Source: Brevinematales bacterium (lineage in GTDB: Bacteria; Spirochaetota; Brevinematia; Brevinematales; GWF1-51-8). From it: a stretch of 64,000 nucleotides of DNA. The notes beneath the pieces were generated by a model. It searched no databases. It was given only the letters and a program-made list of their open reading frames with translations, and was not told where the DNA came from. This document shows positions 1 through 64,000 of this stretch, in pieces. A program made the position numbers and the translations under genes. How positions within the stretch are numbered: position 1 is the first letter of the stretch; every line of letters starts with the position of its first letter. The stretch is taken from assembly GCA_020059465.1 (NCBI GenBank), contig JAGVBZ010000037.1:33315-97314 (forward strand). The letters run 5' to 3'.

Positions 1-555
1 ATCGAGGTGGGATTCCAGCATGCCGATATAGGTCGGGGCCGACTTTTCCGGAACATCGCGCCCGTCGAGAAGGACATGCACGCGGAGTTTCTGAATACCC
101 TCGGTATCTGCCTGACGGATCATCGCGGTCAGGTGATTGATATGCGAATGAACGTTACCGTCGGAAAGAAGCCCGATAAAATGGAATGCGGAATTCTTCG
201 ACTTGCACTGCGCGGCAATCTTCTTCCATACGTCGCTTTTAAAAATACTGCCGTCCTGTATAGCCTGATTGACCCGTTTCGCGCCCTGCGCGAAAACACG
301 TCCCGCGCCGAGAGCGTTATGCCCGACTTCGCTGTTGCCCATATCGTCGTCGGAGGGAAGCCCTACGGCGGTGCCGTGCGCGCGGAGTTCGGCGTACATT
401 TCGCTTTTAAACAGATTATCTAGAACAGGGGTTTTCGCCATATAGACGGCGTTCCCTTCGTTTTCTTTTCCGATTCCCACCCCGTCCATCACAATTACCA
501 GCAACGGGCCGGGACGCCCCTTAAATTGGGAAAGAGGCTTTAGACTGAAACTCAT
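1..555 (-). CDS. gpmI: 2,3-bisphosphoglycerate-independent phosphoglycerate mutase, N-terminal part (runs off the left edge)
   Basis: Reverse-strand reading gives MSFSLKPLSQFKGRPGPLLVIVMDGVGIGKENEGNAVYMAKTPVLDNL...GLPSDDDMGNSEVGHNALGAGR...GLLSDGNVHSHINHL...VHVLLDGRDVP, which are iPGM hallmark motifs. The + ORF 7..423 listed in the track is its antisense. Confidence 0.95.
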   Translation of the reverse strand, partial: MSFSLKPLSQFKGRPGPLLVIVMDGVGIGKENEGNAVYMAKTPVLDNLFKSEMYAELRAHGTAVGLPSDDDMGNSEVGHNALGAGRVFAQGAKRVNQAIQDGSIFKSDVWKKIAAQCKSKNSAFHFIGLLSDGNVHSHINHLTAMIRQADTEGIQKLRVHVLLDGRDVPEKSAPTYIGMLESHLD

Positions 556-581
556 GGTTCCTCCTTGGCTATATAAAAAAA

Positions 582-920
582 TTAAATCGCTTCGCTGCCG
601 GTCTCACCGGTACGGATACGAATCACTTCATCCATCGGGAAAATAAACAGTTTCCCGTCCCCGATCTTGCCGGTACGCGCATGTTTCATTATAGTATCGA
701 TTGTCATATCGAGAAAATCATCGTTTACCGCGATCTCGATTTTTACCTTACGGGTAAAATGAATCTCATATTCCTTACCCATAAAGTTTTCCGTATGCCC
801 CATCTGGCGCCCGTAGCCCATGACGTCGGAGATAGTCATACGGGTAATCTCCGCTTCCTGAAGCGCGTCGCGTACCGCTTCCAGACGGGACGGCTGAATT
901 ATCGCGATGATATATTTCAT
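582..920 (-). CDS. P-II family nitrogen regulatory protein
   Basis: MKYIIAIIQPSRLEAVRDALQ...GYGRQMGHTENFMGKEYEIHFTRKVKIEIAV...ARTGKIGDGKLFIFPMDEVIRIRTGE. GlnB signatures with the T-loop Tyr conserved; start taken after GGAG at 927-930. Confidence 0.93.
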   Translation of the reverse strand: MKYIIAIIQPSRLEAVRDALQEAEITRMTISDVMGYGRQMGHTENFMGKEYEIHFTRKVKIEIAVNDDFLDMTIDTIMKHARTGKIGDGKLFIFPMDEVIRIRTGETGSEAI

Positions 921-928
921 AAACCGCT

Positions 929-954
929 CCATAGAATAATTGAACAATCTATGG
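929..954 (-). promoter_or_regulatory. Inverted repeat (CCATAGA-N12-TCTATGG) in the 5' leader of the P-II gene, overlapping its SD
   Basis: Perfect 7-bp arms at 929-935 and 948-954. The SD complement ctcc (927-930) overlaps one arm. Confidence 0.5.
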
Positions 955-1072
955 TAAAATACTTTCCCGATAAAAGCAAGTCCTTGGAGAATGCGAAAAA
1001 ACGGGAGTTTTCATCTATGCGTCTGAATTATTTTACCGGCCATAAAAAATTGAAACCGAATCATCCGCCGAA

Positions 1073-1101
1073 TTGACTGTAATACATTTTCCCATTATAA
1101 T
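1073..1101 (+). promoter_or_regulatory. sigma70-type promoter for typA
   Basis: TTGACT (1073-1078), 17-bp spacer, TATAAT (1096-1101); SD aaggag before the TTG start at 1145. Confidence 0.8.
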
Positions 1102-1144
1102 ACTTACTCACAAAAATTGATTAGATAAAGAGTAAGGAGAAATT

Positions 1145-2953
1145 TTGCAAAAAATAAGAAATGTCGCGATTATCGCGCATGTCGATCACGGTAAAACAAC
1201 CTTAGTGGATGAATTGCTTAAACAGAGCAAAGTATTCCGTGAGAATCAGGAAGTGCAGGAATGCTTTCTAGATTCGAACGATTTGGAACGGGAACGCGGC
1301 ATAACGATCCTGTCGAAAAATATCAGCATACAATTCGGGGATATAAAGATTAATCTTATCGATACTCCGGGACACTCCGATTTCAGCGGCGAGGTAGAAC
1401 GTGTGTTGAAGCTTGCCGACGGTGTACTGCTTCTAGTGGATGCGTTCGAGGGTCCGATGCCCCAAACCCGTTTCGTACTCGAGAAGGCGCTTCATCTTAA
1501 TTTGAAACCCATTGTAGTAATCAATAAAATCGACCGTCCGGATAACCGTCCAAACGAAGTCCTCGACGAGATATACGATCTTTTTATCGAGCTGGGTGCG
1601 GATGACGAGCAGATCGATTTCCCGGTGATCTATGCGAGCGGGCGGAACGGATGGGCGGTGCATGACCTGAAGGAGGAACGGAAGGACTTGGTGCCGCTGC
1701 TTGAGACGATTATCGAACGGATTCCAGAGCCTCAATTGATCGAAGGGCCGGCGCAAATGCAGATTACATCACTGGATTATAATTCCTATGTTGGAAGAAT
1801 CGGTATAGGGAGAGTTTTCCGCGGGATGATCGATAAAACCAGTCCGCTTTGTATTATCAAACGAAGCGGTGCGATTCATAATGTATCGGTAAAACAGATA
1901 TATCTATTCGAAGGGTTGGGACGCACCGAAGTATCCGAAGCGGCTACCGGCGATATCTGCGCTATAGTCGGAATAGAGGATATCGATATCGGTGATACGC
2001 TTGCCGATGCGGTCAATCCCGAACCGCTACCCCTGCTGACTATCGACGAACCGACGATCAGTATGACTTTTTCGGTTAATACGTCGCCGTTTCATGGGCG
2101 CGAAGGAAAATATGTAACATCCCGCCATCTGCGGGAAAGGCTTTTTAAAGAACTCCAGCATAATGTGGCGCTTCAGGTACACGAAACAGGCATCACGGAT
2201 ATGTTTATGGTATTCGGACGCGGCATACTGCATCTCTCGGTTTTAATTGAGAATATGCGGCGGGAAGGGTACGAGTTTTCCGTGGGCGCGCCGAAGGTGA
2301 TCTACAAGGAGATCGACGGGAAGAAGACCGAACCGATCGACCTGATGACTGTGGAAACTCCCGCCGAATATGCCGGGAAGGTGATCGACCTTGTCGGGCA
2401 ACGGAAAGGTGTGATGATCAAGATGGAGGAACGGGGAAGTATGACCCGGATGGAGTTTCATATTCCCGCGCGCGGCATGATGGGTCTCCGGAACAGTATC
2501 CTGAATGTGACGCAGGGCGAGGGCATCATGCATCACCGTTTCTATCAGTATGAATATTTCAAGGGTTCCATCAAACAGCGTCAGACCGGCGCGCTTATTT
2601 CAATGGGTGAAGGGACTGTCACCGAATACGCGCTGAACGGACTGCAGGACCGCGGTAAGTTTTTCTGCGAGGCGGGCGATGTTGTCTACGCCGGACAGAT
2701 TATCGGCGAATATAATAAGGATAACGACCTTGAGGTCAATGTCCAGAAAGGGAAGAAAATGACCAATATGCGCGCGGCGGGTTCGGATAAGACGATCAAG
2801 ATCGCGCCCGCGGTAAAGTTCAGCCTCGAAGAGGCGATGGAGTATATCCGTGACGATGAAATGGTGGAAGTCACGCCGAAGAACGTGCGGATGCGTAAGC
2901 TTAGCCTCGACTCGGGCGAACGCAAGCGCCTCAGTAAGATGGCAGACAATTAG
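1145..2953 (+). CDS. typA: GTP-binding translational regulator TypA/BipA (TTG start)
   Basis: AHVDHGKTTLVDELL, ERGITILSKN, DTPGHSDFSGEVERVL, NKIDRP; full-length BipA architecture. Confidence 0.96.
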   Translation: MQKIRNVAIIAHVDHGKTTLVDELLKQSKVFRENQEVQECFLDSNDLERERGITILSKNISIQFGDIKINLIDTPGHSDFSGEVERVLKLADGVLLLVDAFEGPMPQTRFVLEKALHLNLKPIVVINKIDRPDNRPNEVLDEIYDLFIELGADDEQIDFPVIYASGRNGWAVHDLKEERKDLVPLLETIIERIPEPQLIEGPAQMQITSLDYNSYVGRIGIGRVFRGMIDKTSPLCIIKRSGAIHNVSVKQIYLFEGLGRTEVSEAATGDICAIVGIEDIDIGDTLADAVNPEPLPLLTIDEPTISMTFSVNTSPFHGREGKYVTSRHLRERLFKELQHNVALQVHETGITDMFMVFGRGILHLSVLIENMRREGYEFSVGAPKVIYKEIDGKKTEPIDLMTVETPAEYAGKVIDLVGQRKGVMIKMEERGSMTRMEFHIPARGMMGLRNSILNVTQGEGIMHHRFYQYEYFKGSIKQRQTGALISMGEGTVTEYALNGLQDRGKFFCEAGDVVYAGQIIGEYNKDNDLEVNVQKGKKMTNMRAAGSDKTIKIAPAVKFSLEEAMEYIRDDEMVEVTPKNVRMRKLSLDSGERKRLSKMADN

Positions 2954-2961
2954 ATATATAC

Positions 2962-2995
2962 AAAAAGCCCTTCCAACGCGGAAGGGCTTTTCTTT
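2962..2995. terminator. Rho-independent terminator, potentially bidirectional, between typA and tRNA-Asp
   Basis: AAAAGCCCTTCC-aacgc-GGAAGGGCTTTT, 12-bp stem with A/T tracts on both sides. Confidence 0.85.
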
Positions 2996-3070
2996 CGGGG
3001 TTGACGGGACTTGAACCCGCGGCACCTGGCGTGACAGGCCAGTACTCTAACCAAACTGAGCTACAACCCC
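2996..3070 (-). tRNA. tRNA-Asp(GTC)
   Basis: Reverse strand GGGGTTGTAGCTCAGTTTGGTTAGAGTACTGGCCTGTCACGCCAGGTGCCGCGGGTTCAAGTCCCGTCAACCCCG folds as a cloverleaf; anticodon loop CTGTCAC gives GTC; 3' CCA is not encoded. Confidence 0.96.
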
Positions 3071-3164
3071 ATCGATTATCGAGAATAGTATTATAAAAAT
3101 AATTTGGATTTCCGTCAAGAAATCGATGGAATTTAATTCGCGAAAACAGGTAGATTACGATTAC

Positions 3165-3193
3165 TTGACTGACATCAGTCCCCGCGTTACATT
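3165..3193 (+). promoter_or_regulatory. sigma70-type promoter immediately before dinB
   Basis: TTGACT (3165-3170), 17 bp, TACATT (3188-3193); ATG at 3199. Confidence 0.6.
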
Positions 3194-3198
3194 ATTCT

Positions 3199-4263
3199 AT
3201 GGGCAAATTCCGTAAAATTATTCATATAGATATGGACGCCTTCTATGCGTCGGTGGAACAGCGCGACAATCCCGCATTGAGGGGAAAGCCGGTTATAGTA
3301 GGCGGTTCCCCGGAGACGCGCGGAGTGGTCTCGACCGCGTCGTACGAAGCGCGAAAATTCGGTGTGCATTCCGCAATGCCCACTGTTACCGCGCTCAAGC
3401 TCTGTCCGCAGGGAATTCTGGTATACCCTCATTTCGACAGGTACAAAAGGGCGTCGGAACATATCCGCGCGATATTCCACGATTATACCGATTTGGTCGA
3501 ACCGATGTCGCTCGACGAGGCATATCTCGATGTCACGGTCAATAAAAAGGGCATCGATTCCGCGACACGTATTGCGAGGGAGATCAAGGCGCGTATCCGG
3601 ACGGTCACCCGTCTGACGGCGTCCGCCGGGGTATCATATAATAAGTTTATCGCCAAGGTGGCGTCCGATTACAGGAAGCCCGACGGATTGACGGTCATTC
3701 CGCCGGATCAGGCGATCGGGTTTATCGATAACCTGCCTATCGGAAAGTTCTACGGTGTTGGCCCGGCGACCGAGAAACGGATGAAGGAGCATGGGATCGC
3801 AAACGGCGCGGATTTGCGGAAATTCACTCTAGAGGAGTTGAGGGAGTACTTCGGGAAATCCGGAGAGTATTATTACAATATCGCGCGCGGTATCGACGAG
3901 CGACAGGTTGATCCGAACTGGATTCGCAAATCTATCAGTCAGGAATACACCTATCCTAAGGATATCTATAAACGCGAGCAGATCGAAGCGTATTTCCGGG
4001 AGTCTGCAGGTGAACTCAGCCAATCGATGGAAAAAAAGAAGATCACCGGAAAGACAATCTCGATCAAGGTGAGGTACGCGAATTTCGAGACAGTCACCCG
4101 AAGTCACACTATTGAAGAGTATACCCGTGACGCTGAAACGATGTACCGTGAGGCGATTATGCTTCTTAAAAAAACGGATATCGATAAAAAGCGGGTACGC
4201 CTGCTTGGATTGGGGATGTCGTCGTTATTGGACGATGAGGATAAATTGACGAATAATATATGA
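3199..4263 (+). CDS. dinB: DNA polymerase IV (Y-family)
   Basis: IIHIDMDAFYASVEQRDNPALRGKPVIVGG...EPMSLDEAYLDVT...GVSYNKFIAKVASDYRKPDGLTVI. Confidence 0.96.
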   Translation: MGKFRKIIHIDMDAFYASVEQRDNPALRGKPVIVGGSPETRGVVSTASYEARKFGVHSAMPTVTALKLCPQGILVYPHFDRYKRASEHIRAIFHDYTDLVEPMSLDEAYLDVTVNKKGIDSATRIAREIKARIRTVTRLTASAGVSYNKFIAKVASDYRKPDGLTVIPPDQAIGFIDNLPIGKFYGVGPATEKRMKEHGIANGADLRKFTLEELREYFGKSGEYYYNIARGIDERQVDPNWIRKSISQEYTYPKDIYKREQIEAYFRESAGELSQSMEKKKITGKTISIKVRYANFETVTRSHTIEEYTRDAETMYREAIMLLKKTDIDKKRVRLLGLGMSSLLDDEDKLTNNI

Positions 4264-4324
4264 AAATGGTTGAAAAAGCTATTGATTTATGATAGACTTT
4301 ATTGGCGTATTAAGGAGGAAAACG

Positions 4325-6130
4325 ATGCGGTGCCTGAGAAATGTATTATTACTATTGGGTATGTTATTCCACATGGTATTAGGCGCAAATCTCTGGGCTG
4401 AGGATTATTCTAAGTATGTCGGCGGGTGGAGTGGGGAATCGATTGCTAAAATGTATTCCGCCGGTTCCATGGTACCGCCTGCATCTGCGGAACCCCGCGC
4501 GCTTCCAACAAAAGTGGATTTATCGAAGGATATGCCCCCTGTTGGAAGTCAGGGAATGCAGTCCAGCTGCGTCGCCTGGGCTACCGCATATGCCGCAAAG
4601 TCCTATCAGGAATATATCGAGCATGAATGGAAGTATGATGACAATACCCTTTTCAGCCCGGCGTTTATCTATAATCAGATCAACGGCGGTGTAGATAAGG
4701 GATCGTCCATATACGATGCCTGCCAGTTAATGGTAAAGATGGGGTGCGCGACTCTTGATACTATGCCGTATAATGTTAAAAATTATAAATCGAAACCGAA
4801 TTCGCAGGCAGTAAAGGAAGCCGGGAAATATAAGGCTGAAAAGTTCTATACGATTAAACCTACCGAAATCAGCACGATCAAGTCTTATCTTTCAAAAGGA
4901 TACCCGGTTATTTTCGGCGCGACGGTGTATATGAACTTCAATAATCTGAATAAAAGCAATCCAGTCTATAATTCGAAATCCGGGAAATCGATGGGCGGTC
5001 ACGCGATGACGCTGGTTGGATATGACGATAGTAAATACGGGGGGGCGTTTAAGCTGATCAACTCGTGGGGTACCGGATGGGGCGATAAGGGATATGCATG
5101 GATTCCATATTCGTTTTTCCCCCAGGTCACCGGAGCTGTGATGGTGATGGAGGATATTCAGGAAAAATCACCGAGCGATAATAAAATAGTCGATGACGAT
5201 TCCGATGTGGTTGTCGACGATGACGATGATCAGGAAGTAGTTGTTTCCGGCAAAGCACCGGGTATGCCGAAGAATTTCGATGTCAGTAAGGGAAAATACT
5301 CCGGATACATTGAAATCAAATGGAAGTCCGATTCCTCGTCAGAGAAGAATCTTGTCATGAAATGGGATGCAGATCACGAAGAATGGAAACTGCTTGATAC
5401 TATCTCCGGACAGAGCTATAGCGATAAGGATATTCAGAAGGGTAAGTATTATTATTACTCCGTTATTTCGCAGAATAAAAAAGGTTATAGCGCTCCGACT
5501 ACCCCTCAGCAGGGTTATGCTATGTCGCTTTTCAGCCGTAACGAAGTCAATTCCGCCTATGCCGAGATTTCGGCATCTCAGGGCAATTATGATAAGTATA
5601 TTATGATAAAATTCGGGAAAATCCCCGATGAAGAAGGATATCTAGTATTCCGGAAGAGTCAGAAAGACCCCGATTGGAAACTGATTATTACTGTCAATGA
5701 AGTAATGAAAAAGCAGCTTAAAAAATTCGGATCATCGAAGGATACTGGAGAAATCTATATCGATCAGGATATCGAGGCTGGAATTATATACGAATATATG
5801 GTTGTTCCCGATGTTCCCAAAGGCGCTGATACACCCAGTCCCGTAGTGAAGGGATGGGCGAAAGGAAACATATATAAAAATCCCCCATCAAAACCCGCCG
5901 ATCTGAAGGTTACATTTGATAAAACATCCGCATCTCTTCAGTGGCAGGCGTCACAGGATACAGTCGGGTATTATGTATATCGTTGGGAAGATGCTGCAAA
6001 GGACTTCATAAAAGTTGGTTATACCGAAGTGAATAAGTATCAAGATGTTACCGTAGAATCCGGAAAAAAACACCAGTATGCGGTAAAATCGTTTAACTGG
6101 GCCGGAGAATCGAAGGATTTTCTGAAATAG
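4325..6130 (+). CDS. Secreted papain-like (C1A family) cysteine protease with an Asp-rich linker and fibronectin-III-like C-terminal modules
   Basis: Signal peptide MRCLRNVLLLLGMLFHMVLG; catalytic regions QGMQSSCVAWATAYAA (Cys), GGHAMTLVGYDD (His), LINSWGTGWGDKGYAWIPY (Asn). SD AAGGAGG before 4325. Confidence 0.88.
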   Translation: MRCLRNVLLLLGMLFHMVLGANLWAEDYSKYVGGWSGESIAKMYSAGSMVPPASAEPRALPTKVDLSKDMPPVGSQGMQSSCVAWATAYAAKSYQEYIEHEWKYDDNTLFSPAFIYNQINGGVDKGSSIYDACQLMVKMGCATLDTMPYNVKNYKSKPNSQAVKEAGKYKAEKFYTIKPTEISTIKSYLSKGYPVIFGATVYMNFNNLNKSNPVYNSKSGKSMGGHAMTLVGYDDSKYGGAFKLINSWGTGWGDKGYAWIPYSFFPQVTGAVMVMEDIQEKSPSDNKIVDDDSDVVVDDDDDQEVVVSGKAPGMPKNFDVSKGKYSGYIEIKWKSDSSSEKNLVMKWDADHEEWKLLDTISGQSYSDKDIQKGKYYYYSVISQNKKGYSAPTTPQQGYAMSLFSRNEVNSAYAEISASQGNYDKYIMIKFGKIPDEEGYLVFRKSQKDPDWKLIITVNEVMKKQLKKFGSSKDTGEIYIDQDIEAGIIYEYMVVPDVPKGADTPSPVVKGWAKGNIYKNPPSKPADLKVTFDKTSASLQWQASQDTVGYYVYRWEDAAKDFIKVGYTEVNKYQDVTVESGKKHQYAVKSFNWAGESKDFLK

Positions 6131-6163
6131 TATATCGGGGTATTAGTACTAGGAGGACTTTGA

Positions 6164-6973
6164 ATGAGATTTTTACTTGCTTTGTTTATGATGAATGCTT
6201 TTTTTGTCAGCGGACTGACCGCCGCCAATAAGAAGCAGGAGACTTCAGTTGTATTTTTAGAGAAAGATACCGAGATACAGGGGATACCGTTAAAGGCAAA
6301 AGAGATGGTGGTGTATTATGAATCGGGTAAACTTCAGGTCGGGGTCTTAGCGAAGGACTTTATGATCTGCGGGGTGACATTTCCCGCCGGAGGAACGCTC
6401 ATATTGTTTGAATCGGGTAAAATAAAAGAAGGGATGCTTAAAGACGATACCGTGATACAGGCCGTTCCGTTTAAGAGCGGGAAACCACTTCTATTCTATG
6501 AGAACGGTTTTGTTGAACGGGGGGTATTGGCGGATATTTCTATAGTTCAGGGTATCAAAATTGAAAAAAATACGCTGCTTAATTTTTACTCCAACGGGAA
6601 TGTAATGGGTGTAAAGCCGATGGAAGATGTGAACATCCAAGGCGGTACATGGAAGGCCGGAAAAATAATCTCGTTCTACGAGAACGGGATTATTCAGAGA
6701 GGAACGCTTGGCGCCGATTCCTCTGTGCAGGGAGTTCTATACAAAGAAAAAACCACGTTGGAATTCCATAATAACGGGAAGGTAAAAACTGGGATTCCCG
6801 CCTCCGATACCGAGCTCAATGAGATGGTTTTTAAAATGGGGAAACCGATAAAATTTTTCGCCAACGGACAGCTTGAATCGGGGACGCTTGCAAAAGATTG
6901 CATAATCCAATCCAAGAAGATTAAAGCCGGAAAAACGGTAACTTTCAAAGATGACGGGACGTTCAAAAAGTAA
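6164..6973 (+). CDS. Exported protein made of tandem 30-aa MORN/YwqK-like repeats
   Basis: N-terminal signal peptide, then repeats such as TVIQAVPFKSGKPLLFYENGFVERGVLADI. Confidence 0.8.
   Translation: MRFLLALFMMNAFFVSGLTAANKKQETSVVFLEKDTEIQGIPLKAKEMVVYYESGKLQVGVLAKDFMICGVTFPAGGTLILFESGKIKEGMLKDDTVIQAVPFKSGKPLLFYENGFVERGVLADISIVQGIKIEKNTLLNFYSNGNVMGVKPMEDVNIQGGTWKAGKIISFYENGIIQRGTLGADSSVQGVLYKEKTTLEFHNNGKVKTGIPASDTELNEMVFKMGKPIKFFANGQLESGTLAKDCIIQSKKIKAGKTVTFKDDGTFKK
6269..6973 (+). repeat. 7.8 x 90-bp (30-aa) tandem coding repeats without indels
   Basis: Residues 36-269 divide into seven units of exactly 30 aa plus 24 aa; consensus (t/s)xIQgvxfkaGKxixFyeNGxvxxGxLaxD. Confidence 0.88.
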
Positions 6974-7039
6974 CTTTTAAATTATTTTGACATATTTAGT
7001 TAATCATTATACAATTGTACAGTTATATCGGGGGTTCGT

Positions 7040-8209
7040 ATGGCGTGGGATGATATCAGAATCGAGGTTTCTACGCACTTTCTGGCTCCGGGAATGGTAC
7101 TCAAGGGTGACGGATTCGACGAGCAGGGTACGAAAGTCATAGAAATGGATGTCCCGCTTCAGGAAGAACAGATCAAGCAGATTATCGCCTGCGGAGTAAA
7201 AACGATTACCTATACGCGGAAGCGTCTAAAACTGAAAAAGGAAAACACATCCTCTACAATTGCCGATGAGCATATCGATAGGGCTATTTCTGTTATGGAC
7301 GATATTGAGGGGGCGATACGCAATCAGAAAGGTGAAATCCCCGCCCGCGAAGTAAAAGAGATTATAGATACATTTATCGATGATATCAGAAGTAATAACG
7401 ATGCGTGTCTTAACCTGCTTGATCTTGCGGATTTCGACGATTACACCTATACCCACTCCATAAACGTGGCGACAATTTCCCTCGCATGCGGTCTTGCGAT
7501 GAATTTGGATGAATTGAAGATACGTGTTTTAGGGACTGCCGCTATTCTCCACGATATCGGAAAGACGCTGGTGCCTATCGAGATTCTTAATAAGCCGGAA
7601 AAACTGAATCCCGCCGAATGGGCTATCATGAAAAAACACCCGTTATTTGCTTATAACATTCTCAAGGCTGAGAGTCAGTTCAGTAAGGATGTAATAAACG
7701 GGGTATTATTACATCATGAGGACTACACAGGCGGAGGATATCCGTTGGGCATCCGATGGGATAAATCGAATGTATTTGCGCAGATTATCTCGATTGCGGA
7801 TGTATTCGACGCGATTACCAGTAAAAGGACTTATAAAGAAGCACAGCCTTTCTCAAATGCCTTCGGGTATATTATGGAGAAATCCGGAACGAAATTCAAC
7901 CCGGAAATATCCCAGATTTTCCTGAAAGAGATGATAAAGAAAATCAACGGAGAACCTCTCTATCCGATCGACAGTTATGTCCTGCTAAACACCGGAGAAG
8001 TAGGTTATGTTGTAGATCATCGGCTGAATCCCTTCTCCCTTCGGCCAATTATTAATATTTTCTACAATCCCTCGAAAGAACCGAAGCTGCTCAAGTATAA
8101 ACTTCAGATCGATCTTGAGAAAGATAACGGGCGTACGGTTATCCGCAGGATTACCGAAGACGCTACGATACAGAAATTTAACCAAGTACTTGGTATAGAA
8201 GGCATATAG
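7040..8209 (+). CDS. HD-GYP domain protein, predicted c-di-GMP phosphodiesterase
   Basis: THSINVA, LHDIGKTLVP, KKHPLFAYNIL, LLHHEDYTGGGYPLG, ISIADVFDAITSKRTY: metal-site motifs and GYP intact. Confidence 0.93.
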   Translation: MAWDDIRIEVSTHFLAPGMVLKGDGFDEQGTKVIEMDVPLQEEQIKQIIACGVKTITYTRKRLKLKKENTSSTIADEHIDRAISVMDDIEGAIRNQKGEIPAREVKEIIDTFIDDIRSNNDACLNLLDLADFDDYTYTHSINVATISLACGLAMNLDELKIRVLGTAAILHDIGKTLVPIEILNKPEKLNPAEWAIMKKHPLFAYNILKAESQFSKDVINGVLLHHEDYTGGGYPLGIRWDKSNVFAQIISIADVFDAITSKRTYKEAQPFSNAFGYIMEKSGTKFNPEISQIFLKEMIKKINGEPLYPIDSYVLLNTGEVGYVVDHRLNPFSLRPIINIFYNPSKEPKLLKYKLQIDLEKDNGRTVIRRITEDATIQKFNQVLGIEGI

Positions 8210-8220
8210 ATAAGATTGAT

Positions 8221-10062
8221 TTACTTATCCAGAATGATTTTCATCCGGCATTTCGCGCAGTCGAACTCCAAACGAAATTTCCGTTTCCCGTCATCGAGGC
8301 AGTACGGTTCCGTAAAATCCGATGTGTCCGAGGAAGTTATCTCTGGGGTGATCGGAAATTTGCCGCACCGGCCTAATTCATATTTCAGGCAGTAACGGGT
8401 CGTCATCACTGTCTCGCCGGTCAGATCCAATCCCGATTCCGCAGCGGGACGCAGGATTTTCACCCCGTGCCTCTCGTAAAAACGCCGTGCGAGACGGTTT
8501 AAAATATTTCCAGTAAAATCCAGCTCGGTCTCCGGATAAGGGATATTATTCTTTTCGATCATTATTTCTTTACGGGGGAATGCAGTCTCGCGGTTTTTTT
8601 CCAAAACTCCCGCCAGATTCCGCCGCGCGTCGTTGAGAACACTGACCGGAAAGAAGAATGGCTGCGATAGTTCGTCGCTGAATTTCCTGACACTGAAAAT
8701 CTCGTCCCCGAATTTCAGCAATTGTTTTTTTATAGTCTCCGATGCTTTTTCAGGATTCTGCGCTGGGATTTTCCCGCCCGTCAGGATATACTCTGCGGCT
8801 ATTCCGTCCTCGTCCAGCGCGCGCAGGATAAACCCGTCGGGGTGCTCGCCGAACCACAGATCGATATCAATTTTCCGTTCGATCTTCTTCCGTTTCAGTT
8901 CCTTGATGAAATCGTGATCGCTGTTCCGGTAGATTGTCAATCCGATTTTTATATAGCGGTTATCGTGCGGGAATACTTTCTTCCCCTCGGAAAAAAGGAT
9001 ATTTGTCCCGGCAAGAATGTTGTTGTCGTCGATATAGCATATCCCGTCGCCGTTATTAAGTTCTTTATCCCCCTCCAGCGTGAACCATTCCCTTCCCTTT
9101 GTGATTACCCTTCCGAGTGGTTCGCCGATCGACTTCTGGGTGTGCACTGAAATAATATCAGGCCTTCTGCCGTTGAGGAAGTAGGTAGAAAAACCTCGAT
9201 TGAAGCTCTTTTGCGGGTCGGGGGAAAATTCTACGGTAGAATGTCCGCTCGACGGCTTCCTGTAATCGGCTCCATCCATGATGCTGTCAAGATGCCGGCG
9301 GTAATAACTTACGACGTTCTTCACGTAGTTCTCGTCTTTCAGACGTCCCTCGATTTTAAACGATGTCACTCCGGCATTCATCAGCTCCTTCAAATACCCC
9401 GATAGATTGAGGTCTTTTAATGAAAGGAGGTATTTGTCCTTGATCAGCATCTTTTTATTCCGGTCAAGGAGGGAATATGTCATCCGGCAGGGCTGGGCGC
9501 ATTCGCCCCTGTTCCCGCTGCGCCCGTAGCAAGCGTAGCTGATATAGCATTGCCCGCTGTAGCTGATACATAGCGCGCCGTGAATAAATGTTTCAAGCTC
9601 AATCGATGTTTCTTTCCTGATTGCGACGATCTCGTCGAGGGTCAGTTCGCGTGCGAGAATAGCCCGGAAGAATCCGGCCTGTTCGAGGAACTTAACCCGT
9701 TCCGGGGTATGGTTATGTGTCTGGGTGCTCGCGATCAGGGGAATAGGCGGGATATCCATCTCGAGGATTCCCATATCCTGTACGATCAGTCCGTCCGCGC
9801 CCATTTCATACACCCGGCGTATTAAAGCTTCCGCTTCCGGGAGTTCGTGGTCGTATAGGATGGTATTCAGGGTGATGTAGACCCGAGCGCAGTAACGGTG
9901 TGCGAAACGGATCAGTTCGTCCAGTTCGGAGACGGGATTGGAGGCGGCGGCGCGTGCGCCGAAACTATCCGCCCCGATATATACCGCATCGGCGCCGCAT
10001 TTTACCGCAGCGATACCGCAGTCCTTATCGCGCGCGGGGGCGAGTAATTCTATCTCATGCAT
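8221..10062 (-). CDS. U32 family peptidase / RlhA-like (23S rRNA hydroxylation-associated) protein
   Basis: ELLAPARDKDCGIAAVKCGADAVYIGADSFGARAAASNP; Cys cluster GALCISYSGQCYISYACYGRSGNRGECAQPCRMTY. Confidence 0.9.
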   Translation of the reverse strand: MHEIELLAPARDKDCGIAAVKCGADAVYIGADSFGARAAASNPVSELDELIRFAHRYCARVYITLNTILYDHELPEAEALIRRVYEMGADGLIVQDMGILEMDIPPIPLIASTQTHNHTPERVKFLEQAGFFRAILARELTLDEIVAIRKETSIELETFIHGALCISYSGQCYISYACYGRSGNRGECAQPCRMTYSLLDRNKKMLIKDKYLLSLKDLNLSGYLKELMNAGVTSFKIEGRLKDENYVKNVVSYYRRHLDSIMDGADYRKPSSGHSTVEFSPDPQKSFNRGFSTYFLNGRRPDIISVHTQKSIGEPLGRVITKGREWFTLEGDKELNNGDGICYIDDNNILAGTNILFSEGKKVFPHDNRYIKIGLTIYRNSDHDFIKELKRKKIERKIDIDLWFGEHPDGFILRALDEDGIAAEYILTGGKIPAQNPEKASETIKKQLLKFGDEIFSVRKFSDELSQPFFFPVSVLNDARRNLAGVLEKNRETAFPRKEIMIEKNNIPYPETELDFTGNILNRLARRFYERHGVKILRPAAESGLDLTGETVMTTRYCLKYELGRCGKFPITPEITSSDTSDFTEPYCLDDGKRKFRLEFDCAKCRMKIILDK

Positions 10063-10070
10063 CTTGTTTT

Positions 10071-10679
10071 TTATTGTGCTATTCCCGAAAGTAAAGGAAT
10101 ATTTCCGACTTCGGTTTCTGTGATTATTTTCGCGGTTGCTGAAACATCAATCTTGAGATTGATCCTCTGCAATCCCAACCCGGAAACACCCGCCCGGATA
10201 ATCAGGGCATAGTAATCCGAATACAGGAGCGCCCGGATAAGTATCGGTTTTGACAGGGTCGCAGTATACGATCCTTTCACCGTCTGGAAGGGAGATATAA
10301 TCAGATTTGTGAACACGAATACGGTCTGGTTCGTGTCGTCGACATAGGGATATGCGCCTGATGGATAAAGAATTGTCTGTCCGGGTTGGGCAGTGTAATT
10401 TGTACTGACGGCGAACGAAACAGTCACCGAATTATTCTCCAGGTTAGAGATCGAATACTCCAACTTCAATTCCTGAATAACAACGGTTTCGGGAATAACG
10501 GTTTTCATATCGTTTATAACCGTCAGTTCGGAATAATAATTGGTAGAGGAAAAGATCCCGAAGTTGAAAGCTGTCATGGGGAAAAGCATGGAAAACCGAT
10601 CGTTGAGCAGCAGAGTAGAGGACATCCGGCAGCCCGCAAAAATAATGGAAACCAGAATAATTATTTTAAATGTTTTCAT
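10071..10679 (-). CDS. Hypothetical lipoprotein
   Basis: MKTFKIIILVSIIFAGCRMSS, lipobox FAGC. Confidence 0.75.
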   Translation of the reverse strand: MKTFKIIILVSIIFAGCRMSSTLLLNDRFSMLFPMTAFNFGIFSSTNYYSELTVINDMKTVIPETVVIQELKLEYSISNLENNSVTVSFAVSTNYTAQPGQTILYPSGAYPYVDDTNQTVFVFTNLIISPFQTVKGSYTATLSKPILIRALLYSDYYALIIRAGVSGLGLQRINLKIDVSATAKIITETEVGNIPLLSGIAQ

Positions 10680-10687
10680 TTTTACTC

Positions 10688-11485
10688 CTATAAAAGGGGA
10701 ATTTCGAGAGAAATATATGGCAATATAGGCAGAGAGAAAACGTCCGACGCGCCTGTACCGTATTTTAATTCAAATCCCGGGTATGCAATACCTGCAGTAA
10801 TAATCACAGCCTTCAGGTCGAAACAGATGCCTCCTCCAAGCGTCAGGTCGCCGGGCGTATTCAGTCCGATTAACGATCCGGAGCTTACGGGCGCAATCTG
10901 CTGCATGTGAATAAAATAGCCAGCCTCTAAGAAAAATGTCACGAAGTCCATCTGAATATCCGCCCCCAATACGGGGCGCAGGAAGGAATCCCATCCCGTT
11001 TTATTGCCCAGCAGCTGCGATTCAAGTATGATGTAAAAATGGATGGGTTTTAAGTCGATCCCGAAACTTCCCTCAAAGAGGATGGATGTAAAATTGAAGT
11101 CCGCGCTGACGATGGTTGCGGCTCCGGCAAGCTGCCCGTTGATCAGGTCGATCAGCAGCTTTTCGCCGGTGAATTCTAAGTAGCGGATGGATAACGACAT
11201 CGCAAGCGGGCTTGCCGGAATATCCCACCCGAGTTTGACGCCGCCGTTAAATAGACCGACAATATAGAGTGGAAATGACGAGTTGACTGAAACCGCAAAT
11301 CCGGACCCGAGCGGAAGGTTTAAGCGCAGATCCAGAGGACGGTAACTGAGCGCCTCTAAAGTTAGAATATGGGTGGTATCGATAAACGGAGTATCTGCTG
11401 TGAGAAGCCGGCCGGCACCCGCAAACGCGGAAACAGTTGATGAGAAACAAAGTATAAGTATAAGTAAGGCTTTAAAAAACTTCAT
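10688..11485 (-). CDS. Exported hypothetical protein, probably an outer-membrane beta-barrel
   Basis: Start trimmed to MKFFKALLILILCFSSTVSAFAGAG (track ORF runs into argG); alternating beta-type segments and terminal hydrophobic strand. Confidence 0.7.
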   Translation of the reverse strand: MKFFKALLILILCFSSTVSAFAGAGRLLTADTPFIDTTHILTLEALSYRPLDLRLNLPLGSGFAVSVNSSFPLYIVGLFNGGVKLGWDIPASPLAMSLSIRYLEFTGEKLLIDLINGQLAGAATIVSADFNFTSILFEGSFGIDLKPIHFYIILESQLLGNKTGWDSFLRPVLGADIQMDFVTFFLEAGYFIHMQQIAPVSSGSLIGLNTPGDLTLGGGICFDLKAVIITAGIAYPGFELKYGTGASDVFSLPILPYISLEIPLL

Positions 11486-11486
11486 T

Positions 11487-12683
11487 CTATTTTCTCCTGT
11501 GCTTCGCGCCGTATACCTGCATCGGCAGGCCGTACAGCTTGATGAACCCGATCGCGTCCTTCTGGTCGTACCCGCTTCCTTCCTCGAACGTCGATAAATT
11601 GACATCGTAGAGGGAGTCCGCGGATTGCCTCGATGCGGGGGTAATATTACCCTTGTATAGTTTAAGCTTCACCTTGCCGTTGACGACATCCTGCGTCTTA
11701 TCGAAAAACGCGGTCATCGCATCGAACAGGGGATGATACCATTTCCCGTTATAGATCATTTCGGCATAAGTTAATTCCATAATCTGCTTATAGTGCATCG
11801 TATCCCGTTCGAGAGTGATGCTTTCGAGCGCCTTATGCGCCTCGATCAGGATCGCCCCGCCGGGTGTTTCATAGACACCGCGCGATTTGATGCCGACAAG
11901 CCGGTTTTCCACCAGATCGACAAGCCCGACGCCGTTCCGGCCGCCGATCTTATTCACCTCGCAGAGAAGTTCGTACGGTTTCATCCGCTTACCGTTGACA
12001 CCGACCGGGATGCCTTTTTCAAATTCGACCTCGACATACTCAGGTTTATCCGGCGCGTCCGACGGGTCGACTCCCATCAGGAACATCGACTTGTCGTACT
12101 CGTTCGCGGGGTCTTCGAGGATGCCGCCCTCGTAGGAAATATGCATCAGGTTCGCGTCCATACTGTAAGGTTTTTCCTTCGATACCGGGATCGGGATATT
12201 GTTCGCCTTGGCGAAATCGATGAGATCGTTCCGCGCTTTGAAGAAGTCGTCCATCTTCCACGGTGCGATTATTTTCAGATGGGGAGCGAGGGCCCTGAAC
12301 GTCAGTTCGAACCGCACCTGATCGTTTCCCTTACCGGTGGCGCCATGGGATACCGCCTCGGCGCCTTCCTTCAGCGCGATCTCCACATGCCGCTTCGCGA
12401 TCAGGGGACGCGCGAGGGATGTGCCCAGCATATATTTATATTCATAGACGGCATTCGCCTTGATAGCGGGGAATATCGCGTCCGTTACAAATGTTTCCTT
12501 CAGGTCTTCTATATAAACTTTGCTTGCCCCGGTGCGTAAGGCTTTCTCGCGTACAGCGTCCCAATCCTCTTCCTGTCCGAGGTCTGCAGCGTAGGCGATG
12601 ACTTCCGCATCGTATTTCTGTTTCAGCCATGCGAGTATTACGGATGTGTCCAAGCCGCCGGAATAAGCCAGCACGATTTTCAT
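11487..12683 (-). CDS. argG: Argininosuccinate synthase
   Basis: [24 protein letters not shown]...[13 protein letters not shown]...[20 protein letters not shown]. Confidence 0.97.
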
Positions 12684-12825
12684 ATTGATCTCCTTCTTGG
12701 TAATTCGCGTTAATTATATACTATTCCGGTAAAAAAATCAATATGGAAATAAAATACGTATGTAAAATTGAAATTTCAGTAAAATCAGGGCATACTATGA
12801 TATCAAATTGAAGGAGAATGCCAGG

Positions 12826-14100
12826 ATGCGAAAAACACAGATTATCGCGGTTTTTATAACGGCATTGATGGGGATATACGTATCATGTGCGCCTGTTCCG
12901 GGCGAGCCTGCCCCCGCAGCCTCGATAAATCCCTTCCAGCTTTACATTCTTTCGTGCAGTTCGAATATGATCGGGTTCTCATGGACTTCCACAAACGGCG
13001 CTACAGGATATATTCTATCCTATTCGACCAGTTCCAACGGGACTTTCAGCGAATTATACTCCGGAAGCGGTCTCTCCTACAGCCAGTATGGGCTTTCCCC
13101 GGACACCACCTATTATTATAAACTTTCCGCCTCCTTCGGGGGTACGGAATATTCTCTGCCGATGTATGCAATGCGGACTATGCCGGTTCAAATGACCTTC
13201 GGCGGTGTGACCGTCAACGGGTTTATCAGTAATCTTACGGCAGGGCAGATGAAGACATATTCGATCTATGCGAAAAATGTGAAAATTACAAGCGGCACGG
13301 TCAGCAATTTCGTCGCCGATTCATATTTTACTATCACAGGTACGAATTATTCGGTGGACTATCCGCGTCTCGCGATCAGCATCCAGTCCCCGGACTTATC
13401 AAACACGATGTGGTATTATATCGATAGTAAGGGCTATTTCGAGCAGAAGATATTTATGCGTTACGGCGCGGGCACATACACAGTAAAAGTCCTGAACGGG
13501 CCTCATCCCGACGGGTACTGGTATGTTGCGGCGGTGATGTGGGCGGTCAATTCCCGTACAAACGATTTCCGCTACCTGATGCCGTCGGGGATGGTACAGT
13601 CGCTCGACCCGAGAATCCGCGCGCTTGCGTTCCAGCTCGCAGGAGCGGTGTCGGTGATCTCTAACAAAGCACGTATTATTCACGATTATATCGTAAAAAG
13701 CATTTATTACGATCTCGAAGTCTTAAACGGGGTCGATAAACCGATGGACGCAGTATCGTGCTATCTCCGGGGTTCCGCGGTTTGCGCGGGATATTCGTTC
13801 TATTATGCCGCATTACTGAGAGCCCTCGATATTCCCGCTATGTACGTCCGCGGAATGGCAGGCGGTTCTACTACTATCAATCATGCATGGAACGAGGTTT
13901 ACTGGGGTGGGTCATGGCATATTGTCGATACGACATGGGACGACCCGTTAATAAACGGGCATAGCGATTATCCCGACGGGTATAACCTGAGATGGAAGTA
14001 TTTCGATATACCGGAAGTATTATTCCATGACGACCATACCAACGAGTCGCCTGTCGCGTATTATTCGTTGGATATTCCCGGAGAAGAAGGGGAGTATTAG
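12826..14100 (+). CDS. Lipoprotein with fibronectin-III-like and transglutaminase-like domains
   Basis: Lipobox YVSCAP; GSAVCAGYSFYYAALLRALDIPAMYVRG (Cys), INHAWNEVYWGGSWHIVDTTWDDP (His, Asp). Confidence 0.87.
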   Translation: MRKTQIIAVFITALMGIYVSCAPVPGEPAPAASINPFQLYILSCSSNMIGFSWTSTNGATGYILSYSTSSNGTFSELYSGSGLSYSQYGLSPDTTYYYKLSASFGGTEYSLPMYAMRTMPVQMTFGGVTVNGFISNLTAGQMKTYSIYAKNVKITSGTVSNFVADSYFTITGTNYSVDYPRLAISIQSPDLSNTMWYYIDSKGYFEQKIFMRYGAGTYTVKVLNGPHPDGYWYVAAVMWAVNSRTNDFRYLMPSGMVQSLDPRIRALAFQLAGAVSVISNKARIIHDYIVKSIYYDLEVLNGVDKPMDAVSCYLRGSAVCAGYSFYYAALLRALDIPAMYVRGMAGGSTTINHAWNEVYWGGSWHIVDTTWDDPLINGHSDYPDGYNLRWKYFDIPEVLFHDDHTNESPVAYYSLDIPGEEGEY

Positions 14101-14136
14101 GGGCTTCAGACTGATTCAACAGAAAGCGCCGGAAAC

Positions 14137-14601
14137 TTATTTTCTGAGTGCGTCAAGTAACTCGCTGATAGTAACTTTCAATGCAGGATGGATAAAATCG
14201 GGCGCGATATCGGCGAGAGGCCTCAATACAAATTCCCGTTTATGCATATCGGGATGCGGGATAATGAGCGGATTGATGCCGTCGTTGTCGAACAAGGTGA
14301 TGCCGCCGTAAAACAGTATATCCAGGTCGATGACGCGCGGACCCCAACGGGCGACCCGTTGTCTGCCGAGGTTTTGTTCGATATTTAGCAATTCCGATAA
14401 TAGGTGCGCCGGCTCGAGTTCTGTCTCCCCCTCGATAACCATATTGATAAAATCGGGCTGATGCGTAAACCCGTACGGCGGAAAATGATAGGGTTTCGAA
14501 TAACGGGTAATGGTCATCAGTTCGCACATTTTTTCCAGCGCCTGGCGGATATACTTTTTACGGTTTCCCAGATTTGAGCCGATACCTATGTATACCTTCA
14601 T
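14137..14601 (-). CDS. folK: 2-amino-4-hydroxy-6-hydroxymethyldihydropteridine pyrophosphokinase
   Basis: MKVYIGIGSNLGNRKKYI...LGRQRVARWGPRVIDLDILFYG...LIIPHPDMHKREFVLRPL. Confidence 0.97.
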   Translation of the reverse strand: MKVYIGIGSNLGNRKKYIRQALEKMCELMTITRYSKPYHFPPYGFTHQPDFINMVIEGETELEPAHLLSELLNIEQNLGRQRVARWGPRVIDLDILFYGGITLFDNDGINPLIIPHPDMHKREFVLRPLADIAPDFIHPALKVTISELLDALRK

Positions 14602-14700
14602 TCGCCACCTCTCGGGATATTATAGTACGAATTACGGAAATTTTCAATATTGCCCTAGAGAAAGGATTAAATTCAGATTATATTGAGATCCGGAAAAAAC

Positions 14701-15324
14701 ATGATTGATATCGTTTCATTTATCATTATCTCTGCGGCTGCGCTGGTGCTTGTTTTCGGGTATATATTCGGCAGGAAGATCAACCTTCGCCTGTCCCGCG
14801 AGGTATCCAAGGAGTTGGAAAGAATTTTCGCCCCCAAGGATCAGACCTATGTCTGGATCGGCGGGTTGATCGGGTTCCGGGCCGCGTATGTAGTCGAAGG
14901 CCTTACCTACCTGAAAATAACCATGCTGATGCTGCCGCGCCACAGCATACTCTACTACCCGATCTCGAAGCTGACGTCGCGGAACGACCGTCTATGGGTG
15001 GATTGGGGGCTAAAGCAGGATCCGGGGTTTGAATTTCATATAGCCGAATATAAATCGCGGAGACTGATATCGGAGATAGAGAAAAACCCGCGTCTGACAA
15101 GGGGCGAGGGGATAGTCGGTAAGTCAAAAGTTGTCTTTCTCTACGATGAGAACGGGAAAAAAGCAATGGACGAATTCCTGAAGGGGACGGATCAATTAGG
15201 GTTTATCTATTTCAAAATGGGAGGAGAAAAGAAATCGGCGGGGCTGTACTGCTATTTAAATATTGCTGAATGGAAGGACGCTATTGAAAAAGCGGCGTTA
15301 TTTATCCGAAAGAAGGCGGGATGA
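14701..15324 (+). CDS. Hypothetical membrane-anchored protein
   Basis: Single N-terminal TM segment (IVSFIIISAAALVLVFGYIFG); no family recognised. Confidence 0.6.
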   Translation: MIDIVSFIIISAAALVLVFGYIFGRKINLRLSREVSKELERIFAPKDQTYVWIGGLIGFRAAYVVEGLTYLKITMLMLPRHSILYYPISKLTSRNDRLWVDWGLKQDPGFEFHIAEYKSRRLISEIEKNPRLTRGEGIVGKSKVVFLYDENGKKAMDEFLKGTDQLGFIYFKMGGEKKSAGLYCYLNIAEWKDAIEKAALFIRKKAG

Positions 15325-15397
15325 TGCAATTCACATGAATCGGGCGGATGAATTGACGACATTTCGATATAAGTATCTCAGTAATATGAATCTTCTA

Positions 15398-15426
15398 TTG
15401 ACAAAACACCGAATCTTCATTATCTT
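15398..15426 (+). promoter_or_regulatory. Candidate promoter of mcsA-mcsB-clpC
   Basis: TTGACA (15398-15403), 17 bp, TATCTT (15421-15426); a second TATAAT lies at 15461-15466. Confidence 0.5.
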
Positions 15427-15575
15427 ATAGTGATTGATTTAATTCTGTAAAATATTAGGGTATAATATATATAAGCAGTTTTAGAGTGTTTTCTATTTAG
15501 TTTTTTTCAAAGTGAAACGATAATTTTATGATAGACGCGTGAATGAGGAGGGTATCATCTTAACGGGAGGGAATT

Positions 15576-16193
15576 ATGCTTGATAGAGGTGATTCGTCAA
15601 AATGCAGTATATGCGGAAAAGAAGATTCTGTGATATTTGTAAAAATTGTTTCCGGTGATAAAATAGAGCAGAAGGGATTATGCGCCGGTTGCGCTATAAA
15701 GTACCTTCAGGATAAGGATAATATTAAGGAGTTGAATTTCGTAGACCAGAAACTCCTGCATGTTATCGAGGAGATGAAAGACCTTTTAACGGGAATAATT
15801 TCGAATATAAACCTGATTGGAATGAAAATGAAACCTGAAAACTCAGACCAGAAGCAAACCAGCGAAAATCACGGACAGGAATGTTCGTATTGCGGATTGA
15901 AATTCGAGCAGTTCAAGGAAACCGGCATGCTGGGCTGTCCCGAATGCTACAGCACGTTTAAAGAGTACATCGGGGAATTTGTATTCGAATTGGAACGCGG
16001 GACCAGCCATAAAGGAAAGATGCCGAAAAAGTTTGCCAAACTCTATCTTCTGAAACAGGAGATCCTTTTCCTGAATAATAAGCTTGAGAAGTTATTATTC
16101 AACGAGGAGTATGAGGAGGCTGAAAAGGTCAAGAGGAAACTGGAGAAACTGATCGGAAATTTCGATACAAGACGGCATGATGAGATCCATTGA
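15576..16193 (+). CDS. mcsA: McsA-like zinc-finger/UVR-domain protein
   Basis: Four CxxC units (CSICG, CAGC, CSYCG, CPEC) and C-terminal EEYEEAEKVKRKLEKL UVR motif; upstream of mcsB-clpC. Confidence 0.87.
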   Translation: MLDRGDSSKCSICGKEDSVIFVKIVSGDKIEQKGLCAGCAIKYLQDKDNIKELNFVDQKLLHVIEEMKDLLTGIISNINLIGMKMKPENSDQKQTSENHGQECSYCGLKFEQFKETGMLGCPECYSTFKEYIGEFVFELERGTSHKGKMPKKFAKLYLLKQEILFLNNKLEKLLFNEEYEEAEKVKRKLEKLIGNFDTRRHDEIH

Positions 16194-17208
16194 ATTTCCG
16201 AAAAGCGTGAAACGGCGCAAGAACAGGCTCGATAATTTTACTTTTTCCTCCAGGGTTCGGATAGCCAGAAATCTCGAAGGTTTGATGTTTCCTCATTTCC
16301 TGAAAGAAAAGGATAAAAACGAAATCGACGAGAAGTTGACGGATAAAATAAAGGAAATGCCGTACCGTTTGAATACGTTAAGCTTCGATGAGATTCCGCA
16401 TGCGCAGGTCATGGTCTATGTGAGTACCAATGTGATTACGCAGGAGTTTATCCGGAACGGCAGAAAAATGATTTCGGATATGACCGGGGATTGGATCATA
16501 CTGATTAACGAGGACGATCATCTCCGGATATTTGCTATAGAGAAAGGGTATAATATTAGTAAGATATATCAGCGTCTGGCCGACGTAATGGGTTCGGTAG
16601 AGGATAAAGTGGATTTTGCGTTCGATGAGAAATACGGGTATCTGACCTCCTCTATTTTGAATATCGGCACAGGGCTTCGTCTGTCCGTATTGGTGAATTT
16701 ATACGGGATGATGGCCAGTAAGCAGATTCACGCGTTTACCGAAAGTGTGAATAGTATCGGTTACTCGGTAGCCAACGCCGGGGGAGATAAGTCCGCGAGC
16801 GGGCTTTATTATATCTCGAATATCTATTCGATCGGCTTGTCCGAGGACGATATGGTAAACGAATTTGAGGAAATGATCAGCCGGTTATATCATCTTGAGA
16901 TGGAAATGCGGCGCGTTTACTTCGGCAAACGTCAGGAGCGCGAGATTGTTTTCGAGGAGATTTTCGAACTGAAGAACCGCGACAAGATCGGATGGAGCGA
17001 TATGCTCTACTATATCTCCCTGATTGATTCGCTGAACGGGAAATATCTCGCAATCAGCGATAGAGACGAGCTTAGAACGCTTGTTGTACAGGGTACTGAC
17101 GATTATCTGATATACCGGAATAATATTCCGGCTGAAAATACAGCGTCTGAGAGAATGGAATTGTTTAAAAGAATTATCTCTCAGATTAAGTACAAATCGG
17201 TCGCATAA
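16177..17208 (+). CDS. mcsB: McsB-family ATP:guanido phosphotransferase, divergent active site
   Basis: FTFSSRVRIARNLEGLMFP, INEDDHLRI, FDEKYGYLTSSILNIGTGLRLSVLV, located between mcsA and clpC. Confidence 0.88.
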   Translation: MMRSIEFPKSVKRRKNRLDNFTFSSRVRIARNLEGLMFPHFLKEKDKNEIDEKLTDKIKEMPYRLNTLSFDEIPHAQVMVYVSTNVITQEFIRNGRKMISDMTGDWIILINEDDHLRIFAIEKGYNISKIYQRLADVMGSVEDKVDFAFDEKYGYLTSSILNIGTGLRLSVLVNLYGMMASKQIHAFTESVNSIGYSVANAGGDKSASGLYYISNIYSIGLSEDDMVNEFEEMISRLYHLEMEMRRVYFGKRQEREIVFEEIFELKNRDKIGWSDMLYYISLIDSLNGKYLAISDRDELRTLVVQGTDDYLIYRNNIPAENTASERMELFKRIISQIKYKSVA

Positions 17209-17232
17209 AAAGGACCGGGGAGAAGGTTATAT

Positions 17233-19797
17233 ATGCATGATTATACCGGGTTTACACCGACCGCACAAAAAGTCATTTCTATACTGTCACAGCAGGAAGC
17301 AAGACGTTTATTCAGCGAAGAACTGCTGCCCGAGCATTTATTCCTGGGGCTTCTGAGAGAGCCGGAAGGGGCGGGGGTACGGACGCTGTTATCGATTGGA
17401 ATAAATATTGACGATATCAAGCGCGAAGTGGAATTGACGCTCCGCAACCGCAGCGGAAATACCCTCACGTTGGGCGGAATCCCTATATCCAAACGGGTAA
17501 AACTTGTGCTCGATCTGTCCCGTCAGGAAGCAAAGACCATCGGGCATAACTATATCGGTACCGAGCATCTCCTGCTGGGCATACTTGCCGAAGACAACCC
17601 TGAAGCGATACTCCCGTTTCTGCTGGAAAACCGCAGTATCGACATCAATCAGGTAAGAAACACTGTTATAAAAACAGTCGGTTACGGTGAAATAAAGAAC
17701 TGGAAGAAAAAAAGAAAGGAGATCAAGACCCCATTCCTCGATAAGTTTTCACGCAACATCACCCAGATGGCGCTGGAGGGGAAGCTTGATCCCGTTATCG
17801 GGCGGCAGAAGGAAATTCAGCGGGTCATTCAGGTACTCAGCCGCCGTCAGAAAAACAATCCCATCCTGATCGGCGAACCCGGTGTAGGAAAGACAGCGAT
17901 AGTCGAGGGCATCGCCCAGATGATTATCACGAATTCGGTGCCGGAAAAACTGATTGATAAGCGTATTATGCTCCTCGATATGGGGCTTCTGGTCGCCGGT
18001 ACGAAATACCGCGGCGAATTCGAGGAACGGCTGAAAAATGTCGTCAAGGAGACGGAAGATTCTAACGACGTCATTCTGTTCATAGACGAAATCCATACGA
18101 TTCTGGGCGCGGGAAACGCCGAGGGCGCGCTCGATGCGTCCAATATGCTGAAACCGGCGCTTGCGCGCGGTCTGATACGGTGTATCGGCGCGACAACGTT
18201 CGATGAGTATAAGAAACGGATCGAGAAGGACAAGGCGCTCGTGCGGAGATTCCAGCCGATTGTGGTGGATGAGCCGGATGTGGACGGGACGATTGAAATA
18301 CTGTCCCGCATCAAATCGAAGTACGAGGCGCACCATAACGTCCGTTATACCGATAACGCGATACGCGCGGCCGTTCGCCTCTCGCACCGTTATATCACCG
18401 ACAGGCATCTGCCGGACAAGGCGATAGACGTGATAGACGAAGCCGGCGCGAATGCGTCCTCGCTGACAAGCAATAAACCTCAGGAATTGATCGATCTAGA
18501 AATAGAATTATCCAACCTTGAGAACAAGAAATCGGAATTTGTCCGCGGGCAGATATACGAACAGGCCGCCGATGTACGCGACCGGATACATTTGATCCGC
18601 GAGAAGTACGAGGAACTGAAGCAGGACTGGATTACCAATATTAAACGGGATACGGTGATTATCGACCAGAAAGAAATACAGAGGGTTCTATCGGTTATCA
18701 CGAATATCCCTATGTCGAATCTCGATGATGAGACCAGTTTCGAACGGTACTCGAAGATCGAGATGCATCTGGAGGCTTCGGTAAAGGGACAGGGCGAGGC
18801 GGTCGGGGTTGTTTCGAACGCCATCCATAAAAGTGTGGTGGGTTTCCGGGATATCAAGAAACCGATTGCGAGCTTCATTTTCCTCGGCCCGACCGGGGTA
18901 GGGAAAACGGAACTGGCGAAGTCGCTTGCGAAATTCATGTTCGGTACCGAAGATTCTCTGATACGTGTGGATATGAGCGAGTATATGGAACGTTTTAATG
19001 TATCGCGTATCCTTGGAGCGCCTCCCGGATATGTCGGGTACGAGTCGGGTGGAGAACTCACCGAAAAGATTCGCAGAAAACCGTATTCGGTGGTGCTGTT
19101 CGACGAGATCGAAAAGGCCAACCCGGATATCTTCAATATTTTCCTCCAGATATTAGACGAAGGCAAGGTCACGGATAGTCTGGGGAATAAAGTCAATTTC
19201 CGCAATACGATCATCATTTTTACCTCGAATATCGGGACAGAGCGTCTCTCACAGAAATCGATTATGGGGTTTGGGGATTCGGACGCGGATGAGACAAAAA
19301 AGAAGGAATATGTACTCGCTGAACTTAAGAAGAACCTTCGCCCGGAATTCCTGAACCGTATCGACGAGATCGTCGTCTTTAATACATTGGACGGAGATAT
19401 ACTCGAACAGATATTCGATAAAATGATCTATGACCTGAATGAATCGGTGGCCGTGCAGGGTGTGGCGTTTAAGGTCAGCCATGCCGTACGTTCGCATGTA
19501 ATCGAGACAGGTTTCGATATAAAATACGGCGCCCGGTCTCTGAGACGATCTATCAGCAGGTTGATCGAGATTCCAGCTTCCCAGAAGATGATCAACGAGA
19601 ATATGCGGATTGATCCTGAAAAGGAAAACCTGGAGCTTTATGTCGGAATGCATGCCGGAATCATCGACTTTAAGTTTAAACGGAATAAAATAAAAGACGA
19701 TGAAAAATCGGATATCGCAGTAAGAGAAAAAATCGGCAAAACACGTCCTATGAAAAAACGGACGACCGAAATGGGTGAAGAGGAATTGGTCAATTAG
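17233..19797 (+). CDS. clpC: ATP-dependent Clp protease ATP-binding subunit ClpC
   Basis: Double Clp_N, GEPGVGKT and GPTGVGKT Walker A motifs, UVR-type middle domain, MGF loop (KSIMGFG). Confidence 0.95.
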
Positions 19798-19855
19798 TGA
19801 TTTAGATTTTCTATAGTTAGGGATTAAATTAAACTGAAGGTAAGAGGAGGATCAG

Positions 19856-20428
19856 ATGTCATCTCTTTTAATGGCTTTAATTTTTTTAGCAGTAGCAGCA
19901 GGTTTGTTTTTTCTTGCGAGAATAGCTGTAAAGCGTCCGCGCGGCGATAATTGGGGCGGGATTGTAATGGCGTTTGCGATTATGAGCGGCGTCACGGCTC
20001 TGATACTTTTAATCGTTTCGATCGGATCTTTAGTCGGCGCGAAGAATTATGTAGTGGAGATTCGTTCTTCTGTGAGCCGTTTCACTGTCCTGTTGAAAGA
20101 TGGGAACGAAAAAGTGAAGAACGCGGCCAACCCGAATGAAGCAATAAATACCATCAACAGTACGATTGAGAAATATAAGGATGAAATGTCGGTATACAAT
20201 AGTCTTGTCAATAAAGCGGTAGGGCCCGGTAAGGAACTTTCGGTCGAAAAGTTCCAGAAGATGATACAGCCCGGTTCCGATTCATCTATTCCTATCGACG
20301 GTAAGATAAAAGCTGTCATCGATTTTACCAATTCGATTAATGAAGCCATCGTCAAGTTTGCTAAAGACGCGACAGGCTCCGCAGAGATGAAGGATTCTTA
20401 CTCAAAGTTTAAAGCTTTATTAAAATAG
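19856..20428 (+). CDS. Hypothetical membrane protein with two TM helices
   Basis: Two N-terminal hydrophobic helices followed by a helical domain; SD aggagg. Confidence 0.65.
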   Translation: MSSLLMALIFLAVAAGLFFLARIAVKRPRGDNWGGIVMAFAIMSGVTALILLIVSIGSLVGAKNYVVEIRSSVSRFTVLLKDGNEKVKNAANPNEAINTINSTIEKYKDEMSVYNSLVNKAVGPGKELSVEKFQKMIQPGSDSSIPIDGKIKAVIDFTNSINEAIVKFAKDATGSAEMKDSYSKFKALLK

Positions 20429-20494
20429 TATTTTTCGTGTCACTGGTGTATTGCGGACATTAAATCTACATAACGATAGGGTTGGAGGAAATTT

Positions 20495-20932
20495 ATGAAA
20501 AGAGTTTTCGGATTAGGAGTAATATTTGCCTCGATGATCATGCTATTTTCATGCGGCAGTGCTGTCGATAGCGCTCAGAAGGATATGAAAGCCGCTGTTG
20601 ATAAAATGACGGGGATTATCAAGGACGGGACTGTAAAGGTGAAATCGGTCAAAGGGTCATCGGAGATTGCCGGTTTTATCAACGCGACTACCGATGAAGC
20701 GAAAAAATGTATCGGCGATTATAATACTGTCGTCGAAAAGAACCAGTTAACCCCTGAGCAGAAGGTTAAAATTGAAGAAAGTCTTAAGGATTCTATGGCT
20801 GAAAAAATCAACGCTATGAACGATTTCCACAAAGCGATAGGCGATGCCATTATGATGCTATCGACCAATCAGATTGGAATTGCAGAAGTTCAGAGCGCTT
20901 TGGAAAACTCAAAGGCTGTGCTGAATTTCTAA
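20495..20932 (+). CDS. Hypothetical lipoprotein, helical
   Basis: MKRVFGLGVIFASMIMLFSCGSAVD lipobox. Confidence 0.72.
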   Translation: MKRVFGLGVIFASMIMLFSCGSAVDSAQKDMKAAVDKMTGIIKDGTVKVKSVKGSSEIAGFINATTDEAKKCIGDYNTVVEKNQLTPEQKVKIEESLKDSMAEKINAMNDFHKAIGDAIMMLSTNQIGIAEVQSALENSKAVLNF

Positions 20933-21026
20933 AAGCCACCGCTTATTTTGATAATAATCGGAATTCAACTTGACAATTGCTTACCGGGGGATTAAGATAT
21001 TATAATTCGATTAGGGCGGTATATCA

Positions 21027-22457
21027 ATGAAAGTTATAATAAAATCGATATGCGCGGTTTTTATTCTGATTGTGCTATCGGTTCTCAGTTATTCCCAACA
21101 ACCCGGCAGTTCAATTCCCGGAGGCCCTCCCGGAATTGAACCGATTGATTCCTCCGGCGGGGGGGCGGGAACGAGTATTATTCAGATCAAGGGTAAGCTA
21201 ATCGAGCAGCTAAAGGGTGAATTTTCCGGGACGTTTCAGGGAATGCCGCTGAAGGATGTGGTTGCTAATTTTTCCATGCAGTCCGGCCTGAATTTTATTG
21301 TCAGCCCGAATGTGAACGCTCAGGTGACTGCATCGTTTAAGAACGCTTCGTTGAAAGATGCGTTTTTATCGGTACTATCTACCCACGGGATATACTATCT
21401 CGAACAGGGAAATATTGTAAAAATATTATCGCTCGCTGAGTATAAGAGTGAACTGCAGAAATCCTTCCTGATTACTAAAACTTATGACGCCTCTATTATC
21501 GATCTAAAAAACTTTGTGTCGGTAATCAAACCGCTTCTTACTCCCGGTGTAGGGAGTGTCACCATAGACGCTCAGTCCTCGAAAATTATTATTGTGGATG
21601 TTCCGGATAATTTCGGACGTATCGACCAATTATTTACCGTTGTCTCATCGCTTCCCAAGATGGTGATTATTGAAACTAAAATGGTACAGGTCGATCTTGA
21701 GGATAAGGATGAAGTCGGAATTCGATGGGAGGCATTGAACCTCGGCGATGCGGTAAACCTGAGTTTTCTCTTCGCGCCTCAAACCGGGGTCGGACAGAGC
21801 GGAGAGAAGTTCAATGCATCCGCCAGTAAGACCTTCTCTGATTCTCATATCGGTGTGGATGCGCTTATTTCCGCCTTAGCGCATAATTATCACTTAAAGC
21901 TAATTTCACAACCGCAGGTATTAGCGATCAATCGCGGCAGCGCGATGATACATATCGGTAGTAAAGTCCCATATATAAAAAGCATTGTTAAGAATCAGAC
22001 ATCCCTCGATTTGACCTCGCAGGTTGAGTTTCTTGATGTGGGTATTATGCTTAAGGTTGAGCCGACAATTACTCCCGCGGGGGAGGTGAAACTAACGTTG
22101 GTCGGTGAAATGAGCTCCTATCAAACAATTGCCATTACCGCGACGGAAAACGCCCCGAAGAAAATCACTACCGAGTTTTCATGCGATGCCATCGCGAAGG
22201 ACGGGCAGACGATTATTATCGGCGGGCTGATACGCACCGAGGTAACAAGCGATGTAAACGCAGTACCGATACTCGGCGAAATTCCCATTCTCCGGTACCT
22301 TTTTTCTCATTCCGTGGAAACAGTCACCCGTTCGGAGCTGGTTATTTTTCTGACACCCCATATTGTGGATATCAACATGAATAAAACCGGCTTGAACAAA
22401 GTTTCACCTGACGTATTGAAAGAAGCGGGGTTGACCAATATCACGGAAATGAAGTGA
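21027..22457 (+). CDS. Secretin (type II secretion / type IV pilus, GspD/PilQ-like)
   Basis: N-domains (PLKDVVANFSMQSGLNFIVSPNVNAQVTASFKNASLKDAFLSVL) and secretin signature VPILGEIPILRYLFSHSVETVTRSELVIFLTPHIV. Confidence 0.92.
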   Translation: MKVIIKSICAVFILIVLSVLSYSQQPGSSIPGGPPGIEPIDSSGGGAGTSIIQIKGKLIEQLKGEFSGTFQGMPLKDVVANFSMQSGLNFIVSPNVNAQVTASFKNASLKDAFLSVLSTHGIYYLEQGNIVKILSLAEYKSELQKSFLITKTYDASIIDLKNFVSVIKPLLTPGVGSVTIDAQSSKIIIVDVPDNFGRIDQLFTVVSSLPKMVIIETKMVQVDLEDKDEVGIRWEALNLGDAVNLSFLFAPQTGVGQSGEKFNASASKTFSDSHIGVDALISALAHNYHLKLISQPQVLAINRGSAMIHIGSKVPYIKSIVKNQTSLDLTSQVEFLDVGIMLKVEPTITPAGEVKLTLVGEMSSYQTIAITATENAPKKITTEFSCDAIAKDGQTIIIGGLIRTEVTSDVNAVPILGEIPILRYLFSHSVETVTRSELVIFLTPHIVDINMNKTGLNKVSPDVLKEAGLTNITEMK

Positions 22458-22459
22458 TC

Positions 22460-24421
22460 ATGAAACGCTTTCGTTCTTCCATTTCGGCAATATCTCTGGT
22501 CACAACAGGCATACTCCTGTTGATGGCTGTATCGATTATGACTATCGCCCAATTTTCTTTTTTCAGCACTCTTCATGATGCGGAGGGGGCGAGGGGAAAC
22601 TGGTTTCTCATGGGGCGTGTGCAGGAATACTTCGATTATCTGATACAGGGAAAAAGTCCTCTCAAAACAGGTCTCTTTAAACAAACCGAAAAGCTGGAAG
22701 GAATTGAACAAGCCTATTCGTTTGATATTAAAAGAATAGGGAAGGACCTTTATTCCCTTACTGCATCGATGAACTGGAAAAATCAAGTCCCTCTTAAAAT
22801 TACGGTCGAATTCTCGCGCCTTAATCTTTTCAATTATGTATGGTTTTATAACTGTGATAAAACCGCAGATATTGTTCAGGATATGATCGTTGTGGGGGAT
22901 ATTGCGGTCAGAGGAAATCTTACAATCAATTCTACCGATGGGGGAAGTTCCCTTTATTGGTATTCGTCACCGAGCTATACTCCCAAGATTGAATACTCAC
23001 AGAACCCTCCCGAAATGAAACCGATATATTTTGAGAAGGATTTGCAGGAAATGGTTCAGGCGCAGTATCTCAGCGCAAACTTTACTCCCCGGGATGTTCC
23101 ATACAGCGCATCGCTTTCTAAGAACGAAACGCTTGCTACTGTTATTCCTCCCGGATTTGCGTCGGTATGGCAGAATTATATCCGATATGTAGAACCCTCT
23201 TGGATGATAAGGGATTTGGCGTTCTTTGATACCAAGAGCATAATCAATACCGTTTCAAGCTGGAAGGAATTGCTGGCGTTTGGTAACGGATACATGACGC
23301 GATTCCCTGTGGACAGCAGTCTGATTTATCATGTCTATGTTAAAAAGACCGGATCGAATGCAAAGTATCAGTTAATATTTACACCCGATTACGCCTATTA
23401 TTACGGGCCGCAAGGGCCGGATATGTTTTTCGGAGTGGAGAATAAGCGGTTGGTACTGAAGGCCTCAGAGAAGGCTATTCCCCTCTTTTTTCCGGAGGAG
23501 GCATACCGCTTCTTCGGGTACTACGGTATCGGCAGCGTGCTCTGGTCTTATATTTCGCTCGACGAGGAAGTGGATACGGTTTATCTTGAGGAAGCCACGC
23601 CCGAGAATCATCTTCTACAGGGCGTTGATTACGATTACTATCCTGCTCAGAAGGTTGTAAAAATCCTGACATCGGCTTTCTATAAAAAATATACACAGGA
23701 CATAGGGAAGGGCGACAGCCAGAAAATGGGTTTCAACTTTAAATCGATGAATGGACGGATATTTTTCTATCTTGGCGGGAAGAGGACCACGGCGTTCTCC
23801 AGCTTCGGCGATCAGGTTATTTTCGACAATCCTCCCTCATTAGGGACGGCGGTTCAGGTCGTGCAGGATCCTCCACCGTTTTTCCTGAAGAAAGCTCCGC
23901 CGGGTGAAAACTGCGGAGTGTTTATCGACCTCAACGAGGAAGCGGTATCGCTTGATTTAGGCGAAATTCAGAATTACCCGCAGAACGGCGTCATTATGGC
24001 AACAGTACCTCTGATCATCAAAGGCACAGCGCATTCGCCGCTTGTGATTATCTCCACCCGCAATATCTATCTGATTAATATTAACCCCGAAAAGACGGGC
24101 GAACCTGTCATGGTGGTTTCGGGATCGGGGGTATGGTTATACCGTCCTAAAATGCCGACGAAGAGCGACCTGTATAAATGCATCGTATATACGCCGTTAG
24201 ATGATCTTTATTCCATATCGGAATCGGGAGAGTATAATAATTATCCCGTTACGGTCTACGGAAGTGTTATCTATACGGGGGAAGGGGTTCACAACGCGAT
24301 GAAAATCCCCATGTTTGAGAAAAACTATATTTATTACCGGGGAATTCTGAATTATTTAGATAAGGAACCGTTTTCATACTTTCCGATGCCGGTCGATATC
24401 CGCAGTATCAAGAAAGACTGA
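22460..24421 (+). CDS. Hypothetical membrane-anchored exported protein coupled to the secretin gene
   Basis: N-terminal TM helix (ISLVTTGILLLMAVSIMTIAQF); starts 2 nt after the secretin stop. Confidence 0.65.
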   Translation: MKRFRSSISAISLVTTGILLLMAVSIMTIAQFSFFSTLHDAEGARGNWFLMGRVQEYFDYLIQGKSPLKTGLFKQTEKLEGIEQAYSFDIKRIGKDLYSLTASMNWKNQVPLKITVEFSRLNLFNYVWFYNCDKTADIVQDMIVVGDIAVRGNLTINSTDGGSSLYWYSSPSYTPKIEYSQNPPEMKPIYFEKDLQEMVQAQYLSANFTPRDVPYSASLSKNETLATVIPPGFASVWQNYIRYVEPSWMIRDLAFFDTKSIINTVSSWKELLAFGNGYMTRFPVDSSLIYHVYVKKTGSNAKYQLIFTPDYAYYYGPQGPDMFFGVENKRLVLKASEKAIPLFFPEEAYRFFGYYGIGSVLWSYISLDEEVDTVYLEEATPENHLLQGVDYDYYPAQKVVKILTSAFYKKYTQDIGKGDSQKMGFNFKSMNGRIFFYLGGKRTTAFSSFGDQVIFDNPPSLGTAVQVVQDPPPFFLKKAPPGENCGVFIDLNEEAVSLDLGEIQNYPQNGVIMATVPLIIKGTAHSPLVIISTRNIYLININPEKTGEPVMVVSGSGVWLYRPKMPTKSDLYKCIVYTPLDDLYSISESGEYNNYPVTVYGSVIYTGEGVHNAMKIPMFEKNYIYYRGILNYLDKEPFSYFPMPVDIRSIKKD

Positions 24422-26150
24422 TCCGTTCCGATTTGGCGAGTACGTAGCGTACTTTTTTTAACGCTGCCCGGGCATCCCCGTATAAATTCTGCCAACCTTC
24501 GATTAAGTCTACCGAAAGTTTGTCTTCTCCCGTCGATGATTCCATGATCCTTTCGATGGAATCCTGCATTACAAGTTCGATAAACCTGCTGACAGCATTT
24601 CCCTCCTTCAGCGCAGTCAATACCGCGCGGTCGAATTCGTTCATCGCCCTGAACTGTGGGGATATATCTTTTCCCTGCCTGAATAACGCCATCGCCTGGT
24701 TCGAAGCGGCATACGCGCGTTCGGCGGCAGGAATAAGCGAATCGCAGGCGGAGATTACCGATCGGAGATACTCGATATAGGGCGCCGGATCGGAAGGGGT
24801 AAAATTTATAGCAGAAGATTTATCGATCGGCTCACGCAGGAATTCGTCGGCGGTTTCTTTCAACGGGAGATGGCGTGCGCCGGGTATGAACGCCCCTCCC
24901 TCAGTTGCGTTAATTACAGGTACGTTCGTGACCGCGATTTCACGTTTGAACCACTCGAGAAAGGTGAGGAATTTCCTGTCCGTCACTACTTTTCCGCCCG
25001 AGTATCCGTCGATGGAAATCTGGTCGGACAGGATAAGAGTCCGCGCATGATAGCTTTCGTATGTATGAAACTTATCGATTTTATAGAAAAAATAATCCTC
25101 GAGAACGTTGCCCCGGAAATGGGTCTTTTTTTCGGAATAGGCTAGATCCTGACCTGCAAGGATTATCGGAGAGCATCCAAGGAAACGCGCGAAATCGAAG
25201 GCATTTGTCGATACGGAACCGCCGGACATTAAATCTCCCTTCGCGCCCCAATAACCGGATAACTCCCGGTAGATAGGAAAAAACGAATCGTACAGCAAAG
25301 TCTGCGCAGGGAGGTACTTCGCAAACGTCAGGAACGACCCGGCAGCGTCGATAACAAGTGTCGTATCAGTCCGGCCTGAGTAGAGCAGGAATAAAGCGTT
25401 TTTATCCTGCGGGTCTGCGGATACGGTAAAATCGGGGGAAATGCCGTTCCCTGCAAGCATGGGCAGAGCGGTATCGGTCGCAATGATGACCATCCTGTCC
25501 GAGTACCGGCGTATCGCATCTATATTTTTTGCGAGCGAAGGCCCCGCCCCGACAATCAGCCCCGGCTTTCCATGAAACGGATGTTTGAGATGAGCGATTC
25601 CCGGCGCTGTAAAATGGAACGGAAAGTTTTTTATCAGGTTGCGGAGCCAAATCATCCGGAACCGTTTCAGGGTGTTTTTATTGATCTGGCGTTTGGAAAG
25701 ATATGCGGTGAGGATTCCTTCCATACCGGAAAACTCGTCGGGAAACAGGACGGCATAAGGGCGGTGCAGGTAGTAATTTAACTCCCGGACGTTGTGAGAT
25801 TCGAGGAACGGCACGATATCTTCCGTCCGGTTTATGAAATGAACTCGATCAAGTTGAAGCAGGGATTTATTCGATGGAAGTGATTTTGCTATATCAAGGA
25901 TGTCAGGGCATGGATCATATATGATGAGGTTACCCTCCGATTTCTTCAGGAATGTGTCCGCCACATATCCGAGCCCCAAACCCGCAATAAACGTCCATTC
26001 CATTTCGGAATTGAAACGCGAGACAACCCTTTCGGCCTCCTTGTACGGCTGAATCGAATGCATAGTAACCGAAGTATCTCCGCGAGTTACCCTGATGTTT
26101 GCCGTATTGTCGCGGGTCTCGAACCGCTCGATCTTTATTTCAGTATTCAT
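24408..26150 (-). CDS. DUF115 / MptE-like protein (motility-associated factor family)
   Basis: HPFHGKPGLIVGAGPSLAKNIDAIRRYSDRMVIIATDTALPMLAGNGISPDFTVSADPQ. Confidence 0.87.
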   Translation of the reverse strand: MNTEIKIERFETRDNTANIRVTRGDTSVTMHSIQPYKEAERVVSRFNSEMEWTFIAGLGLGYVADTFLKKSEGNLIIYDPCPDILDIAKSLPSNKSLLQLDRVHFINRTEDIVPFLESHNVRELNYYLHRPYAVLFPDEFSGMEGILTAYLSKRQINKNTLKRFRMIWLRNLIKNFPFHFTAPGIAHLKHPFHGKPGLIVGAGPSLAKNIDAIRRYSDRMVIIATDTALPMLAGNGISPDFTVSADPQDKNALFLLYSGRTDTTLVIDAAGSFLTFAKYLPAQTLLYDSFFPIYRELSGYWGAKGDLMSGGSVSTNAFDFARFLGCSPIILAGQDLAYSEKKTHFRGNVLEDYFFYKIDKFHTYESYHARTLILSDQISIDGYSGGKVVTDRKFLTFLEWFKREIAVTNVPVINATEGGAFIPGARHLPLKETADEFLREPIDKSSAINFTPSDPAPYIEYLRSVISACDSLIPAAERAYAASNQAMALFRQGKDISPQFRAMNEFDRAVLTALKEGNAVSRFIELVMQDSIERIMESSTGEDKLSVDLIEGWQNLYGDARAALKKVRYVLAKSERISLS

Positions 26151-26158
26151 TGTTCTTC

Positions 26159-27751
26159 CTATAGATAGGAGGTGGAAATGATAATACGCCTGACAATGTT
26201 CGCGAATACCGGCGCCGCAACCGCGCCGCCGGTATGTTCCGGTGCGTGGGGACGGTTCACTGTTACTACGATAACCAGTTTGGGGTTATCGGCGGGGACA
26301 AATCCGATAAATACGGCATTATACAAATCGGTATAGTACCCGGCGCCGCCCTTCTTTGCAACCTGTCCGGTACCGGTCTTTCCCGCAATAGCAATCCCTT
26401 CGACCTGCGCTTTGATGGCGGTTCCCTGTTCGCTGACGACCGTCTTCAGCATTGTGAGAGTCTTAGCGCAGACATCCTGCGATAGAACCGGGATTTCGAT
26501 TGTTTTCGGCATGTATAAATCTATACCGGATGGGTCTTTAACGGAACGGACTATGACGGGGTTTTTATAGACTCCCCCGCCCGCGATAACGCATGCCGCC
26601 GCCGCAAGCTGAAGGGTAGTCACACCGATCTCCTGTCCGATTGCAAGCATGTATTTCGAAAGGTATGACCATAGATTAACTGGGCGAAGGATACCCGATT
26701 CCATGCCGGTCAGCGGGATCAATGGCATACTTCCGAACCCGAGACTCCTCAGATAATCGTAGTACTGTTTTTTCTGGAAATGAGCCGCGACCTGCACCAT
26801 TCCTACATTTATAGATTTCTGCAGGATCCCGGTCAGATCGACGTTCCCGTAGATTGCCGGGGATGTAAAAAAGTAATCTCCGACTTGGTATTCCTTACCG
26901 CAGTAATAGGTGGGGCTTTGCGGCGATGCGGTCTTCTGGTTTAAAGCGTTCGCTGCGGTAAATATTTTCATGACTGAGCCGGGCTCATATATCTCTGAGA
27001 CAGCGGCCGGACGGATGGTATTCGATTTGATAGTAGAGAAATCGTTCGGGTCGTATGTCGGGAAATTTGCCATTGCGATCACTTCACGTGTCTCGACATT
27101 CATTACAACTACGCTGCCCATCTCGGCTTCGAACTGCAGAACACCGTTTTTTATTTCATCATAGATAATGGCGCAGACGAACGGATCGATTGAGGTGTAA
27201 ACCGAGTTTCCTTTATCCAGATAGGAATTGAAATGATACTCGATGCCCCCGAGACCCTGGTTATCAATTCCGACAAAACCGAGCATTGAGCCGGTATACC
27301 AATACGGATAAAAACGCCCCTGTTCCTCGACAACACCAAGTTCGTCTTCTTTAATCGCTTTTTTATTCTTTAATTCGGCAATCAGCTTGTCCATGACCTG
27401 TTTTTCACTAGGCGTAATTTTTCGCTTCAGCCAGACAAACCCTTTTTCTTTATAGAGCGCTTTTAAATCGTCCTTCGAGAGGAAGTTCAATTGAATTAAA
27501 ATCTTATAAAGGTAGTCGCGCATTTGGGGCGAAAGCTGATCGGGGCGGGCATATAACGAGAAAGAAGGGGAATACAGCGCAAGTTCTTTACCGTTGACGT
27601 CGTAAATCGAACCGCGCTTAGGTTCAATACTGGACATGGTTTTTAAGCGGGAATCCGGGAAAAAGGCGACGGTTATCAAACGGATTAGCAGAATGATAAA
27701 AAAGAACACGAAGAAAAAAATTACAAGGCCGACCCTTCCCTTCTGCATCAC
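26159..27751 (-). CDS. Penicillin-binding transpeptidase (FtsI/SpoVD-like)
   Basis: EPKRGSIYDVNGKELA, SxxK (EPGSVMKIF), SIN, KTGTGQ; N-terminal TM helix. Confidence 0.93.
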   Translation of the reverse strand: MMQKGRVGLVIFFFVFFFIILLIRLITVAFFPDSRLKTMSSIEPKRGSIYDVNGKELALYSPSFSLYARPDQLSPQMRDYLYKILIQLNFLSKDDLKALYKEKGFVWLKRKITPSEKQVMDKLIAELKNKKAIKEDELGVVEEQGRFYPYWYTGSMLGFVGIDNQGLGGIEYHFNSYLDKGNSVYTSIDPFVCAIIYDEIKNGVLQFEAEMGSVVVMNVETREVIAMANFPTYDPNDFSTIKSNTIRPAAVSEIYEPGSVMKIFTAANALNQKTASPQSPTYYCGKEYQVGDYFFTSPAIYGNVDLTGILQKSINVGMVQVAAHFQKKQYYDYLRSLGFGSMPLIPLTGMESGILRPVNLWSYLSKYMLAIGQEIGVTTLQLAAAACVIAGGGVYKNPVIVRSVKDPSGIDLYMPKTIEIPVLSQDVCAKTLTMLKTVVSEQGTAIKAQVEGIAIAGKTGTGQVAKKGGAGYYTDLYNAVFIGFVPADNPKLVIVVTVNRPHAPEHTGGAVAAPVFANIVRRIIISTSYL

Positions 27752-27801
27752 TTACTCCCGCACTATTATAAGAGGTAAGATAGGAAATATCTAATTTCGG
27801 G

Positions 27802-28512
27802 TTATTTGATATCCAGTTCTTTAAAAAGTGTCATCATGAGATGATCGTTGATAATATGATTGATATAGGTCTGTGTCGCGATGGAAACATTATCGAAGCG
27901 GACTGCAAAGCCGGGCGGAAGCGACTCGCTGGATAAGGTCTTATTTATACGGACAACCGTACTCTCGACAAAAAACTTAAAATCGCGGAAATGGATTTCC
28001 ATATATACGGGCTGATTGAGGTCAACCATATCGAAATTAGTTGTCTGGATATAGGATCCTCCCGCGGAGAGCGAAAGAATTTTCCCCGTTTCGGTGGAGG
28101 GAGAATTAATGTTCTTATAAAATGTCGCGAATAACGGCCAGTCCACACGGTTATATTTCCGGCGGTTTTTTTGGGTAGAATGCAGTACGTTTTCGATATC
28201 GTCGATGCTTTCGAGCAGGATAATGTTCTTATTCCATTCCAATAATTGTGTCTGATCGTATTTTCCTGCTTCCTTCGGGGCGATAATGATAGGAAAGAGC
28301 GGATTGAGGTGGAACAAGACTTCCATGGTTTTTTTATCAATCGAGGTAGATGAGGGAACTGTATAAATAATTGCTCCGACATCGGGATTATTGATGAGAA
28401 ATATCAGGGCGTCGCGAAGGTTACGGGCACGGAATATCTGATATCCCCCCTTGATTTTCTCGATCTCAGATTTAAACAAATCCCCGGACGATAAATAGAT
28501 AATTTTATCCAT
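27802..28512 (-). CDS. Receiver-like plus PilZ-domain protein
   Basis: RRKYNRV (RxxxR) and ILSLSAGGSYIQT, a variant of the DxSxxG motif. Confidence 0.68.
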   Translation of the reverse strand: MDKIIYLSSGDLFKSEIEKIKGGYQIFRARNLRDALIFLINNPDVGAIIYTVPSSTSIDKKTMEVLFHLNPLFPIIIAPKEAGKYDQTQLLEWNKNIILLESIDDIENVLHSTQKNRRKYNRVDWPLFATFYKNINSPSTETGKILSLSAGGSYIQTTNFDMVDLNQPVYMEIHFRDFKFFVESTVVRINKTLSSESLPPGFAVRFDNVSIATQTYINHIINDHLMMTLFKELDIK

Positions 28513-28575
28513 GGAGGATCTCCTTCTCAGCCGTTCCTATAGTATTGTATTATAGATTTTAAAGTTGCGCAACTC

Positions 28576-29055
28576 TCAGGCGGCTTTACATTTATTCTTA
28601 AAATTCAGCAGTATGTCCTCGGCTTTTTTATATTCTCCGCGGGACATATAAATTACGCTGAGTTTTGCCGCAATATCCAGATCAGTATGAAGATCCAGAT
28701 CACTATCCTTCTCCATAATCTCCCGATAACGATTTTCAAGCTCCTCCGCGTTTCCCGCATCGGTTACAAGCTCGTCGAAATTTTTCAATTGGGGAATAAT
28801 GAAAGATGGATCCTGTTTTTTTGTCAGATCGATATAGATTTCATATTGAGCCTGCGCGTTTTCCAAATCCCTCAAGTTGACATAAATATAAACAAGAATC
28901 TCGTGTACCTTAGGATTCTCAAAATTCGACCGTTCCATCTCCAGAAACTTATCTAAGGCTTTCTTAAAATCCTTCTTATTAAAATCGGCAACCGCTTCAA
29001 GGGTCACGTCCTTATAATCGGAGGGAGATTTTATTGATTTTGTCTTCTTTGCCAT
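28576..29055 (-). CDS. TPR-type protein
   Basis: Helical repeats (FKKALDKFLEMERSNFENPKVHEILVYIYVNLRDLENAQAQYEIYI); SD GGAGG before MAKKTK. Confidence 0.7.
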   Translation of the reverse strand: MAKKTKSIKSPSDYKDVTLEAVADFNKKDFKKALDKFLEMERSNFENPKVHEILVYIYVNLRDLENAQAQYEIYIDLTKKQDPSFIIPQLKNFDELVTDAGNAEELENRYREIMEKDSDLDLHTDLDIAAKLSVIYMSRGEYKKAEDILLNFKNKCKAA

Positions 29056-29178
29056 TTTATCCTCCATGGATCAACTTAATGAGAATATCGGAATTATGTG
29101 TCAATGTTTTATATATGGTTGATAAAGATTAAAATAGTTATCTAAACAAATGGGGAAATAGTTCATGTCGGCTTAAAC

Positions 29179-29207
29179 TTTACTATTATATATTTTTATT
29201 CTATAAT
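29179..29207 (+). promoter_or_regulatory. Promoter for the 29-32 kb lipoprotein gene run
   Basis: TTTACT, 17 bp, TATAAT at 29202-29207. Confidence 0.6.
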
Positions 29208-29227
29208 AAAAAAAATAGGAGGCGTCT

Positions 29228-30073
29228 ATGCAGCAGAAATTCGGTTTTAAAGCAATATTTTTTATATCTTCGATGGTATTAATGCTTGTGGGCTGTACCC
29301 AGGGCGAAAAGAACGCAAATAATACGGGGGGAAATAATTCCGGCAATCCGCTGCCACTGGAAGATAAATATTATACGAAGTATCTCCGCACAAGTTTATA
29401 TAACGATAAGTATGCCTACAAGGACACGGTTTTCTTCGGTGAACAGCTTATCTTCATGAATGTAACTATCAGCAATAAGAATAAAAAAGTATATATGTTT
29501 GTAAAAAGCGAGATGTCCGGGGCGGAAGGATATATTGCTGAAAGCGACATTATCAAGAATCCTATGAATAAAGGGGTGATTTTTGAAAATACCTCCGCAA
29601 GCCAGAAACCCGATCTGGCGACCGGTAAAAAAATGGAGGTCATCGCTCCTGTCCTTGTCTATGTAATGGACACAAAGGAACAGGATACGACTTGGGCGGA
29701 TGTCGTGTTTTATAACGCGACATACCCCGTCATCAAGGAAACTAAGGCAATACCTTCTTCCTATCGGTGGGTACAGCTAAATAAAATTTCAATGAATTAC
29801 GAGGATGTAAAAATGTGCGTGGGTATACTTGATGCGCTCTATGAGTACTCCAGCACCCTCGAGAAAAGCGCGGGCGATGTAAAGAAGATAGCGCAGTCGA
29901 AGGAGAGCGCGAAGATAAAACTCACCGATCTGATGAAGGCGTTTCCCGCCAGTACGATGATCGAATTTGCCAATATGGCGTTAAATACGATAGAAGGTGT
30001 TGATAATTCCGGCCTTATGAAAGGGGACGGCGAGGGTGAAGTGATCAGTGCTGATGAAATTTATGGGGACTAA
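29228..30073 (+). CDS. Hypothetical lipoprotein
   Basis: MQQKFGFKAIFFISSMVLMLVGCTQGEKN lipobox; SD aggagg. Confidence 0.75.
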   Translation: MQQKFGFKAIFFISSMVLMLVGCTQGEKNANNTGGNNSGNPLPLEDKYYTKYLRTSLYNDKYAYKDTVFFGEQLIFMNVTISNKNKKVYMFVKSEMSGAEGYIAESDIIKNPMNKGVIFENTSASQKPDLATGKKMEVIAPVLVYVMDTKEQDTTWADVVFYNATYPVIKETKAIPSSYRWVQLNKISMNYEDVKMCVGILDALYEYSSTLEKSAGDVKKIAQSKESAKIKLTDLMKAFPASTMIEFANMALNTIEGVDNSGLMKGDGEGEVISADEIYGD

Positions 30074-30088
30074 TCCCCGGAGGTTGCT

Positions 30089-30739
30089 ATGAAAAAGTTT
30101 AATGCGGTTTCTATTTTCATTTCGTTTATCGTTTTTTCCTTCATGGTGCTTTCATGCGGGAATCAGGCTGCAAAGGCTGGTAAAGGAGTTTTAGATACTT
30201 ACACCGGGAATGTTAAAATAAACGGTCAACCTGCAAGCGTAGGAATGGAGGTTGCCGATGGAGCTGAGATTACTACCGCCGGCGGGGCTTGGTGCGACAT
30301 CGTTTTTCCCGGGAAAAATATTATTCGTGTCTATGAGAACGCAGCTGTTATTGTAACCTTGGATTCCTCTGATAAACAGATTATTCTAAAATCCGGGAAT
30401 ATTGCAAATGTGCTTTATAGTCTCAAGGATTATAAAGACGGTTTCAAGGTGGAGACATCGAGCGCGGTTGTTATTGTCCGCGGCACTGTCTTCTACGCAG
30501 CGTCGGAAAGCTCCACTAATTCATATATCTGCTGCTGTAACGGAAACATCGATGTCAAGGAGATTAAAGGCGGTAAGATAAATACGATGTCCGCATCGCA
30601 TCACAAGGGACTAAGAGTTTATCCTTCAGGGGCGACTAATGCTGGGATGGATTTTCATACCGACCAGGATCTGGATGAAATCGCGAAGAAATTAAATCTT
30701 GTCATCGATTGGACAAAGGTCGGAGGATTGCACGAATAA
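30089..30739 (+). CDS. FecR-domain lipoprotein
   Basis: Lipobox VLSCGN; GNVKINGQPASVGMEVADGAEITTAGGAWCDI...VETSSAVVIVRGTVFYAA. Confidence 0.85.
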   Translation: MKKFNAVSIFISFIVFSFMVLSCGNQAAKAGKGVLDTYTGNVKINGQPASVGMEVADGAEITTAGGAWCDIVFPGKNIIRVYENAAVIVTLDSSDKQIILKSGNIANVLYSLKDYKDGFKVETSSAVVIVRGTVFYAASESSTNSYICCCNGNIDVKEIKGGKINTMSASHHKGLRVYPSGATNAGMDFHTDQDLDEIAKKLNLVIDWTKVGGLHE

Positions 30740-30781
30740 TCGCGTGATTATTAATAGCGTGCGTAAACAGAAGGATACCGA

Positions 30782-31120
30782 ATGTTAAAAGTACGGGTAA
30801 AGGAATTGGGCGATATCGTGGTATTTCATCTGAAAGGTGAAGTTGTGGTGCTCAATCTCCATCAGATCAAAACGCCTTTCGAGGAAAAACTTGCGCAGGA
30901 TAAAAGGCTTTTCATTTTCAATCTCGAACTGGTTACTTATATGGACAGCGCCGCAATCGGTATGTTCTACACAAAACTGGTCCTGCTGAAAAAAGAGGGA
31001 GGAACGGTCGAATTGATCAAACCGAACTCCAATATCAAGAGGATCATTGAATCGACGAAATTAGTCGATCTAGTGAGCATATATGATAATGAAAATGACG
31101 CAGTAGATGCACTGAAGTAA
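30782..31120 (+). CDS. STAS-domain anti-sigma-factor antagonist
   Basis: LELVTYMDSAAIGMFYTKLVLLKKEGGTVELIKPNSNIKRIIESTKL; phosphoacceptor Ser context retained. Confidence 0.9.
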   Translation: MLKVRVKELGDIVVFHLKGEVVVLNLHQIKTPFEEKLAQDKRLFIFNLELVTYMDSAAIGMFYTKLVLLKKEGGTVELIKPNSNIKRIIESTKLVDLVSIYDNENDAVDALK

Positions 31121-31146
31121 ACAATTCTGGTTCCGGAGGAACAGGG

Positions 31147-31569
31147 ATGCGAAAAGGCAGAATTTTATCGATTGCGTTCTTTCTTCTATGCATTGTTATT
31201 TTTATCGGATGCGATAAAAGAGTTGGCCAGACGCTCTATACTCCGAATCCGCTGCCGCCTCATGGGGGCGTTAACCTTTTTAAAACGAATAGCCTTATAT
31301 TAAAAATTGGGCAGATTGCATACTTCGAACACCGCTACTCCGGATCCATCGGAATCTTTCAGGATTATATCATCAGCAATACCAATATATTCGCTCTTAA
31401 GGACGATATCCGTCAACTGCCGGATCAAACGCTGGTCGGCGCTTCATATCGTGGGGTTTATATCTTTGAAGCAAAACAGCCCGGTATAACGTTGTTTTAT
31501 ATATTCGAAAACTTCCGCGGCGTTATTTCCTACCTGCATACGAATTTTATTACCGTTGTCAGCGATTAA
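31147..31569 (+). CDS. Lipoprotein with chagasin-like domain (divergent)
   Basis: Lipobox FIGCD; ends GASYRGVYIFEAKQPGITLFYIFENFRG. Confidence 0.55.
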   Translation: MRKGRILSIAFFLLCIVIFIGCDKRVGQTLYTPNPLPPHGGVNLFKTNSLILKIGQIAYFEHRYSGSIGIFQDYIISNTNIFALKDDIRQLPDQTLVGASYRGVYIFEAKQPGITLFYIFENFRGVISYLHTNFITVVSD

Positions 31570-31570
31570 C

Positions 31571-31984
31571 ATGAGAAAAGGATTAATTGTTTTTTCTATC
31601 CTTTTTTTTGCATTACAGTTTTTATCGGGAACTGTTCGTTCCAGAACGTTAAAGAAAGGCGAGGCGATTTTGGATATAAAAGGTAAATCATCCGTCACTG
31701 TGAAAGTAGGGGCGCATTTCTGTTATTCCGGAATCGTTCACGGGTCCGTCGGGAAGTGGCTGATCTATAAAACCGAGGGAGATGAGGTGCTTTCTCAACC
31801 GGAAGAAAAGTTGGAGTATCTGACTCCTGATAAAATCAAAGCGGGTATGAAAGGCGCGGATAAAGCGAAAATGACCTATATATTCGAGGCTTTAAAACCC
31901 GGCAAGGTTACTCTCCATATGATTAGGGAGTACCGTTACGAGGAAGAATCGAGAGAATCCATTGTAATCGTCGTAGAACCATAG
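31571..31984 (+). CDS. Exported protein with chagasin (I42)-like domain
   Basis: Signal peptide MRKGLIVFSILFFALQFLSG; GADKAKMTYIFEALKPGKVTLHMIREYRYEEESRESIVIVV. Confidence 0.6.
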   Translation: MRKGLIVFSILFFALQFLSGTVRSRTLKKGEAILDIKGKSSVTVKVGAHFCYSGIVHGSVGKWLIYKTEGDEVLSQPEEKLEYLTPDKIKAGMKGADKAKMTYIFEALKPGKVTLHMIREYRYEEESRESIVIVVEP

Positions 31985-32010
31985 TCGAATAATAAGTTAT
32001 GGAATAAAGA

Positions 32011-32328
32011 ATGGTTTCGTTAAACGGGCAGACCGCGCTTTCGGTAAAAGTTGGCGAGATGATGGAGTACCGCGGGGGAGTCCAGGAATCTGTCGGGTAC
32101 TTTCTCAGCTTCGATATCGCTGATCCCTCTGTGGTTAAACTTGAGTCCCGCGGAACAGAATATGCACATCCTGAAAGACTGAAAACAGGTGTAACCGGGG
32201 CTGACGACGCAATTCAAGTTTTCCGGTTTATCGCGCTTTCCCCGGGCGCTACGAGTATTTCTTTTACTTTGGATTTTCGGGGCGATATCGAGTCCCGCGA
32301 GGTAGTTCAGATTCAGGTGCAATCTTGA
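32011..32328 (+). CDS. Small chagasin-like-domain protein lacking a signal peptide
   Basis: TGADDAIQVFRFIALSPGATSISFTLDFRGDIESREVVQIQVQS parallels the preceding gene. Confidence 0.55.
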   Translation: MVSLNGQTALSVKVGEMMEYRGGVQESVGYFLSFDIADPSVVKLESRGTEYAHPERLKTGVTGADDAIQVFRFIALSPGATSISFTLDFRGDIESREVVQIQVQS

Positions 32329-32425
32329 TTCTATTGTTCATCGGCCATTACTTTTAAACACCAGTTTTCTTATATTTCCATCGGTGTTTCTCCGATATAC
32401 ATACCAAAACGGTTTGGGGGAAACT

Positions 32426-33508
32426 ATGAAAAATTCTCACATTATTTCAATAATATTGATCTCTGTACAAATCTTTCTTTTATCCGGTACATTGAACGGG
32501 AAACAATCTATACTCGATTACGATTCAATCAAGAGTTTTATCCTGAGCGCGGACGGATCGTCATCGGGAATGATGTTCAAATCAGGCGCCGACTGGTATG
32601 TCAAGGTCGCCGCTCAGACCTACGGGCCGTATGAATCCGCGGAAGGCCTCGTATTCAGCCGCGATGGAGGTGTATTTGCCTATAATTATATGATAGACGG
32701 ACTATCCTATGTTTCCGTCAACGAGAAAATATACGGGCCGTTCGACGAATGCGGGCTGGTCAGCGTCAGTTCCGACGGTTCTTATTTCGGGTTCTCGTTC
32801 GCTACAAACGGGAAATACTTCCTACGGATAAACCAGAAATTATACGGTACGTTCCAGAAAGCGGAATCCCCCGGGTTCAACTGGGACGGATCGGTCTCAG
32901 GGTTCGCTTATCAATCGGGGGGAAAGTGGAAAGTGACGCTGAGCGGAAAGACCTTCGGGGATTTCACGGTTGCCGCGTCGCCGAATTTCGATCATTCGGG
33001 CGATCATTATGGTTTCTATTACTCAGCGAAGGGGTCGAATTATATCGCAGTGGACGGCCAGTCGTTTTCCGGTTTTCAGCTTGCGGTATCGCCCGTTTTC
33101 AGCGCGGACGGCTCCTCGTACGGATATGTCTATACAAAAAGTTCTGCATGGGACAGCTGGTATGTCCGGGTCAACGGGAAATCATACGGGCCTTATGAAA
33201 ACATTATTCCACCGGTTTTAAGCGGAAATGGCCTGCTGTTTGGTTTCGCGTATTACAAGGACAAGAAATGGTATATGAGGATCGGCGAGAAAGCCTTTGG
33301 GCCGTTCGACGAGGTAATGCCTCCCATGTTCAGTTCGGACGGGGGTTCGTACGGGTTTGTTTATTTCCGCGCGAAGAAAGGGTATTACGCCTATATCAAT
33401 GGGAAGAGTTACGGGCCGTACGAACAGGCAGCTCTCTCGGTTACACCGGAGGGAAGAGTGTTTATCGCGTCGCTCTACAGCGGGATATATATCAAGGAAA
33501 TCAAATAG
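32426..33508 (+). CDS. Exported YGPY-repeat protein, predicted beta-propeller-like
   Basis: Signal peptide, then ~8.5 repeats of ~37 aa, e.g. PVFSADGSSYGYVYTKSSAWDSWYVRVNGKSYGPYENIIP. Confidence 0.78.
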   Translation: MKNSHIISIILISVQIFLLSGTLNGKQSILDYDSIKSFILSADGSSSGMMFKSGADWYVKVAAQTYGPYESAEGLVFSRDGGVFAYNYMIDGLSYVSVNEKIYGPFDECGLVSVSSDGSYFGFSFATNGKYFLRINQKLYGTFQKAESPGFNWDGSVSGFAYQSGGKWKVTLSGKTFGDFTVAASPNFDHSGDHYGFYYSAKGSNYIAVDGQSFSGFQLAVSPVFSADGSSYGYVYTKSSAWDSWYVRVNGKSYGPYENIIPPVLSGNGLLFGFAYYKDKKWYMRIGEKAFGPFDEVMPPMFSSDGGSYGFVYFRAKKGYYAYINGKSYGPYEQAALSVTPEGRVFIASLYSGIYIKEIK

Positions 33509-33784
33509 CTATTTCTCACCCGTCTTTTTGATGATATGATAACCGAACTGGGTGCTGACCACTCCGCTGAGGCCGCCGGGGCGCATTTTTGCAACCGCGT
33601 CCTCGAACGGCTTGACCATTTTACCCGGCCCGAACCATCCTAAATCCCCGCCCTTACTCTTGCTAGGGCAGGTCGAATGCTCTTTGGCCAGCTCCGCGAA
33701 GTTTTTTCCCTTGCGGAGCTGACGTAAAAGCTCTTCGGCGAGCGATTTATCTTTTATTAAAATATGACTTGCACACCATTCCAT
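33509..33784 (-). CDS. Stand-alone parvulin-type peptidyl-prolyl isomerase (PpiC-like)
   Basis: ASHILIKDKSLAEELLRQLRKGKNFAELAKEHSTCPSKSKGGDLGWFGPGKMVKPFEDAV. Confidence 0.93.
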   Translation of the reverse strand: MEWCASHILIKDKSLAEELLRQLRKGKNFAELAKEHSTCPSKSKGGDLGWFGPGKMVKPFEDAVAKMRPGGLSGVVSTQFGYHIIKKTGEK

Positions 33785-33791
33785 AAAAACC

Positions 33792-34355
33792 CTACTTGAG
33801 AATAGTGATCTTTTTCATGACAACAGGCGTAACCGGTTTGTCCATTGCCCCGGTTTTGACCTTCCCGATCTTCATTACAATGTCCAGTCCTTCGGTTACT
33901 TTGCCGAAAACCGCGTGCTTCCCGTTGAGCCACGGAGTGGCTACAAGCGTAATAAAGAATTGCGAACCGCCGGTGTTCGGCCCGGCGTTTGCCATCGAAA
34001 GAATACCCGGACCGTCATGCTTTAATGAAGGGTCGAACTCGTCCTTGATTTTGTATCCGGGTCCGCCGGTGCCGGTACCTTTGGGACATCCGCCCTGGAT
34101 CATGAAATTATCGATGATGCGGTGAAAGACCAGCCCGTCGTAGAATCCTTTATTTACCAGATCGATAAAGTTTTTTGCGGTAAGCGGTACTTTATCGAGA
34201 AAAATTTCAACCTTAAAATTCCCCATACTGGTCTCGAAGAGAGCGACGGGATTCTTTTTGGACTGGGACGCGGCGGGAATTGCGGCCTCGTCCTCACGCG
34301 CGAAACCCATACTGAAAACGGATAACAATAGAAATACGAACCCTGCTTTTTTCAT
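33792..34355 (-). CDS. Cyclophilin-type peptidyl-prolyl isomerase, exported
   Basis: Signal peptide [51 protein letters not shown]...[24 protein letters not shown] before 34355. Confidence 0.94.
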
Positions 34356-34449
34356 GCGATACTCCTTAGCTTTATCCATTATTTTACCCCGTTTGAGTAA
34401 AAAAATCAAACTCCATCGTAGAGAACTCGGGAAATATTCGCGGGAGAAA

Positions 34450-34481
34450 CAAAAAAACGGCCCCGCCGATCAAGCGGGACC
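34450..34481 (-). terminator. Rho-independent terminator of the GH13 gene
   Basis: Minus strand GGTCCCGC-ttgatcg-GCGGGGCC followed by GTTTTTTTG; one mismatch in the stem. Confidence 0.75.
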
Positions 34482-34499
34482 GCTTCCTTTAGGAGGGTT

Positions 34500-36593
34500 T
34501 TATTTCTTCATCAGTACTGCGTAGCCTACAGGAGGAACCTCGAATGTTCCTCCTGTTTTTACACTAACGCTTTTTCCGCTGAGCATGTCTGTGTATTCGC
34601 CGTCTGCGACGTTTTTCCATTCGATGACCGAAGATTCCTTTTTGCTGTTGTTCATAACAACTATAGCAAACGCTTTATCGTTCCATCGTTTATAGCTGAT
34701 GGTGTGGTTGTCGCAGTAAAGCATATCGATCTTTCCGGTCGAGAACACGGGATTATCGGTGCGAATCTTCGCGAGCTTCTGCGCGAACGGGAGAAAATCG
34801 TAGTTTCCATATGTGCCGCCGTCTTCATGCCACGGATAAGGGCCGCGGTTGAATGGATCGTGCCCGCCGGTCATCCCGATTTCGTCGCCGTAGTAGATCG
34901 CGGGCGCGCCGGGATAGGTAAACTGAAGTACGAATATCAGTTCGAGACGGGCTTTCATCTTCTCATAGTTCTTCTTGTCGTACTTCGTATAGCCGATCTC
35001 GTAAAAAGCGCGGGGGAGGTCGTGTCCGGAAATCAGGTTCATCAGCCTATAGAAAACGGGTTCGGGATAGTTTTCACGCACCATCTCCAGCGCTTCGACC
35101 GTTTTCAGCGCATCGCCGCCTTTCGCGAAATTAATCGCGGACGAGCGGAAGATGTAGTTCATTGTCGAATCGAACATTGTCCCGATCAGGTACTTCGAGG
35201 CGTCAAACCATACTTCTGAGAAGGTTATACTATCTGGATAGGACTTCTTCAGCTCTTTCTGCCATTCCATCCAGAACTGGTCGCTCACCCACGGGGTAAC
35301 ATCCATTCGCCATCCTGCCGCGCCCTGCGCCATCCAGTACTTTGTCACCGAATCGGGCGCGATAAACGCAAACTTCTTATAAGAATCGGATTCTTTCAGA
35401 TTAGCGAGGGTTGGGTTCGCCCACTGTTGATACTTCTGGTCGGCGGTGGACGCTTTCGGGACAAATTCGAACCAGTCATAATATGGCGATTTCTCCTGAA
35501 TGACTTCACCTTCGAAAGCGCCGAATGTGGGATACTTAGCATATCTGTCCATGTATATGGAATCGGAGCCGCAATGATTGAGCGATACATCGAGGATGAT
35601 CACCATGCCGCGCTTTTTCGCCTCCGCGACAAGCTTCTTAAACACGGCCAGATCACCGAACATGGGATCGATCTTCATGTAATCCCCTGTGTCGTACTTA
35701 TGGTTCGACGGAGCGAAGAAGATCGGGTTAAGATAAATAACGTTTACTCCGAGAGTTTTAAGGTAGTCGAGTTTCTGGATGATACCTTCGAGATCGCCGC
35801 CGTAGAAATCGTTACAGTATTCGTTATCGTCGAATTTACATCCGTCATCGGTACCCGGACGGTAGGGTAACGGGTCGTTCCAGTTGGTATGGAATTCGAT
35901 ATCCTTCTGCCCGTAGAACTTGGTCTTTCCTATAACGGGATCGTTCTTTTTATTACCGTTCTTGAAACGGTCGGGAAAGATATAGTAGATAATCATTTTA
36001 TCAGACCATGCGGGTACACTATATTTATTGGTGAAAACAGTAAGGGTATACGGGAATATGTATTTGCTGAACGGGACTATTTCACCGATCCCGCCTGTGC
36101 CCTTGATATTGACGTATGGCACATCAACCTTATGGGTGTTATCGCCTAAACAGACTTTATCGTCACTGGTCTTATAGATCTCGAAGTGGTATCCGTAGAC
36201 CGCAATATCCTTCAAGGCAAATTTTGTCTCCCATAGGTCGAGTCCGTTAGTCACTCCAGTTTTCTTCATAGGGAACGAGTCAACAGGACGGTATTTTTCC
36301 TGGGCGGAATTCCCCAAAATAAACTGGGTCGAGATAACGACATTGACCTTTGTAATTTCATCCTTTTTGGTCAGAATATGAAGTGTTACGGGCGTACCCT
36401 GAACAACAGCGCCGAATGGCTGTTTGAAGAACGGGTCGCGCGAGTTAAAAAATATCGAAGCAGTATCAATACTGGTTTCGACTTTAGAACTGACGCCCGC
36501 TTCATAGACCGACCACGGCCCGTCCGGCCTGACTGCACCTCCGCACGAAACGAAAAAAAGTGCGGTAATCATCAAGATTGTGATTCTATTCAT
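34500..36593 (-). CDS. GH13 alpha-amylase-family lipoprotein (neopullulanase/cyclomaltodextrinase-like)
   Basis: Lipobox FVSCGG; DVSLNHCG, GWRMDVTPWV, ITFSEVWFD, ISGHDLPR: GH13 conserved regions with catalytic Asp/Glu/Asp. Confidence 0.92.
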   Translation of the reverse strand: MNRITILMITALFFVSCGGAVRPDGPWSVYEAGVSSKVETSIDTASIFFNSRDPFFKQPFGAVVQGTPVTLHILTKKDEITKVNVVISTQFILGNSAQEKYRPVDSFPMKKTGVTNGLDLWETKFALKDIAVYGYHFEIYKTSDDKVCLGDNTHKVDVPYVNIKGTGGIGEIVPFSKYIFPYTLTVFTNKYSVPAWSDKMIIYYIFPDRFKNGNKKNDPVIGKTKFYGQKDIEFHTNWNDPLPYRPGTDDGCKFDDNEYCNDFYGGDLEGIIQKLDYLKTLGVNVIYLNPIFFAPSNHKYDTGDYMKIDPMFGDLAVFKKLVAEAKKRGMVIILDVSLNHCGSDSIYMDRYAKYPTFGAFEGEVIQEKSPYYDWFEFVPKASTADQKYQQWANPTLANLKESDSYKKFAFIAPDSVTKYWMAQGAAGWRMDVTPWVSDQFWMEWQKELKKSYPDSITFSEVWFDASKYLIGTMFDSTMNYIFRSSAINFAKGGDALKTVEALEMVRENYPEPVFYRLMNLISGHDLPRAFYEIGYTKYDKKNYEKMKARLELIFVLQFTYPGAPAIYYGDEIGMTGGHDPFNRGPYPWHEDGGTYGNYDFLPFAQKLAKIRTDNPVFSTGKIDMLYCDNHTISYKRWNDKAFAIVVMNNSKKESSVIEWKNVADGEYTDMLSGKSVSVKTGGTFEVPPVGYAVLMKK

Positions 36594-36619
36594 GGTATCC
36601 TCCTGATAAATGATAATGT

Positions 36620-36648
36620 ATTATAGAATGGAAACGTTTCCATGTCAA
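36620..36648 (-). promoter_or_regulatory. Consensus promoter of the GH13 gene with an operator palindrome in the spacer
   Basis: Minus strand TTGACA-TGGAAACGTTTCCATTC-TATAAT. ATGGAAACGTTTCCAT (36628-36643) is a perfect 16-bp palindrome. Confidence 0.88.
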
Positions 36649-36667
36649 GCAAAAAGACAGGTTCGCT

Positions 36668-36696
36668 TTGACTTTTTTTTTCACTAAGCCTATAAT
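36668..36696 (+). promoter_or_regulatory. Divergent promoter toward the histidine phosphatase gene
   Basis: TTGACT (36668-36673), 17 bp, TATAAT (36691-36696). Confidence 0.75.
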
Positions 36697-36814
36697 AGGA
36701 CGGAATGAAAAACAGGATGGTATTCCGTGAATCGGTAGTGAATAAGAGCGGGTTTATTGAGATGGAGAAAACGATTCAATAATACAAGATGCCAATGAAA
36801 AAAGGGAGCGATAA

Positions 36815-37339
36815 ATGAAAACGTTAATCCTTCTCAGGCACGCGAAATCGGATTGGTCTGAACCGGATAAGAATGATTTCGACCGGCCGCTTAATGAAAG
36901 AGGCGAAAAAGATGCTCCCATAATGGGGAGGGCGGTACAGAATCTCGATGTGCCTCCGCAAATTATTTATTCCTCTGATGCGCTGCGGGCTAAAATGACC
37001 GCTGAGGCGATTTCTTCCGCCTCCGGTTCGAATACTCCGATTATCTGGAAAAACGAGATTTATAACGCCGATGCTGCGGAAATGATGGGTATTATCAAGA
37101 CACTCCCGGAGGATTATGAATCTGTTCTCATGATCGGGCATAATCCCACCTTTGAGGAACTGACTTCTTATCTTATATCCGGCGGGCAGGCTATGCTCCG
37201 TTTTCCTACTGCCGCGCTTGCCGTATTGAAATCCGAAATGAACGGATGGAAAGACGCCGCACCGGGAATGTTCACATTGGAAATATTTATAAATCCAAAA
37301 ACGGTTAAATCAATCGGGAAAGGTGCCGGCAAGGAATGA
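36815..37339 (+). CDS. SixA-like histidine phosphatase superfamily protein
   Basis: MKTLILLRHAKSDWSEPDKNDFDRPLNERGEKDAPIMG...VLMIGHNPTFEEL. Confidence 0.93.
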   Translation: MKTLILLRHAKSDWSEPDKNDFDRPLNERGEKDAPIMGRAVQNLDVPPQIIYSSDALRAKMTAEAISSASGSNTPIIWKNEIYNADAAEMMGIIKTLPEDYESVLMIGHNPTFEELTSYLISGGQAMLRFPTAALAVLKSEMNGWKDAAPGMFTLEIFINPKTVKSIGKGAGKE

Positions 37340-38817
37340 TGAAAAAAGTATTATGTCTGTTTATGATAATCATGTGTCCATACTTAGTATTTGCAAAAAA
37401 AGAGATAACGAAGTTAAAAAAGCTGATCGCGTTGGAAAAGGGACAGGTACCCGATTCGGACGTTTGCCTTTTTTCGCTGAAGGGAAAGAAGCTGAGCGCA
37501 TGTATAGGGATAATAAAAGACAATCGTATCGAAATATCGATCGACGGCGAATATGTAGGTACATATGATAAAGCCGAACCGAGGTTTTTTGACGATACGC
37601 GCCTGAACTGGGTTCTGTTCGCGGATAATAAATATATTATCAGCCCCGATGGTAAAATATTCGGGTCATGCATATTCACAGGAGACCTTGTTTATAAAAA
37701 AACTTCCGGCGGTTATCGCTGGATGATTATCTGTATGATGGGAATGGCCGGGCATTTTCTTGTTACAGATAAGGGCGAATACGGCCCATATGAAAGAATA
37801 TTTTCTCCGGTATACAATTCATCCGGGACTAAATGGCGGTGTATCGTCAGATTAAATAGCATCGAGTATTTCCTCAGCGACGGCAAGCTCTTCCCGTTGA
37901 AGATAAATGACCCCTCGGGGCTTTATACACCCGGGGAGTTACCGCAGGTTTTCTATAGCCCCGAATGGAATCGTTGGGGATATATATTGAAAAGCGATGA
38001 CGGCGAAAAAATACTATTTGACGATGGAAAAGAGTTCGGCCCTTACTCAAAAGTTACTCTGCCGGTATATTCACTTTCCGGGAAGCATTGGGCGTTTGCG
38101 TATAAAAAAACGGAGGGGTGGCAGACAGTGGCAGATGGAGTTTACGGGAACATAATATCGGCCGATGAACCTCCGGTTTTGGCGTATTTGTCTGTTACGC
38201 CGAAAAATGAAATCCTCACAGTAATTTACGAGGATAAGCTGAAATATATCAGCATCGCCGGCAAAGTATTCGGCCCGTACTTTTCGATTGAAAAATCGGT
38301 TATTTCATCAGGGCAATGGTGTATCAGCGCGATTACACCGAAGAAGAATACTGTGCATATCATCAACGGCAAGGAGTACGGCCCGTATGTACTGACCGGG
38401 GCGCCGTCGTTCTCGCATCAGTCTTGGGGATTTTCAGTACATGCGCCGAACACCAAGGAGTATCTTTACTTTGCAAGCGGTAAACAAATCGGCCCGTATA
38501 AGAAGATCGATATTTTCAGGTATTTCGATAACTCGGAACGATGGTATATGATTGCCGAACACTGGGATACAAAGGATTACGTTGAGTTTTCCACAGGAAA
38601 AGTATACGGTCCATACGGAATATTCGGGCATATCGGTATGAACGTAATAAGCGGGACGGCTGTTTATATCGCTGACGGCAAACTTTATATCGACGGGACG
38701 GAGATACAGAAGGATGTGCTGGAATTTTATCTGAAGACTGACGGAAAAAAGACAAAAGTGTCCTGTCTTTTATACGACGATGACGGAATTTATCTCAAAG
38801 AAATTTCTCTGAAATAG
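37336..38817 (+). CDS. Exported YGPY-repeat protein, diverged relative of 32426..33508
   Basis: Signal peptide; recurring GKxxGPY units (GKEFGPYSKVTL, GKVFGPYFSIEK, GKEYGPYVLTGA, GKQIGPYKKIDI, GKVYGPYGIFGH). Confidence 0.75.
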   Translation: MMKKVLCLFMIIMCPYLVFAKKEITKLKKLIALEKGQVPDSDVCLFSLKGKKLSACIGIIKDNRIEISIDGEYVGTYDKAEPRFFDDTRLNWVLFADNKYIISPDGKIFGSCIFTGDLVYKKTSGGYRWMIICMMGMAGHFLVTDKGEYGPYERIFSPVYNSSGTKWRCIVRLNSIEYFLSDGKLFPLKINDPSGLYTPGELPQVFYSPEWNRWGYILKSDDGEKILFDDGKEFGPYSKVTLPVYSLSGKHWAFAYKKTEGWQTVADGVYGNIISADEPPVLAYLSVTPKNEILTVIYEDKLKYISIAGKVFGPYFSIEKSVISSGQWCISAITPKKNTVHIINGKEYGPYVLTGAPSFSHQSWGFSVHAPNTKEYLYFASGKQIGPYKKIDIFRYFDNSERWYMIAEHWDTKDYVEFSTGKVYGPYGIFGHIGMNVISGTAVYIADGKLYIDGTEIQKDVLEFYLKTDGKKTKVSCLLYDDDGIYLKEISLK

Positions 38818-38844
38818 AATGACGGCTGACAAAACGGGGGGATC

Positions 38845-40257
38845 TTGAAACGGCTACTTTTTGCTATTATTTTTATTTTCTTTCTGCTCGGAATACTGCA
38901 TCCAGCAAAAAATGTGTCCTATCATTTTTATACGGATTATCAGGGGCATTTCAGTACGGTGTTCCCAAAATGGTATTTCTATCAAAAAACGTTTTCTAAC
39001 CAGAACCATGTATTTAAGGCGGGATTTTTCAAATCGCCCGTCAAGGGAAACCAGTTCGAAGAAAACCTTCCCTGCTTTTTTATCCGCTATGAGAACGGAG
39101 TGAAATTCGATGAGAAGGCATTTGCCGTAAAACTCGCTGAAAATAAAAACCCGCTTATCATGACAAGAGTATGTGATAACGTAATTGAAGCGATGTACTT
39201 TCTTTTTGGAGGGCTTCTTTCCAACGATGCGGAAAAGTTTACGAAGGCTATTTCTTCCGCGGGACGTGTCTACGCAGGGTATGAGCAGATTGTGATAGAA
39301 AAATCGCTCCAGTTTTTCAGGATAAAAGATAATATGACAGAAGTTTTCACAATAGATGCGGGCTTTCCGTCTCGCGACGGAATGGCATGGATCAGGATAT
39401 TAATTCCCGTATCGGAATTAGGGGCGGAGATGACATTGATGTCCGACGCAATAAAAAAAGCCAAGGCTGAAGGTACTCCCGCCGCATGGAGCGAATTCCT
39501 GCTCTCCGGGTCGGCGTTAAAAAACATGCTCATGACAATGCTTTCATTCCGTTATCATATTGGTTTTGAGTACGCACCGGATTTCAAACCGCATCCCCCG
39601 TCGATTATTTTATATTCTCTTTCGGGGGTATTTTTCGCCGCGTTTATTCTGGTGATAGAACGCATCGCTCTTCTGCTGGTGAACAGGCGATGGAAGAACG
39701 AGCAAAAGCGCAAGAAACAGAAACCTGAAGCATCCGATCCGAAATATCCGTTTCTGCCTTCCACGTACCGGATGATAAAAATGAATTCCTACCATCGCGA
39801 CCTTGTTGTCAGTATTCTTTTCATCTACGGCACATATTTTTTTATTGCATCGTTTATCGACTGGATCAATCAGGGAGTGTTTTGGTCGTTCGGATTCGCC
39901 CTTTTTATCGCCGGACTGCTCTATCTATTTCTCGCTGTGCGAAAGGTAGTATTCGAATTAATATGGGGCTTGATGGAAATCTACCTCTACGGATTATGGG
40001 AAGTCCGGTTTACGGTGAAGGGAATATACGGGAGGACATTTACGGATATCGTATTGGGAAATAAAATCAGTTTTATCTGCGGGTATGACGAAATAGAATC
40101 GATTAAGGAGAGATCATATCTGCTGATCGCAGATTTATCCGAGAGCCGGCGTTTAATCTACACCCATGATCCGAAACATACCGAAGAGATCGAGACCGGA
40201 CAGCGGACATTCTATTCCGATATGGACAGCGTGATCAGCACGATGATGGAGAGATAA
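38845..40257 (+). CDS. Hypothetical membrane protein
   Basis: TTG start after GGGGGGA; N-terminal signal and several TM helices in the C-terminal half. Confidence 0.6.
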   Translation: MKRLLFAIIFIFFLLGILHPAKNVSYHFYTDYQGHFSTVFPKWYFYQKTFSNQNHVFKAGFFKSPVKGNQFEENLPCFFIRYENGVKFDEKAFAVKLAENKNPLIMTRVCDNVIEAMYFLFGGLLSNDAEKFTKAISSAGRVYAGYEQIVIEKSLQFFRIKDNMTEVFTIDAGFPSRDGMAWIRILIPVSELGAEMTLMSDAIKKAKAEGTPAAWSEFLLSGSALKNMLMTMLSFRYHIGFEYAPDFKPHPPSIILYSLSGVFFAAFILVIERIALLLVNRRWKNEQKRKKQKPEASDPKYPFLPSTYRMIKMNSYHRDLVVSILFIYGTYFFIASFIDWINQGVFWSFGFALFIAGLLYLFLAVRKVVFELIWGLMEIYLYGLWEVRFTVKGIYGRTFTDIVLGNKISFICGYDEIESIKERSYLLIADLSESRRLIYTHDPKHTEEIETGQRTFYSDMDSVISTMMER

Positions 40258-41655
40258 ATGACCGAACGGTTTATCCACCGCTATCCGAAATCCCGTTCAA
40301 GACTCAAAGTTGCAGTCGTTTTTCCTAATAAGTATCGACTGGGGATGTCCAATCTGGGTTTCCATTCCGTCTATCATGAAGCGCAAAGTTTTCCCGATGT
40401 GATGTGCGAACGGGTATTTTTCGATCAGGCCGCAAAGACGCCTGTTTCGGTAGAGTCGGGGTACGGTCTTGGGGATTTCGACCTGATTTTTATCTCGGTA
40501 TCGTTCGAAACAGATATCCCGAATTGCATCGCTATGCTGGAACGGGCGGGTATTCCCATCTCTCCAAACAACAGGAAGAGTCCGTATATTATCGCCGGGG
40601 GTATCGCTGCTGTTTTCGCATCCCGATACCTCATGGGATTTTCCGACGCGGTCGCGTGCGGGGATGCGCCGTTATTGATTGCGCCGATCATCGAAGCGGT
40701 ATTCGGTAGTGAGAATAAGGATTCATTTTTAACAGGGATTTCCGGAATAGACGGGGTCTATCCATATACCAGCGAAGTGCCGGTTTCTTATCGGCGCGAT
40801 ACGGAATGGAAAAATCCCGCGCATACGGTCATACTTTCAAACGAAACCGATTTCGCGGATAGGGGGCTGATAGAAATTTCCCGGAGCTGTAAGTATAAAT
40901 GCGCGTTTTGTCTGGTCAGCCGGGCGTACGGTGAATATGACGCATTGCCTGTGGCTCGAATACTCGGAATCGCTGATTATTACCGGGGTTTGACCGATAG
41001 GCTGGGAATGGTCGCGGCGACATCGACCAATCATCCCGATTTCGGGAGGATTGTCGAGGAATTGAACCGAAGCGGGTTCCAGCTGTCATTCTCGGCGTTC
41101 CGAATTGAACCGCTTGACGATGCACTTCTGAAGGCGATTATCGACAACGAAAATAAAACGCTGACAGTTGCGCCCGAGACAGTCTCGCCGCGATTGAAAA
41201 AATTGATACATAAGGAAATTCCCGAATCATTGATACTCGATAAAATCCGGACGGCGTGCATGTACGGTATCAAACGGCTGAAACTGTATTTCCTGATCGG
41301 CCTTCCCGGTGAGACGACTGAGGATTTGGACGGGATAATCCGGCTGGTGACCGAAATTCGGGAAGTATCCACGGTCAATGTCAAGGCGACGGGGTATCTC
41401 CCGGAAATAATAGTCGATATCAATCCGCTTGTGCCGAAACCGCTCACCGAATTTCAGGATGTTCCGATCGAGGACGAAAAATCCCTGCGGAAAAAAATGG
41501 TCTACCTGAAGAACCGTCTCCGCTCTCTCGGGAGAGTGTTTGTCTACGGAGAAAGTCCGCGTAATTCCCACCTCCAGTACCGGATTTCACAGGGTCTTAT
41601 GGACTTCGAAGAAATTGTCCGGCTTTCGAAGAGGGCCGATACGGCCGACATTTGA
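40258..41655 (+). CDS. Radical SAM protein with N-terminal B12-binding-like domain
   Basis: ISRSCKYKCAFCLVSRAYGEY (CxxxCxxC); KLYFLIGLPGETTEDL. Confidence 0.93.
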   Translation: MTERFIHRYPKSRSRLKVAVVFPNKYRLGMSNLGFHSVYHEAQSFPDVMCERVFFDQAAKTPVSVESGYGLGDFDLIFISVSFETDIPNCIAMLERAGIPISPNNRKSPYIIAGGIAAVFASRYLMGFSDAVACGDAPLLIAPIIEAVFGSENKDSFLTGISGIDGVYPYTSEVPVSYRRDTEWKNPAHTVILSNETDFADRGLIEISRSCKYKCAFCLVSRAYGEYDALPVARILGIADYYRGLTDRLGMVAATSTNHPDFGRIVEELNRSGFQLSFSAFRIEPLDDALLKAIIDNENKTLTVAPETVSPRLKKLIHKEIPESLILDKIRTACMYGIKRLKLYFLIGLPGETTEDLDGIIRLVTEIREVSTVNVKATGYLPEIIVDINPLVPKPLTEFQDVPIEDEKSLRKKMVYLKNRLRSLGRVFVYGESPRNSHLQYRISQGLMDFEEIVRLSKRADTADI

Positions 41656-41679
41656 CATTTTCAGTTTATCCTTTAAAAT
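41652..41679 (+). promoter_or_regulatory. Promoter for the ferritin-like gene, overlapping the upstream stop codon
   Basis: TTGACA (41652-41657), 16 bp, TAAAAT (41674-41679). Confidence 0.65.
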
Positions 41680-41707
41680 CATAGTAAGCAACTATCAGGA
41701 GAACGAA

Positions 41708-42178
41708 ATGGAACTGAACAAGATCGAGGTCTTTAAAATCGCGCAGAATTTAGAGAAACAAGGGATTGAGTTTTATAAAAAGTCCGCCGAATTTACCGAC
41801 GAGCAGGAATTGAAGACTCTTTTCGATGAATTAGCCGCGATGGAAATAAAACACCTTGCGCTGTTCCGCGGTCTTGAGGAAAAATTCAAGGATGACGCTT
41901 ATCTGGATTCCGATGATATCGGGAAATACCTTGACGAGCAGTACCACTCGTCTTTATTCGATCAGGAAGAATCGGTCGATGAATGGAAGGATATCAGTTC
42001 GGTGAAGGATATATTCAAGAATGCGAGAAGCAAGGAAGTATTCTCTGTGCAGTTTTACTCGTTTATACACGGACAGGCAAAGAGCGGCGAGACCAAAAGC
42101 GCGCTTGAAAAGGTGATTGCCGAGGAAAAAGAGCATGTCGCCCTGATGGATAAGTATTTATCCCAGTTGGGCGGGTAA
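41708..42178 (+). CDS. Ferritin-like/rubrerythrin-family protein
   Basis: IAQNLEKQGIEFYKKSAEFTDEQELKTLFDELAAMEIKHLALF...VIAEEKEHVALMDKYL; track start is too far upstream. Confidence 0.82.
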   Translation: MELNKIEVFKIAQNLEKQGIEFYKKSAEFTDEQELKTLFDELAAMEIKHLALFRGLEEKFKDDAYLDSDDIGKYLDEQYHSSLFDQEESVDEWKDISSVKDIFKNARSKEVFSVQFYSFIHGQAKSGETKSALEKVIAEEKEHVALMDKYLSQLGG

Positions 42179-42179
42179 A

Positions 42180-43292
42180 ATGATAAAAACTGTACCGGTA
42201 TCACTGAACCGTACGATCGACGATTCTTATGAAATAAGTATCGGCGCGGGGATTTTCAGCGAAAAGGTACAGGGTGTTTTTTCGACGCTTAAACCCACCC
42301 GTGTAGCGATTGTAACCGATACACATCTATACAAAATCTACCGAGACACGCTGAATGTTACTTTCGGGAACGATGCGCGTATTATAGTTTATCCGGCGGG
42401 AGAATCGAAAAAGAATTTCCGTACCATCAACGGGATGTTCGGCGAACTTCAGGAGGCCGGGCTCGACCGGAAATCCTGTATTGTCGCGTTCGGCGGCGGG
42501 GTTACCGGGGATATGGCTGGATTTCTTGCTGGGATTTTCCTGCGTGGCGTCCGTTTCATACAGGTACCGACGAGCCTGCTTGCGATGGTGGACAGTTCAA
42601 CAGGCGGGAAGACCGGGGTCGATACCCCTGGCGGGAAGAACCTGATGGGGGTGTTTCACCAGCCGAAATCCGTGATAATCGACACCGATTTTCTCCGCAC
42701 GCTTCCGAAACGGGAGCTGATCAACGGAATGGCGGAGGTAGTCAAGCACGGGATTATCGCCGACCGGGATTATTTCACACTGGTCGAGAAAAAACGCACC
42801 AAAATAAAAAAACTCGATCCCGATACGATGATCGAAGTGATATCGGGAAGCTGCAGGATCAAGTCCGCGGTGGTGTCGGCGGACGAGAAGGAAGCGGGGC
42901 TTCGGCAGACGCTCAACTTCGGGCATACGATCGGGCATGCGGTCGAGGCCGCCTCGGATTTTAAAATCCCCCACGGATATGCTGTGGCGATAGGGATGGC
43001 GGCGGAGGCGTATATCTCCCAAAAACGGGGATATCTCTCCGGGAAGGAATTCGAAAGGATAACGCGGGTACTGAAAGCATACGGATTGTTAAAATATGCG
43101 GCGTTATCTGATAAACTGGACGCTGGGAGAATTATTCATGCCTCCGCGCGCGATAAGAAAAATGTAGCGAGCAATGTCCGGTTTGTTGTTATTCCGGAAA
43201 TCGGCAAGGTACGCGAAGAAAATGGAGTTTACTCCTTTGATATGAAAGAGGGTGAATTATTAGATGCGTTGCAAAAAGTAAAGGAGTTCTGA
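42180..43292 (+). CDS. aroB: 3-dehydroquinate synthase
   Basis: AFGGGVTGDMAGFLAGIFLRGVRFIQVPTSLLAMVDSSTGGKTGVDTPGGKNLMG...LNFGHTIGHAVE. Confidence 0.97.
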   Translation: MIKTVPVSLNRTIDDSYEISIGAGIFSEKVQGVFSTLKPTRVAIVTDTHLYKIYRDTLNVTFGNDARIIVYPAGESKKNFRTINGMFGELQEAGLDRKSCIVAFGGGVTGDMAGFLAGIFLRGVRFIQVPTSLLAMVDSSTGGKTGVDTPGGKNLMGVFHQPKSVIIDTDFLRTLPKRELINGMAEVVKHGIIADRDYFTLVEKKRTKIKKLDPDTMIEVISGSCRIKSAVVSADEKEAGLRQTLNFGHTIGHAVEAASDFKIPHGYAVAIGMAAEAYISQKRGYLSGKEFERITRVLKAYGLLKYAALSDKLDAGRIIHASARDKKNVASNVRFVVIPEIGKVREENGVYSFDMKEGELLDALQKVKEF

Positions 43293-43316
43293 AAACAATA
43301 GAGAAGGAGGGAAAAG

Positions 43317-45179
43317 ATGAAGAGAATTGGCAGGCTATATATATTTTTTCTATCCGTAATCGTGGTTGGATTGATCGCTTCGTGCGCAGGATCATCGACT
43401 GTCGGTGGAACTACTAAGCCGTCATCGGGCGGTATTCCTGCGGACGGTAAAAAGTCCGGAAAAACCGAATTGTCGGATGATGTTAAAGGCGATAGTACAA
43501 AACCTCTTCCGCAGGTTGGAAAAAATGAAGTATTAGATTCGGCAGGAACTAAGGAAAAGGATAATGGTGATGGAAAAACCGTTCCGGAGGGCGATATCTC
43601 GAAAGTAAAACCGGGACCGGTAGAGGAAAGCGGCGTTGTCACCGATAAAACGCCTGAAAAGAAATTCGATAAGGAAAACGTCCCGATGGCGGGGGAACAT
43701 GACGATAACGAGGAGTACCAGTATTACCTCGATTTTCTAACCAAAGAGCTGCCTACCTACAAGAAAAAAGCCCCTTATATCAAGGATATCAACAAGGTTC
43801 AGGAATTTCTGCCGTACCGGAACATTGTCGCTGTAATTGACAAGAACGGTAAGCCCGTCTTCGGCGCGGAGGTGACAATCGATAATACTGTTTATACTAC
43901 CTATCAGGACGGCGAAATCCTTTATTATCCCAAGAGTTCCGACCTGAAGAAGGAGAAGAAAGTCGGGGTAATGTATAAGGGAAAAAGTTTTAACTTCACC
44001 TATACCCCTGATTTCTACGAACGCCCCGTATTCACGTTGGACATTGCCCGTGAGGAAACCGCGAAACTTCCTATCGACATCGTCTTCCTGATGGATACCA
44101 CAGGCAGTATGGGCGATGAAATAGAGAAACTCTGCAATACAATATATTCGATCAACGAAAGAATTATTAAGATTTCCAAGGGCAATATTCAGGCCCGTTT
44201 CGGAATGGTGCTTTACCGAGACGATACGGACGATTATCTCACCAAGGAATTCCCCCTGACGGATAAATTCGATTCGTTCTACGGATTTCTGATGAACGTA
44301 GACGCGAACGGGGGCGGGGATTATCCCGAGGCGATGCTTGACGGGATAAAAAAGACCCTCGCGCTCAACTGGAATAACAACTCGATCAAGCTGGTTTTCC
44401 TTGTGACCGACGCGCCCGCAAAGCTGAAATCGTTAACCGAATTGAGCGGGTTGGCGCAGGAGGCCGAGGCCAAGCAGATCAAGTTCTTCACCGTCGGGGC
44501 GAGCGAACTCGATTTAGTCGGGGAAATCCATCTGAGGATACTCTCGCAGATGACAAAGGGAAACTTCATATTTCTGACGTACGGCGAGAAGGGTGAAAGC
44601 AGCGGAGGCGCTACCCCTGAAGATCCCGGAATGGTCAGCCATCACACCGGGGCGAATTACCAGTCCCGTTCTCTCGACGATATCATTGTCGACAATGTAA
44701 AGAAGGAAATCTATAACATCGCCGATCAAACTCTGGTCGCACAATTGAAGAAAGAGTACGATTACAAGAACTTCACCGACGAGATCTACCGCCGTATCGA
44801 TAACGCGATCCAGCAGATTATGAAGCAGACTGCGGGCATTATCGGGAAAAAGAAAAGCGTGATGGTTCTTCCTCCCGATATCGAAGGGGAAGACCTGAAA
44901 CAGTTATCGTCGCATATTATTACAATCACCGAGGATATTATTGTCAAGAATAAATTCCTTACTGTAGTCGAACGCCAGAAAATGGAGGCGATTCTCGAAG
45001 AAATCAGGCTGAAGCTCGCGCAGGTGGTCGACGGTTCCGACGAGATCAAACAGCTCACCGGGGCGGATACGATACTCGCCAGCAAGATTTATTATGTAGG
45101 CGGTGTAAGGGTTTATTTCGCGAAGCTGATTGACGCGGGGAGCGGCGAGATAATGGCGTCTGCGCTGGTAAAAATGTAA
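43317..45179 (+). CDS. Lipoprotein with vWA domain and C-terminal CsgG/FlgO-like domain
   Basis: Lipobox IASCAG; VFLMDTTGSMGDEIEKL (MIDAS); C-terminus FLTVVERQKMEAILEEI...LTGADTILASKIYYVGG...LIDAGSGEIMASA. Confidence 0.82.
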   Translation: MKRIGRLYIFFLSVIVVGLIASCAGSSTVGGTTKPSSGGIPADGKKSGKTELSDDVKGDSTKPLPQVGKNEVLDSAGTKEKDNGDGKTVPEGDISKVKPGPVEESGVVTDKTPEKKFDKENVPMAGEHDDNEEYQYYLDFLTKELPTYKKKAPYIKDINKVQEFLPYRNIVAVIDKNGKPVFGAEVTIDNTVYTTYQDGEILYYPKSSDLKKEKKVGVMYKGKSFNFTYTPDFYERPVFTLDIAREETAKLPIDIVFLMDTTGSMGDEIEKLCNTIYSINERIIKISKGNIQARFGMVLYRDDTDDYLTKEFPLTDKFDSFYGFLMNVDANGGGDYPEAMLDGIKKTLALNWNNNSIKLVFLVTDAPAKLKSLTELSGLAQEAEAKQIKFFTVGASELDLVGEIHLRILSQMTKGNFIFLTYGEKGESSGGATPEDPGMVSHHTGANYQSRSLDDIIVDNVKKEIYNIADQTLVAQLKKEYDYKNFTDEIYRRIDNAIQQIMKQTAGIIGKKKSVMVLPPDIEGEDLKQLSSHIITITEDIIVKNKFLTVVERQKMEAILEEIRLKLAQVVDGSDEIKQLTGADTILASKIYYVGGVRVYFAKLIDAGSGEIMASALVKM

Positions 45180-45236
45180 GCGGAAGTATTCATAAAAGAA
45201 TATTTGATAAAATAGCGTACGGGAATGTAATAATTG

Positions 45237-45264
45237 TTGAAAACTTTTCTATTTATTATATAAT
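45237..45264 (+). promoter_or_regulatory. Promoter for the amidohydrolase gene
   Basis: TTGAAA, 16 bp, TATAAT at 45259-45264. Confidence 0.6.
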
Positions 45265-45290
45265 TTATGCACTAAAAAAAGGAAAGTTGC

Positions 45291-46094
45291 ATGATTATTG
45301 ATTTTCATACGCACTTTTTTCCCGATGATATAGCGTTAAAAACAGTGACCAAACTTGAGGAAGAGGGCAATGTCAAATCCTACGGAGACGGGACGGTTCA
45401 CTCGTTACGCAGGTATATGTCCGAAGAAAAAATCGATTTTTCAGTCAATCTCCCTATAGCCACCCGCGCGGAGCAGGTTGAAGGTATCAACCAAAAAGTC
45501 GTAGAGTTCAATAAATCCAGTATCGATGTTTTCGGTTTCGGTACGATGCATCCGAAGTATAACAAGGTCGGCAATGTACGGGAGGAATTGGAGTACCTGA
45601 AGGAAAACGGCGTAAAAGGTATCAAGCTTCACCCGGAGTATCAGGACTTTTATCCCGACGATCCCATGATGACCGAAATCTACGAGGAATGCACCCGTCT
45701 CGATCTGATCATCGTGTTTCACGCGGGCAGGGATGTGGCGTTCAAGGATGTTCATGGGACGCCCAAACGCTTCGCGCAGATCCGCGAACTGAACCGTCAC
45801 CTGAAAATTGTCCTCGCACATATGGGGGGATACCGGATGTGGGATGAAGCTGAAAGCTATATCATGGGGCTTCATGAGGTCTATCTCGATACCTCGTTCT
45901 GTACGGAGATCGACGATTGGTTATTGAAGGAGATGATTTTCGGGCACGGTGCTTATAAAGTTCTTTTCGGGAGCGATTTTCCGTGGGAACGCGCCTCGGT
46001 AACGAAACAGAAAATTCTCAATCTGGGGCTTGGCGCGATGTATGAAAACATGATTTTCTTTCAGAACGCTAAAAGGTTATTGCAAATCCCATAA
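45291..46094 (+). CDS. Amidohydrolase-family metal-dependent hydrolase
   Basis: MIIDFHTHFFPDD, GIKLHPEYQDF, IVFHAGRD, IVLAHMGGYRMWDEAE, VLFGSDFPW. Confidence 0.9.
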   Translation: MIIDFHTHFFPDDIALKTVTKLEEEGNVKSYGDGTVHSLRRYMSEEKIDFSVNLPIATRAEQVEGINQKVVEFNKSSIDVFGFGTMHPKYNKVGNVREELEYLKENGVKGIKLHPEYQDFYPDDPMMTEIYEECTRLDLIIVFHAGRDVAFKDVHGTPKRFAQIRELNRHLKIVLAHMGGYRMWDEAESYIMGLHEVYLDTSFCTEIDDWLLKEMIFGHGAYKVLFGSDFPWERASVTKQKILNLGLGAMYENMIFFQNAKRLLQIP

Positions 46095-46095
46095 A

Positions 46096-46791
46096 TTATA
46101 CTTTTTCCTGTTCTTTCTGAAACAAAGCTGATATAAACGGATTATCTGAGGCGCGTGCGATATTCCCGGCAGTATTTCCATCGCCGTCGCGGATTGTCTG
46201 ATTGGCGCCCTTGGAGATAAGGAAGCGCGCAATCTCGAGATAATCGTTTTTGATCGCCAGATGCAGCGGGGTATTCCCTTCGGAGTCGCGAAGATCGAGC
46301 TTTGCCTTTTTTTCGACAAGCAGTTTCACGATGTCGAAATGGCCTCTCCATGCGGCGGTATGAAGCGCGGTCATATTCCTGTAGCCGGTGGAGTTGACAT
46401 CGAATCCGCGATCTACCCATATCTTCACGATATCCGCGTTTCCGCCCGCGGAGGAGATACGTAAAAGCGAATCGCCGTACCTGCTCTTATGCCTGAGATC
46501 GGCGCCCAGTTTCAATAAATAATTGACAATCTCCAGATGTCCGGCAAAGCATGCCTTGAATAACGGCGTATAACCGTCGCTGTCGATCGCGTTTATATTG
46601 GCGCCGTTGTCGATCAGGAAAATCACAATATCCGTATGTCCGAACGCGCAGGCTTTATGAAGCGGGGTTTCGTCTTTATCGATGGTAAAGAAACTTTTAA
46701 AGTTTACTTCCGCGCCCTCATTCAGATATTCCTTGACAAGCTCGATATCCCCGGATATGGATGCGTTAATCAATTCATTATTGATATCCAT
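46096..46791 (-). CDS. Ankyrin-repeat protein
   Basis: About six ANK units, e.g. DETPLHKACAFGHTDIVIFLIDNGANINAID and GNTPLHLAIKNDYLEIARFLISKGANQTIRD. Confidence 0.93.
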   Translation of the reverse strand: MDINNELINASISGDIELVKEYLNEGAEVNFKSFFTIDKDETPLHKACAFGHTDIVIFLIDNGANINAIDSDGYTPLFKACFAGHLEIVNYLLKLGADLRHKSRYGDSLLRISSAGGNADIVKIWVDRGFDVNSTGYRNMTALHTAAWRGHFDIVKLLVEKKAKLDLRDSEGNTPLHLAIKNDYLEIARFLISKGANQTIRDGDGNTAGNIARASDNPFISALFQKEQEKV

Positions 46792-46863
46792 TTCCTTCTC
46801 CTCATACGGCAATTTTACAACGGTAGTTGAAATATGTCAAGCGGAATTTGAATGTTCGCAGTA

Positions 46864-47499
46864 CTATAATCTGAACGGGTTAAATTTAATCCCGATAAAC
46901 GGCGAGAATCCGCTCATATTCCCGGCGGTAATCCCCAAGTCCTTCTCGTTTCCGGTGAAGAAGAGATATTTCACACCGATAGAAAATTCAAGGAATTGGA
47001 ACGGACGGAGGTCCAGGGAAAGCTCAGGAATAAACATGAAATATCCGTCGATACGGTTATACGATACTCTTCCTGTGTAGTCGTGAAAGGTGTAATTCAA
47101 TCCTCCCGCGCCGACAGTACCCATGATAGAAAAACCTACCGGCTCCTCGGGATAAAAACGGTATCCGCTGAAAACCCCCATGTATGCCGTATTCACATAG
47201 ACGGATTGAATTCCGGGAGGAGGGGAGATTGTTGTTAATTGATTGACAGTGTGAAAATTATAGGTGATACCGATGGGGATATTTTTATCGACAAAGAACG
47301 CGGCCGAAAGCCCGAGGTACCCGTAGGGCTGATCGAAGGAATTATTAAGACTTCCGTTTATCCCAAGATACGCATTGATTTTCGCAGATGATTTTTTATC
47401 GCTTTGGCCCGGCGGATTAAAATCGATCGGCTTGTTTTCTACCTGCGCAAAAAGAAATCCCGGGAAAAACAACAGCAAAAGTCCGATATATTTTTTCAT
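46864..47499 (-). CDS. Exported hypothetical protein, probable outer-membrane beta-barrel
   Basis: Signal peptide MKKYIGLLLLFFPGFLFAQ; beta-rich; SD AGGAGC before 47499. Confidence 0.7.
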   Translation of the reverse strand: MKKYIGLLLLFFPGFLFAQVENKPIDFNPPGQSDKKSSAKINAYLGINGSLNNSFDQPYGYLGLSAAFFVDKNIPIGITYNFHTVNQLTTISPPPGIQSVYVNTAYMGVFSGYRFYPEEPVGFSIMGTVGAGGLNYTFHDYTGRVSYNRIDGYFMFIPELSLDLRPFQFLEFSIGVKYLFFTGNEKDLGITAGNMSGFSPFIGIKFNPFRL

Positions 47500-47552
47500 A
47501 AACGCTCCTGAACTATTTGTGTAAAAAAAACGGTTTTGGTTAGAAGAACGGT

Positions 47553-47716
47553 TTATTTTGTACCGGAAATTTTCCGGCAAATATAATTCGTAAAAAATTC
47601 ATCTCTCTGAATCTTTTTTTTGATGGAAAATCCCGCCTCTTTCAGCATTCCCTCCATGACCCATGTAAAGGCGGAGTATTCCTTCGGGATATGATCTAAT
47701 ACCATTCAGGGTTCAT
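47553..47716 (-). pseudogene. Internally deleted class I SAM-dependent methyltransferase
   Basis: RBS plus MNPEWY* (47696-47716), then in a shifted frame LDHIPKEYSAFTWVMEGMLKEAGFSIKKKIQRDEFFTNYICRKISGTK* (to 47553), a typical methyltransferase C-terminus. Not in the ORF track. Confidence 0.72.
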
Positions 47717-47741
47717 TGGTGCTCCTTACACTCCGAGATAC

Positions 47742-47770
47742 ATTTTAAAAGTTTCCGTTTGATATTTCAA
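47742..47770 (-). promoter_or_regulatory. Promoter of the deleted methyltransferase gene
   Basis: Minus strand TTGAAA, 17 bp, TAAAAT. Confidence 0.6.
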
Positions 47771-47866
47771 TAAATCGACGAAAGAAGAACACATTTGCGA
47801 TTTCTTTGAAAAGTGCTGATAAAAAATATAAATTTACATAAAATCGATCAGAATTTCGAAAATTGA

Positions 47867-48343
47867 TTAGCTCTCCAGATATGCATCCGGGCCGGGATAA
47901 CCGTAATCGCGTTCGGCGATCTCGGGCGAAACGGTGAAAAAATCCGCGTGTGCCGTTGTGCAAAGCGACCCCGCTGAGTTATTCAGCTCGACGCGGACTG
48001 TAACGATATTTTTCCGCCTGCTCCCGAACGATGCATGAAGGGTGATTGCCCCATTTTTAATAGAAACCGGATGAAGGTATCGGATGTCCAGTTTTACAGT
48101 CGCGCCGACAGTCCCGCAGAATACCTGGATATACCAGTTAGCGATCTCGTCGATCAGAGCCGCCTGCACTCCGCCGTGAAGTATCCCGCCTTCGCCCTCG
48201 AACTCTGCTTCGGGCGTCCACTTGCAGACGATCTCACTGTTATCCGAGAAGAATTCCATCCGCAGACCCTTTTTATTTCCGGGCGAACACCCGAAGCAAT
48301 GATAATCGGCACTACCTATCCATGGGTTTATTACCTTGTTCAT
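47867..48343 (-). CDS. Hotdog-fold PaaI-type thioesterase family protein
   Basis: GEGGILHGGVQAALIDEIANWYIQ; LDIRYLHPVSIKNGAITLHA. Confidence 0.88.
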   Translation of the reverse strand: MNKVINPWIGSADYHCFGCSPGNKKGLRMEFFSDNSEIVCKWTPEAEFEGEGGILHGGVQAALIDEIANWYIQVFCGTVGATVKLDIRYLHPVSIKNGAITLHASFGSRRKNIVTVRVELNNSAGSLCTTAHADFFTVSPEIAERDYGYPGPDAYLES

Positions 48344-48451
48344 ATCGACCTTCCGTCTATCTCATCGGTACAACCGAAAAAAACGTTGAGTATTCCTTTG
48401 CTTTCGCGGTTTATTACGGTTATAATACTTTGACAGGACAAGGAGGCCGAA

Positions 48452-48991
48452 ATGAAAAAACTGTTCCCGATTATTTCATTATTTGCTTTTACAATCGGAT
48501 GCGCTAATGATCCCGATATCAGGAACGCAGGATGGGGAATGTCCCGGACTGAGGTGATGCAGAGCGAGAAGGCCGTACTGATCGCGGAAAACATGATCGA
48601 TTACGGCGGGATGAACCAGACGAATCTGGATGCGAATACCTATTACCTGACGTATGCCGGCGAATTTATTGGCCAACGGATTTATGTGGAGTACTGGTTC
48701 AGTTTCAGAGGGTTATACGCCGCTCAATACCGTTTTCCCGATATAAAAAATAAAGAAGACTATTCCGCCTATTTCCGGACTGTCATCGATTATTATAACG
48801 AAGAGTACGGTAATGCCGAAGTGCTGCAGGACGGAAAAATTCATCATTGGAAATCCCCGAGGACGGATGTGACTTTTTCTATCGTTTCGCGGCCGATTAT
48901 TCAGTTCGCTCCTCATAATAAGAAGTCCTATTCGCAGCAGTTAACGGATGCGATGGAATCGATCAAGAAGTACCAGAAATTTCAGGATTAG
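48452..48991 (+). CDS. Hypothetical lipoprotein
   Basis: MKKLFPIISLFAFTIGCAND lipobox; SD aaggagg. Confidence 0.72.
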   Translation: MKKLFPIISLFAFTIGCANDPDIRNAGWGMSRTEVMQSEKAVLIAENMIDYGGMNQTNLDANTYYLTYAGEFIGQRIYVEYWFSFRGLYAAQYRFPDIKNKEDYSAYFRTVIDYYNEEYGNAEVLQDGKIHHWKSPRTDVTFSIVSRPIIQFAPHNKKSYSQQLTDAMESIKKYQKFQD

Positions 48992-49021
48992 TACTCTATC
49001 GGAACTAAATATATCAGTTTC

Positions 49022-49050
49022 TTGACACCCGGCGTTATTCCCGTTAGCAT
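49022..49050 (+). promoter_or_regulatory. Candidate promoter of the phoB-like gene
   Basis: TTGACA, 17 bp, TAGCAT. Confidence 0.5.
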
Positions 49051-49078
49051 GGATAGCATTAACATCGGGGAATAAATT

Positions 49079-49759
49079 ATGACAGATAAACAGATCATTG
49101 TGCTGGATGACGAGCCGGATATTTTAGAACTGGTTTCGCTGCACCTGAGTAAATCCGGGTTTTCTGTGAAGGGATTCGGGGCGGTCGCCGATTTCTACGA
49201 AGGATTAAAAAAAGCCAATCCCCAGTTGATTATTCTCGATCTGATGCTACCCGACAGCGACGGTTTCGAGATACTGAAAGAACTGAAGAAGGATGAAAAG
49301 TATCTCAATATCCCAGTTATCATGCTGACTGCGCGTGGGGATGAAATAGACAAAGTCCTCGGCTTGGAGCTTGGGGCCGACGATTATATCACCAAACCCT
49401 TCTCACCGAAGGAGTTTACTGCGCGTATCAAGGCGGTGCTCCGTCGGGCGTCCCCAAAGAAGGATGAAAGTAAGCGGATGATCGGGAATATCGCTATCGA
49501 CTTACAGAGGTATGAGGTGTATGTCGACGGGATAAAAGTCGATCTGACCTCGACCGAGTTTAAGATTCTTTCTATTCTATCGGAAAAACGCGGATGGGTA
49601 TATTCCCGTGAGCAAATCCTGAATTATCTATGGGGAAATGAAAAAATGGTGATAGACCGGACTATAGATGTGCATATCCGCCATCTGCGTGAGAAGCTGG
49701 GGAATGCGGGAGAGTTGATCAAAAACATTCGCGGGGTCGGCTATAAAATCGAATCATGA
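49079..49759 (+). CDS. phoB: OmpR/PhoB-family response regulator
   Basis: VLDDEPDILELV, LIILDLMLPDSDGFE, GADDYITKPFSPKEF, C-terminal winged helix RTIDVHIRHLREKLG; followed by kinase and pst genes. Confidence 0.92.
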   Translation: MTDKQIIVLDDEPDILELVSLHLSKSGFSVKGFGAVADFYEGLKKANPQLIILDLMLPDSDGFEILKELKKDEKYLNIPVIMLTARGDEIDKVLGLELGADDYITKPFSPKEFTARIKAVLRRASPKKDESKRMIGNIAIDLQRYEVYVDGIKVDLTSTEFKILSILSEKRGWVYSREQILNYLWGNEKMVIDRTIDVHIRHLREKLGNAGELIKNIRGVGYKIES

Positions 49760-51486
49760 AGAAACGAATTTTTATAAAAATATTTTCAGGGTTTTTCCTG
49801 ATCATCCTGATCATTCTCATCATCAATCAAATCATTGCCCTCTCGTTTTTAAACTCGTTCTATAAAACCGTCTCATATGAATATATTAGAAAATTCGGCG
49901 GACTGCTGAAATCGGAAATCGCACCTTTGCTGATGGAATCCCGTTTTGACGAAGCAAGGAAGGTATTCGACCGTTTTTCAGTTATACCTGGCTTTACAAT
50001 TATTATCGCCGATAAAAGCGGAAAAGTCCTCGACGGTCTAAACGGCACGCACGATAATACGATGAATATCGGCAGCCAGCGCGGTTTTCAGGTCGCGTCG
50101 CTCGGGAAAATATCCGAGGATACGCTTTATAATGAGGAGTTAAAACGACCGGTATTATCGGTGACGATTCCCGTGATGCAGGAAAACAGAATTGTCTACC
50201 TGATACAGATTCTTTCCGATGCTAGCGCGGAGAACGCTCTCCTTGGGGAAATATTCGGACAATCGATGGCGTTCGGGGCGATTCTGCTGGTATTGTCGCT
50301 GATTCTTACTATTTTACTGTCACGGAGTTTTTCGATCCCGATCTATCATCTGGTGAACGCTACCAAGGAGGTTGCGAACGGAAACTTCAAGGTGCGTGTG
50401 CTTTTCAGGACTGAGGACGAGTTCAAGGCGCTCGCGGATAATTTCAACGATATGACCACTCAGATGAACGATCTTTTCCGCGAACTGAACGAGGAACGGG
50501 ACGAACTGAAAACCATTATGTATACGCTGCAGGGGGCGTTGTGGGAAATCGACGAACATGATAGAATTATTTTCTCTAATGAAAGTTTCAGGAAACTGGT
50601 CGGGGCGGACGATCCGGATGGTTCACCATACTGGGAGTTTATTCGCGATAACGATCTTGATAATTCGATAAAAAAAATACGGAGTAATCGGAAGGGGATT
50701 ATTCGGGAACTGGAAATTAATAGGGCGATCTACCTTTTCTCGGGAGAAATGGCTCCCCTGAAGAATCATATCGTTCTGATTCTATCGAATATATCGGATT
50801 TGAAGGCCGCGGAGAGTTTTAAAAAGAATTTAATAGACAGTGTATCGCATGAATTGAAAACCCCGCTCACATCAATAAAAGGATTTATCGAGACATTGCG
50901 GGCGGATGAAAAGAATCCAGAAAAAAAGCGGTATTTGGACATTATCGGCAGAAATACAAATCGCCTGTCGGATATTGTGAACGACCTTCTGGTCTATTCC
51001 AATCTTGAAAATACTGCAGTGGTCGATTATGAAAAGGTTTCGCTTCTGAAAATACTCAAGGATCTCATGAATATATTTGAAAAAAGAATAGAAGAAAAGA
51101 ATCTGAATTTCACTATCAGTGCAAAAAAGGATATTACGATTGACGCGGACCGTTTCCAATTAGAAAAGGTGTTTATCAATCTTATCGATAACGCGGTTAA
51201 ATATACTGAAAAAGGCGAAATAATAATCGGAATTGCTCGCCATGATGATAAGGTAATGATTAGGGTACGCGATACCGGAATAGGTATTCCGAAAGAACAT
51301 TTACCCAGGATATTCGAACGGTTCTATGTAGTGGACAAGTCCCGCTCCCGTTCCCTCGGAGGCACCGGACTTGGGTTATCGATCGTGAAAAAAATAATAC
51401 AGCTCCATATGGGGGATGTGAGAATCGAGAGTGAATGGGGGACCGGAACCGAGGTCACGGTGATTTTACCGATTAAACACAGTTAA
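49756..51486 (+). CDS. phoR: Sensor histidine kinase, PhoR-like
   Basis: TM-periplasmic-TM, HAMP, PAS, VSHELKTPLTSIKGF (H-box), N/G boxes (NLIDNAVKYTEKG, DTGIGIP, GGTGLGLSIVK). Confidence 0.9.
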   Translation: MKKRIFIKIFSGFFLIILIILIINQIIALSFLNSFYKTVSYEYIRKFGGLLKSEIAPLLMESRFDEARKVFDRFSVIPGFTIIIADKSGKVLDGLNGTHDNTMNIGSQRGFQVASLGKISEDTLYNEELKRPVLSVTIPVMQENRIVYLIQILSDASAENALLGEIFGQSMAFGAILLVLSLILTILLSRSFSIPIYHLVNATKEVANGNFKVRVLFRTEDEFKALADNFNDMTTQMNDLFRELNEERDELKTIMYTLQGALWEIDEHDRIIFSNESFRKLVGADDPDGSPYWEFIRDNDLDNSIKKIRSNRKGIIRELEINRAIYLFSGEMAPLKNHIVLILSNISDLKAAESFKKNLIDSVSHELKTPLTSIKGFIETLRADEKNPEKKRYLDIIGRNTNRLSDIVNDLLVYSNLENTAVVDYEKVSLLKILKDLMNIFEKRIEEKNLNFTISAKKDITIDADRFQLEKVFINLIDNAVKYTEKGEIIIGIARHDDKVMIRVRDTGIGIPKEHLPRIFERFYVVDKSRSRSLGGTGLGLSIVKKIIQLHMGDVRIESEWGTGTEVTVILPIKHS

Positions 51487-51548
51487 AAGATTTGTTTTTT
51501 CTTTGCAGTTATGGTAAGATAATACTCAGTATCAAATAGGAGAAAATA

Positions 51549-52736
51549 ATGGGTAATGAGATAATTGGAGAAACTGATGTCTTAAAGCTCAGAGAAAAAA
51601 TAGCTGAGAGAGGCGAAGTCGCTTCAAAATTAACCCGATTAAACAATTATGTACATAAGGATTTACCTGTCTCCGATTTAGCTGTAAAAATAAAACCCCT
51701 TGAGGAACTTGAGGCGGTTGCGGTGGTAGACGACGATGAAAAATGCGTTGGTATTATCACACGAAAGAAATTGATTGAAGCCCTGTATCTCCCGGAGGGA
51801 GACAAGAATATATTGAATAAAACCTCCGGCGAAATCGCTGAAAAGGTTCCCACGTTCTCGCTCTTTATGGATATTTTCTCCTTATCCCAGAAAGTTCGCC
51901 GCGAACTTCAGATCAATATGATTTATTATTTCGTCCTGCTTTTTGACGATGAGAAATACTATGGGATTATCAATTCGATGGATATCCTGACGTATCTTTC
52001 CGCCATTTCTCAGAAGGATATCGGACTTGCTGTTTCGATACAGGAAAATCTGATTATCAATAAAGGCGGGTTGGTAAACGGCGACGGTTTTACGCTTGAC
52101 ACCGCGAATGTGATTTCTAAAAGCGGCGGCGGCGATTATTTTCAGATAAAGAATTACACATTAAATCACTGGCTCTTCGGTATATTCAACGTATCAGGAA
52201 AAGGTCTTGCGGCTTCGGTAATGACTTCCAGTATCGCTGCGCTTTTCGACGTTTTCGATCCTGCGTACGGTTTTAAGAAATTTATCCTCGGATTGAATAA
52301 TTTTATCTGCCGCGCGTTTGAAAGCCAAAAGTTTGCTACAGCAATTATCGCCGATTTCGACCAAAGCACCAATAAGTTGTTTTACTTCGATCTCGGGCAT
52401 ACATTTATCTATGTATACCGGGGCGGCAAGCTCTTCCATCTTAAGTCGTCCCGTTCGAATATGCCGTTGGGAATTATGGAAGATGTGGTCTCCGAGCCGG
52501 AATCTATCCAACTCGAACCCGGCGATATCCTGTTCATTATGACAGACGGAATTATCGAACAGACCGACCCGTCCGGCGACGAATATTCTGTCGAGCGTTT
52601 CTGCAGGGTTGTTACCGAGCATGTCGCAGAATCCCCAGATAAGATCCGCGAAGCCGTATTTAAATCGGTCACTCAATTCCGCGGTGTTCAGCCTCAGGAT
52701 GACGATATGAGTCTTCTGATTCTCAAGGTTGAATAA
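51549..52736 (+). CDS. CBS-domain plus SpoIIE/RsbU-type PP2C-like phosphatase
   Basis: VAVVDDDEKCVGIITRKKLIEAL; SGGGDYFQI, NVSGKGLAASVMTS, MTDGIIEQTD, QDDDMSLLIL. Confidence 0.87.
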   Translation: MGNEIIGETDVLKLREKIAERGEVASKLTRLNNYVHKDLPVSDLAVKIKPLEELEAVAVVDDDEKCVGIITRKKLIEALYLPEGDKNILNKTSGEIAEKVPTFSLFMDIFSLSQKVRRELQINMIYYFVLLFDDEKYYGIINSMDILTYLSAISQKDIGLAVSIQENLIINKGGLVNGDGFTLDTANVISKSGGGDYFQIKNYTLNHWLFGIFNVSGKGLAASVMTSSIAALFDVFDPAYGFKKFILGLNNFICRAFESQKFATAIIADFDQSTNKLFYFDLGHTFIYVYRGGKLFHLKSSRSNMPLGIMEDVVSEPESIQLEPGDILFIMTDGIIEQTDPSGDEYSVERFCRVVTEHVAESPDKIREAVFKSVTQFRGVQPQDDDMSLLILKVE

Positions 52737-52778
52737 CGGTCTTCAGTATTCCAATCTTTTAATCTGTTCTTTGAAAAG

Positions 52779-52817
52779 TTAATGAAAAATTAACAGTTTC
52801 CTTATTCTCTATTCACT
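52779..52817 (+). promoter_or_regulatory. Pho-box-like 11-bp-phased direct repeats upstream of pstS
   Basis: TTAATG (52779), TTAACA (52790), CTTATT (52801), TTCACT (52812); starts every 11 bp. Confidence 0.6.
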
Positions 52818-52879
52818 TTCCCTTTTTATCATTTATCCGTTGATGTTCATGATAATGAATATAACCTAGGGAGGTTAAT

Positions 52880-53944
52880 ATGAGAAAATTGGTACTATTC
52901 CTGTCTTCGGTGTTGGTATTTGCTTTCGCGGCCTGCGGAAATAACGCGGCTGTATCGAAGATTATCGGCGGAGGGGCTACGTTCCCCAAAGAACTCTATG
53001 ATGCTATGTTCATGAAGTACAAGCAGATCAGCGGAGTTGAAGTGAATTATCAGGGGCTTGGTTCCGGCGCGGGACAGAAGGGAATATCCCAGATGACCCT
53101 CGAATTCGGCGCGAGCGATAATCCGTTCAGCGACCAGGACGCCGCGAAGTTCAAAAACGAGCATAACGGCACGGAACTTATCCACATACCCACATGTATC
53201 GGCGCTATTGCAATTGCATACAACCTGCCTATCAAAGATATTCCCCTGAACCTGACGCCAGAAGTGATTGCCGATATCTTCATGGGGAATATCACCAAAT
53301 GGAATGACGCACGTATCGCGGGTTTAAACCCTAGTGTAAAGCTCCCCGATTTGGATATTGTCGTAGTCCACCGCAACGACTCCTCCGGGACAACGTTCGG
53401 TTTCACAGATTATTTGGCGAAGGCTGCCCCGAAATGGCTTGAGTCGATGGGTAAGGGCGCGAAGGATGTCGCATGGAAAGTCGGAAAGGGCGGACAGGGT
53501 AATCCTGGCGTCGCCGCCGAGGTCGATAAGACCGAAGGGTCTATCGGATACATGGAACTTTCCTATGCCGAGAACGGCGGATTTGCGTACGCGGCAGTCC
53601 GCAACAAAAGCGGAAATTATATTCTGCCTTCCATCGAAGGAGTAATCGCAGCAGGCGATACCGATATACCCGATCATACCCGCTGTTCCATCGCGGACAC
53701 TGCGTCACCGAACGGATATCCCATCGCGAGCTTTACATGGATTCTCCTCTATCAGGAACAGAATTACAACAAGCGTACATTTGAACAGGCAAAAGCGCTG
53801 GTCGACCTTATCTGGTGGATGACACATGACGGGCAGGCGCTTGCAAAACCGTTACACTATGCGCCCATACCCTTAAGCGCAGCCGCAAAAGTTGAGGCTC
53901 TTTTAAAGTCGGTGACTTATAACGGCCAGCCGGTAATGAAGTAA
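52880..53944 (+). CDS. pstS: Phosphate ABC transporter substrate-binding lipoprotein
   Basis: Lipobox FAACGN; GGGATFPKELYDAMFMKYKQISGVEVNYQGLGSGAGQKGI. Confidence 0.96.
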   Translation: MRKLVLFLSSVLVFAFAACGNNAAVSKIIGGGATFPKELYDAMFMKYKQISGVEVNYQGLGSGAGQKGISQMTLEFGASDNPFSDQDAAKFKNEHNGTELIHIPTCIGAIAIAYNLPIKDIPLNLTPEVIADIFMGNITKWNDARIAGLNPSVKLPDLDIVVVHRNDSSGTTFGFTDYLAKAAPKWLESMGKGAKDVAWKVGKGGQGNPGVAAEVDKTEGSIGYMELSYAENGGFAYAAVRNKSGNYILPSIEGVIAAGDTDIPDHTRCSIADTASPNGYPIASFTWILLYQEQNYNKRTFEQAKALVDLIWWMTHDGQALAKPLHYAPIPLSAAAKVEALLKSVTYNGQPVMK

Positions 53945-53971
53945 TCAGGAACAAAAATATAATCGAAGGAG

Positions 53972-55045
53972 TTGACAATGATGAAGTTATTAACTGCGGT
54001 CTTCACCTTCGCCGCGATAGGTTTGGCGCAAGCCGCCTCATTGAAGGTAGAAAGCATGACATGGTTCAATGTTAGTAAAACGTTCGATACCAACAAGGTG
54101 TATTCTGAAACCAATGGCGGGAGTTTCAATATTTCACGTCAGTATATAACCGTCTCCGGTACATTGAGCGACGCTGTTAAGGCACGTCTGACTCTGGATA
54201 TTGTGAACGGTCTGAATATGCTGAAATATGCGTATGTTGACGCGAAGATCGCTCCGGAATTCGTAATCACTGTCGGTCTCCAGAAGACCTACTTTGGCAA
54301 TCTTCCGAATTGGGAATACCCTCTTCCTGTCAAGGATGCGACTGAAATTGACAGCGATCTTTCGGCAACCGCATCGGCCGACCTTGGAATCGGTTTCAGC
54401 GGGAAACTCGCGGGGATGCTGGAATACCACCTGCAGATACTGAATGGCGAAGGCTACAAAGGTTGGAATACTGTGAATGATCCTACCTATGCGATTCTTG
54501 CCGATATCAACGCGATGCCTCTGGAAAAAATGCTGAAAGTAGGCCTTTCCGTACGCTACGCCGACAAAGAGAGCAAGAAACTTTACGGGTCAACCACGAA
54601 GCTGGCTACATTCGGTGTGGACGCTTATGCGGACTTGAATATCAGCGGGTTGGGCGTTCTCGTGCAGTTTATCAGTATGAACAACCGGATGTATGGGGAT
54701 ACGAATTTCATCAACGGAAATCTGATTTCCGGAATGGTATCATACGATATTATGCCAGAGCTTTCCGCGATGGTTCGTTTCGATATGTATGATCCCGCCA
54801 TCAAAGAAGGTTCGACTAATGATAATTATAACGCAATCTATGTCGGTTTGGGATATAAGCCTGTAAAAGGGCTGAATATAAAGCCGATGTTTGCCTATAT
54901 GTTCGGGAACAAGTACGGGCAGAATCCGAATATGATGCTCATGCTGCAGGCAGAGTACAAATTCGGACTCGAGATCGTCAAGGAAGAGAAAAAGGCTGAC
55001 ACGGTGAAACCTGTCGAGGCTCCTGCTCCTGTAAGTGCACAATAA
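53972..55045 (+). CDS. Porin-like outer-membrane beta-barrel in the pst locus, putative phosphate porin
   Basis: Signal peptide; amphipathic beta-strands, VGLQKTYFGNLPNWEYPLP; between pstS and pstC. Confidence 0.72.
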   Translation: MTMMKLLTAVFTFAAIGLAQAASLKVESMTWFNVSKTFDTNKVYSETNGGSFNISRQYITVSGTLSDAVKARLTLDIVNGLNMLKYAYVDAKIAPEFVITVGLQKTYFGNLPNWEYPLPVKDATEIDSDLSATASADLGIGFSGKLAGMLEYHLQILNGEGYKGWNTVNDPTYAILADINAMPLEKMLKVGLSVRYADKESKKLYGSTTKLATFGVDAYADLNISGLGVLVQFISMNNRMYGDTNFINGNLISGMVSYDIMPELSAMVRFDMYDPAIKEGSTNDNYNAIYVGLGYKPVKGLNIKPMFAYMFGNKYGQNPNMMLMLQAEYKFGLEIVKEEKKADTVKPVEAPAPVSAQ

Positions 55046-55059
55046 CTAATAACCGATAG

Positions 55060-55087
55060 GGGGTTGTCGAGAGACAGCCCCTTTTTT
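55060..55087 (+). terminator. Rho-independent terminator after the porin gene
   Basis: GGGGTTGTC-gaga-GACAGCCCC-TTTTTT. Confidence 0.88.
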
Positions 55088-55121
55088 CATTTGATAGGTA
55101 TTTTCTGTGATGCATAAACAA

Positions 55122-55149
55122 TTAACACAATCTTAACTTTCAGTTCATA
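55122..55149 (+). promoter_or_regulatory. Pho-box-like 11-bp-phased direct repeats upstream of pstC
   Basis: TTAACA (55122), TTAACT (55133), TTCATA (55144); TATAAT elements at 55170 and 55193. Confidence 0.65.
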
Positions 55150-55252
55150 TAGAATTAAAATTTCGAGAATATAATCATTGGCTATAATTAGTATTAATCT
55201 ATCTCGATTTCTGTTTGTCATGAGTAATGCATAAAAAGAAACGGCGGAAGTT

Positions 55253-56617
55253 ATGTCAAAATCACACAAGAATCAGGGTAAACACCATTCGCATAAGACC
55301 GAGCCTGAAATATCTCATACTCCGGGATACCAGAACATTGTTCCGGCGGTATATAAGGGCGATAAGGTATTTAACCGGATTCTTCTGGGAGTAGCCGGGA
55401 CTGTTTTTCTCGTTCTATTCGGAATATTCATTACGTTGCTGGTATCTGCGGCTCCCTCGTTTAAGGAATACGGATTGCGATTTTTCTCGATCACGAAATG
55501 GTTCGCCCGAATGAACAGGGTGACTATGCTGTCGGCGATGCAGACGCCGGAAAATAAGATGTCAATAAAGGTAAAATTTCTTCTGCCGCTAAACGAATCA
55601 TCGATTCAGGCGGATAAGTTTATTCTATCCGATCAGGAAGGCGCGCTCCATACGGTTGTTCCGTTAATAGATTATTCTGGAATTTCCAATCATATAATTG
55701 TAAGTTTCGACTCCCCGATAATAGAAAACACCACAAATATTCTATCTATAAAAAAGAGCATTCTGGATGCGAATAATCTGCCCCTGGCGGACGATTACCG
55801 GTGTATTTTTATTCAGCAGACTAAGGTTACCAACGAAATCTCATTTCCTGCAATAGAGGTGATCGATATAGTCGGTGATCGATACGGGAGCATGACGAAC
55901 TATATTTCCGAAGACGACCAGCGCTGGTTCGGCGGGATGCCGTTTATAGCCGGTACGCTGTTAACTTCGATTCTTGCCTTGCTGATTTCGCTGCCCTTTT
56001 CGATGGCGATTGCGATCTTTCTCGGTGAATACTTCACTTCCGGGATTATTTCCGACATCCTGAAAACGACGAATGAGCTTCTTGCGGGAATCCCGTCGAT
56101 TATCTATGGGTTCTGGGCGTTCACTTTTATCGGCCCGCTGGTCTATCAGATTTTTCCGTTCAGCGAGGGTGGCGGATCGAACATCCTGACAGCATCGCTC
56201 GTACTGGCTATTATGATCATTCCATACTCTGCATCGCTCGCCCGTGAGGTAATCAACCTGGTACCGGGCGATTTAAAAGAAGCCGCGTATGCGATGGGTG
56301 GGACCCGTTACGAGGTGGTACGGCGGGTAATCATACCATATTCGAGTTCGGGTATTCTTGCGGGTATCCTGCTGGCATTCGGCCGCGCGCTCGGCGAGAC
56401 TATGGCGGTTACCCTTGTCATCGGCAACCGCAACGAAGTGCCGATGAGTATTTTCTCATCCGGTCAGACAATCGCCAGTCTGATCGCGAGCAAGTATGCC
56501 GAAGGCGGAAAGATGCAGATCGCGGCGCTGACAGAACTTGGGCTTATCCTTTTTGTGATCACGCTTCTTTTCGGCCTTCTCGGGCGGTACCTGATTAAAA
56601 AACTGAGTGTGAGGTAG
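55253..56617 (+). CDS. pstC: Phosphate ABC transporter permease PstC with a large extracytoplasmic insertion
   Basis: FGGMPFIAGTLLTSILALLISLPFSMAIAIFLGEY...NELLAGIPSIIYGFWAF...LKEAAYAMGGTRYEVVRRVIIPYSSSGILAG...GRALGETMAV. Confidence 0.95.
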   Translation: MSKSHKNQGKHHSHKTEPEISHTPGYQNIVPAVYKGDKVFNRILLGVAGTVFLVLFGIFITLLVSAAPSFKEYGLRFFSITKWFARMNRVTMLSAMQTPENKMSIKVKFLLPLNESSIQADKFILSDQEGALHTVVPLIDYSGISNHIIVSFDSPIIENTTNILSIKKSILDANNLPLADDYRCIFIQQTKVTNEISFPAIEVIDIVGDRYGSMTNYISEDDQRWFGGMPFIAGTLLTSILALLISLPFSMAIAIFLGEYFTSGIISDILKTTNELLAGIPSIIYGFWAFTFIGPLVYQIFPFSEGGGSNILTASLVLAIMIIPYSASLAREVINLVPGDLKEAAYAMGGTRYEVVRRVIIPYSSSGILAGILLAFGRALGETMAVTLVIGNRNEVPMSIFSSGQTIASLIASKYAEGGKMQIAALTELGLILFVITLLFGLLGRYLIKKLSVR

Positions 56618-56620
56618 GTA

Positions 56621-57535
56621 ATGTCCGATAAGAAAAAAGATAAAATGAAGAAAATTGTCAATAGGGCGGTTCGTAAGAATATCTGGAAGGACAGGGTGTT
56701 TGAGGCACTGGTAATCTTTTTTTCGCTCCTGTCGATCGTGCCGCTGATATTTATTCTTTCCTACATATTCGCTAAAGGTTTCCCAAAGCTCTTTATCCCT
56801 GAATTCTGGGTGGGCATTCCTCCGGCCGGACAGTCGAAAACCGCGATCGAAGCGGTCGGGATGAATGTCGGCGGTATCGCCAACGGGATAATCGGGACAT
56901 TTCTCATCGTTTTTATGGGCGGACTGATAGCGGTACCGTTCGGCGTACTGACCGGGGTCTATCTCGCTGAAAATCGTCAATCCAAGATCGCAAACGCTAT
57001 CCATGTTGCGGTGGATATGATTCAGGGTATTCCCTCTATCATCTTCGGAATCTTCGTGAATATCTGGTGGGTGACTACCATGAAGGGAGGATACTCCGCA
57101 ATCGCGGGAAGTGTTTCGCTTGCGCTGATGATGCTTCCAATTGTGATAAAAAGTACCGAAGAGACCATGATACTGATCCCGGATTCTCTCAAAGAGGCCG
57201 CGATGGCTCTCGGTACTCCATACTATAAAGTGCTCCTGCGGATCGTGATCCCAGCCGGATTGAGCGGGATTGTCACAGGGGTACTCGTGGGGTTGACACG
57301 TATTGCGGGAGAGACTGCGCCGTTGTTATTTACGGCGTTCGGAAACCCGAACATCAACGTAAACGTCACGGAGCCTATGGAGACTCTGCCGACATTGATC
57401 TACAATAACGCACGGAGCGCGAGTCCAAACTTGATCGAGAACGCTTGGGGCGCATCCGCGGCGCTGGTAATCATCGTTCTAGTATTAAACATTTTCACAA
57501 AGGTGGTGGTAAACAAATGGAAAGTAAAATTCTAG
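56621..57535 (+). CDS. pstA: Phosphate ABC transporter permease PstA
   Basis: [34 protein letters not shown]...[28 protein letters not shown]...[14 protein letters not shown]. Confidence 0.95.
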
Positions 57536-58275
57536 AGATAATTGGTCTGAATGCTTACTACGGCGACCATCTCGTCTTAAAAAACATTAACATGGCTTTT
57601 TCTGAAAAAAAGGCCACCGCTATCATGGGCCCGTCGGGATGCGGGAAATCCACTCTCATCCGTACGCTGAACCGGATGCATGAAATGAATCCCGGCGCGC
57701 GCGTTGAGGGAGAAATACTCCTTCATGGGGAGAATATCCTGACCATCAATCCGATTATGCTCCGCAGAAAGATCGGGATGGTGTTCCAGCGCCCGAACCC
57801 GTTCCCGACGATGAGTATTTACGATAACGTCATCGCGGGATATAAACTGAACAGCGTTAATCTGTCGAAATTGGAAAAAGATCAGATAGTCGAGAAATCC
57901 TTAAAAAGCTCAGCGTTATGGGGCGAGGTAAAGGACTTGCTTCATAGGCGCGGGACATTCCTTTCCGGAGGGCAGCAGCAGAGATTGTGCATAGCGCGGG
58001 CGTTAGCGATGAATCCCGACGTCCTGCTTCTTGACGAACCTACATCGGCGCTCGATCCCAAGGCGACGATGCATATCGAGGAACTGATTGTCGAATTGAA
58101 AAAGGAAGTGACGACGATACTGGTGACGCATAATATCGCGCAGGCGGGACGTGTCGCCGATTATACTGCGTTTATGTATCTCGGCGAATTGGTGGAATTC
58201 GGAACAACCGAAAAACTGTTTACCGTACCGTCGGACAAACGCACAGAAGAATATTTATCGGGAAAGTTCGGATAG
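57517..58275 (+). CDS. pstB: Phosphate ABC transporter ATP-binding protein PstB
   Basis: [63 protein letters not shown]. Confidence 0.97.
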
Positions 58276-58332
58276 TTTTATTATTTTAATAAATGTGTTA
58301 TAATAATTGCAAAATATTTCGGGTATGGGTAA

Positions 58333-59016
58333 ATGGAAATAACTGTTGAGAAACTCAATCAGATAAAAGAAAAAGCTGTAAAATACGCAACTTTGGTGGA
58401 ATCGATGATCGATGATTCTATCGAAGGATTTAGCGCGAAAAACCTTGAAATTCTGCGGCGGGTTATCAAAGAAAAGGAACCCCTCGCGAATATCTTCGAA
58501 GTGGAATTGGATGACATGTGTATTCGTTATCTCGCGCTGCTTCGACCTGAGGCAAAAGACCTTCGCCGCATCGTTATGGTCGCTAAGATGAGCAACGATT
58601 TCGAACGTATCGGTGATCATGCGGTTAATATCGCGAAAAGCGGGATTTACCTGATCGACAAACCATTTTTCAAACTGCTCAAGGATATCCCGAAAATGGC
58701 GGAATTGGTCAGGATCATGGTATCCGAGGCGATAGATGCGTTTGTTCGTGAGGATGTCGCGCTGGCAAAACGTATTCTAATCGAAGACGACCAGATCGAC
58801 GAGTTCCGCGACGTGCTGATGAATGAAATTATGCAGATCATGAAAGCATCGCCCGAATCGATTGAACGCGCGATGCACCTGATGAATATTATCCGCAATC
58901 TCGAACGTATCGGCGATTTAGCGACCAATATGTCCGAAGATGTTATTTACATCATTGAAGGCAAAGTGGTCAAGCATCACACCGGCGACGACGAGGATAT
59001 TCTCAGAATTCTTTAA
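58333..59016 (+). CDS. phoU: Phosphate transport system regulator PhoU
   Basis: Two PhoU repeats: VMVAKMSNDFERIGDHAVNIAKS and MNIIRNLERIGDLATNMSEDVIYIIEGK. Confidence 0.95.
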   Translation: MEITVEKLNQIKEKAVKYATLVESMIDDSIEGFSAKNLEILRRVIKEKEPLANIFEVELDDMCIRYLALLRPEAKDLRRIVMVAKMSNDFERIGDHAVNIAKSGIYLIDKPFFKLLKDIPKMAELVRIMVSEAIDAFVREDVALAKRILIEDDQIDEFRDVLMNEIMQIMKASPESIERAMHLMNIIRNLERIGDLATNMSEDVIYIIEGKVVKHHTGDDEDILRIL

Positions 59017-59103
59017 CCGTATTATTTCTTTTCAGTATATCAACTTATTCTTATTTCTTCCGATATATTAAATGTTAATAAATTTATAACGCGGGAGAAC
59101 GGG

Positions 59104-60303
59104 ATGCGTATAAGATGGATTCTCGGTCTTTTATTTATATCCGCAGTCACCCTGCAGGCCCAGACCGCGGGGGTAAATAAATATAAGGAAGATGCGAAGG
59201 CATATGTTGTCTATAATCAGGCAAATGAATTCTACCGGAATAACGATTTTGCTAACGCAAAGGCCACCTATCTTAAGCTGATTCAAACTTATTCATATTC
59301 CAGCTACGTACCTTACGCTCTCTATATGCTCAGTTTTATCGAGACGGATTACCTGAAAATCATCGATTATTTGAATTATATTCGTACCGATTATTCGGAT
59401 TTTAAGTATTGGGCGAACGCGATGGAAAAACTCGGGGATATCCTGTATGTCGTAGGGGATTTTAAAACCGCGTCCGAGGTATATGAATCGTCCATGACTG
59501 AAAAGTCTTATTACATGCTCGGGGTAATATACTCCGCGCAGGGCGAGCAGGAAAAGGCAATTCAGTCGATTGAGAAACTTCTATTTGCAACCAAGAATTT
59601 CGAATTGGCATATAAAGGACTTCTCGTGCAGGCGAAAGCGTGCATCGATCTGAAAAAGTACGGCACAGCGCTGAATGTTCTGCAGGAAGCGGTCAAACTG
59701 AAAAAATGGTCGTTCGATAACGGCGTGCGCGTTCTCTTTTATACTGCAAAGAGTTTTTTCTACCGCAAGGAATTCGGAAAATCCCTTCATGTTTTCTCCA
59801 TACTTATCCGGAATATGCCGTTATCTGCCGAAGCGCATCTGTCAAAGAATTACTTGACTTATCTTGAAAAAAATAATATCATTAAAGATGAGCCGGTGGA
59901 TTGGATTGATTATTATTTCGTGACGCCCGCGGAGCTTGCGTTTAAAGCAGAACAGGCCGATCTTCACTACGATATGGAAGTGACGGCGGAAGGCACGGTC
60001 GGAAAGGCCGAAAGTATTCAGGGCAAGGTAATTAAATCCGAAGTCCTGGAATATGTCGTCCGTGTCGGGGAATACAAAGACCTCAGTGTCGCTAATGTCA
60101 TCGCAAAAGAAATAGCGAAGAACCAGAAGGGCCTTCCGATCGGGATTTATTACCGCAACGATATGTATTATGCCGAAATTCGCGGTATTTCAAAGCTCGA
60201 GGACGCGAAATCTTATGCCAAACTCCTGATCTCTATCGGCTACAAAGACACTAAAGTAGTCGAGATGGTGAAAGTAACGGAATATGGAGAACAGGGGAAA
60301 TAA
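59104..60303 (+). CDS. Exported TPR protein with C-terminal SPOR-like domain
   Basis: Signal peptide; TPR-type helices; C-terminus VRVGEYKDLSVANVIAKEIAKNQKGLPIGIYYRNDMYYAEIRGISKLEDAKSYAKLLISIGYKDTKVV. Confidence 0.75.
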   Translation: MRIRWILGLLFISAVTLQAQTAGVNKYKEDAKAYVVYNQANEFYRNNDFANAKATYLKLIQTYSYSSYVPYALYMLSFIETDYLKIIDYLNYIRTDYSDFKYWANAMEKLGDILYVVGDFKTASEVYESSMTEKSYYMLGVIYSAQGEQEKAIQSIEKLLFATKNFELAYKGLLVQAKACIDLKKYGTALNVLQEAVKLKKWSFDNGVRVLFYTAKSFFYRKEFGKSLHVFSILIRNMPLSAEAHLSKNYLTYLEKNNIIKDEPVDWIDYYFVTPAELAFKAEQADLHYDMEVTAEGTVGKAESIQGKVIKSEVLEYVVRVGEYKDLSVANVIAKEIAKNQKGLPIGIYYRNDMYYAEIRGISKLEDAKSYAKLLISIGYKDTKVVEMVKVTEYGEQGK

Positions 60304-62911
60304 CGTCAACCAGGATAACGACAGAGACCTGACGCCGATGGAACGGCAGTATCGTGAAATCAAATCCCGTCACCGAGATAAAATCTTATTTTTTCGATTA
60401 GGCGATTTTTACGAAATGTTCGGCGAGGATGCCCATGAAGCCTCGCGTATCCTGAATATCGCACTCACGTCACGGAACAACACCCCTATGTGCGGGTTTC
60501 CCTATCATGCCGCCCAGCAGTATATCCGTAAACTTCTTCAGGCCGGTAAAAAGATCGCGGTCTGCGAGCAGCTCGAAGACCCGTCTCAGGCTAAGGGGAT
60601 TGTCAGACGCGATATCGTACAGATTGTCACCCCCGGCACAGTTATTGACGACCAGTTAATTCCTCACACAACAAATAATTATCTCATGTCGGTCTGCGGC
60701 GGAAAAGACGAACTGGGGATTTCGTTCGCCGATATTTCTACCGGGGATTTTTTCACAGTCTATGCCGGAGCGAATGAAAAATACCGCGTCCTGCAGGATG
60801 AAATCGCCCGATTCACACCGTCGGAAATTATCTACAATCAGAGTCTTTCCGAGGATAAGGTTTTGATGGGGCTTCTTTCCGACAGCGGGGTGTTATTTCA
60901 GTCAAGTCCCGATTGGTACTTTCAGAATTTTCAGTACGACAAAAGCATTTTCGATCGGGTGGAGATCCCTGCCGAGGCGAAAGCTGAACCGGCGGTTTTC
61001 CGTTCGGTTACCGGAACGTTCAATTATCTCTGTGAGACACAGTTTACCCAGATTAATAACATCCGATCTATTAAATATCTATCGCGCGGGTCGACAGTCG
61101 TATTAGACGATTTCACTCTGCGGAACCTCGAACTGGTGCGGAATATGCAGGACGGCGGAAAAAAGTTTACGCTGTTTGATGTGCTCGATGAGACGGTCAC
61201 ACCGATGGGCACCCGCCTTCTCCGGCGATGGATAGTTATGCCGTTATTCGACTTGCACGAAATTTATTCACGGCAGAATTATGTCGAGGTCTTCTTCGAC
61301 GATTCAATACTGCGTAACGATACCCGCGAAATCCTCAAACGTGTATCGGATATCGACCGGTTGACTACGCGGGTGGCGCTGAAGAAAACCTTCCCTAGGG
61401 ACCTGATCGCGCTCATGACGTCCTTAACCGCGGCGGAGGAATTGAAAAAAAGAATTTCTCCGGTGCAGGGACTGGGCGAAATCGCGGAAGGAATCGCCGA
61501 TACTGACGGGATGACGTCGATGATCGGGAAAGCGATTATGGACGAACCCGCTAACACCTTCGGCGGTGGGGTGATCCGCGAGGGGTATTCCGCGGAACTG
61601 GATAAAATCCGCGCGATACTTCATGACGGAAAAAGCTGGATAGTTAAACTGCAGGAATCAGAACGGAAACGGACGGGTATTTCATCGCTGAAAGTGAAGT
61701 ATAATAATGTTTTCGGATATTTTATCGAGGTCAGCAAAACAAATCTCGATAATGTTCCCGCCGATTATATTCGAAAGCAAAGTCTTGTCAACGCCGAACG
61801 GTTTACGATTCCCGAACTGTCGGAATACGAGATGCAGATCACTACCGCCGAAGAAAAAACGGTCAGACTTGAGGAAGCGTTGTTTAACGAAGTGATCGAT
61901 AAGCTGGGCGCGGAAATTCCCGTACTGCAGTCGATTGCCGCATGTATCGGGGAGATCGACGTGTATTCCGGGCTGGCAGGATTGGCGGCCGACCGACGCT
62001 ATGTAAAACCGGGCGTCGATGATAGTGGGTCATTCGTTATTGAAGAGGGAAGGCATCCGGTTGTTGAAAAATATATGGGAATGAATCTTTTTGTTCCGAA
62101 CGATCTGCTGATGGACGAGGGGGATAATAGGATACTGATTATTACAGGGCCGAATATGGCTGGAAAATCGACCTACCTCAGACAGAACGCGCTGATAGCG
62201 ATCATGGCGCAGATGGGGAGTTTTGTCCCGGCGAAACATGCGCATATCGGGATGGTCGATAAAATATTTACCCGCATCGGCGCATCCGACCAGCTTTCGG
62301 CGGGACGCTCGACATTCCTTGTCGAGATGGAGGAGGCGTCGAATATCCTCAATAATATGACATCGCGCAGCCTGATTATTATGGACGAACTCGGACGCGG
62401 CACATCCACCTACGACGGGCTTTCCATCGCATGGGCGGTTATCGAGTTTCTTCACGAACATCCCGAACAGTCCGGGAAGACCCTGTTTGCTACACATTAC
62501 CATGAACTGACACAACTCGGCGGAAAGAAAGGAATAGTGAATTATAATATCGCTGTAAAGGAATACCAAGAAGAATTGATTTTTCTGCGGCGCGTGATAA
62601 AAGGTCCGGCCGATCAGAGCTACGGGATCTATGTTGCGGGGCTTGCCGGAATGCGCGGGGAGATTATCTCACGCGCGAAGGACATACTGCGCACATTGGA
62701 AAAGGAAGGAACAATCGCTAAAAATGTGATCGAGAGCCACATTGATAGAAATGGAAAGAAGACGAAAACCGACCCTCAGTTGGAGTTGTTTTCGGAGGAC
62801 CGGTACGGGAACGTAATCCGGAAATTAACGAATATCGATATTAACCGGATCACGCCCGTAGAAGCGATCACATTTCTCGCAGAAATAAAAAAAGATATCG
62901 AAAAAACTTAA
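60284..62911 (+). CDS. mutS: DNA mismatch repair protein MutS
   Basis: FFRLGDFYEMFGEDA; GPNMAGKSTYLRQNALIAIMAQMGSFVPA; DELGRGTSTYDG; FATHYHEL. Confidence 0.97.
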   Translation: MENRGNNVNQDNDRDLTPMERQYREIKSRHRDKILFFRLGDFYEMFGEDAHEASRILNIALTSRNNTPMCGFPYHAAQQYIRKLLQAGKKIAVCEQLEDPSQAKGIVRRDIVQIVTPGTVIDDQLIPHTTNNYLMSVCGGKDELGISFADISTGDFFTVYAGANEKYRVLQDEIARFTPSEIIYNQSLSEDKVLMGLLSDSGVLFQSSPDWYFQNFQYDKSIFDRVEIPAEAKAEPAVFRSVTGTFNYLCETQFTQINNIRSIKYLSRGSTVVLDDFTLRNLELVRNMQDGGKKFTLFDVLDETVTPMGTRLLRRWIVMPLFDLHEIYSRQNYVEVFFDDSILRNDTREILKRVSDIDRLTTRVALKKTFPRDLIALMTSLTAAEELKKRISPVQGLGEIAEGIADTDGMTSMIGKAIMDEPANTFGGGVIREGYSAELDKIRAILHDGKSWIVKLQESERKRTGISSLKVKYNNVFGYFIEVSKTNLDNVPADYIRKQSLVNAERFTIPELSEYEMQITTAEEKTVRLEEALFNEVIDKLGAEIPVLQSIAACIGEIDVYSGLAGLAADRRYVKPGVDDSGSFVIEEGRHPVVEKYMGMNLFVPNDLLMDEGDNRILIITGPNMAGKSTYLRQNALIAIMAQMGSFVPAKHAHIGMVDKIFTRIGASDQLSAGRSTFLVEMEEASNILNNMTSRSLIIMDELGRGTSTYDGLSIAWAVIEFLHEHPEQSGKTLFATHYHELTQLGGKKGIVNYNIAVKEYQEELIFLRRVIKGPADQSYGIYVAGLAGMRGEIISRAKDILRTLEKEGTIAKNVIESHIDRNGKKTKTDPQLELFSEDRYGNVIRKLTNIDINRITPVEAITFLAEIKKDIEKT

Positions 62912-63861
62912 AACTGGTATCCAATCCCTACATCGATAAACGTATTATCGTAGAAGATAGGATAACTGTCGTCGTCTCTCAGTCTCGTAAAATTCTCTAA
63001 TTTTGCGAATTTGGTATTCATAAAAATCCTAAGATTATCCGGAATGATCTCGATTTCGATATTTCCGAGAAAACCTATGTCGAGAGTAAAGTAATAGGGA
63101 AGCAGAACGCCGAGATTGAAATATGCGCCCGCCTCGATCATAATAAACTTTCCTATCGCCAGACCAAAAATCGCCGGAACGGTTGTGCTGACATGTGTTA
63201 TGCCAATGCCTGTATTGAACATATCTACAAACATCGGTCTTAAATTTGTCGCGGCCGAAGGAGGAAACATCGGGGCGGTAAACGACACCAGAGTGCCGGA
63301 AAAATATACGCCGCTATTGATATATACTATATCGCGATATTTTTCTTCCCGATTTAGTACGAACACGCCTGTATCGACCTGAATGTAGAGGATATTCGGA
63401 GTAGGAATAAGATTGGGGGAAAAACGGATATCGACAAACGAATGGTCCAGTTCGAGACCTATGAGAAAACCGTTCAGATGGGACATCTGTTCCTTCAGCA
63501 TTGCATCGATCTGATGAGGGACTTTTTCCGTTTCGTCAAGAAATGACGAATAATTTGCAAATCCCATCGAACTGTACCCCGCGGATAACGTCAAGCCCTT
63601 GGGATTTTTCATAAAATCGAAAACCATTTCACGGACATCCTTCTGCGCATCATCATAATCCCAGAAGTACTGCGGTTCCGAGGAAGCCGCGGTTTTTTCG
63701 GGAGGGGTATCCTTCACTGGCTTCTTTTCAGTTTTATCGGGCTTTTTTACATCTTTACCTGTAGTTTTTTCATCGGTCTGCTTCTTGTTTTTATTCTTAT
63801 AATCGTCCTTCTGCTTTTTATATTTTTCCATATCCACGCTTTCCTCTTCGTCTTTTCCCAT
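62908..63861 (-). CDS. Hypothetical protein: Lys-rich linker plus beta-barrel-like domain; true 5' end uncertain
   Basis: KNKNKKQTDEKTTGKDVKKPDKTEKKPVKDTPPEK linker, then beta-rich region ending in IGYQF. Confidence 0.6.
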   Translation of the reverse strand: MGKDEEESVDMEKYKKQKDDYKNKNKKQTDEKTTGKDVKKPDKTEKKPVKDTPPEKTAASSEPQYFWDYDDAQKDVREMVFDFMKNPKGLTLSAGYSSMGFANYSSFLDETEKVPHQIDAMLKEQMSHLNGFLIGLELDHSFVDIRFSPNLIPTPNILYIQVDTGVFVLNREEKYRDIVYINSGVYFSGTLVSFTAPMFPPSAATNLRPMFVDMFNTGIGITHVSTTVPAIFGLAIGKFIMIEAGAYFNLGVLLPYYFTLDIGFLGNIEIEIIPDNLRIFMNTKFAKLENFTRLRDDDSYPIFYDNTFIDVGIGYQF

Positions 63862-64000
63862 AAAGTTTGCGGAAAAAGCAGGATAAAAACTTGTTCCTAA
63901 GTGTGGGGGAGTAGATAATTTGTAAGTAAGTTCGCAGACAGTTTATCAACTCCATCTATAGATATTATAAGGATTTATAAAAAAAGACGCAACTGATAAA

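Follow-up and report, generated by a model that had tools for sequence, protein, structure and literature searches.

McsB phosphorylates arginines on proteins in bacteria, marking these proteins for destruction. In Bacillus subtilis McsB, lysine replacements at R29, R31, R34, R125, R176, R207 and R337 left no phosphorylation signal in vitro, and the R86K, R255K, R272K, R281K and R341K proteins lost their stimulation by McsA (PMC7235348). The C167S protein is kinase-inactive and yet supports faster degradation of MgsR than the deletion does, a partial degradation that the authors ascribed to a kinase-independent adaptor role (PMC7235348). In Staphylococcus aureus, the zinc finger of McsA touches residues Y147-Y153 of McsB and sets the catalytic cysteine (review PMC12467219). 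The case for a non-kinase job of McsB has thus far rested on single point mutants. Searches of the open full-text literature turned up neither a natural pseudo-McsB, in which catalytic residues are missing, nor a report on McsB function in spirochaetes.

A spirochaete mcsA-mcsB-clpC locus

We analysed a 64,000-nucleotide stretch of DNA from a Brevinematales bacterium, here called the window, in which a forward-strand gene at 16177-17208 encodes a 343-residue McsB; the translation agrees exactly with that quoted in an earlier sequence-only reading of this DNA. By whole-protein homology, which covers the guanidino-kinase domain (PF00217, 2.6e-39) and the McsB dimerisation domain, this protein is a true McsB orthologue. 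Five NCBIfam McsB models match it over most of its length, all far below their cut-offs (142.2 bits against an equivalog cut-off of 500 for NF053707, 160.1 against 385 for NF002194), and catalytically intact spirochaete McsBs also fall short (338 against 385 for locus L017). The host genome (G000, 96.6% complete) was searched for the second McsB that had been proposed as a check, and PF00217 found the window gene only, the sole member of the guanidino-kinase family in this genome. FlaA (PF04620), a flagellar sheath protein of spirochaetes, was matched in each of the 11 genomes checked from the phylum and in none of 14 control genomes, in agreement with a spirochaete host.

The start of mcsB is overlapped by a mcsA-like gene on the same strand (15576-16193, 205 aa), whose product carries two zinc-finger cysteine sets, supported by alignment, and a UVR-like C-terminal tail. 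It matches the NCBIfam McsA model NF053706 with 2.4e-23, which is below the cut-off, and the McsA chains of B. subtilis (8wtb_B, 2.5e-17) and S. aureus (8gqd_E, 1.1e-4). A clpC-like gene (17233-19797, forward strand, 854 aa; Clp_N, two AAA domains and a UVR motif by Pfam) begins 24 bases 3' of mcsB and completes the order mcsA-mcsB-clpC. Directly 3' of clpC, at 19856-20932, lie genes for two small, paralogue-looking proteins (190 and 145 aa) without a Pfam match, the second with a lipoprotein-like signal. Elsewhere in the window, at 12808-14100, a probably secreted protein combines a transglutaminase-like core (PF01841, 7.3e-15) with a fibronectin-like N-terminal part.

AlphaFold2 modelled the window McsB with a mean pLDDT of 94.7 and a pTM of 0.92 from a 78-row alignment, and with a pLDDT of only 35 from the single sequence. 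The best PDB matches of the alignment-based model are McsB structures, B. subtilis McsB 6tv6 leading with a TM score of 0.83 over 339 columns; the predicted fold is that of a complete McsB, dimerisation domain included. Against the two nearest congeners, dN/dS is 0.044 and 0.064 for mcsB, 0.027 and 0.038 for mcsA, and 0.026 and 0.030 for clpC (saturated for the more distant of the two), which places mcsB near mcsA and at roughly twice clpC. Many key residues differ from those of known McsBs and one relative has a shortened frame, as a decaying pseudogene or a sequencing or assembly artefact would have it. This explanation is highly improbable and is refuted by the comparative data: all four congeners, and other families too, have an uninterrupted frame, dN/dS is close to 0.05, and the full-length model is confident. 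The gene is under strong purifying selection despite its altered catalytic residues, and is not decaying.

Catalytic positions and arginines

Residue numbers of B. subtilis McsB were transferred through a Bacillaceae orthologue (L001; 6tv6 and 8wtb alignments), and all codons given here lie on the forward strand. In every alignment, Asp113 (16513-16515) occupies the E121 position and Ser159 (16651-16653) the C167 position, just as the sequence-only reading had proposed. That reading had also considered Glu212 lost. Most alignments instead place Asp204 (16786-16788) there, in a lid loop that is about three residues shorter: this alignment-dependent placement comes from a 57-row MAFFT alignment, the pairwise comparison with S. 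aureus McsB 8gqd and a profile of catalytically intact McsBs, and a 115-row MAFFT alignment alone sets a gap. Among the relatives, this position is Glu in L129, L130 and L132 and Asp in L127, L128, L133 and L134. Because the congeners and two related families (f2, f3) thus have Asp or Glu there, with L131 as the exception, the shorter lid probably retains a carboxylate at this position, by conservative substitution.

Aligned to the intact-McsB profile, the window protein therefore reads D/S/D in place of Glu121/Cys167/Glu212. The combination D/S/(D or E) recurs in 8 of the 9 sequences from three sister families (f1-f3), and the serine is fixed in all nine. Shared by same-genus genomes and related families, the substitution pattern is above chance. 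The claim that all three catalytic positions are substituted suggests a dead site, which is not supported, since D/S/D is conservative and common to relatives.

These conservative and stable residues look as if they might still be in use, and because of them a guanidino kinase that still works, in weakened or altered form, is a serious rival explanation, although on balance we consider it rather unlikely. Asp113, Ser159 and Asp204 would then stand in for Glu121, Cys167 and Glu212, with catalysis perhaps slow or directed at a different substrate, and without feedback through a phospho-arginine (pArg) receptor. Several arginine kinases with single substitutions of this kind keep some activity. 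PDB titles list arginine kinases E314D (1p52) and C271A (1sd0), each with one substitution at these positions and a solved structure, so that such folded enzymes exist. Also in favour of a residual kinase, the former Cys loop lies within the best-conserved stretch of the f1-f3 proteins, VDFAFDEKYGYLTSSILNIGTGLR, which includes the McsA-contact loop and has 60% invariant columns against a baseline of 20.6%. The contact loop itself, FDEKYGY (16621-16641, forward strand), corresponds to Y147-Y153 of S. aureus McsB, is kept in the window protein and is identical to that of Rossellomorea.

The arginines point both ways. R26, R28 and R31 (within 16252-16269) match the kinase-essential R29, R31 and R34 of B. 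subtilis, Arg117 (16525-16527) matches R125 and Arg168 (16678-16680) matches R176; the nucleotide-contacting arginines noticed earlier in SSRVR, DHLRI and GTGLR are indeed present. The five kept arginines are also in line with a residual kinase. Of the six kinase-essential arginines in the domain, one is gone: the profile of intact McsBs aligns Ala199 (16771-16773) with R207. The sequence-only reading had overlooked this loss, together with the changes of R86 to Met, R272 to Glu and R281 to Asp. It had seen no clear counterpart to the C-terminal RDxxRA site, which holds for R337 and D338 and fails for R341: in the 115-row alignment Thr322-Ala323-x-x-Arg326 (17140-17154) stands at R337-D338-x-x-R341, and the last arginine, here Arg326, is present in 111 of the 115 rows.

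Normal arginine-kinase activity has likely been lost, since C167, R207 and R337, each required in B. subtilis, are all changed. The inactivity of the B. subtilis C167S, R207K and R337K proteins likewise argues against an attenuated kinase, all the more as the window protein does not even have a lysine at the R207 position. Two counterpoints concern the use of B. subtilis as a guide. Nearly all spirochaete McsBs, even those with an intact E/C/E triad, lack R337 (Arg occurs in L089 and L091 only), so its role may not be transferable to spirochaetes, and feedback through this pArg site may be peculiar to Bacillota. Moreover, the interface with McsA or between the subunits of the dimer may be different, because R86, R272 and R281, which serve McsA stimulation in B. 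subtilis, are changed.

Spirochaete McsBs and their partners

Within the phylum, 245 of 395 genomes carry a PF00217 match. We aligned 111 spirochaete proteins, a sample that was partly picked for high scores and is hence biased, with four Bacillota loci and PDB sequences as outgroup. E121, C167 and E212 are all kept in 9 of 104 well-aligned spirochaete McsBs, and all six kinase-domain arginines in 12; only three proteins of a single deep group (L017, L020 and L022; f17/f26) keep both. At the other extreme, 25 of the 104 have no acidic, thiol or hydroxyl equivalent at any triad position. After re-alignment to the intact-McsB profile, 48 of 108 proteins have none of the three original residues, a count that replaces 60 of 115 from the 115-row MAFFT alignment because the profile set Asp or Glu at E212 for most related rows. 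With these columns excluded from tree building, parsimony requires at least 7 changes at C167 and 12 at E121, the directions of which are not inferable; the minimum of 12 for E212 stems from the earlier 115-row alignment.

In this tree, the 13 rows of the window's order group as a single, fully supported clade, and altered sites also occur in many other spirochaete families. The singular protein pictured by the sequence-only reading is accordingly better described as one carrier of a lineage-wide trait that is shared across families. In the single-contig relative L134 (G007), the mcsB frame (3165-4094) meets a TGA near residue 310 and thereby loses the C-terminal helices around the counterpart of R341; an intact clpC follows. 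The McsB-like proteins encoded at loci L067-L070 (family f5, same class) are extremely divergent, scoring 84-101 bits against the family profile, and have no recognisable adjoining mcsA. For a long open frame at L119, a fusion was rejected, as the frame seems to run on through high-GC DNA upstream.

Family f4, of the window's own order, has lost R31 and R176 in most members, has a variable R125, and carries Lys or Tyr at E121. The lineage can evidently lose its nucleotide site, which lends some colour to the idea that the window McsB is a purely structural remnant, devoid of both catalysis and nucleotide binding, that only holds McsA or ClpC together. We regard this as improbable for the window protein, which retains R29, R31, R34, R125 and R176.

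The partner genes are widely conserved: among 115 loci, mcsB has mcsA next to it in 106 and clpC in 91. A ClpC-type match was obtained in the 21 genomes checked, the one in G013 (69% complete) being weak and ClpB-like only, and none of the related genomes checked lacks ClpC. In family f4, clpC is unlinked to mcsAB. At L135-L138 of this family, mcsA and mcsB sit beside genes that by eye resemble cell-wall-synthesis genes (PBP2/RodA-like), clpC is located elsewhere and most nucleotide arginines are lost.

A search of G000 found no CtsR, and a search for the CIRCE operator found none. B. subtilis carries both a PF00217 gene and CtsR; neither family was matched in the 'Bacillus subtilis' control genome, from which that stretch may be missing, and the control counts for both are therefore unreliable. 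The YwlE-type phosphatase (CTGNTCRSP) is absent from G000 according to a long sequence pattern combined with translation, which speaks against an attenuated kinase. The only LMW-PTP-family gene of G000 has the arsenate-reductase-type P-loop VCVHNSARSQ, and loops of this type are also found in the LMW-PTP-family genes of f1-f3. Hits of a shorter, 17-base pattern were mostly due to chance, including one in the window genome; the longer pattern with translation left two real ones. These are in G030 and G052, two of the three genomes with a complete McsB. G142 has CTGNTCRSQ, and the match in G198 looks like chance.

This distribution supports the notion that the complete kinase would travel with its eraser, in one clade only and hence without statistical independence. 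The link is not strict, because no YwlE was found in the middle group that keeps E121 and C167; another, unrecognised pArg phosphatase may exist. Glutamates E32 and E106 of the ClpC N-domain, which we take to hold pArg, look conserved almost throughout the aligned ClpCs and thus do not discriminate between these readings.

A putative McsA-bound partner of ClpC

Taken together, the window McsB is somewhat more probably than otherwise an McsA-bound, ATP-site-retaining adaptor of ClpC whose arginine-kinase activity is slight or absent. The ATP-site arginines, the McsA loop, the fold and an operon under selection favour an McsA-dependent and possibly nucleotide-dependent role with ClpC. Phosphorylation of protein arginines would largely have disappeared from a protein whose fold, McsA-docking loop and most ATP-phosphate arginines persist. 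It would most likely associate with McsA, the product of the preceding gene, in a conformation set by nucleotide binding and the McsA zinc fingers. This complex would regulate the activity of ClpC, the product of the following gene, or supply it with substrates, and pArg tagging would be secondary. Our analysis shows the sequence, the operon, the predicted fold, the residue states, selection, the single copy and the absence of CtsR and a YwlE-type phosphatase; from there, kinase loss, binding of ATP and of McsA, and the adaptor function are inferred. The sequence-only reading had arrived at a similar pseudo-kinase adaptor for ClpC, and likely kinase loss, retained arginines and the adjoining clpC agree with it, while our data also allow for a weak or altered kinase. 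Against the adaptor role, mcsAB of family f4 is not beside clpC, and a review holds kinase activity to be required for the ClpCP adaptor role of B. subtilis McsB (PMC5506225), so that the analogy with B. subtilis argues against a simple adaptor.

On the scale of the phylum, we tentatively entertain, as a possibility in fairly even balance with its negation, that McsA/McsB of spirochaetes was repeatedly converted into a ClpC partner independent of arginine phosphorylation. The window lineage would be an ATP-holding intermediate, and only the deep clade f17/f26 would keep a complete kinase, with a YwlE-type phosphatase in two of its three genomes. Our survey suggests that arginine phosphorylation should not be concluded from the presence of mcsB in the genome of a spirochaete. 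Natural McsBs in which the catalytic Cys and one essential Arg are replaced, and which stand beside McsA and ClpC under strong selection, make the question of the non-kinase job directly testable.

The closest described counterparts are the McsBs of B. subtilis, Geobacillus stearothermophilus and S. aureus (6tv6, 6fh1-3, 8gqd), with which the window protein shares the full-length fold (TM 0.83), the mcsA-mcsB-clpC order, R29/R31/R34/R125/R176, R341 and the McsA-contact loop. It differs from these Bacillota proteins by E121D, C167S, R207A, R337T/D338A, R86M, R272E, R281D and, probably, E212D, by an identity of only 22-24% and a shorter lid, and by a genome without CtsR and YwlE-type phosphatase. 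The B. subtilis C167S mutant (PMC7235348), with the same Cys-to-Ser exchange at the catalytic cysteine, is its laboratory parallel for a non-kinase McsB; unlike that mutant, the window protein is natural, and its further changes at 121, 207, 212 and 337 are long fixed. Phosphagen kinases such as arginine and creatine kinase have the PF00217 catalytic domain and the nucleotide-site arginines in common with the window McsB, which differs from them in lacking the N-terminal phosphagen-kinase domain, in its McsB-type C-terminal dimerisation domain and in its changed Glu/Cys/Glu substrate clamp. With the bacterial Ser/Thr-type protein pseudokinases (review PMC12599244), whose fold is unrelated, it would have in common that a kinase fold is retained for tasks other than catalysis.
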